A stretch of DNA of 32,031 bases from Methylophaga sp. (GTDB taxonomy: Bacteria > Pseudomonadota > Gammaproteobacteria > Nitrosococcales > Methylophagaceae), in assembly GCA_026988435.1 (NCBI GenBank), contig JALSLH010000059.1:1-32031 (forward strand), given 5' to 3'. Below are positions 1 through 32,031 of the stretch, one piece after another. Numbering within the stretch: the stretch's first letter is position 1; each line of letters opens with the position of its first letter. The notes beneath the pieces were generated by a model. The model made no database searches and was not told the origin of the DNA. It saw nothing but the letters and a program-made list of their open reading frames with translations. Both the position numbers and the translations under genes were made by a program.

Positions 1-1
1 G

Positions 2-745
2 TTATATACAGCTCATAAACTTAGACAGATAACCAGTCAAATATATCGGTATGCGATTGCAATAGGCAAAGCCACCAGCAACCCCGCTGATGCACTTATT
101 GGAGCACTACCACCCGCTAAGACAAAACATTACGCAACGCTTACCGATCCTCGTGCTGTGGGTAAATTGATGCGAGATATAAACAGCTATAAAGGTACGT
201 ATGTTGTGTGCTGTGCATTGAGGCTTGCACCTTACGTTATGTCACGCCCCGCCAATATTGCACAAGCAAAATGGGAACATATTGATTTAGATAAAGCAGA
301 ATGGCGCATACCAGTAGAAAACATGAAAGGCGACCAGCAGCATATTGTGCCTTTATCAAAACAAGCACTGGTTATTCTAAAAGGTATTCATCCTTTAACG
401 GGAACAGGTGAATATGTGTTCCCTAGTAACCGTTCAGATAAAAAGCCCATGAGTATTGATACATTAAGATCGGCTCTTCGTCGTTTGGGGTATGGCAAAG
501 GCGAAATCACTACACACGGTTTTAGAGGCATGGCTTCAACCATGCTAAATGAGCAAGGCTATAATTCTGACTGGATAGAAAAGCAATTAGCCCATGTGGA
601 AGGTAACTCAGTAAGAGCCGCTTATAACCACGCGCAACACATGCCAGAACGTAAAAAAATGATGCAGGCGTGGGCGGATTATCTTGATGGTTTGGCTGGT
701 GGTGCGGATATAGTATCAATTCACCGTGAAGGTAATAACGTGTAG
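2..745 (+). CDS. int: P4-type tyrosine recombinase/integrase (5'-truncated by window edge)
   Basis: The frame is open from base 2, so the true start lies outside the window. What is visible is the end of the core-binding domain and the whole catalytic domain of a phage-type tyrosine recombinase. An arginine in MSRPANIAQAKW, the box HGFR, a histidine in LAHVEG and the nucleophile tyrosine in AAYNHA appear in the expected R-HxxR-H-Y order. The family cuts and rejoins attachment sites, usually in a tRNA or other conserved gene. The gene points into the element, the usual arrangement next to the left attachment site. A strong hairpin follows the stop codon. It appears intact as far as it can be read. 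Confidence 0.9.
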   Translation, partial: LYTAHKLRQITSQIYRYAIAIGKATSNPADALIGALPPAKTKHYATLTDPRAVGKLMRDINSYKGTYVVCCALRLAPYVMSRPANIAQAKWEHIDLDKAEWRIPVENMKGDQQHIVPLSKQALVILKGIHPLTGTGEYVFPSNRSDKKPMSIDTLRSALRRLGYGKGEITTHGFRGMASTMLNEQGYNSDWIEKQLAHVEGNSVRAAYNHAQHMPERKKMMQAWADYLDGLAGGADIVSIHREGNNV

Positions 746-779
746 TTTCAGGGATGTTTTTGTTATGGACAATATTGCA

Positions 780-810
780 TCGGGGCTGGTGGTACCAGCA
801 CCAGCCCCGA
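780..810 (+). other. GC-rich hairpin after integrase
   Basis: Bases 780-790 (TCGGGGCTGGT) are perfectly complementary to 800-810, giving an 11-bp stem with a 9-base loop that contains the palindrome GGTACC. It lies between the integrase stop and the next ribosome binding site (AGGAG at 832-836). There is no T-run, so a classical intrinsic terminator is unlikely. It may be a processing or recombination-related structure. Confidence 0.6.
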
Positions 811-845
811 CTAATCAAAACCAAAGCTAACAAGGAGCTTTAATA

Positions 846-1202
846 ATGACTAAAAACGATTGTAACAAGATAAATAAGACGGGCAAGAAAACATGCTTAT
901 ATGGGGCAAACCTACAGGGTATTTTCCCTGTAACAGATTTTTTATTTGACCCAATAACAGACAGTCAATTACATATTGTTTATACAGGATCTAAAGATCA
1001 CGATCCCATTCATATTGTTGTTGCAGAAAAAGACAGCACTGCATATTCACTTAATGTAAAAGATGCAATCAGGTCAAAAGACTTTGTTGCTCGATTGGGT
1101 GATGACGATAAAGAAAAATTAACTAATCTGGCATCTTTAGTTCTACCTAAAGCAGATTATTCTAATTTTGTATGGCGAAATGTGATGGTAGGGGGTAACT
1201 AA
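846..1202 (+). CDS. hypothetical protein, 118 aa
   Basis: A good ribosome binding site (AAGGAG at 831-836) precedes this ATG. The protein is soluble, of mixed charge, without a signal peptide, membrane segment or motif I recognise. The sequence around residues 47-60 alternates polar and hydrophobic residues like a beta strand. Its stop codon TAA shares its last A with the ATG of the next small reading frame (TAATG at 1200-1204), which implies translational coupling. It lies between integrase and replication genes, where small accessory or control proteins are common. Function unknown. Confidence 0.6.
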   Translation: MTKNDCNKINKTGKKTCLYGANLQGIFPVTDFLFDPITDSQLHIVYTGSKDHDPIHIVVAEKDSTAYSLNVKDAIRSKDFVARLGDDDKEKLTNLASLVLPKADYSNFVWRNVMVGGN

Positions 1203-1382
1203 TGGAATTTCCAAATGACGTACTTAGTGCAAGGCTCAATCAAGCCTCAGCCATGCTGAATGTCGTATTATGGTGGAGGGATCGAATCGTTTGAGGAATT
1301 AAGCACTGAGATCAAGGATTACTATCTTTATGCAATGTCAACATTGCTAGATGAAGCGATTAAGGCAAGCAAAGAGATATAA
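1202..1382 (+). pseudogene. small ~59-aa gene interrupted by a +1 frameshift
   Basis: The ATG at 1202 overlaps the upstream stop. The first frame reads MEFPNDVLSARLNQASAMLN and then stops early (TGA at 1292-1294) after about 30 residues. From about 1270 the adjacent frame continues sensibly with YGGGIESFEELSTEIKDYYL and an alpha-helical tail, ending at TAA 1380-1382. Removing one base near 1270 gives one 59-residue helical protein, and the 181-nt span fits exactly one extra base. This may be a true mutation, a sequencing error or programmed frameshifting. Function unknown. Confidence 0.5.
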
Positions 1383-1390
1383 CAGTTATT

Positions 1391-1453
1391 TACCAAGCCT
1401 AGCCCGACGGGGCGAAAGCGGGGCACATTCACCCGTTGGCTTGGTATTTTTTT
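1391..1453 (+). terminator. intrinsic terminator with branched stem
   Basis: TACCAAGCC (1391-1399) pairs perfectly with GGCTTGGTA (1438-1446), and a run of seven T follows at 1447-1453. Inside are a second 5-bp stem (1407-1411 with 1432-1436) and a GC-GAAA-GC mini-hairpin (1412-1419). It would end transcription of the integrase-side genes. Because it stands only 28 bases before the next ATG it could also act as an attenuator for that gene. Confidence 0.7.
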
Positions 1454-1480
1454 GAATGGGCGAGGGAGCGATTATTCCGT

Positions 1481-2176
1481 ATGAGTGAGTATATTCCACC
1501 AAAAAGAAGAGCTTTGAAAAGCAAAACAGGTAAGGTGCGAGAGGGTATTACCCACACAAAAGGTACAACACATTTCTCAACAGAGTGCAATAAAGATGCT
1601 GAAGAAATAGCCGCACTTTTAGATGCAATACCTGCACCCAAGGAAATGGTGCTAGATTATATTGTTGAACTTGAGAATTTTGCAAAAAGGCAATTAGAAC
1701 TGGCAGGTTTTAATTATGAAAATAGGCATTCTAAAGAGCTTACATATACATTATCCAATGGCAAAAAAGGAAATTTGGCTGCTGCTATCAAGGATAATGA
1801 GCTTGAGCCTGAATGGTATGCGTATGAAATACTTATGCAAGCAAGAATGCTCAGAAATTTTATTAAGGAAGAGGACTTATATAATGCTCTACGCCATGCA
1901 ATGTTAATGGAGGGTGCGAGAGAGGGGCTTAATTTTTCTCATTATGAGCTAATGGTGCTAATTGGTGACGAGGTTATAGCCAAAGGTTCTCGTTCTGCCA
2001 AATTTACCAGTCAAGAGAAAAATGGCTGGCTCTCACAAGCTAAGCAATTAAGAGGCGCCAATGGAAACTTAAAATATTCAGATATTGCTAGAAGCATAAT
2101 AAAAAGTAATGGCTTAGAAGAAAAGAGTTTTCAAACAGTTTATAAATATCTACTTGCAAATAAAGAAAAAATGTAA
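1481..2176 (+). CDS. hypothetical element protein, 231 aa
   Basis: The start is placed at ATG 1481, preceded by AGGGAG at 1464-1469. An upstream in-frame TTG at 1436 would lie inside the terminator stem and is rejected. The N-terminus is basic (PPKRRALKSKTGK) and likely disordered. The rest is predicted helical and the C-terminal third (YSDIARSIIKSNGLEEKSFQTVYKYLL as key segment, about residues 196-222) resembles a helix-turn-helix layout, so DNA binding is possible. I do not recognise the family. Its stop codon overlaps an ATGTAAA/TTTACAT inverted repeat at 2171-2191. Confidence 0.6.
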   Translation: MSEYIPPKRRALKSKTGKVREGITHTKGTTHFSTECNKDAEEIAALLDAIPAPKEMVLDYIVELENFAKRQLELAGFNYENRHSKELTYTLSNGKKGNLAAAIKDNELEPEWYAYEILMQARMLRNFIKEEDLYNALRHAMLMEGAREGLNFSHYELMVLIGDEVIAKGSRSAKFTSQEKNGWLSQAKQLRGANGNLKYSDIARSIIKSNGLEEKSFQTVYKYLLANKEKM

Positions 2177-2191
2177 AGGTATCGTTTACAT
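2171..2191. repeat. inverted repeat ATGTAAA-N7-TTTACAT
   Basis: Two 7-base arms, 2171-2177 and 2185-2191, are perfectly complementary and lie at the end of the 231-aa gene, about 60 bases before the AlpA-like gene. The same half-site sequence, ATGTAAAG, forms the ends of the larger palindrome in front of the Fic gene at 6549-6577. A shared operator is possible, but spacing differs (7 versus 15 bases). Confidence 0.45.
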
Positions 2192-2204
2192 TTGTACCAA
2201 ATAC

Positions 2205-2248
2205 TATCTTGTAAGCCTCTATAAAACAAAATAAGAGGCTACAAGATA
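2205..2248 (+). promoter_or_regulatory. RBS-occluding inverted repeat / operator of the AlpA-like gene
   Basis: TATCTTGTAAGCCTCT (2205-2220) pairs with AGAGGCTACAAGATA (2234-2248) over 15 bp with one bulged A. The downstream arm contains the AGAGG ribosome binding site and ends on the first base of the ATG at 2248. In RNA this hairpin would hide the start of translation; as DNA it has the size of a repressor operator. Both readings make it a control point for the replication genes. Confidence 0.6.
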
Positions 2249-2445
2249 TGTCAGAACAAATCATAAAACTACCAGAAGTTAAAAAAATTACGAAATTAAG
2301 CAGCTCTTCGGTATACAGATTAGGGGCCTTGGGCTCCTTCCCAAGGCCAATAAAATTGGGAACCCGTTCTAGTGGGTGGGTCTTTGCGGAAGTGCAGGAA
2401 TGGCTAAATGAAAGGATAGCCGCCTCTCGTAAGGAGGTGGCGTAA
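2248..2445 (+). CDS. alpA: AlpA-family helix-turn-helix regulator
   Basis: This 65-residue protein has the compact winged HTH of AlpA/Cox-type excisionase-regulators. It begins with the contact segment IIKLPEVKKITKLSSSSVYR, continues with FPRPIKLG and has the wing W-F-E-V-x-W-L near the C-terminus. AlpA proteins in P4-like elements activate integrase or control excision and replication genes. The gene opens the element's replication operon; its start codon lies at the base of a large inverted repeat (2205-2248), suggesting tight control. Its TAA overlaps the next ATG (TAATG at 2443-2447). Confidence 0.85.
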   Translation: MSEQIIKLPEVKKITKLSSSSVYRLGALGSFPRPIKLGTRSSGWVFAEVQEWLNERIAASRKEVA

Positions 2446-2795
2446 TGAGCCCAAACATCAAGAAAACCAAACGCATTAGATTGGCTGGGCTTGTTGCTCA
2501 AAACCTTACGATAGAACAAAGGGTACTACTTGAAGCCTTGCTGGAATACGGCGTTGCAAGAGTGATAGAGTTCGAACAATCAGGTATCGCAAGAAGGCCA
2601 CTTTTACCTATAGCTGAATCACTGGTTGCCCTAGGCCACCATGTTTATACGGAGGTTGAGCTAGATGAACAAGGTAGAGAAATAGAAGAAAGCCGAATTT
2701 TCTATATGGATGACTGCTCATTTATAACAGAAAGACGGCTAGGCATGCCCGAAGCTGTATCTATACCCGATGCAAATATTGATTTTGTAGCATAG
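2445..2795 (+). CDS. hypothetical protein coupled to AlpA-like regulator, 116 aa
   Basis: The start codon shares one base with the stop of the AlpA-like gene and an AAGGAGG ribosome binding site lies within the end of that gene, so the two are probably translated together. The protein is small, acidic in its second half and lacks membrane segments. Residues 22-40 (TIEQRVLLEALLEYG) and 52-66 look helical. I do not recognise the family. Position between regulator and primase suggests a role in replication control, but this is only inferred from context. Confidence 0.6.
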   Translation: MSPNIKKTKRIRLAGLVAQNLTIEQRVLLEALLEYGVARVIEFEQSGIARRPLLPIAESLVALGHHVYTEVELDEQGREIEESRIFYMDDCSFITERRLGMPEAVSIPDANIDFVA

Positions 2796-2808
2796 GGGGG
2801 GTGAAGCT

Positions 2809-3231
2809 ATGACAATCAATTTTGATGATGTACGCCCTCACGAACAAGGCAACTGGCTAAATATACTCAGCCATATTACCCCGTCATTATCTGAAGCTAT
2901 CGAAAAGCACCCAAAGCATGTTCCTTGCCCCGTTCATGGGGGTAAGGACGGCTTCAGGCTATATCGTAATGCTGATGATACTGGTGGCGGGATATGTAAT
3001 ACATGCGGGGCATACCCTGATGGCTTTGCCCTAATAGCGTGGATAAATCACTGGACATTGCCCGATAGTTTACAGGCTGTTGCTGATTATCTTGGTATTA
3101 CAACCACCAGCAAAACGCCTAAACCTATCGTAAAACAATCACCAGTGATCGACGATCCGATAAAAGAGGCCAAACGATACGATATAAGCAAAATGCACTT
3201 AATGCCGTTAAATGCGGGCTGGTGGGCTTAG
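2809..3231 (+). pseudogene. P4-type primase, N-terminal zinc-binding part (frameshifted)
   Basis: The 140-residue product has the primase zinc ribbon: C40-P-V-H43, then C63-N-T-C66, followed by the conserved helix DGFALIAWI. The family makes RNA primers on single-stranded DNA and belongs to plasmid and satellite replication modules. A purine-rich site (GGGGGGTGAAG, 2796-2806) precedes the ATG. The frame then runs out into PLNAGWWA and stops, while the adjacent frame carries the missing linker and the Toprim domain. One base lost in the A-run at 3190-3193 explains this; a fifth A would restore a protein of 343 residues across 2809-3839. Confidence 0.75.
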
Positions 3232-3839
3232 ATGACGAAATTGCTCAACCGGCAAGAAATTACCTTATTAATCGTGGATTGGGGGAGGTATTGAAGTCGT
3301 TACCCGATGATTTACATTTTCACCCTACCTTATCTTATTGGCATGATGGCAAAGAGTATGGCAATTTTCCTGCATTAGTGGCACTTATACGCAACAAAGA
3401 GGGTAAACCGATCACCTATCACCGCACCTACTTAAACCAATCAGGCCATAAAGCGGATTTACCCACCGTTAAGAAAATGATGCCACCGATTAAGCAAGGT
3501 GCAACAAAAGGCGGGGCTATCCGCTTATATCCTGCAATAGATGAATTAATAGTGGCAGAGGGCATAGAAACAGCATTAGCCCTGCATATTTCATTAAATA
3601 AGCCAGTATGGGCATGTATTAGTGCTGGTGGTCTTGAATCGGTCGTTATTCCCTCAAGTGTAAAGCGGGTAATCATTGGTTCAGATAACGATCTAAACGG
3701 TACAGGTCAACGTGCAGCTAACATACTAGCAAAAAGGCTAATTGATGAAGATAGCACGCGAGAGGTAAAGATTATCACACCCGAACAAGCGGGAACCGAT
3801 TGGCTTGATGTATTAATTGAACAGGAAAAAGTAGCATGA
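3222..3839 (+). pseudogene. P4-type primase, C-terminal Toprim part (frameshifted)
   Basis: Upstream of the GTG at 3222 the frame continues sensibly back to about 3189 (QNALNAVKCGLVGLDDE), which shows it is the second half of the primase rather than a new gene. The Toprim catalytic elements are present: glutamate in IVAEGIETALAL and the acidic pair in IIGSDNDLNGTG. The end overlaps the next gene (ATGA at 3836-3839). If GTG 3222 were used it would give a separate Toprim protein of 205 residues that lacks the zinc finger. Whether the two halves still cooperate cannot be told from sequence. Confidence 0.75.
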
Positions 3840-5410
3840 GCGACGATATTAAAAAAGCAGTAAGCAAGGCGAAACCGATACAGGCAGACAATGTGGAAGA
3901 GTTATGGCCTACACCTAAACCACTTCCTGATATTACCGCCAGCGGTGATGCTGATGGCTTCCCGTTTGAGGCTTTACCACCAGCACTTATGCAAGCAGCG
4001 GAAGAAATCGCGCGATTTAGTAAGGTTCCTTTAATGGCTCCCGCTGTTTCTGGATTGGGTGTATTAGCTACTGCGTTAGGTAAAAAAGCCTTTATTGTTG
4101 AGCGTGATGGGCATGAGCTTTTTGCTACTTTCTTTTTTGTGCTGGTAGCGGGGACTGGTGAGCGGAAAAGCCCCGTATTTAAGTATATGGTCAAGCCGTT
4201 AAATGATTGGGAGCTTGCACAAGATAAAAACCACGCTAAAGAAGTCAGGATGATACAGAACAATAATGAAATGCTTGAAATCGGTATAAAGAAAATCAAA
4301 GCGCAATCAGCTAAAGATGATGCCAATTTAGAAGAGCTAAACGAAAGCATCGAGCAGGCCGAGCAAAAAAAACGGTCGATACCCCCAATACCCTCCCTTT
4401 ATACGCTTGATATTACCGAAGAGAAGCTATTCCAAAAGATGTACGAACGTGGCGAAACGTATGCCGTGATGAGTGCAGAAAGTAGGCGGGTTATGGAATC
4501 TTTGATGGGGAGCGGTCGAGGTGGAATGGGTACAGGTGATAATCTGTATTTGTCAGGATTTTCAGGGGATAAGGTATCAAGGGATCGCGTCGGTTCAGGT
4601 GATGGAGGTGAAGAATTGGTGATGTACGAGCCCAGCTTGAACCTGACCACAATGATACAACCTGATAAATTTTTATCACTAGCCGGAAATAAGGAGTTAA
4701 AAGCATCGGGATTAATTGCTAGATTATGGCCTGTTTGGTTACCATCATTAGTAGGTAGCCGTTTTGAAGAATTAAATGAAGAGGGGTTAAAGTGGGATGT
4801 ATTAGCCCCATTTTATGATCATGTCACTAGCTTCATTGATGCTGTTCAGCCGTTAAATGAACAAGGTGATTTAACCAGGCATAAAGCAGTATTTTCAGGA
4901 GAGGCACAAGAGGCGCGGCTTGACCTTTATAATCGGGTTGAGGGTGCAATGGGTGACGGTAAAGGGCTTGATGATGTGCGTGATATTGCATCTAAGGCAG
5001 TATCTCAAACATGTAAACTAGCGTTAGTGCTTCACCTTGCCACCGATCCCGATTTATTAGCAGATGCCACCAGTGAAATAGACATAACAACATGGACTAA
5101 GGCCGAAGCACTTGGCGGCTTCTTCATGGATGAGGCAATAAGATCACAACGCGGGGCGGAAGATGGGGAGCATTTAAGGCATGCAAAGCGGTTGCTTGAT
5201 TGGTTAAGGATAAAAGGTTATACCGAAATTGGTGCCCGTGAAATTCAACGAAGTGCCCCAAGGCCAAAACTAAGCCGGTCTGAGCTGGTGGATGTGATAG
5301 GTGTACTGACTGAGCCACCGTATCAATGGCTAAAAGAATCAGGAAAAACAGCAAAAGGAAATGCTGTTTATAGTGTTCACCCGTCATTATTTGAAATTGA
5401 GGGCAAATAA
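3836..5410 (+). CDS. DUF3987 replication-associated protein (helicase-like)
   Basis: The 524-residue product matches the DUF3987/YfjI family found beside primases in P4-like islands. A P-loop-like segment AGTGERKSP occupies residues 105-113, with arginine in place of the usual glycine before the lysine. Residues 130-185 form a likely coiled coil. The segment around 205-240 (SAESRRVMESLMG, then DNLYLSGFSGD) and the stretch ending in GLIARLWPVW are family hallmarks. The start overlaps the primase stop by four bases (ATGA), showing one operon. A helicase or DNA-loading role with the primase is inferred. The stop codon lies inside the first 78-bp repeat. Confidence 0.8.
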   Translation: MSDDIKKAVSKAKPIQADNVEELWPTPKPLPDITASGDADGFPFEALPPALMQAAEEIARFSKVPLMAPAVSGLGVLATALGKKAFIVERDGHELFATFFFVLVAGTGERKSPVFKYMVKPLNDWELAQDKNHAKEVRMIQNNNEMLEIGIKKIKAQSAKDDANLEELNESIEQAEQKKRSIPPIPSLYTLDITEEKLFQKMYERGETYAVMSAESRRVMESLMGSGRGGMGTGDNLYLSGFSGDKVSRDRVGSGDGGEELVMYEPSLNLTTMIQPDKFLSLAGNKELKASGLIARLWPVWLPSLVGSRFEELNEEGLKWDVLAPFYDHVTSFIDAVQPLNEQGDLTRHKAVFSGEAQEARLDLYNRVEGAMGDGKGLDDVRDIASKAVSQTCKLALVLHLATDPDLLADATSEIDITTWTKAEALGGFFMDEAIRSQRGAEDGEHLRHAKRLLDWLRIKGYTEIGAREIQRSAPRPKLSRSELVDVIGVLTEPPYQWLKESGKTAKGNAVYSVHPSLFEIEGK

Positions 5411-5483
5411 CCGCGACACCGCGACGGGGTACGCAAGTATTTCAAAAACAGTGTTTTTTATTTTTAGCTGTCGCGGTGTCGCG
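5406..5483. repeat. 78-bp iteron-like module, copy 1 (candidate origin)
   Basis: This copy is identical to 6145-6222. Its ends carry a 15-bp inverted repeat (5411-5425 with 5470-5484), and each arm is itself a doubled heptamer, CCGCGAC-A-CCGCGAC. Between the arms lies an AT-rich stretch with a small AAAAAC/GTTTTT hairpin (5444-5458). GC-rich repeated protein-binding sites around an easily melted core, next to primase and helicase-like genes, is the layout of satellite and plasmid origins. It also overlaps the DUF3987 stop codon. Confidence 0.7.
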
Positions 5484-5517
5484 GTTGAGTAAAAACAAGG
5501 GTTTATGAGGTAACAGC

Positions 5518-5922
5518 ATGAGATCAAGTGCAAAATGGGATGGTTATGGTAGCTATGAAGCCTATATTAATCGTGGGTTAGATGGGTTATTCAGTGCTAA
5601 ACAGCAAGGGAAAGTGGTTACTGATGCTTCTCAACCTATGGCAAGCAGTGAAGATAAACAGCCAGTGCAGCAATCTAAGCCAAAACGGATCAAGCCTAAG
5701 GATGTGCATGACATTGTGGCAAGTTACGCACACCATGAGGGTGATAAACAATGGCTGGTGGATATGCTGTTAAGATTACCCCTTGCCAAACGTGAACCCG
5801 TTATGCTTAGATATAGTCAAGTGTACAATTCAGCACAAAGTGCTGGGGCTGAAATTAACAGCCAAACAGGGCAAGCAAGGTGGGACGCTAATACATGGCT
5901 ACGAGACTATATTGAACAGTAG
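5518..5922 (+). CDS. hypothetical protein between the two repeat modules, 134 aa
   Basis: The gene starts 34 bases after the first 78-bp repeat and ends 222 bases before the second one. The N-terminus (KWDGYGSYEAYINRGLDGLF) is compact, the middle (residues 40-62) is low-complexity and rich in Gln, Lys and Ser, and the C-terminal half is helical, ending DANTWLRDYIEQ. There is no membrane segment. I do not recognise the family. Location immediately downstream of DUF3987 and between putative origin modules suggests a replication or copy-control accessory protein, by context only. Recombination between the two repeats would delete it. Confidence 0.6.
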   Translation: MRSSAKWDGYGSYEAYINRGLDGLFSAKQQGKVVTDASQPMASSEDKQPVQQSKPKRIKPKDVHDIVASYAHHEGDKQWLVDMLLRLPLAKREPVMLRYSQVYNSAQSAGAEINSQTGQARWDANTWLRDYIEQ

Positions 5923-5973
5923 GTGGATAACAGCTAGCCCCTGATATAGCAAGCCTTAACACTACAATTTGAT

Positions 5974-6007
5974 ACCCCTTTATATAGTTAGATTTATCTA
6001 AAGGGGT
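5974..6007. repeat. inverted repeat ACCCCTTTA / TAAAGGGGT
   Basis: Two perfect 9-base arms (5974-5982 and 5999-6007) enclose a 16-base AT-rich loop, just after the 134-aa gene. No T-run follows on either strand, so it is not an obvious terminator. It lies between the two origin-like modules and could belong to that region. Confidence 0.5.
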
Positions 6008-6021
6008 GACTACATTTATAG

Positions 6022-6040
6022 ATAGCTAAACAGCTATTTT
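6022..6040 (+). terminator. short hairpin with T-run
   Basis: ATAGCT (6022-6027) and AGCTAT (6032-6037) form a 6-bp stem with an AAAC loop, followed by TTTTC. It is a weak candidate for the end of the element's replication operon, 100 bases after the last gene. Confidence 0.35.
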
Positions 6041-6144
6041 CTTATTCCCTTACCACTAAATGAACTATTCAGAACGGGTATTAAACTTCCGCAATAAGTA
6101 GCACGTTATTCTGCTTACTTTCAATCCACCTAAAATAATTACTC

Positions 6145-6222
6145 AATAACCGCGACACCGCGACGGGGTACGCAAGTATTTCAAAAACAGTGTTTTTTAT
6201 TTTTAGCTGTCGCGGTGTCGCG
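6145..6222. repeat. 78-bp iteron-like module, copy 2 (candidate origin)
   Basis: All 78 bases match copy 1, in direct orientation, 739 bases away. The terminal inverted repeat is 6150-6164 with 6209-6223, where the last base is A instead of G. Unlike copy 1 it lies in non-coding DNA, so the identity is not explained by coding constraint; recent duplication, gene conversion or strong functional constraint is needed. Confidence 0.7.
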
Positions 6223-6378
6223 ATTGTCGTTCCTTAATCATATCAATCATGCATGATAGGGCTATATGTTTATAGCCTAGGGGTTCCGTCACCCATTAAA
6301 GATAAAAGGTACTGTAAATCAGCGTTGATGTACGGGCATTTCAACTCGCGAGTTTTTCCCAGATATAGAAATCTCAGA

Positions 6379-6463
6379 GGGGGTTGTACTTCCGTTGCCT
6401 AGTGGTAGGGCGGGTAAATAATCCAGCAAGAGCCGCACTGCGTGACCGCCACCCCATCTTGCT
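6379..6463. ncRNA. GC-rich structured segment, possible C4-like antisense RNA
   Basis: The region from 5923 to 6660 is AT-rich except here. GGGGG at 6379-6383 faces ACCCC at 6451-6455, closing a 77-nt unit with internal complementarities (GGGCGGGT at 6408-6415 against ACCGCCACCC at 6445-6454; GCC/GGC around a CTA/TAG pair near 6397-6410). AGCAAGA (6425-6431) also pairs with TCTTGCT (6457-6463), followed by TTTTAT. From memory it resembles the C4/CI immunity RNAs of P1 and P4-like elements, which would suit this island, but the match is not verified and the strand is uncertain. Confidence 0.35.
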
Positions 6464-6548
6464 TTTATGTTTCAGTAATTAAATAGAGAAAGCCCATACT
6501 ATAGAACATGATTAGATTTATGGGTTATCTATACATGACGAGGAGCAT

Positions 6549-6577
6549 ATGTAAAGATAATTGAATTATCTTTACAT
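6549..6577. promoter_or_regulatory. 29-bp perfect palindrome upstream of Fic gene
   Basis: Bases 6549-6562 (ATGTAAAGATAATT) and 6564-6577 are exact reverse complements around a single central G. The palindrome ends 83 bases before the proposed Fic start. Its size and position fit an operator for a dimeric repressor; no T-run follows, so a terminator is less likely. Its ends repeat the ATGTAAA/TTTACAT half-sites seen at 2171-2191. Confidence 0.55.
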
Positions 6578-6660
6578 GAGAAAATACACTTTTATGGACA
6601 ATTTATTGATGTTTCACCCCGTATGTGATTGAATATAAAAAACATATTCAGGACATTTTG

Positions 6661-7827
6661 ATGGACATTTACACCGACAATAATATAAAGCGTATTGAAA
6701 CTAACCAGTTTGGTGTATTCAAGTTCCAGCTTGGGTTAAGTCGAGATGGGATAGAAACTATACTTCGACGGGTTCAAGATGCTCAAGATCGTTTCCGTGT
6801 TTCTCCATTGGCTTCTGTAGCGACACGATTGGAAAAAGAAGTAGTGGTTAGCTCTGTTTTTGGGACAAATACCATTGAGGGTGGAGAGTTATCCGAAGAT
6901 GAAACTGAACAAGCTTTGTTATTGTCACCGGAGCAGATCCAGAATATTCAGCAGCAGCGTGCTTTGAATATTAAAAATGCCTATGAGTATATTAAAGAGG
7001 TATCTGTTTCTAAAGATTGGAATCCCACTGTAGAAGATGTTGTTGAAATCCATCATAGAATTTACGAGGCGTTGGGTGAAGATCAGAGCCAAGGTATATT
7101 TAGAGATAATCCTGATGGAGTAGTGACCAGTGTGGGTAATAGCTCGCATGGTGGAGTATATAAGCCACCACAAAACGGTGCAGATATTCGTTTGCTTTTG
7201 AGTGAATTATTATCTTGGAATGCAGCGCTTTCAGATCAGGGTGTGCCCGCCTTAATTCGCGCACCACTCGTACATTTATATTTTGAGCTTATCCATCCGT
7301 TTTGGGATGGTAATGGGCGTGTAGGTCGGGTTTTAGAGGCCGGCATATTGTATGCCGATGGTTTTCGTTATGCGCCTTTTGCTCAGGCATCCTATTATTT
7401 AACAAATATTGATAAGTATTTTGCCTTGTTTAATTTTTGTCGTAAATCCGCCAATAAGAAACATGATTTTCCAAACGTAGCGTTTGTTTCTTTTTTTCTT
7501 GAGGGGATGCTGGAAACTATTAATGCCTTGCATGATCGCGTAAATAAAATAGTGCAAGTTGTGCTTTTTGAAACACAACTGAAAAACTTATATGACTATA
7601 AAAAGATAAATCATCGGCAATATACAATCGTCAATGAAATTCTTAGAAGTGGAGAGGCAATAACCATTGATAAAATACGCCAATCTATTTGGTATAACGC
7701 CCTTTATAGTAAATTAACAGCTAAAACACGTTCAAGGGATATGAAGCACCTTCTTGATATAGGGTTACTTAATTTAGACGATGAAGGAAATATATTATTT
7801 GGTTTTGTTGGTGAGCATGATGTGTAG
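6661..7827 (+). CDS. Fic family AMP-transferase, class II (N-terminal inhibitory motif)
   Basis: The Fic catalytic loop HPFWDGNGRVGR begins at residue 212, with the catalytic histidine, the acidic residue, the GNGR phosphate-binding turn and the final arginine all present. Fic enzymes usually transfer AMP from ATP to a hydroxyl on a target protein. Residues 69-74 read TNTIEG, the (S/T)xxxE(G/N) inhibitory motif placed before the Fic core as in class II members, so it is probably self-inhibited and needs no separate antitoxin. ATG 6661 is chosen because AGGA precedes it; the upstream GTG 6625 has no ribosome site. The C-terminus after residue 290 looks like a winged-helix domain. It stands alone after the replication module, probably as cargo. 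Confidence 0.88.
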   Translation: MDIYTDNNIKRIETNQFGVFKFQLGLSRDGIETILRRVQDAQDRFRVSPLASVATRLEKEVVVSSVFGTNTIEGGELSEDETEQALLLSPEQIQNIQQQRALNIKNAYEYIKEVSVSKDWNPTVEDVVEIHHRIYEALGEDQSQGIFRDNPDGVVTSVGNSSHGGVYKPPQNGADIRLLLSELLSWNAALSDQGVPALIRAPLVHLYFELIHPFWDGNGRVGRVLEAGILYADGFRYAPFAQASYYLTNIDKYFALFNFCRKSANKKHDFPNVAFVSFFLEGMLETINALHDRVNKIVQVVLFETQLKNLYDYKKINHRQYTIVNEILRSGEAITIDKIRQSIWYNALYSKLTAKTRSRDMKHLLDIGLLNLDDEGNILFGFVGEHDV

Positions 7828-7975
7828 TTATAGGTCCACCTTTAAGAGTAAATTAGATTTACAGTAAAACTATTTTGATGGTAACTATGGTGGTAACTTT
7901 TTAATTAAAAATATTGCGACATAGTAGCCATGTGGGATTGACGCGCAAACTGGGAGGCACCCATAGCCACCATTT

Positions 7976-10057
7976 TTATTCAAAAATTAGTTTATTTTCA
8001 GCAGTTTTTTCTGAAGACAGCAGTTCTATGAGCTTGTTGACGGGTAAAGGTTGAGAAAATAGGTTGCCTTGGACAAAGTCACACCCCGCAGCATAAAGTA
8101 AACGACTCTGCTGCTCCGTTTCGACGCCTTCAGCAATAACTTTAAGACCCAGCTTGTGCGCCATTACTATGATAGCTTCAGATAATGCCATTTCACTGGA
8201 GTCTGTTGATAAGTTTTTAATAAAGGATTGGTCTATTTTTAGGTAATCAATATCAAACTTATTTAGATACGACAAAGAAGCGTAACCTGTTCCGAAATCA
8301 TCAATGGCGACTTGAATGCCAGCGGTTCGAAAATCTAACAATTGTTCAATTACTTGTTTGTCGTCTTTTACAAGTAGACCTTCCGTGATTTCTATTACGA
8401 GATTACAGTTAGAAAAATAGACTTCTGATATTGCAGCCGCCCAATCATTTTGTGCTTTAAATTGAACGGGGGACATATTTACGCTGACTTGAAAATCAGG
8501 ACTATGTTGTTGGAACATCTGAGCGTGTTGAACGGCCTGATGGAATACCCAGTTACCTATTTCATTAATAAGGCCCGTTTCCTCAGCGAGAGGAATAAAA
8601 TCAGTAGGACTAACCATGCCTCTTTCAGGGTGATTCCAGCGTAACAATGCCTCGGCTTTTTGAATTTTCTTCGTGGGCAAATAAATGATGGGCTGATAAT
8701 AGACTTCAAGCTGGTTAAGTGCCAAAGCTTCTCGTAAATCCTGGATAAGGTTAAAACGCTCTGTTGATGAACGCTGCATTTGTTGTGTAAAGTAGAAATA
8801 GCGACTTCGACCTGAATCTTTGGCAAAATACATGGCCTGATCAGCATTTCTAAGAAGATCATCTGCGGTGAGCGCATCATCAGGATATATGGTGATGCCG
8901 ATGCTTGCAGAAATATAAAGAAGATTACCTTCTATTTGGAAGGGGTGATTTAATGCGGTAATGATTTGGTCAGCAACGCGTCCAACCTGGTTAAGGTCAT
9001 TTAAAGTTGGTAGCAGAACGGTAAACTCATCCCCGCCGAAACGTGCTACCAAATCTTCATTTGGTGCAGCGTCAGTAATCCGTTTGCCGGCCTCAAACAG
9101 TAGCTTGTCGCCCACAGGGTGGCCAAAGGCGTCATTGATTACTTTAAAGCCGTCTAAATCAAGGAACAAAACAGCTAAAGGTTTATTGGTGATATTGGAG
9201 TTTTTAATTTCTTCTTCTAAACGATTGTAGAAAAATGTCCGATTAGGCAAAGATGTTAAAGGGTCGTAGCTAGCCTGTTTTAAAGCGAGTAATTCAGCTT
9301 GTCTTTTTTCAGAGATGTCTGAAAATAAGGTAACACGTTGTTTTACTGTTTTGTCTTTATTGTAGATTGTATTAATAGTTGCCCAAATTAGAAATTCTTC
9401 ACCATTTTTTCGGCGGGCCCATATTTCTCCTTTCCAGCATCCATCTAAATCGATGATATTTCGTATTTCTGTTAGAAATTCTGGGTCATAACGTTTGGAA
9501 AGGAGTATCGATGTGGATTCATTTAGAATGTCTGCCTCTGAGAAGCCAGTGATACTTGAAAAAGCAGGATTAATGGCGATGATTTTTCTTTTTGCAGAGG
9601 TGACAATCATTGCTTCACTAGTATGTTGGAAAACAGTAGATGCTAACTGGGCCATCTCCTCCGCTCGCTTGTGTTCAGTGATGTTATTCAAGCTTATTAA
9701 TAGATTGCCCTCTGGCTCAGAGAGAAGAGTTGCATGAGCAGTGACTATTCGGTAATCACCATTTTTACAACGAAGTTCCATTTCTAATGGCTTGAAAGTA
9801 CTATTTTGAAGCCCATCTTTAAGGCACTTGTCCCATAGATCTCTAATTTTACTAGCATATTCTCGATTGGAATATACGGTGGTTTCTCGCTTATCGGGTG
9901 TGGAGATATCTTGAAGGGAATAGCCGAATTGAGCTGTAAAAGCATCATTAACATAAACCGTTTCTTTTTGTTTATTGTGAACAATAAATGGTGTCGGAGA
10001 GGCGCCAAGAATGGTCTGAGCGAGTTGAGTGGTTTCTATAGATAATTCGCTGGTCAT
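7976..10057 (-). CDS. PAS-PAS-GGDEF-EAL cyclic-di-GMP signalling protein, 693 aa
   Basis: Two PAS sensor domains (about residues 12-132 and 135-255) are followed by a diguanylate cyclase domain (260-425; GGDEF at 341-345) and a phosphodiesterase domain (440-685; EAL at 469-471, with DDFGTGYASL, KIDQSFI and AEGVET motifs). Both catalytic sites look complete, so it could make or break cyclic di-GMP. The allosteric inhibition site is lost: the RxxD position reads PNED (332-335). No transmembrane segment is visible, so it is probably cytoplasmic. It is the downstream member of a tandem paralogous pair with the gene at 10251-12794. Confidence 0.92.
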   Translation of the reverse strand: MTSELSIETTQLAQTILGASPTPFIVHNKQKETVYVNDAFTAQFGYSLQDISTPDKRETTVYSNREYASKIRDLWDKCLKDGLQNSTFKPLEMELRCKNGDYRIVTAHATLLSEPEGNLLISLNNITEHKRAEEMAQLASTVFQHTSEAMIVTSAKRKIIAINPAFSSITGFSEADILNESTSILLSKRYDPEFLTEIRNIIDLDGCWKGEIWARRKNGEEFLIWATINTIYNKDKTVKQRVTLFSDISEKRQAELLALKQASYDPLTSLPNRTFFYNRLEEEIKNSNITNKPLAVLFLDLDGFKVINDAFGHPVGDKLLFEAGKRITDAAPNEDLVARFGGDEFTVLLPTLNDLNQVGRVADQIITALNHPFQIEGNLLYISASIGITIYPDDALTADDLLRNADQAMYFAKDSGRSRYFYFTQQMQRSSTERFNLIQDLREALALNQLEVYYQPIIYLPTKKIQKAEALLRWNHPERGMVSPTDFIPLAEETGLINEIGNWVFHQAVQHAQMFQQHSPDFQVSVNMSPVQFKAQNDWAAAISEVYFSNCNLVIEITEGLLVKDDKQVIEQLLDFRTAGIQVAIDDFGTGYASLSYLNKFDIDYLKIDQSFIKNLSTDSSEMALSEAIIVMAHKLGLKVIAEGVETEQQSRLLYAAGCDFVQGNLFSQPLPVNKLIELLSSEKTAENKLIFE

Positions 10058-10250
10058 ATGTTTCTATGCCTATTGTTTTGAGACAAGCATATAATATTAC
10101 AAGCTAGTTTAATATGGAGCATCAATTAGAGCTTGAATATAACATAGAGTTAGCTTTGATTTCAAAGTACTATTGATTGCTCAGATCGCTCGAAACGACG
10201 TTATAAATGATATTGCCAACACTTACTTACAAGCGAAGGGGCTTGCATCA

Positions 10251-12794
10251 CTATGTATCGTCGAGACTCTCAGAACTTAGAAGTGCTTTAAATTCACTGA
10301 CAGGAAGTGGCCTAGAAAATAAATAGCCTTGCACATAGTCACAGCCTGCGGTAGCTAATAAGTCGCGTTGTTGCTCTGTTTCAACGCCTTCTGCAATAAC
10401 TTTCAGGCCTAGTTTGTGTGCCATCACGATGATGGCTTCAGATAAGGCCATTTCACTTGAATCAGGGGTTAAATTTCGAATAAAAGATTGATCTATTTTT
10501 AAGTAATCTATATCAAATTTATTTAGATATGACAATGAAGAATAGCCCGTTCCAAAATCATCAATCGCCACGTGAATGCCAGCATCACGGAAATTTAATA
10601 ATTGCTCAGCTATCAGCTCATTATCTTCCATTAATAAGCCTTCGGTTATTTCAATAATAACATTGCTGCCAGCAAAATATTCTTGGGTTATTACGGAGCT
10701 CCAATCATTTTCATCCCTGAATTGTACGGGTGAGACGTTAATGCTTACTTGAAAGTCAGCATCGTATTGCTGATAAGATTTTGCCTGTTCAGTAGCTTGC
10801 TGAAATACCCAGCTACCAATTTCATTGATTAGGCCTGATTCCTCAGCAAGTGGGATAAATTCAGCAGGGCTTACCATGCCTCTTTCTGGGTGTTTCCATC
10901 GTAATAATGCTTCAGCTTTGTGGATTTTTCCTGTTGGTAAATAAATAATCGGTTGGTAATAAAGCTCTAGTTGATTTTTAGCCAAAGCCACACGTAGATC
11001 ATTGGTTAAGTTGAACCGTTCTAACGATGATTCTTGCATTTGAGGTGTGAAATAGCTGTAGCGGCTTCGACCAGAATCTTTGGCAAAATACATAGCTTGG
11101 TCTGCATTTTTAAGTAGATCATTTACGTTATTAGCATCATTAGGATAAAGCGTAATACCAATACTCGCTGAAATATAGATAGTATTATTCTCTAATTGGA
11201 ATTGCTGGCTTAATGATTTGATAATCTTAGAAGCTATTCGTTCAATGCCATGAACATCATCTAGATCGGATAGAATCACTGTAAACTCGTCACCACCGAG
11301 CCGCGCTACAGTATCGGTATCGCGCACACAATCGGTGATACGCTTGGCGGCCTCAATAAGAAGTTTATCGCCTACCGGGTGGCCAAAAGTATCATTAACG
11401 TCCTTAAATTTATCTAAATCAAGAAAGAATAACGCTAGTGGCTTATTGGAGCGGTTAGACTTTCTAATTTCTTGACCTAAGCGATCGTGAAACATGGTGC
11501 GATTAGGTAACGATGTCAATGTATCATAATAAGCTTGTTTTAATGCCAGCATTTCAGTTTGTTTTTTCTCTGTAATATCAGAGAACAAACCGACGCGTAA
11601 CTTAACAGTATTATCTTCGTTGTAAAGAGTATTGATGGTTAACCAAATGAGGACATCTTCACCTGCTTTCCGTTTGTTCCAAACTTCACCTTGCCATTTT
11701 CCGGTGCGATCAAGCTCCGCATTCATTTCAATATAAAAAGCGGCATCATGCCTATCTGTCATAAATAGTAGAGAAGGCTCGCCTATAACCTCATCTTCAG
11801 AATAACCGGTGAGCTCACAAAAGGCAGGGTTAACTGATGTAATGATTTTTTCTGCATCGGTTGTCAGCATACCCTCACTAGTTTGCTGGAGTATGGTTGT
11901 AGTCAATATTCGTTCTTCTTCTAATTTTTTTCGTTCTGTGATGTCATAAAAGCTAATTAATATATCGCTATCAATGGCATTGAAAAGAAGAGAGGCTTGA
12001 GCCATAACGGTTTTAAATTCGCCATTGTTACAGCATATTGTAATTTCAAGGGGTTCAAAGGCGGAGCCACTTTTTATGCAATCTTCGAGACGCTGTTGCC
12101 AAATTAATCCTATTTGCACACCGTATTCTTTCTCGGGATAAGCCCTATCCTTCCATGTGTCATGATTGGGGATGTCTGCTAAGTTATATCCAAATAAAGC
12201 GATAAATGCTTTATTGAGGAAGACGGGTGTCATTTGGCTGGAGTGAAGTGCAAAAGGTATAGGTGAAGCTTCAATAATGGCACGAGATCCTTGTTCGCTT
12301 TGTCTTAATGCCTCTTCATCTTGTTTACGAGCCGTTAGATCAATATCAATGCAATACATTTCAGGGTTACCATTCCTATCATATTGCATAACGTGGCTAG
12401 AATAGACGTCAATCTGACCGCCTTTAGTTTTTAGTGTTAACTCTGCCGAAGGAATTACTGGGCCACCAGACATCCAATCAGTAATGCCTTCGATTACGAC
12501 ACTTTTCATTTCATCAGGAATAATTAAGTCTTCAATTAATTGGCCCATAGCTTCTTCTTTACTATAGCCATAGAGTTTTTCACTGGCTTTATTCCAAAAT
12601 ACAACGCGACGATCTCGGTCATAGCCTTGAACAGAAATGTTAGGAATACTTTCTAATAGCGACTGAAAGCGCCGCTCACTTTTAAGTAGTAATTTATCCG
12701 CTATGTTTTGAGGTCTTATTTTCCGGTGTAAATGAATTATCCAGATAATAAGAAATAAGCAGCTAATAATAAGTAGGGTTAAAATCAGGTTCAT
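10251..12794 (-). CDS. membrane-anchored PAS3-GGDEF-EAL cyclic-di-GMP protein, 847 aa
   Basis: An N-terminal hydrophobic helix (residues 3-21) anchors the protein to the membrane, followed by positive residues. Three PAS domains follow (about 42-160, 168-290, 295-412), then GGDEF (500-504) and EAL (628-630) domains. The RxxD product-inhibition site is present here as RDTD (491-494), unlike in the neighbouring paralogue. The two proteins are nearly identical in the EAL region (for example SSEMALSEAIIVMAHKLG in both), indicating tandem duplication, with this copy having one extra PAS and the anchor. The 193-bp gap to the downstream copy holds a small CAAGC/GCTTG hairpin at 10230-10245. Confidence 0.92.
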   Translation of the reverse strand: MNLILTLLIISCLFLIIWIIHLHRKIRPQNIADKLLLKSERRFQSLLESIPNISVQGYDRDRRVVFWNKASEKLYGYSKEEAMGQLIEDLIIPDEMKSVVIEGITDWMSGGPVIPSAELTLKTKGGQIDVYSSHVMQYDRNGNPEMYCIDIDLTARKQDEEALRQSEQGSRAIIEASPIPFALHSSQMTPVFLNKAFIALFGYNLADIPNHDTWKDRAYPEKEYGVQIGLIWQQRLEDCIKSGSAFEPLEITICCNNGEFKTVMAQASLLFNAIDSDILISFYDITERKKLEEERILTTTILQQTSEGMLTTDAEKIITSVNPAFCELTGYSEDEVIGEPSLLFMTDRHDAAFYIEMNAELDRTGKWQGEVWNKRKAGEDVLIWLTINTLYNEDNTVKLRVGLFSDITEKKQTEMLALKQAYYDTLTSLPNRTMFHDRLGQEIRKSNRSNKPLALFFLDLDKFKDVNDTFGHPVGDKLLIEAAKRITDCVRDTDTVARLGGDEFTVILSDLDDVHGIERIASKIIKSLSQQFQLENNTIYISASIGITLYPNDANNVNDLLKNADQAMYFAKDSGRSRYSYFTPQMQESSLERFNLTNDLRVALAKNQLELYYQPIIYLPTGKIHKAEALLRWKHPERGMVSPAEFIPLAEESGLINEIGSWVFQQATEQAKSYQQYDADFQVSINVSPVQFRDENDWSSVITQEYFAGSNVIIEITEGLLMEDNELIAEQLLNFRDAGIHVAIDDFGTGYSSLSYLNKFDIDYLKIDQSFIRNLTPDSSEMALSEAIIVMAHKLGLKVIAEGVETEQQRDLLATAGCDYVQGYLFSRPLPVSEFKALLSSESLDDT

Positions 12795-12971
12795 TTATGT
12801 CAACTTATAAGGTATTGCCAGTATCATACCGATAACTATCTTTTTTTTCTTATAGCTATATCACGGATATCGACAAGTTAATCACTGTCTTGAGTTTATT
12901 TCTATCCCTAATAGTGGTTAATTTTGACTATTTTGTTTGTCTGGCAGCGTTTATCCGTTATCCTTTTACCT

Positions 12972-13274
12972 ATGAAAGACATTTATAAATATCATTTATT
13001 TTTTTGTACCCATGAGCGAGATGATGGCAGAGAGTATTGTCAGCAACATGATGCGCAGTCTTTGCGTGATTATGCTAAGCAGCGGGTAAAAGAATTAAAG
13101 CTCAAAAAGGTGCGTGTTAATAATGCGGGTTGCTTAAATCGGTGCGCCTTAGGTCCAATGATGGTCATTTATCCTGAGGGTACATGGTATCAATATCAAA
13201 GCAAGGAAGATATTGATGAAATTATTGAATCACACTTACAGCAAGGGAAAATTGTGGAGCGCTTACAACGATGA
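12972..13274 (+). CDS. thioredoxin-like [2Fe-2S] ferredoxin
   Basis: This 100-residue protein has the four-cysteine pattern of thioredoxin-fold [2Fe-2S] ferredoxins: C12 and C23, then C54 and C58 in NNAGCLNRCALGP. Such proteins carry single electrons. ATG 12972 is chosen; an upstream in-frame TTG at 12924 adds a hydrophobic tail not expected in the family. Its last codons overlap the start of hpnD (ATGA at 13271-13274), so the two are translationally coupled, and hpnE overlaps hpnD in turn. A role as electron donor to the redox step catalysed by HpnE is an attractive inference, not something the sequence proves. Confidence 0.82.
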   Translation: MKDIYKYHLFFCTHERDDGREYCQQHDAQSLRDYAKQRVKELKLKKVRVNNAGCLNRCALGPMMVIYPEGTWYQYQSKEDIDEIIESHLQQGKIVERLQR

Positions 13275-14116
13275 CGCCAGATGAATATTGCAAGGATAAA
13301 GCGTCGAAAAGCGGTTCGAGCTTTTATTATAGTTTTTTATTCTTGCCCGAAAAACAACGACAAGCGATTATTGCATTGTATGCCTTTTGCCGAGAGGTGG
13401 ATGATGCTGTTGATGAAATAAGCGATGCTGATGTTGCCCGAAAAAAACTAGAATGGTGGCGTTTTGAAATTGCTCAAACCTTTAAAGGTGAAGCGACACA
13501 TCCTGTAGGCAAAGCTTTGCAGACGGCGATAAAGAACTTTGATTTGCATGAAGAATATTTTATGGAAATCATTGATGGTATGGAAATGGATTTAGACCAA
13601 TTTTCATATCAAGAATTTAAACATCTCGCCTTATATTGTCATCGTGCGGCCAGTGTTGTTGGCTTGTTATCTGTTGAGATCTTCGGCTATCAAGACCGAA
13701 ATACGCTTAAATATGCAGAAAATCTTGGAATGGCATTACAACTGACTAATATTATTCGAGATGTACGTGAAGATGCGGAGCGAGGTCGAATTTATTTGCC
13801 TCAAGAAGATTTACAGAAGTTTAATATAAAAAAAGAAGATATCTTAGATTTAAAGTCTAGTGATGAATTAATCGCTTATCTTAAATTTGAAACCGAACGA
13901 GCACGACAATACTATCAACAGGCCATGGATGCGCTACCGGACGGTGATCGTTACAGCCAACGAACAGGTTTAATTATGGCGGCAATTTATGAGGCGACGT
14001 TAGATGAAATCGAAAATGATGGTTTCAAAGTGATGCAGCACCGCGTTTCGTTAACGCCTCTCAGAAAGCTATGGATCGCGTGGCGAACAGCACGCAAGCA
14101 AAAGCGATTTAAGTGA
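13271..14116 (+). CDS. hpnD: presqualene diphosphate synthase HpnD
   Basis: A 281-residue squalene/phytoene synthase family protein. The first aspartate motif is REVDDAVDE (residues 41-49) and the second is NIIRDVREDAERGRIYLP, with D164 and D168. In the three-step bacterial squalene route HpnD joins two farnesyl diphosphates to presqualene diphosphate, HpnC makes hydroxysqualene and HpnE reduces it to squalene. The assignment to HpnD rather than phytoene synthase rests mainly on direct coupling to hpnE. No hpnC is present in this window. It overlaps both neighbours by four bases (ATGA upstream, GTGA downstream). Confidence 0.87.
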   Translation: MTPDEYCKDKASKSGSSFYYSFLFLPEKQRQAIIALYAFCREVDDAVDEISDADVARKKLEWWRFEIAQTFKGEATHPVGKALQTAIKNFDLHEEYFMEIIDGMEMDLDQFSYQEFKHLALYCHRAASVVGLLSVEIFGYQDRNTLKYAENLGMALQLTNIIRDVREDAERGRIYLPQEDLQKFNIKKEDILDLKSSDELIAYLKFETERARQYYQQAMDALPDGDRYSQRTGLIMAAIYEATLDEIENDGFKVMQHRVSLTPLRKLWIAWRTARKQKRFK

Positions 14117-15390
14117 CAACACTTATCATCGGTGGGGGGTGGAGCGGTCTTGCTGCCGCGATTACTTGTGTGCAGCGGGGGCAACCAGTTCATTTAGTCG
14201 AATCGGCTAAACAGCTTGGCGGCCGAGCACGAAATTCATCATGGCAAGATTTGACCATTGATAATGGCCAGCATCTAATGATCGGTGCTTATGACCGAAT
14301 GTTGGCAATGATGCAGTCGATAGGTATTGATACGAATGATGTATTTCACCGCCAAGCAATGGATATCACAATCCACGATACGGATTATCCTCCATTGCTT
14401 TTGTCGAGCAAATCATATTTGCCTTGGCCGTTATCTTTAGCATGGAATCTTGCCGCAAGCGCAGGAGTGTCAGGGCTAAAACAAGTAGTACAATTACAGT
14501 TAAGTATTACAAGGTTGCTATCTGAAAATGATTTAAGTGTAAGTGAGTGGTTACATCAATCTAATCAGTCAAAGCGATTAGTTAAGCAATTGTGGGAGCC
14601 GCTATGCCTAGCCACATTAAACACACCAATAGAAGAAGCATCGGCACATTTACTAGCCATTGTGCTTCGAGATAGCTTGGGTAAGGGAAAATCTGCCGCA
14701 GACTCACTTATTCCTCGCCAACCATTAGGCGATTTATTTCCCAAAGTGGCTGCAAATTATATTCAGCAGCAGGGCTGTACAATCAGCCTACAAACCCGAG
14801 TGAAAGAGCTTGTGATTAAAAACGGTAAAATAGCGGGAGCTATCACTGATCAGGGTGCTAATTTGCAAGCCGACAATATTATAGTCGCAACAAATCTGTC
14901 ACAAAGTAAGAAATTACTATCAGCTCATATGGAGCATCATTCACCGTTAGAATACCCAATCTGCACAGTGTATTTACAGTATGCCACTGACACCCGTTTA
15001 ACGGCCTTAATGCTGGGTATGTCAGGCACAGTAAGCCAGTGGATCTTTGATCGTAGCGAGCAAACTCCAGGTTTAATGGCGGTGGTTATTAGCGCACCAG
15101 GCAAACATGAAAAAATGGCAAAAGATGAGTTGATAGACTTGGTGTGTAAAGAAGTGCATGAAATGTTTCCTGCCATGCCCAGGCATGCACAGCAAGGCTT
15201 TGTGATCCGTGAAAAACGTGCAACATTTGCCTGTACGGTAGGTATTGAAAAACAGCGCCCAGAGTGTAAAACAGATATTTCAGGTTTATGGCTGGCGGGT
15301 GATTATGTTGCCAATAATTACCCTGCAACCTTAGAGGGTACCATTCGTAACGGCGAAAATTGTGCAAAGCTATTACTAGACACGCCTTAA
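14113..15390 (+). CDS. hpnE: hydroxysqualene dehydroxylase HpnE
   Basis: The 425-residue flavoprotein of the amine-oxidase/phytoene-desaturase superfamily begins with the FAD-binding loop LIIGGGWSGLAAA (residues 4-16) and the glycine/arginine segment LGGRARN. It ends with the second FAD site GLWLAGDYV and the helix TLEGTIRNGENCA. It removes the hydroxyl from hydroxysqualene to give squalene, feeding hopanoid or carotenoid synthesis. The start is GTG at 14113, overlapping the hpnD stop (GTGA). A fragment of the MITE terminal repeat begins five bases after its stop codon. Confidence 0.87.
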   Translation: MTTLIIGGGWSGLAAAITCVQRGQPVHLVESAKQLGGRARNSSWQDLTIDNGQHLMIGAYDRMLAMMQSIGIDTNDVFHRQAMDITIHDTDYPPLLLSSKSYLPWPLSLAWNLAASAGVSGLKQVVQLQLSITRLLSENDLSVSEWLHQSNQSKRLVKQLWEPLCLATLNTPIEEASAHLLAIVLRDSLGKGKSAADSLIPRQPLGDLFPKVAANYIQQQGCTISLQTRVKELVIKNGKIAGAITDQGANLQADNIIVATNLSQSKKLLSAHMEHHSPLEYPICTVYLQYATDTRLTALMLGMSGTVSQWIFDRSEQTPGLMAVVISAPGKHEKMAKDELIDLVCKEVHEMFPAMPRHAQQGFVIREKRATFACTVGIEKQRPECKTDISGLWLAGDYVANNYPATLEGTIRNGENCAKLLLDTP

Positions 15391-15394
15391 GGTA

Positions 15395-15410
15395 TATACC
15401 CGTGACCATT
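15395..15410 (+). repeat. orphan copy of MITE terminal repeat
   Basis: TATACCCGTGACCATT is identical to the outermost 16 bases of the inverted terminal repeats of the element at 23340-23653. No complementary arm occurs before the next gene at 15482, so this is a single end or a remnant. It sits directly behind hpnE. Confidence 0.6.
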
Positions 15411-15481
15411 ATGCACACTATAAAACTGCATTTTCAACGATAACGAGTATACTACTCACTTTTAATCCCGAATTAATATAA

Positions 15482-16213
15482 ATGAACTATTCTGCTCCCG
15501 TCGATCTTCTTGTTGATAACGTTATTCTTGTGACTGGGGCAGGAGATGGCATCGGTGCGGCTGTGGCTAAATCTTATGCTAGACATGGTGCTACCGTTAT
15601 TTTACTCGATAAAAATATTAAAGCACTAGAAAAGGTTTATGACGAGATCGAAGCCGATGGTGGTAAAACTCCAGCCATTTATCCATTGGATTTACTTGGC
15701 GCAAGTGTTACGGATTATGAAACATTAGCTAGTAATATTGCTGAAAACTTTGCTCGTTTAGATGGCCTGGTGCACTGTGCTGCCGCCTTGGGGCAGATCG
15801 CATCTTTTGAAAATCAAAATACGGCCACATGGTTCGACACGCTCCACATTAACCTTACGGCACCTTATTTATTGACACGTGCATGCGTCACTCTGCTTAG
15901 ACAGCAACAACAGAGTGCGATCATTTTTACGACGGATGATTATAAAGATAAAGCCTATTGGGCGGGTTATGGTGTAGCAAAGGCGGGCATTGAAACGTTA
16001 AGCAAGCAATTGGCAGATGAATTTGAAAGTGAAGGGCGGTTACGAGTGAATTGTGTGATACCTGGACCGGTGCAAACAATGCTTTATGCCCGCGCCTTTC
16101 CAGGAATAGACCCAAACTCACTGCCCCTACCAGATGATGTTGTGCCAACATACCTTTATTTAATGGGAAGAGATAGCCTTGCAGAAACGGGGCAATGTCT
16201 TTCTGCACAATAG
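15482..16213 (+). CDS. YciK-like short-chain dehydrogenase/reductase
   Basis: The 243-residue protein is a classical SDR of the YciK type. The cofactor loop TGAGDGIG is at residues 18-25, the structural motif HCAAALG near 98-104 and the catalytic Y163xxxK167 in YGVAKAG. The residue 13 positions before the tyrosine, normally the catalytic serine, is threonine (T150, in FTTDDYKDK), so activity may be altered. Substrate is unknown. It follows hpnE by 91 bases with its own leader and could be separately transcribed. No clear ribosome binding site precedes the ATG. Confidence 0.85.
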   Translation: MNYSAPVDLLVDNVILVTGAGDGIGAAVAKSYARHGATVILLDKNIKALEKVYDEIEADGGKTPAIYPLDLLGASVTDYETLASNIAENFARLDGLVHCAAALGQIASFENQNTATWFDTLHINLTAPYLLTRACVTLLRQQQQSAIIFTTDDYKDKAYWAGYGVAKAGIETLSKQLADEFESEGRLRVNCVIPGPVQTMLYARAFPGIDPNSLPLPDDVVPTYLYLMGRDSLAETGQCLSAQ

Positions 16214-16330
16214 TCCGTCAATTTATCGGCATCTATACCGTAATACGCTGATATTTAAGTGAAATACTGTTTTGGCATGATAATCGCTTAAGAACTAGTT
16301 ATAGTGAACTAGAACTTGAGGATATGCAAA

Positions 16331-17254
16331 ATGGAAAATCAACTACCCACAGAAACAGCAAAGTTATCTTTGGTTGGCAAACATAGCCATGCAATTGATT
16401 TTAATCTTACGCAAGATGCGCCTAACAGTGCTGAAGAGATGGCGGCAAGACTTCCTGCAATATTACAAACAACATTAGAAATCGATACGGTAATTGAGTT
16501 GTTTCATACTGAAATAAATAAAGTATTGGCTTATGATAGCCTGCACTATCAAAATCAAAGTTCTCATTGTGAATTTAACACGGGTAGTCGTAGCCATCAC
16601 TCTTGCCATTATCGTTTAGAGATGAATGGAGATTGGTTAGGTGAGTTAACGTTAACACGAAGTAAAAAATTTACCGATTCTGATACACAATTATTAGAAG
16701 ATTTTTTATGCAAGTTAGTGTATCCATTGCGTAACTGTTTGCTTTATCGTGAAGCACAGGCCGCGGCATTACAAGATAAGTTAACAGGCTTAAATAACCG
16801 AGGCGCGTTCGATAATAGTCTTAAACGTGAAATTGATTTAGCCCAGCGTCAACATGCCCCAATGTCATTAGTGATGTTAGATATTGATTTCTTCAAAGCA
16901 GTAAACGACACATACGGACATAGCGGTGGCGACTTGGCGCTTAAGATGCTAGCAAAATCATTAACGGACTCAATGCGCGCAAGTGATATTGCTTTTAGAT
17001 ATGGCGGTGAAGAATTTGCATTGATTTTAAGTAATACAGATAGTAAGGCTGCATTGTTAGTTGCTGAGCGTATCCGCATTGCCATTTCGCAATTAAATTG
17101 TAATGATGGCTCACGAACATTTGGTTTTACTGTCAGCTTAGGCGTGGCCCAATTAAAGCATGGTGAAAAGGGTGAAGCGTTATTTTCTCGTGCTGATAGT
17201 GCATTATATAAAGCGAAAAAAGCAGGGCGAAATCAAGCTGTTGTAAGCGCTTAA
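16331..17254 (+). CDS. GAF-like/GGDEF diguanylate cyclase, 307 aa
   Basis: Residues 40-140 form a GAF-like sensory region. The C-terminal domain has LTGLNNRGAF, DIDFFKAVND and the active site GGEEF (225-229), with RASD (216-219) as product-inhibition site, so it should make cyclic di-GMP from GTP under feedback control. There is no membrane segment and no EAL domain. ATG 16331 is chosen because GAGGA (16318-16322) stands at suitable distance; the TTG at 16316 has none. It faces rluB across a 25-base gap. It is the third GGDEF protein in 10 kb. Confidence 0.9.
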   Translation: MENQLPTETAKLSLVGKHSHAIDFNLTQDAPNSAEEMAARLPAILQTTLEIDTVIELFHTEINKVLAYDSLHYQNQSSHCEFNTGSRSHHSCHYRLEMNGDWLGELTLTRSKKFTDSDTQLLEDFLCKLVYPLRNCLLYREAQAAALQDKLTGLNNRGAFDNSLKREIDLAQRQHAPMSLVMLDIDFFKAVNDTYGHSGGDLALKMLAKSLTDSMRASDIAFRYGGEEFALILSNTDSKAALLVAERIRIAISQLNCNDGSRTFGFTVSLGVAQLKHGEKGEALFSRADSALYKAKKAGRNQAVVSA

Positions 17255-17273
17255 AAAGCCCCGCATTTTTAAG
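17251..17273. terminator. shared hairpin between convergent genes
   Basis: CTTAAAAA (17251-17258) and TTTTTAAG (17266-17273) form an 8-bp AT-rich stem with a GC-rich loop, between the convergent stop codons of the GGDEF gene and rluB. It is the only structure in this 25-base gap and could act in both directions, though the stem is weak. Confidence 0.4.
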
Positions 17274-17279
17274 AAATAA

Positions 17280-18158
17280 TTAACGCCCTCGAATACGAGG
17301 CGAACGTTTGCCTTTATATGATTTATTGTCTGTTTTTTGTCGTGCCGGAGCTTTAGCCGTTTTGATCGGACGAAGCTTTTTATCACGTTGTGCTCGACCT
17401 ACTTTTTCAAGTTCATTGGCTTGTAAGTCAACAGATTCATAAAGCCGTTCTAAATCTTTGCCTTCGAGCATGGACCACTTGCCCATTTTCAATTGCTTCG
17501 GAATAATCACGGTACCGTAACGTACTCGCATTAACCGACTGACTTGCACGCCTTGGCTTTCCCATAATCGCCGAACAGCACGATTACGACCTTCTTGGAT
17601 AACGACGTGATACCAATGATTCGCACCTTCACCGCCGGCTTCTTGAATATCAGCAAAGTGTGCTTTACCATCTTCTAATTCGACACCATCTCGTAGGTTT
17701 TGCATCATTTCAGATGTGACTTCACCTAAAACGCGCACAGCGTACTCACGATCCATCTCGTTAGATGGATGCATTAGTTTATTCGCTAATTCACCATCCG
17801 TTGTTAAAATGATTAAACCACTGGTATTAATATCTAAACGACCTACACTGACCCAGCGACCTTCTTCAGGCGAAGGTAGTGCTTGGAAAATAGTTCGACG
17901 ACCTTCAGGGTCATTGCGAGTGCAAACTTCACCGACAGGCTTGTTATAAAGCATCACTTGTTGTGGTTGTTGCCATAAACGTTTAGGTGAAAGCGGTTTT
18001 CCACCTTGCAAGCGAATGGTATCGCCCATTTCAATTTTATCACCCAGTTTAGCCTGTTCGCCATTAACGGTGATCTGTCCATCTTTAATCATTTGTTCAA
18101 GACCGCGACGTGAACCGTAACCTGCGCGCGCTAATACTTTTTGAATTCGTTCTGCCAT
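17280..18158 (-). CDS. rluB: 23S rRNA pseudouridine synthase RluB
   Basis: An N-terminal S4 RNA-binding domain (MAERIQKVLARAGYGSRR) is followed by the RsuA/RluB-type catalytic domain with the nucleophile aspartate in GRLDINTSG (D109) and the RNRAVRRLWE segment. The enzyme converts a uridine near position 2605 (E. coli numbering) of 23S rRNA to pseudouridine. The C-terminal tail after about residue 245 is basic and disordered, as in RluB. The start at 18158 is preferred over an ATG six codons upstream, because GGGAGA lies just before it and the family begins at this residue. Confidence 0.9.
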   Translation of the reverse strand: MAERIQKVLARAGYGSRRGLEQMIKDGQITVNGEQAKLGDKIEMGDTIRLQGGKPLSPKRLWQQPQQVMLYNKPVGEVCTRNDPEGRRTIFQALPSPEEGRWVSVGRLDINTSGLIILTTDGELANKLMHPSNEMDREYAVRVLGEVTSEMMQNLRDGVELEDGKAHFADIQEAGGEGANHWYHVVIQEGRNRAVRRLWESQGVQVSRLMRVRYGTVIIPKQLKMGKWSMLEGKDLERLYESVDLQANELEKVGRAQRDKKLRPIKTAKAPARQKTDNKSYKGKRSPRIRGR

Positions 18159-18195
18159 TTTGTTGTCTCCCGACATGATTGTGGATATTAACTAT

Positions 18196-18573
18196 TTATT
18201 CAGTTATTGGATAAATAGTGATAACTATTTCAAAACCTAAAGATGATAATTCATTCAATACGGCATTTGAAATACGTGTTGTAAACTGATATTGGTTTCC
18301 ACTGTCGAAACCAATATCAACGATTTTCTGTGTTGTAGAACCAAGCAAAGCCATAGCCTCGTCAGATAGGGTGCGAATTAATTTGATAAATTCTTTTAAA
18401 ACAGGCTCAGGCTGGGTTTCATTTAAACTACATTCAAAACGTAAACTAAATTCTGAGCCAGTGAACCCTTCATCAAGGATGAATACGCGACCTTTTAGTT
18501 CACTAGCGATCAAAGATAAATCATTATCTGAGCTAAGCTCTAGATCAACATTAATAAAATTTGCTGTTTCCAT
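18196..18573 (-). CDS. hypothetical protein, possibly DUF4279-like, 125 aa
   Basis: The protein is small and soluble. Its C-terminal part (SNAVLNELSSLGFEIVITIY) resembles the end of DUF4279 proteins, where a helix-turn precedes a last beta strand, but the rest is too divergent to be sure. The first in-frame ATG at 18573 is chosen; there is no good ribosome binding site, and a TTG at 18591 is an alternative. It lies 29 bases after the trpS stop and 37 bases before rluB, so it is probably co-transcribed with them. Function unknown. Confidence 0.6.
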   Translation of the reverse strand: METANFINVDLELSSDNDLSLIASELKGRVFILDEGFTGSEFSLRFECSLNETQPEPVLKEFIKLIRTLSDEAMALLGSTTQKIVDIGFDSGNQYQFTTRISNAVLNELSSLGFEIVITIYPITE

Positions 18574-18602
18574 TTTAGACGATAAGTTCAAGGCGAGGCG
18601 GT

Positions 18603-19820
18603 TTATTTATAACTCAGCCCCATTGCCTCTCTCACTTCTTCCAAGGTATCTTGTGCCACTTCCCGTGCTGCTTCATTGCCGTCTTGAATAATGCGGCGTA
18701 CATCTTCAGGGTGACGACTTAATTCTTCTGCACGTTCACGAATCGGTTTCAATTCAGCACAAATAGAATCAATTAAAGGACCTTTGCATTCTAAGCAGCC
18801 AATGCTTGCACTACGGCAGCCTTCTTGAACCCATTGTTTTTGGTCGGCAGATGAATAGACTTCATGCAGCTGCCAAACAGGGCATTTATCTGGCTCACCC
18901 GGATCAGTGAGTCGGACACGACTAGGATCAGTCGGCATTTTTTTGAGCTTTTCAGTGATTGACGCTTCTGACTCACGCAAGGCAATTGTATTACCATATG
19001 ATTTAGACATTTTCTGGCCATCTAATCCTGGCATTTTAGCTGCTGGCGTGAGTAGTGCTTGAGGCTCAGGCAAAATCACTTTACCACCACCTTCAAGATA
19101 ACCGAATAAACGTTCGGTATCACCTAAGGCTAAGTTTTGTTGGCTTTTTAATAATGCACGAGCAGTTTCTAAGGCTTCGGCATCACCTTGTTCGGTGTAA
19201 GCGCGGCGTAAATTTGAATACAGCTTTGCATTCTTTTTACCCATTTTTTTAATCGCTTCTTCTGCTTTTAGTTCAAAGTTAGCTTCGCGGCCATAAATAT
19301 GGTTAAAACGACGTGCCACTTCGCGAGTTAATTCAACGTGCACCACTTGATCTTCACCAACAGGCACTTGGCCAGCGCGATAAATCAAAATGTCGGCACT
19401 TTGTAATAAGGGGTATCCTAAGAAACCATACGTCGACAGGTCTTTTTCTTTAAGTTTTTCTTGTTGATCTTTATAAGTTGGCACGCGCTCCAACCATGAG
19501 ATCGGCGTCATCATTGACAACAATAAATGTAATTCAGCATGTTCAGGCACTTTCGATTGCAGAAAGAGCGACACCGCAGAAGGCTCGATGCCGGCGGCGA
19601 TCCAATCAATCACCATGTCCCAAACACTGTCTTCAATAATGCCACTTTCTTCATAATGCGTGGTTAGCGCATGCCAGTCAGCTACAAAAAAGAAACAGTC
19701 AAATTCATGCTGTAGTTTGATCCAGTTTTTTAATACGCCATGATAATGGCCGAGGTGTAATCTCCCCGTTGGGCGCATGCCCGAAACGATGCGACGAGAT
19801 TGTAAAGCTACCGTATCCAA
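18603..19820 (-). CDS. trpS: tryptophanyl-tRNA synthetase
   Basis: The class I signature motifs are present: a HIGH-type GRLHLGHYHG (residues 20-29) and KMSKS (270-274). At 405 residues it is longer than the usual ~335 of E. coli TrpS; the extra sequence lies around residues 180-245, as in the long subgroup found in many proteobacteria. It joins tryptophan to its tRNA. No ATG is available near the N-terminus. A TTG at 19818-19820, seven bases after a perfect AAGGAGA, is the start. It follows the M50 protease gene by 17 bases, in one operon with serS upstream. Confidence 0.95.
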   Translation of the reverse strand: MDTVALQSRRIVSGMRPTGRLHLGHYHGVLKNWIKLQHEFDCFFFVADWHALTTHYEESGIIEDSVWDMVIDWIAAGIEPSAVSLFLQSKVPEHAELHLLLSMMTPISWLERVPTYKDQQEKLKEKDLSTYGFLGYPLLQSADILIYRAGQVPVGEDQVVHVELTREVARRFNHIYGREANFELKAEEAIKKMGKKNAKLYSNLRRAYTEQGDAEALETARALLKSQQNLALGDTERLFGYLEGGGKVILPEPQALLTPAAKMPGLDGQKMSKSYGNTIALRESEASITEKLKKMPTDPSRVRLTDPGEPDKCPVWQLHEVYSSADQKQWVQEGCRSASIGCLECKGPLIDSICAELKPIRERAEELSRHPEDVRRIIQDGNEAAREVAQDTLEEVREAMGLSYK

Positions 19821-19825
19821 AAAGT

Positions 19826-19832
19826 TCTCCTT
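19826..19832 (-). promoter_or_regulatory. Shine-Dalgarno AAGGAGA fixing the TTG start of trpS
   Basis: Read on the minus strand, AAGGAGA is followed by ACTTT-T and the TTG start codon. This near-perfect site, with no competing ATG in frame, decides the start of trpS. Confidence 0.75.
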
Positions 19833-19837
19833 AAGCC

Positions 19838-22103
<2,266 letters not shown>

Positions 22104-22107
<4 letters not shown>

Positions 22108-22478
22108 AATTGTCTTCCCATTACTAGACCGAGCCATGTTGCGACAAGGCAAAGAGCTACGCTTAAAAAGATATTTAGAGCGGCGCGACTTAACTCGCCA
22201 GATTCTAATAAGGTTAAGGTTTCAATTGAAAACGTTGAAAAGGTAGTAAATGCGCCTAAAAACCCGACGATAATGATGCTACGCCATTCTCCAGAAAGCA
22301 TGCCTCGCTCGACAATTAAGATGAAAAATAGTCCCATTAAAAATGAGCCTAAAACATTCACTGACAACGTGCCATAGGGGAAGTCTTTACCAAAAATCCG
22401 GTAGACATGAGAAGACATTAAAAAGCGCAATACTGCACCTAATGCTCCTCCTCCAGCAATAGCGATTAACTGTTGCAC
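22104..22478 (-). CDS. crcB: fluoride ion channel FluC/CrcB
   Basis: The 124-residue protein has four membrane helices and the family motifs GGGALGAVLRF, GTLSVNVLGSFLMG and GFLGAFTTFSTFSIET. FluC dimers form dual-topology channels that let fluoride leave the cell. The start is GTG at 22478; the overlapping ATG at 22480 is in another frame and stops after four codons. It is the first gene of the run crcB, DUF190, serS, M50 protease, trpS. I looked for a fluoride riboswitch in the 231 bases upstream and see none. Confidence 0.92.
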
Positions 22479-22709
22479 ATTCTATTCTCAATTAAATTAA
22501 AGACATAGTTTACCTTATTACGTGCTTTTGCTAAATAACTAAGATTTTTGTTCATGATTAAGTGCTCGAGCTAAGGCTTGGCGAGTAAGTATTCTATGCA
22601 CATAGCACTCAATATTATCATTTCTTAGTGAGTGCATTTTTCTAATACTCAGAGAATACGCGTACTTCGAATGTCGGATTATTTCACCTCTCTTGGTGTT
22701 GAGAAATGT
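22479..22709. other. intergenic region without recognised gene
   Basis: Both neighbours are read leftwards. The region is AT-rich, contains no reading frame of note and shows no clear riboswitch fold or terminator. A weak promoter for crcB presumably lies here but cannot be fixed by eye. Confidence 0.5.
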
Positions 22710-23300
22710 TTATTCGGGCAAGACAATATTCAGGCTATTTAACAAATAATAATACGCAAGCACTGTCAACACGCCAAGGCCTAAAACAAGAATAGTTCGA
22801 TACTTAAATCCATGGTGTTGGCTGAATTTCCTTTCTTTATGAGTGGTAACATCCATCATCTCATCACCAAAGAAAATCGATAAAAAAGTACCTAATGCAC
22901 TGATAATTAAAATGCTCCAATAGGGATAAGGTACGGTAAGAATATGCTTTAATAGTTGAGTTAAAAAGGTCAAATCATACGCATCAGGGTTCGTTGATAA
23001 CATAAATGCGTTAATTCCAATGGCAACAAACCATAAAACAACCTGCGTATAGGACATTTTTATTTTAAATAACAGCCTAATTGGAAAGGCAAGAATAAAA
23101 CCACCATCAGCGACGGGTGTGCATAGCACAAAAAAGCTCCATGTTAATAGCGCAACGTCAAAGCCTGTAGCCGCATCGTATTTCCAACTCATATATAAAA
23201 AATAAGCCACAAGAATGGAGACCAGCGCCACAAATTTTAATAAGGTTTCTTTATGTGTTTCGTGTTTAAAATGAAACTTATGGCTTATCTTTTCAATCAT
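22710..23300 (-). CDS. uncharacterised inner-membrane protein, 196 aa
   Basis: Five hydrophobic segments are visible (about residues 22-40, 50-75, 85-103, 124-142 and 168-188), with a histidine/lysine-rich cytoplasmic N-terminus (HKFHFKHETHKE) and a charged loop DVTTHKERKFSQHHGFKY. The segment TPVADGGFILAFPIRL around residue 60 looks like a conserved core. I do not recognise a characterised family. It is flanked by a MITE-like repeat upstream and an unremarkable spacer downstream. A membrane transport or sensing role is possible but not supported by any motif. Confidence 0.65.
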   Translation of the reverse strand: MIEKISHKFHFKHETHKETLLKFVALVSILVAYFLYMSWKYDAATGFDVALLTWSFFVLCTPVADGGFILAFPIRLLFKIKMSYTQVVLWFVAIGINAFMLSTNPDAYDLTFLTQLLKHILTVPYPYWSILIISALGTFLSIFFGDEMMDVTTHKERKFSQHHGFKYRTILVLGLGVLTVLAYYYLLNSLNIVLPE

Positions 23301-23339
23301 GATGATCGATCTCTTCTAATAGTTTAATTAAGGCTCACT

Positions 23340-23653
23340 TATACCCGTGACCATTCAATCTGCAGAATTCAGCATGAGAAGAAGCCATACTATTCTAGGC
23401 ATAAAGTCGCAGAATTAGTCATTCTCGGCAACTGCTCCTGCGTTGCTCTACTTACCTACATCCATGTAGGCATAATTTAAGACTTTAAAACGACGAAGAG
23501 TGTGGCTTATTCTCTTGCCCTGTGGGAGATTAGCACAAACGCCAGCGCTGCGTTGCAATGCTTGACAAGGACTGGTCATTGTCTTCACATTGCGCCTTGC
23601 TCTGACGCTTGTGCTAAACTCTGAAATCTACAGATTGAATGGTCACGGGTATA
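23340..23653. mobile_element. MITE-like element with 23-bp inverted terminal repeats
   Basis: Perfect 23-base inverted repeats (23340-23362 and 23631-23653), starting TATACCCGTGACC, bound a 314-bp non-coding segment. Similarity continues imperfectly for about a further 15 bases. Inside are a nested imperfect inverted repeat (GAGAAGAAGCCATAC at 23376-23390 with 23500-23514, 13 of 15) and a central palindrome CCTACA-TCCA-TGTAGG (23455-23470). Terminal TA on both sides would fit a TA target duplication as made by mariner/IS630-type transposases. It has no gene of its own and must be mobilised in trans, if at all. Confidence 0.75.
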
Positions 23654-24266
23654 TAATAAGCCTAAGGGCTAAGCCTAGAAATATCATCCCTGCTATGCGG
23701 TTCATTATTATTTGAGCTTTTGTCGAACTCTTTAGCCATTCACCAAGAAAACTAGCAGACCAAGCGATGCTACCAAAAATTAATAAGGTCGCAATGATGA
23801 ATAAGCCTCCCAATATTAACATTTGTATTGTTATTGGGCCCCTAGCGGGATCAACAAATTGAGGAAGAAACGCCAAGAAAAAGATCGCTACTTTCGGATT
23901 GGTAAGGTTCATTATCACACCACGAAAATAAAGTTTGCCAGAATTAATGCCTGTTTGTCCGAATTCACTCATCTTAGCTGTGCTGGAGCTGAAGGCGTGC
24001 CAAGCAAGATAGAGCATATAACTTGCCCCCACCATTTTTAATAATGTGAATGCCAGCGTTGATGTTTGAAAAATGACTGCCACACCTAATGAAACAAGCG
24101 CTGTGTGTATTAGTAATCCAGTGCATAGACCGAGAGTAACTAAAAGGCCGGCGTTTCGGCCATGGAGAGCAGATTGTGTCAAAACAAAAATATTATCAGG
24201 GCCGGGCACCAATGCTAAAGCGAGGGATGTTGAGAAAAAAAGGATAATCATCTCAAGAGATATCAA
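23643..24266 (-). CDS. LysE/RhtB family amino-acid exporter
   Basis: The 207-residue protein has six hydrophobic segments and the signature ALVPGPDNIFVLTQS near residue 20 plus NLTNPKVAIFFLAFLPQF in the middle. The family exports amino acids such as lysine, homoserine or threonine; the substrate cannot be told here. The start is a TTG at 24266, giving the usual distance from N-terminus to PGPD; ATG 24251 would be five residues shorter. The last codons (Y, P, stop) lie in the terminal repeat of the MITE, so the natural C-terminus was probably replaced by its insertion. Confidence 0.85.
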   Translation of the reverse strand: MISLEMIILFFSTSLALALVPGPDNIFVLTQSALHGRNAGLLVTLGLCTGLLIHTALVSLGVAVIFQTSTLAFTLLKMVGASYMLYLAWHAFSSSTAKMSEFGQTGINSGKLYFRGVIMNLTNPKVAIFFLAFLPQFVDPARGPITIQMLILGGLFIIATLLIFGSIAWSASFLGEWLKSSTKAQIIMNRIAGMIFLGLALRLIIYP

Positions 24267-24298
24267 ATTTACGATTTCCTTTGAATATATTTAAGCTG

Positions 24299-24316
24299 CC
24301 ATTCACGAGAATGGCT
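24299..24316. other. small hairpin between pyk and the LysE gene
   Basis: GCCATT and AATGGC form a 6-bp stem with a CACGAG loop. A second small stem CGCC/GGCG follows at about 24341-24353. They may end pyk transcription, though no T-run follows on the minus strand, so this is weak. Confidence 0.35.
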
Positions 24317-24376
24317 AATTCTTTGACTATTTTTAACGCCGGCATGGCGGAAAAGACGACTCGTGCAAAGGTCTCT

Positions 24377-25831
24377 TTATATGTTTTTAGGTTCCACCAT
24401 ATCACCAACGCGAACTAATTTTAGCGCATTGGTACTTCCTTGAATCTCTAAATCACCTTTAGTGATAATAACCATATCGCCATCACGCACGACGCCACGA
24501 CGTTGCAACTCATCGACCGCCTCTTTATTGAGTGAGGCATGGTCATTGTGATCAACGGTGAAGCTAACAGGATAAACACCGCGGTATAAAGTGACTTTTC
24601 GCCGTGTTGCGACATGAGGTGTTAATGCAAAAATAGGAATGCCAGAGCTTATTCGTGACATCCATAGTGGTGTTGTGCCCGTTTCTGTTAAGGCTGCAAT
24701 CGCTTTAACATCGAGGTGATTAGCCATATACATCGCACCCATGGCAATGGCTTCATCCATACGCTCAAACTGAGAGTCCATACGGTGGCGTGATACTCTA
24801 ATTTCACGTTGTTGTTCGGCTTCAAGACAGATACGGTCAACGGATTCAATTACTTTTACGGGATGAGCGCCTACGGCTGTTTCACCTGACAGCATTACCG
24901 CATCTGTGCCATCTAATACCGCATTCGCTACGTCAAAAACTTCAGCTCGCGTAGGAATGGCATTGGTAATCATCGACTCCATCATCTGAGTTGCTGTAAT
25001 TACAACACGATTAAGCTTGCGTGCACGTTCAATGATTTTCTTTTGAATGGGCGGCAGTGCGGCATCACCGACTTCAACACCCAAGTCACCACGCGCCACC
25101 ATTACAGCATCAGAGGCAATGATAATTTCATCGAGCACATCGAGCGCTTCTGCCCGTTCGATTTTAGCAATAATACCGCCATGACCACCGGCATCACGCA
25201 ATAGCTGACGGGCATAGTTAATATCTTCTGCGCTACGAGGAAAAGAGATCGCTACATAATCAGCTTTCATTTCAGCGGCAGTGATAATGTCTTTTTTATC
25301 TTTTTCAGTCAGTGCATCTGCCGATAATCCGCCGCCTTGTCGATTAATCCCTTTATTATTAGAAAGAACACCACCGACAACAACACGACAGGAAATACGC
25401 TGATCTTCAACTTGCTCAACCCAAAGTACAACGCGACCATCATCTAGCAATAAAGTATCACCACGCTTTACATCATGGGGTAATTGTTTGTAATCGATGC
25501 CGACTTGTTCAATGTTACCCGCATCTGAGTCAAGCCCTGCATCTAGAACAAATGCTGCGCCTACTTCAAGGTTTATTTTGCCATCTGCAAAGCGAGCGAT
25601 ACGAATTTTAGGGCCTTGCATATCAGCAAGCACACCCACTTGGCGGCCATAAGCTCGTGCGCGGTTTCGTACAGTTTCGGCAAGAGCGAGGTGCTCGTTA
25701 GGATCGCCATGAGAAAAATTAAGACGTACAACATCAACACCTGCCTCGATAATGGCATCTAGGAGTTCGGGTGTATTAGTTGCCGGGCCTAAGGTTGCAA
25801 CAATTTTGGTTCTTCTTCTTATGGCTGCCAA
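24377..25831 (-). CDS. pyk: pyruvate kinase
   Basis: The 484-residue protein shows the whole family pattern: TKIVATLGPAT at the start, RLNFSHGD, the active-site segment AKIERAEAL, MVARGDLGVEVG and TATQMMESM, and a C-terminal allosteric domain. It makes pyruvate and ATP from phosphoenolpyruvate and ADP. The start must be TTG at 25829-25831, because the next in-frame ATG lies deep inside the domain; AAGGAGA stands seven bases upstream. It follows pgk by 33 bases and is probably co-transcribed with it. Confidence 0.95.
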   Translation of the reverse strand: MAAIRRRTKIVATLGPATNTPELLDAIIEAGVDVVRLNFSHGDPNEHLALAETVRNRARAYGRQVGVLADMQGPKIRIARFADGKINLEVGAAFVLDAGLDSDAGNIEQVGIDYKQLPHDVKRGDTLLLDDGRVVLWVEQVEDQRISCRVVVGGVLSNNKGINRQGGGLSADALTEKDKKDIITAAEMKADYVAISFPRSAEDINYARQLLRDAGGHGGIIAKIERAEALDVLDEIIIASDAVMVARGDLGVEVGDAALPPIQKKIIERARKLNRVVITATQMMESMITNAIPTRAEVFDVANAVLDGTDAVMLSGETAVGAHPVKVIESVDRICLEAEQQREIRVSRHRMDSQFERMDEAIAMGAMYMANHLDVKAIAALTETGTTPLWMSRISSGIPIFALTPHVATRRKVTLYRGVYPVSFTVDHNDHASLNKEAVDELQRRGVVRDGDMVIITKGDLEIQGSTNALKLVRVGDMVEPKNI

Positions 25832-25838
25832 CGGACAG

Positions 25839-25845
25839 TCTCCTT
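25839..25845 (-). promoter_or_regulatory. Shine-Dalgarno AAGGAGA fixing the TTG start of pyk
   Basis: On the minus strand AAGGAGA, seven bases (CTGTCCG) and TTG follow each other. The same strong site plus TTG arrangement is used by trpS in this window. Confidence 0.75.
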
Positions 25846-25864
25846 AATATACCAACAAATAAAA

Positions 25865-27043
25865 TCAAGCGCGAGATTCAAGCATCGCTACAGCAGGAAG
25901 CACTTTGCCTTCTAAAAACTCTAAAAAGGCACCGCCACCAGTTGAAATATACGACACATCATCACTGATATTATACTTTGAAACCGCAGCTAGTGTGTCG
26001 CCACCACCGGCAATTGAAAAGGCATCTGATTCTGCAATCGCCATGGCAATCGCTTTAGTGCCTTCGCCGAACTGGTCAAACTCAAATACGCCAACAGGGC
26101 CATTCCAAACTATTGTACCGGCATTTTTAATGATTTTTGCAAGTTCAGCCGCAGAATTAGGACCGATATCAAAAATCATATCATCATCCGCAACTTGATC
26201 CACATTCATTAATGTATCATCTGCTGTTTCTGAAAATTCTTTGGCACACACTACATCGGTTGGAACGGGAATATCTCTGTCATCTGCTCGGGCATCACTC
26301 GTTAATTTCTTACAGGTATCAATTAAGTCAGGTTCATAGAGCGATTTACCCACATTGTGACCTGCCGCCGCAATAAAAGTATTGGCGATACCGCCACCAA
26401 CAATAAGCTGATCAACAATTTTTGATAATGATTCTAAAACGGTTAGTTTGGTTGAGACTTTAGAGCCGCCGACAATGGCTACCATTGGGCGAGCAGGGTT
26501 ATCTAAAGCTTTGCCTAATGCATCTAATTCTCCTGCTAACAATGGGCCAGCACAGGCAATAGGTGCATATTTTGCAACGCCATGTGTTGAGGCTTGAGCG
26601 CGATGCGCTGTACCAAAGGCATCCATTACATAAATGTCACATAAGCTTGCCATACGTTTTGACAAGGCCTCATCATCTTTTTTCTCACCAACATTAAAAC
26701 GAACATTCTCACACAGAACAATCTCGCCATCATTCATTTTTATTTGGTCGTTTTCTAACCAATTTTGTTCTAAACGTACCGTTTGTCCCAATAATGCAGA
26801 TAAATAATTGGCGACAGGAGCTAATGAATATTGATGATCAAACTCACCTTCTGTTGGTCGACCAAGATGCGACATAATCATAACTTTAGCACCCGCTTTA
26901 AGTGCCATCTTGATAGTGGGTAATGATGCACGAATACGCGTGTCATCTGTTACCACTCCAGCTTTTAATGGTACATTTAAATCTTGGCGAATTAATACGC
27001 GTTTTCCTGCTAACTCTAAGTCAGACATTTTAATTACGGACAT
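25865..27043 (-). CDS. pgk: phosphoglycerate kinase
   Basis: A typical 392-residue bacterial enzyme. It has the substrate-binding start [13 protein letters not shown], the motif [12 protein letters not shown], the hinge region and the nucleotide-binding GGSKVSTKL and GGGDTLAAV segments near the C-terminus. It transfers phosphate from 1,3-bisphosphoglycerate to ADP in glycolysis and works in reverse in gluconeogenesis. GAGGAAA precedes the ATG. A clear terminator separates it from gap upstream, so pgk must have its own promoter within 27044-27110. Confidence 0.96.
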
Positions 27044-27108
27044 GGGTGTTTCCTCTTTAACTCTTTCTTGTTTATTTCATTACCACAGTAGTGCGGCTAG
27101 CTATAAAA

Positions 27109-27142
27109 CAAAAAAGGCTTCCTCAAACGATGAAGAAGCCTT
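27109..27142 (-). terminator. intrinsic terminator of gap
   Basis: On the minus strand AAGGCTTC and GAAGCCTT (27135-27142 and 27114-27121) pair over eight bases with a 13-base loop, followed by a T-run. It stands 28 bases after the gap stop codon. Confidence 0.8.
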
Positions 27143-27169
27143 AATTAATATCTACATTTGAGTCGAAGC

Positions 27170-28226
<1,057 letters not shown>

Positions 28227-28351
28227 ATCCAGAACCTATTTCCTTCGGCATAGTTTGAGTTTAAATGATCTTAACTATAAATAAAACTCAAAGGTTTTTA
28301 TGTCTTTGATAAGCTTTATTTATACTTAAATGTTTTGAGGAAATAATAAAC

Positions 28352-28384
28352 AAAAAGCCAGTGAACTTTTGTCCACTGGCTTTT
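28352..28384 (-). terminator. intrinsic terminator of tkt
   Basis: AAAGCCAGTG and CACTGGCTTT form an 11-bp stem (28353-28363 with 28374-28384) with a 10-base loop. On the minus strand a T-run follows. It lies 28 bases after the tkt stop. Confidence 0.85.
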
Positions 28385-28412
28385 GCTTTTCTTCGTTAGT
28401 TGAAGCTTGAAA

Positions 28413-30398
28413 CTAGATAGTTTCTTTAACGACTTTAACGACGTTTTCAACTGTAAAGCCGAAGTGTTCCATTAATACGCCACCTGGTGCTGATTCACCA
28501 AATGTATCGATACCAACAGTTCCACCTTCTAGTCCAACATACTTGCGCCAGAAGTCAGTCACACCGGCTTCAACAGAAACACGTTTAACGCCTGGCGTTA
28601 AGATGCTATCTTTATAGGCTTGGTCTTGACGATCAAACACGTTTGTAGATGGCATAGAAACAACACGAGCATTGATTCCGTCAGCAGCTAATGCTTCAGC
28701 AGCTTTAGCCGCTAAATCAACTTCAGAACCCGTACCGATAAGGATGACATCAGCCGCACCTTTAGCTTCTACTAATACATATGCACCTTTGCGCATTGCA
28801 TCAAAATCAGCAGCATCATGGCTACGACCAGGGATACCTTGGCGACTTAAGATTAACGCTGAAGGACCATCGTTACGTTCAACAGAGCATGTCCATGCAA
28901 CCGCAACTTCAACAGAATCAGCAGGACGCCATACATCCATATTAGGGATATAACGCATTGCAGATGTGTTTTCGATTGGTTGATGAGTTGGACCATCTTC
29001 ACCTTGACCGATAGAGTCATGAGTAAGAACAGCAATAGTACGGATTTTCATCAATGCAGCCATGCGGAACGCACTTTTAGCATAGTCAGAGAACATGTGG
29101 AATGTGCCACCGAATGGAATTAAGCCACCGTGTAGTGCCATACCGTTCATGATTGCGTACATACCAAACTCACGCACACCGTAAGAGATGTAGTTACCTG
29201 GCTCTTTGCCTGATACGTGTTTGAAGCTATCACAGCTTGTTAAGTTAGAACCTGTTAAGTCAGCAGAGCCGCCTAAGAATTCAGGTAAAACAGGCGCTAA
29301 AGCAGCGATTGTTTTTTGTGATGCTTGACGAGAAGCTAAACTTGCAGCCGCTTCGTTAGTATCAGCAATGATTTTATCCGTTGCTTGTTTCCAGTTTGCT
29401 GGTAAGTCACCTGCCATACGGCGTGTGAATTCCGCAGCTAATTCTGGATATTCTTTCGCATAAGCGTCGAATTTAGCATTCCAAGCTGCTTCTTTAGAAG
29501 CGCCTGAAGATTTAGCATCCCAACCTTCGTAAACGTCAGCAGGGATTTCAAATGGAGCAGCATCCCAGTTTAATTCTTTACGAACTAATGCAACTTCATC
29601 ATCACCTAATGCAGCACCATGACAGTCATGGCTACCAGATTTATTTGGTGAACCAAAACCGATGATTGTTTTACAGCAAATCATTGAAGGTTTATCTTTA
29701 ATAGACTTAGCTTCGTTGATTGCAGCATTGATTGCGTCAGCATCGTGACCATCAACAGAAACAACATGCCAGCCGTAAGCTTCAAAACGCTTAACTGTGT
29801 CATCTGTGTACCAGCCATCAATGTGACCATCGATAGAGATATTGTTGTCATCCCAAAATGCGATTAAGTTACCTAAACCCCATGTACCAGCAAGTGCACA
29901 TGCTTCATGAGAAATACCTTCCATTAAACAACCATCGCCCAAGAACACGTATGTGTTGTGGTCAACAATGTCATGGCCAGGTTTGTTGAATTGGTCAGCC
30001 ATTAGCTTTTCAGCCATCGCAAAACCAACACCATTAGTGATGCCTTGACCTAAAGGACCTGTAGTTGTTTCAATACCTGGAGCATAACCGTATTCAGGGT
30101 GACCTGCACATTGCGAGTGAAGCTGACGGAAAGAAGCCAGTGAAGACATAGGCAGGTCATAACCTGACAAATGCAACAATGAGTAAATTAACATTGAACC
30201 ATGACCGTTAGATAAGATAAAACGATCGCGATCAGCCCATTCTGGGTTTGTTGGGTTGTGGTTCATGTGGTCATTCCACAATACTTCAGCGATATCTGCC
30301 ATACCCATTGGCGCACCTGGGTGACCAGAGCTAGCTTTTTGAACTGCATCCATCGTTAGAGCACGGATAGCATTTGCTAAATGTCTACGTGTAGCCAT
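28413..30398 (-). CDS. tkt: transketolase
   Basis: The 661-residue enzyme has the thiamine-diphosphate site [13 protein letters not shown] with the later DDNNISIDG, the N-terminal SGHPGAPMG histidine loop and the pyrimidine-binding [18 protein letters not shown] segment. It moves two-carbon units between sugar phosphates in the pentose phosphate pathway and, in methylotrophs, in formaldehyde-fixing cycles. An AGGAG precedes the ATG. Its position before gap, pgk and pyk matches the central-carbon cluster of many gammaproteobacteria; here it ends with its own terminator. Confidence 0.96.
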
Positions 30399-30489
30399 TT
30401 TACATTCTCCTAGTTAAATAAAAATTAAAGAGCACTTTGCACAATACAAGGATAAAATGACTTTATCATTACACTATGCAAAGCACTCA

Positions 30490-31047
30490 TTACGCTGCTC
30501 GCCATTTAATTGAGCAACCCATACTTGGGATTTGGTTTTGTGGACCACGACCTGTTTCAGCAACATGTTTCATTGCTTCAAATAAGTCTCGTCGTGCATC
30601 CGTTGCAGCGGCTTCTTTTCGACTTGCGTCTAAACGGCCGCGATACTGCAATTGAAGATCTTTGTTATAACCAAAGAAATCGGGGGTACACACTGCGCCG
30701 TATTTTTGGGCAGTTTGTTGTGTTTCGTCATACAGATAAGGGAAGGTGAAACCTTGCCGTTTTGCGACAAGCTTCATATTGTCGAAAGAGTCTTCTTCAT
30801 AGTCAGCTACATCATTAGACATGATGGCGACAGTATTGATGCCCAGTTGTTTTAGTTCATTAGTATCACGGACAAGACGGTCGAGAATCGCTTTTACATA
30901 AGGGCAATGATTACAGATAAACATGACCAATAAGCCGTTTTCACCACGGCAATCTTCAAGTGTCCAGATCTTGCCATCAGTACCGGGCAAAGAAAAATCT
31001 ATTGCCGGTAAGTCAAAATCACATACTGGTGTTTCTAAACTAACCAT
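30490..31047 (-). CDS. thioredoxin-fold protein (peroxiredoxin-like, AhpC/TSA-type)
   Basis: The 185-residue protein has a thioredoxin-like fold with the active motif C45-N-H-C48-P-Y, preceded by the strand LLVMFI and followed by the helix VKAILDRLV. A third cysteine occurs in GAVCTPDFFGY with the conserved cis-proline. Family members reduce peroxides or disulphides; the substrate is unknown. It has no signal peptide and is probably cytoplasmic. It lies 91 bases upstream of tkt on the same strand, with no clear terminator between. Confidence 0.85.
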   Translation of the reverse strand: MVSLETPVCDFDLPAIDFSLPGTDGKIWTLEDCRGENGLLVMFICNHCPYVKAILDRLVRDTNELKQLGINTVAIMSNDVADYEEDSFDNMKLVAKRQGFTFPYLYDETQQTAQKYGAVCTPDFFGYNKDLQLQYRGRLDASRKEAAATDARRDLFEAMKHVAETGRGPQNQIPSMGCSIKWRAA

Positions 31048-31206
31048 TAGGCTCCCGCTTAAGTAACACTCACTTTTTCAGTAAATTCCTTTGAAAAAGT
31101 ACCGTTTTTGTAACTAAAATAGAGCAAGCAATCGTAACAGAAAATCACCTAGAAAACTAGCCCAGCCTCAGTTTATAGGCGAGATGGCAAGCAAAAAATA
31201 GTTAAT

Positions 31207-31235
31207 TTGCTCTTTTTAATATTGTCTTAGATAAT
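31207..31235 (+). promoter_or_regulatory. predicted sigma-70 promoter of the last gene
   Basis: TTGCTC (31207-31212) and GATAAT (31230-31235) stand 17 bases apart. Transcription would begin near 31242, leaving room for the AGGA ribosome site at 31254-31257 before the ATG at 31265. A 9-bp inverted repeat (ACTTTTTCA, 31072-31080 with 31092-31100) lies further upstream in the same divergent gap. Confidence 0.45.
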
Positions 31236-31264
31236 GTACTTTAAGTATTATCTAGGATAAGCAA

Positions 31265-32031
31265 ATGTTTAAAAAGATATTGATAGGCATTATTTTATTT
31301 GGTGTCGTAGCTGTATTGTTATTACAAATTGACGATGAACTGAATCCTGAGGTTGCTAGTTTTTTGGAGCAAGCTAAACCCGCTGAAAGTAGTGATGCCT
31401 ATCTCTATTTATTGGGGATTATTGCCGCTGAAGATGAAGATCCATTAGTGGTCGGTCAGCAACTCTTGGCATCGATGCAGCAAGCAGAACAGCAATACGA
31501 TTTTAGTGATGGGACGTTTGGCTTTGAAGCTTACCCTGAGGATAAAAAATTAGCCCTACCAGACGGAGCGCTTTTTTGTGTCAACCAGCAAGAATCTTGT
31601 TGGCAAACAGTTTTTGATAATAAAACCGCACGCGATCAAGCATTAAAGGCGCATGCAGTGTTACTTCAGCGTTATCAATATTTTCTTGGGCTCAATGATT
31701 ACCATTCTTTAGTCAAACCGACAGCAGTCGAAGGATTTCCCTCTTATGAATATTTAATGAAGGCGAATAGGCTGGTTATTTTAAATGAGATAAACACTAT
31801 TCAAACTGTAGGCTCCTCACATGCTATCAAAACAATGACTGATCATATTGCCTTGCTGCGAAATCATCTGAAAAATACGGATCAGCTGATTGGAAAGCTA
31901 ATTTATAGCGCGATTATTGCAGAAAACTTAGATGTTTTATCGTTAATTATTCATCAAGGCCAAACCGCTTCTCCTCCTCAGCTTTCACTGCTTTCAGTAG
32001 ATGAGCGTGACTTTGCAACTGTAATGCCCCG
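31265..32031 (+). CDS. hypothetical membrane-anchored protein (3'-truncated by window edge)
   Basis: The frame opens with ATG after AGGATAAGCAA and stays open to the last base (255 residues visible). Residues 1-22 form a hydrophobic helix with a lysine start (MFKKILIGIILFGVVAVLLL), a signal anchor or uncleaved signal, so the rest is probably periplasmic. The remainder is largely helical and rich in Gln, Leu and Asp. Two cysteines lie about seven residues apart (FCVNQQESC). I do not recognise the family. It is divergent from the thioredoxin-like gene. Confidence 0.75.
   Translation, partial: MFKKILIGIILFGVVAVLLLQIDDELNPEVASFLEQAKPAESSDAYLYLLGIIAAEDEDPLVVGQQLLASMQQAEQQYDFSDGTFGFEAYPEDKKLALPDGALFCVNQQESCWQTVFDNKTARDQALKAHAVLLQRYQYFLGLNDYHSLVKPTAVEGFPSYEYLMKANRLVILNEINTIQTVGSSHAIKTMTDHIALLRNHLKNTDQLIGKLIYSAIIAENLDVLSLIIHQGQTASPPQLSLLSVDERDFATVMP

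Follow-up and report, generated by a model that had tools for sequence, protein, structure and literature searches.

The 78-bp direct repeats of a Methylophaga sp. contig most likely mark where replication of a small mobile element begins. Each belongs to an 82-bp unit that we consider, with good though not full confidence, to be an initiator-binding module of the element origin, immediately behind the 3′ end of the replicative helicase gene. The window, by which we mean the whole stretch of 32,031 nucleotides analysed here, carries most of this Methylophagaceae mobile element, whose left end lies beyond the contig and whose right end is an attR at tRNA-Met (Table 1). In a related genome (G008), tRNA-Met adjoins the integrase and about 8.5 kb separate the att sites. 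No capsid or terminase genes, and none of the capsid genes sid, delta or psu, were found among the element ORFs searched with Pfam and PHROGs; three of these ORFs (orf118, orf246 and orf116) are without any Pfam or PHROG match, and unrecognised capsid genes are possible there. A frame break divides the primase of the window, and therefore this copy of the element may not replicate.

Table 1 Features of the mobile element and of its two modules, in window positions.
Feature	Position	Strand	Remarks
Tyrosine integrase, 3′ part	158..745	+	5′ part beyond contig start; full 419 aa in G008
int-alpA RNA (Rfam RF02996)	1392..1459	+	60 bits, gathering 35.8
AlpA regulator	2248..2445	+	Pfam E=1.7e-17
Primase zinc ribbon (Zn_Ribbon_Prim)	2809..3231	+	Frame separate from Toprim part
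DUF7146 + Toprim_3 primase part	3222..3839	+	
DUF3987 protein, proposed replicative helicase/initiator	3836..5410	+	Pfam E=1.4e-58; PHROG DNA helicase E=5.1e-41
Module 1, probable ancestral copy, proposed origin/initiator-binding site	5406..5487	+	Same position in G008, G048, G050
Module 1 left arm, two tandem CGCGAC iterons, 8-bp step	5409..5425	+	
Module 1 core, 44 bp, 68% A+T, starts with GGGGTA	5426..5469	.	
Module 1 right arm, inverted iteron pair	5470..5486	-	
orf134, between modules, phrog_852 (function unknown)	5518..5922	+	Homologues in G008, G048, G050
Module 2, non-coding duplicate with AATAA	6145..6226	+	Shared with G008; not seen in G048, G050
Module 2 left arm	6148..6164	+	
Module 2 right arm, one mismatch vs left arm	6209..6225	-	
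Fic-domain gene, element cargo	6625..7827	+	
attR, 18 bp = 3′ end of G008 tRNA-Met	7958..7975	.	

Anatomy of the repeated module

The original prediction described two identical 78-bp repeats lying 739 bp apart, each with inverted arms of doubled heptamers around an AT-rich core, and this anatomy was confirmed with refined limits. The direct repeat extends over 82 bp with one mismatch (739 bp from start to start), within which positions 5406-5483 and 6145-6222 are exactly identical over 78 bp. Each module is composed of the word CGCGAC doubled with an 8-bp step, a 44-bp core of 68% A+T, and an inverted CGCGAC doublet. The arms are 17 bp each, and are 100% complementary in module 1 and 94% complementary (16/17) in module 2.

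These words are confined to the modules within the element. Searched with at most three mismatches, the doubled word CCGCGACACCGCGAC has four sites in the 32-kb window, all four within the modules, against an expectation of 0.16. The hexamer CGCGAC occurs 17 times in the window, eight of them inside modules, and none was found outside the modules within positions 1-7975, the element part of the window. A search for the unit scattered over the host genome, as the original prediction had suggested, recovered two places only, modules 1 and 2 (blastn, E ≤ 0.001); at E ≤ 0.01 the sole extra match was the same palindrome on the opposite strand.

Module 1 is partly coding, its first five bases (5406-5410) forming the end of the DUF3987 gene, and module 2 overlaps no ORF of at least 70 aa, in agreement with the earlier description of the second copy as non-coding. 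Module 2 nevertheless contains AATAA, as found at the DUF3987 stop in module 1. Because this sequence is the gene end in module 1, that module is probably ancestral and module 2 derived. The same trait bears on another reading of the unit, as a short transposable or recombination sequence (a MITE, a resolution site or a packaging site) that moved into two places, as the inverted arms near both ends and the precise bounds of the second copy might suggest. We regard this as highly unlikely, since only two copies were found in the genome, the place at the DUF3987 stop is fixed even in another genus, and the AATAA of that stop, carried along by module 2, indicates a local duplication.

The module in close relatives

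The proposed tie between the module and the primase/DUF3987 replication genes held in the relatives. Among 63 genomes of the order, its own included, the module lies at the DUF3987 stop in all four full-length close elements (the window, G008, G048 and G050), of which G048 and G050 come from a different genus and have the element beside tRNA-Cys. The unit was found by blastn in none of the other 59 order genomes, apart from one weak AT-rich match (G038) that was rejected as a module, being a chance match in other sequence. One genome (G051) has a DUF3987 fragment, and its 8-kb stretch contains four single CGCGAC words and no doubled word; another (G060) has distant DUF3987 genes, and the single locus scanned there (L156) has a weak inverted repeat only. 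Two modules are present in the window and G008, and one in G048 and G050. On this sequence comparison, module 2 is probably a lineage-specific duplicate, present in two of four elements, and the duplication of the module is a detail of that lineage.

An alignment of the six modules from these four elements, read by eye, indicates which part of the unit is preserved. The four iterons are kept in 6/6 modules, as is GGGGTA just inside the left arm, whereas arm positions are unpaired and uncompensated in 5/6. Because the words are kept throughout while the pairing is so often broken without compensation, the words, and not a hairpin, seem to be constrained. This argues against the arms acting as RNA, in the form of a terminator or processing hairpin that follows DUF3987 and was duplicated by chance. 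The module strand, folded as DNA, does fold far better than its shuffles (z -7.2), but the loop would measure 44 nt, no terminator-like site was found, and in 6/47 clusters at other loci (see below) the words stand in a single orientation; a role as RNA is accordingly very improbable.

The near identity of the two copies had been taken to point to recent duplication, gene conversion or selection, and it says little, as the window and G008 share 98-99.5% identity throughout positions 5201-6200. The part of DUF3987 upstream of it (3801-5200) is 59-86% identical and the chromosomal flank (8001-10000) 72-88%, and since identity differs so between segments, the element is a recombination mosaic. 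When the window is compared with G008, the 657-bp interval separating the copies has eight substitutions and the copies themselves (164 bp) have one, a difference close to chance, and copy identity was rejected as a sign of selection.

Among 369 genomes of the class, a sample without G008, G048 and G050, a 20-mer of the unit was found in its own genome only. Searches for the unit by blastn in phages and plasmids, for the both-arm pattern in genome contigs, and for the 20-mer and a DUF3987 alignment in viral contigs gave no result. A 15-mer of the unit, which is weak evidence at that length, matched at least 120 stretches of viral contigs.

Iterons behind other DUF3987 genes

DUF3987, a Pfam family of unknown function, was detected in 32/369 genomes of the class (E ≤ 1e-15) and in 47/394 of the phylum (E ≤ 1e-25). 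The PF13148 matches from these two sets amounted to 43 and 54 rows, of which 16 partial or low-ranking ones (nine and seven) were left out and three phylum rows duplicated class rows. This gave 78 loci, the window included, and 77 usable ones after one without a stop codon in its contig (L244) was left out. The region from -100 to +300 of the DUF3987 stop was compared with 512 windows from the same loci and with shuffles; wide flanks cover 40 of the 77 fetched loci, including 28 of the 47 that proved iteron-positive.

Element-specific iterons recur 3′ of DUF3987 genes. At least four copies of one 6-mer, including a tandem pair, were found at 47/77 loci (46/76 without the window), against 14/512 control windows, 3/385 shuffles and 36/875 other open-frame ends in the wide loci (at least 150 codons, stop to stop). 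The last comparison corresponds to a Fisher p of about 2e-36, with loci that are not independent. When the loci were grouped at 50% identity, 26/45 families had such a cluster. This setting was one of four tried and was picked for its low control rate; the other three (57/77 loci against 159/512 windows, 45 against 45, and 55 against 84) were discarded as less specific in the controls. Inverted repeats that contain internal repeats were present at 28/77 loci, one of which (L204) scored on an unrelated long repeat, compared with 6/512 windows and 6/770 shuffles, and a tandem word with an inverted tandem word at 29/77 compared with 7/512 and 1/770.

Among same-strand steps of up to 12 bp in these clusters, 128/146 measure 8 or 9 bp (98 of 9 bp, 30 of 8 bp), both orientations of the word occur in 41 of the 47 clusters, and the median position of the first word is +39 from the DUF3987 stop. 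The word itself varies by locus, with CTGACA, GCTAC, CGCA-type, GGCGACA, GGCGCA and others. The group closest to the window (38-42% identity, seven aligned) has an equal step of 8-9 bp, spacers of 39-61 bp with 44-70% A+T, and GGGTA or GGGGTA after the first arm in 3/11. In other DUF3987 groups the spacers are shorter (median 23 bp, 29 loci) and often not AT-rich.

The cluster criterion was missed by 30/77 DUF3987 loci. Four of the 30 (L173, L175, L176 and L185) pass the inverted-repeat test and at least two more (L180 and L214) have iterons by eye, while others inspected show none. An E. coli DUF3987 gene likewise has no iteron cluster. In two circular plasmids, NZ_CP043577.1 of P. putida (19.2 kb) and NZ_CP107792.1 of Streptomyces (18.5 kb), the only clusters of at least five copies lie at the DUF3987 stop. 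No other initiator is listed in their gene tables, which are incomplete in PLSDB; that of NZ_CP107792.1 does list a primase/polymerase.

These loci also help to weigh whether the modules are operators through which the orf134 product, AlpA or DUF3987 controls orf134 and the genes beyond it, and have no part in an origin. Operators are typically built of inverted paired words, and in each of the four close elements DUF3987 and orf134 flank module 1. Against this, no gene starts near behind module 2, the next same-strand ORF of at least 70 aa being at 6625, and the sole promoter-like site of positions 5200-6400 falls outside the modules. Moreover, iterons follow DUF3987 though the next gene differs: the orf134 profile has no homologue downstream at the other 76 loci, in a test of low sensitivity, which failed to pick up the phrog_852 match that G110 has downstream of DUF3987. 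We consider a purely regulatory role unlikely.

With an origin as the preferred reading, DUF3987 would most likely gain a concrete job, as signals of similar design stand behind helicase genes of this kind across many other bacteria. A much wider proposal, for and against which we see the balance as even, is that DUF3987 marks a large uncharted replicon class of Pseudomonadota that extends to at least one plasmid of Actinomycetota. Its origins would be paired inverted iterons of 8-9 bp starting from the helicase stop, each winged helix reading its own word, in a layout shared with P4 and PICIs and served by an unrelated helicase, and the window would represent a doubled, crr-like state that arose anew. 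If true, the rule of an origin at the gene's own stop would provide a function for the DUF3987 family, the origins of many islands and satellites could be read from sequence, and the specificity between initiator and iteron would become testable over dozens of natural pairs.

A candidate reader of the words and the origins of known satellites

The DUF3987 protein itself is a candidate reader of the iterons, with a winged helix predicted at residues ~436-524. Its last 89 residues are predicted to fold as helix-strand-helix-helix-strand-strand (pLDDT 79), and many of the 50 PDB matches listed for this C-terminus are winged-helix domains, though at modest scores (best E 0.004, TM about 0.5-0.6). 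The full-length AlphaFold model was too poor for use (pLDDT 45), and a PDB sequence search with 39 DUF3987 rows gave one marginal P-loop match (E 0.013). Across loci, the iteron word appears to track the C-terminus weakly (partial r 0.15, permutation p 0.008), with a slightly lower value for the ATPase core (core given tail 0.105, not permuted). The iterons are probably read by the C-terminus of DUF3987. PMC5862659 predicts that DUF3987 proteins are helicases of mobile elements, and suggests that the PolpTN2 and PrimQH primases may recognise origins through their C-terminal winged helices.

We propose that the element would excise at tRNA-Met before replication. The DUF3987 ATPase would then probably use the winged helix at its C-terminus to dock on the CGCGAC words in the two arms, open the AT-rich core, and load as helicase, in cooperation with the element's own zinc-ribbon/Toprim primase. 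Module 1, as the ancestral copy, would be sufficient in single-module relatives.

The original prediction related this arrangement to phage P4, which is supported by the layout and the accompanying genes and not by the helicase. P4 crr lies 45 bp from alpha, adjoining the 3′ end of the helicase gene, and has type 1 repeats that stand in tandem as well as inverted around a spacer, set in two 120-bp direct repeats. AlpA, the int-alpA RNA and a primase zinc ribbon/Toprim are common to P4 and the window element, which thus combines, as P4-type satellites do, an integrase with AlpA and the int-alpA RNA, and has a crr-like doubled direct repeat beside the helicase gene. In contrast, alpha is one fused protein (D5_N/DUF5906/Pox_D5), whereas the window has a separate DUF3987 protein, for which Pfam gives DUF3987 only and no alpha-type D5 primase-helicase. 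The crr word differs from CGCGAC, and P4 has its annotated ori elsewhere, unlike the window element with its words in the modules only. A DUF3987 profile showed no detectable similarity to P4 alpha (hhalign probability 0.5%) or to the Rep of the PICI EcCICFT073, comparisons that are not sensitive with a single sequence opposite. Because of this lack of detectable similarity to alpha, the relation to P4 is limited to the layout and the other genes.

The layout had also been thought possibly undescribed, and PICI origins already possess it according to PMC6092414. In EcCICFT073 the origin is immediately 3′ of rep, and the window element shares with PICIs this position and the two iteron sets round an AT-rich core, in layout only: Pri-Rep of EcCICFT073 is of the D5_N/DUF5906 type, unlike the DUF3987 protein of the window. 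Our cluster test recovered eight GGTAGA words starting 16 bp after pri-rep, and both EcCICFT073 and P4 (next to alpha) pass this test and fail the strict inverted-repeat test. PMC6092414 states that rep-ori drives plasmid replication in PICIs and that this organization of the origin occurs in no other known bacterial replicon, a claim that our proposal, if true, would qualify.

The PICMI satellites of Vibrionaceae are likewise small elements with an integrase, AlpA and a primase, as given in PMC10803314, where models of DUF3987 and DUF5906 served to detect their primases and deletion of one such primase gene reduces copy number. They differ in integrating at fis, whereas the attR of the window element is at tRNA-Met, and the word "iteron" is absent from the main text of that paper. 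Replication of PLE, P4 and SaPI is treated in PMC7145576. No report of iterons behind DUF3987 was found in the literature searched, with poor coverage of subscription journals; the proposed site would thus be a replication cis-site of known design, familiar from PICIs, at a helicase family for which that literature contains no earlier report of such a site.

As for the second copy, module 2 would have arisen by duplication in one Methylophagaceae lineage and may serve as an additional site for docking or as a helper, much as the crr repeat is doubled in P4. A single crr repeat suffices in P4, which we do not use as evidence here. A two-part origin, as initially suggested, does not hold as a rule. 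The word of the locus forms another tandem pair within about 1.2 kb at 4/47 loci, the window included (control words 16/2325), and in the wide flanks at 6/28 iteron-positive loci (control words 7/555), so that doubling recurs but is a minority state. In one such case (G418) the second module is complete and lies about 1.06 kb past the DUF3987 stop.

Mosaic identity within the element

Comparison of window positions 1-8000 with G008, a related Methylophagaceae genome carrying a close version of the mobile element, revealed stretches of 96-99.5% identity (1-600, 5201-6200 and 6601-7400), between which identity falls to 39-75% within the same element. On sequence evidence, this alternation within one element marks it as a strong recombination mosaic. 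A perfect inverted repeat lies ahead of the Fic gene, the element's cargo, and G008 contains a 93% match to it.

The window primase consists of two overlapping frames; its G008 counterpart is a single 343-aa ORF. Either the reading frame is broken here or the assembly is wrong at this point, and the window's copy of the element may therefore be defective.

Features in the window and at locus L257
Feature	Location	Positions	Description
Primase	window	2809-3839	two overlapping frames
orf134	window	5518-5922	match to phrog_852
Inverted repeat	window	6549-6577	14-bp arms ATGTAAAGATAATT/AATTATCTTTACAT, 1-nt spacer
Two adjacent genes	window	7976-12794	directly past attR; PAS/GGDEF-EAL-like by eye
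Iteron module	L257 (G418)	9360-9480	within 5′ coding portion of next frame, by eye

Sequences downstream of DUF3987

The family matched by orf134, the small gene between the two window modules, is of unknown function, and another match to it lies ~0.5 kb downstream of a DUF3987 gene in genome G110. At the DUF3987 locus L257, the module, judged by eye, falls inside a coding frame, so its words would double as protein-coding sequence. Locus L193 (G248) has a different, longer iteron layout, with twelve GTGTTA words arrayed mostly 8-9 bp apart downstream of DUF3987, 11 of them in the same orientation.

Chromosomal genes past attR

Each of the two genes following the right attachment site shares ~71% DNA identity with the G008 counterpart of the other.
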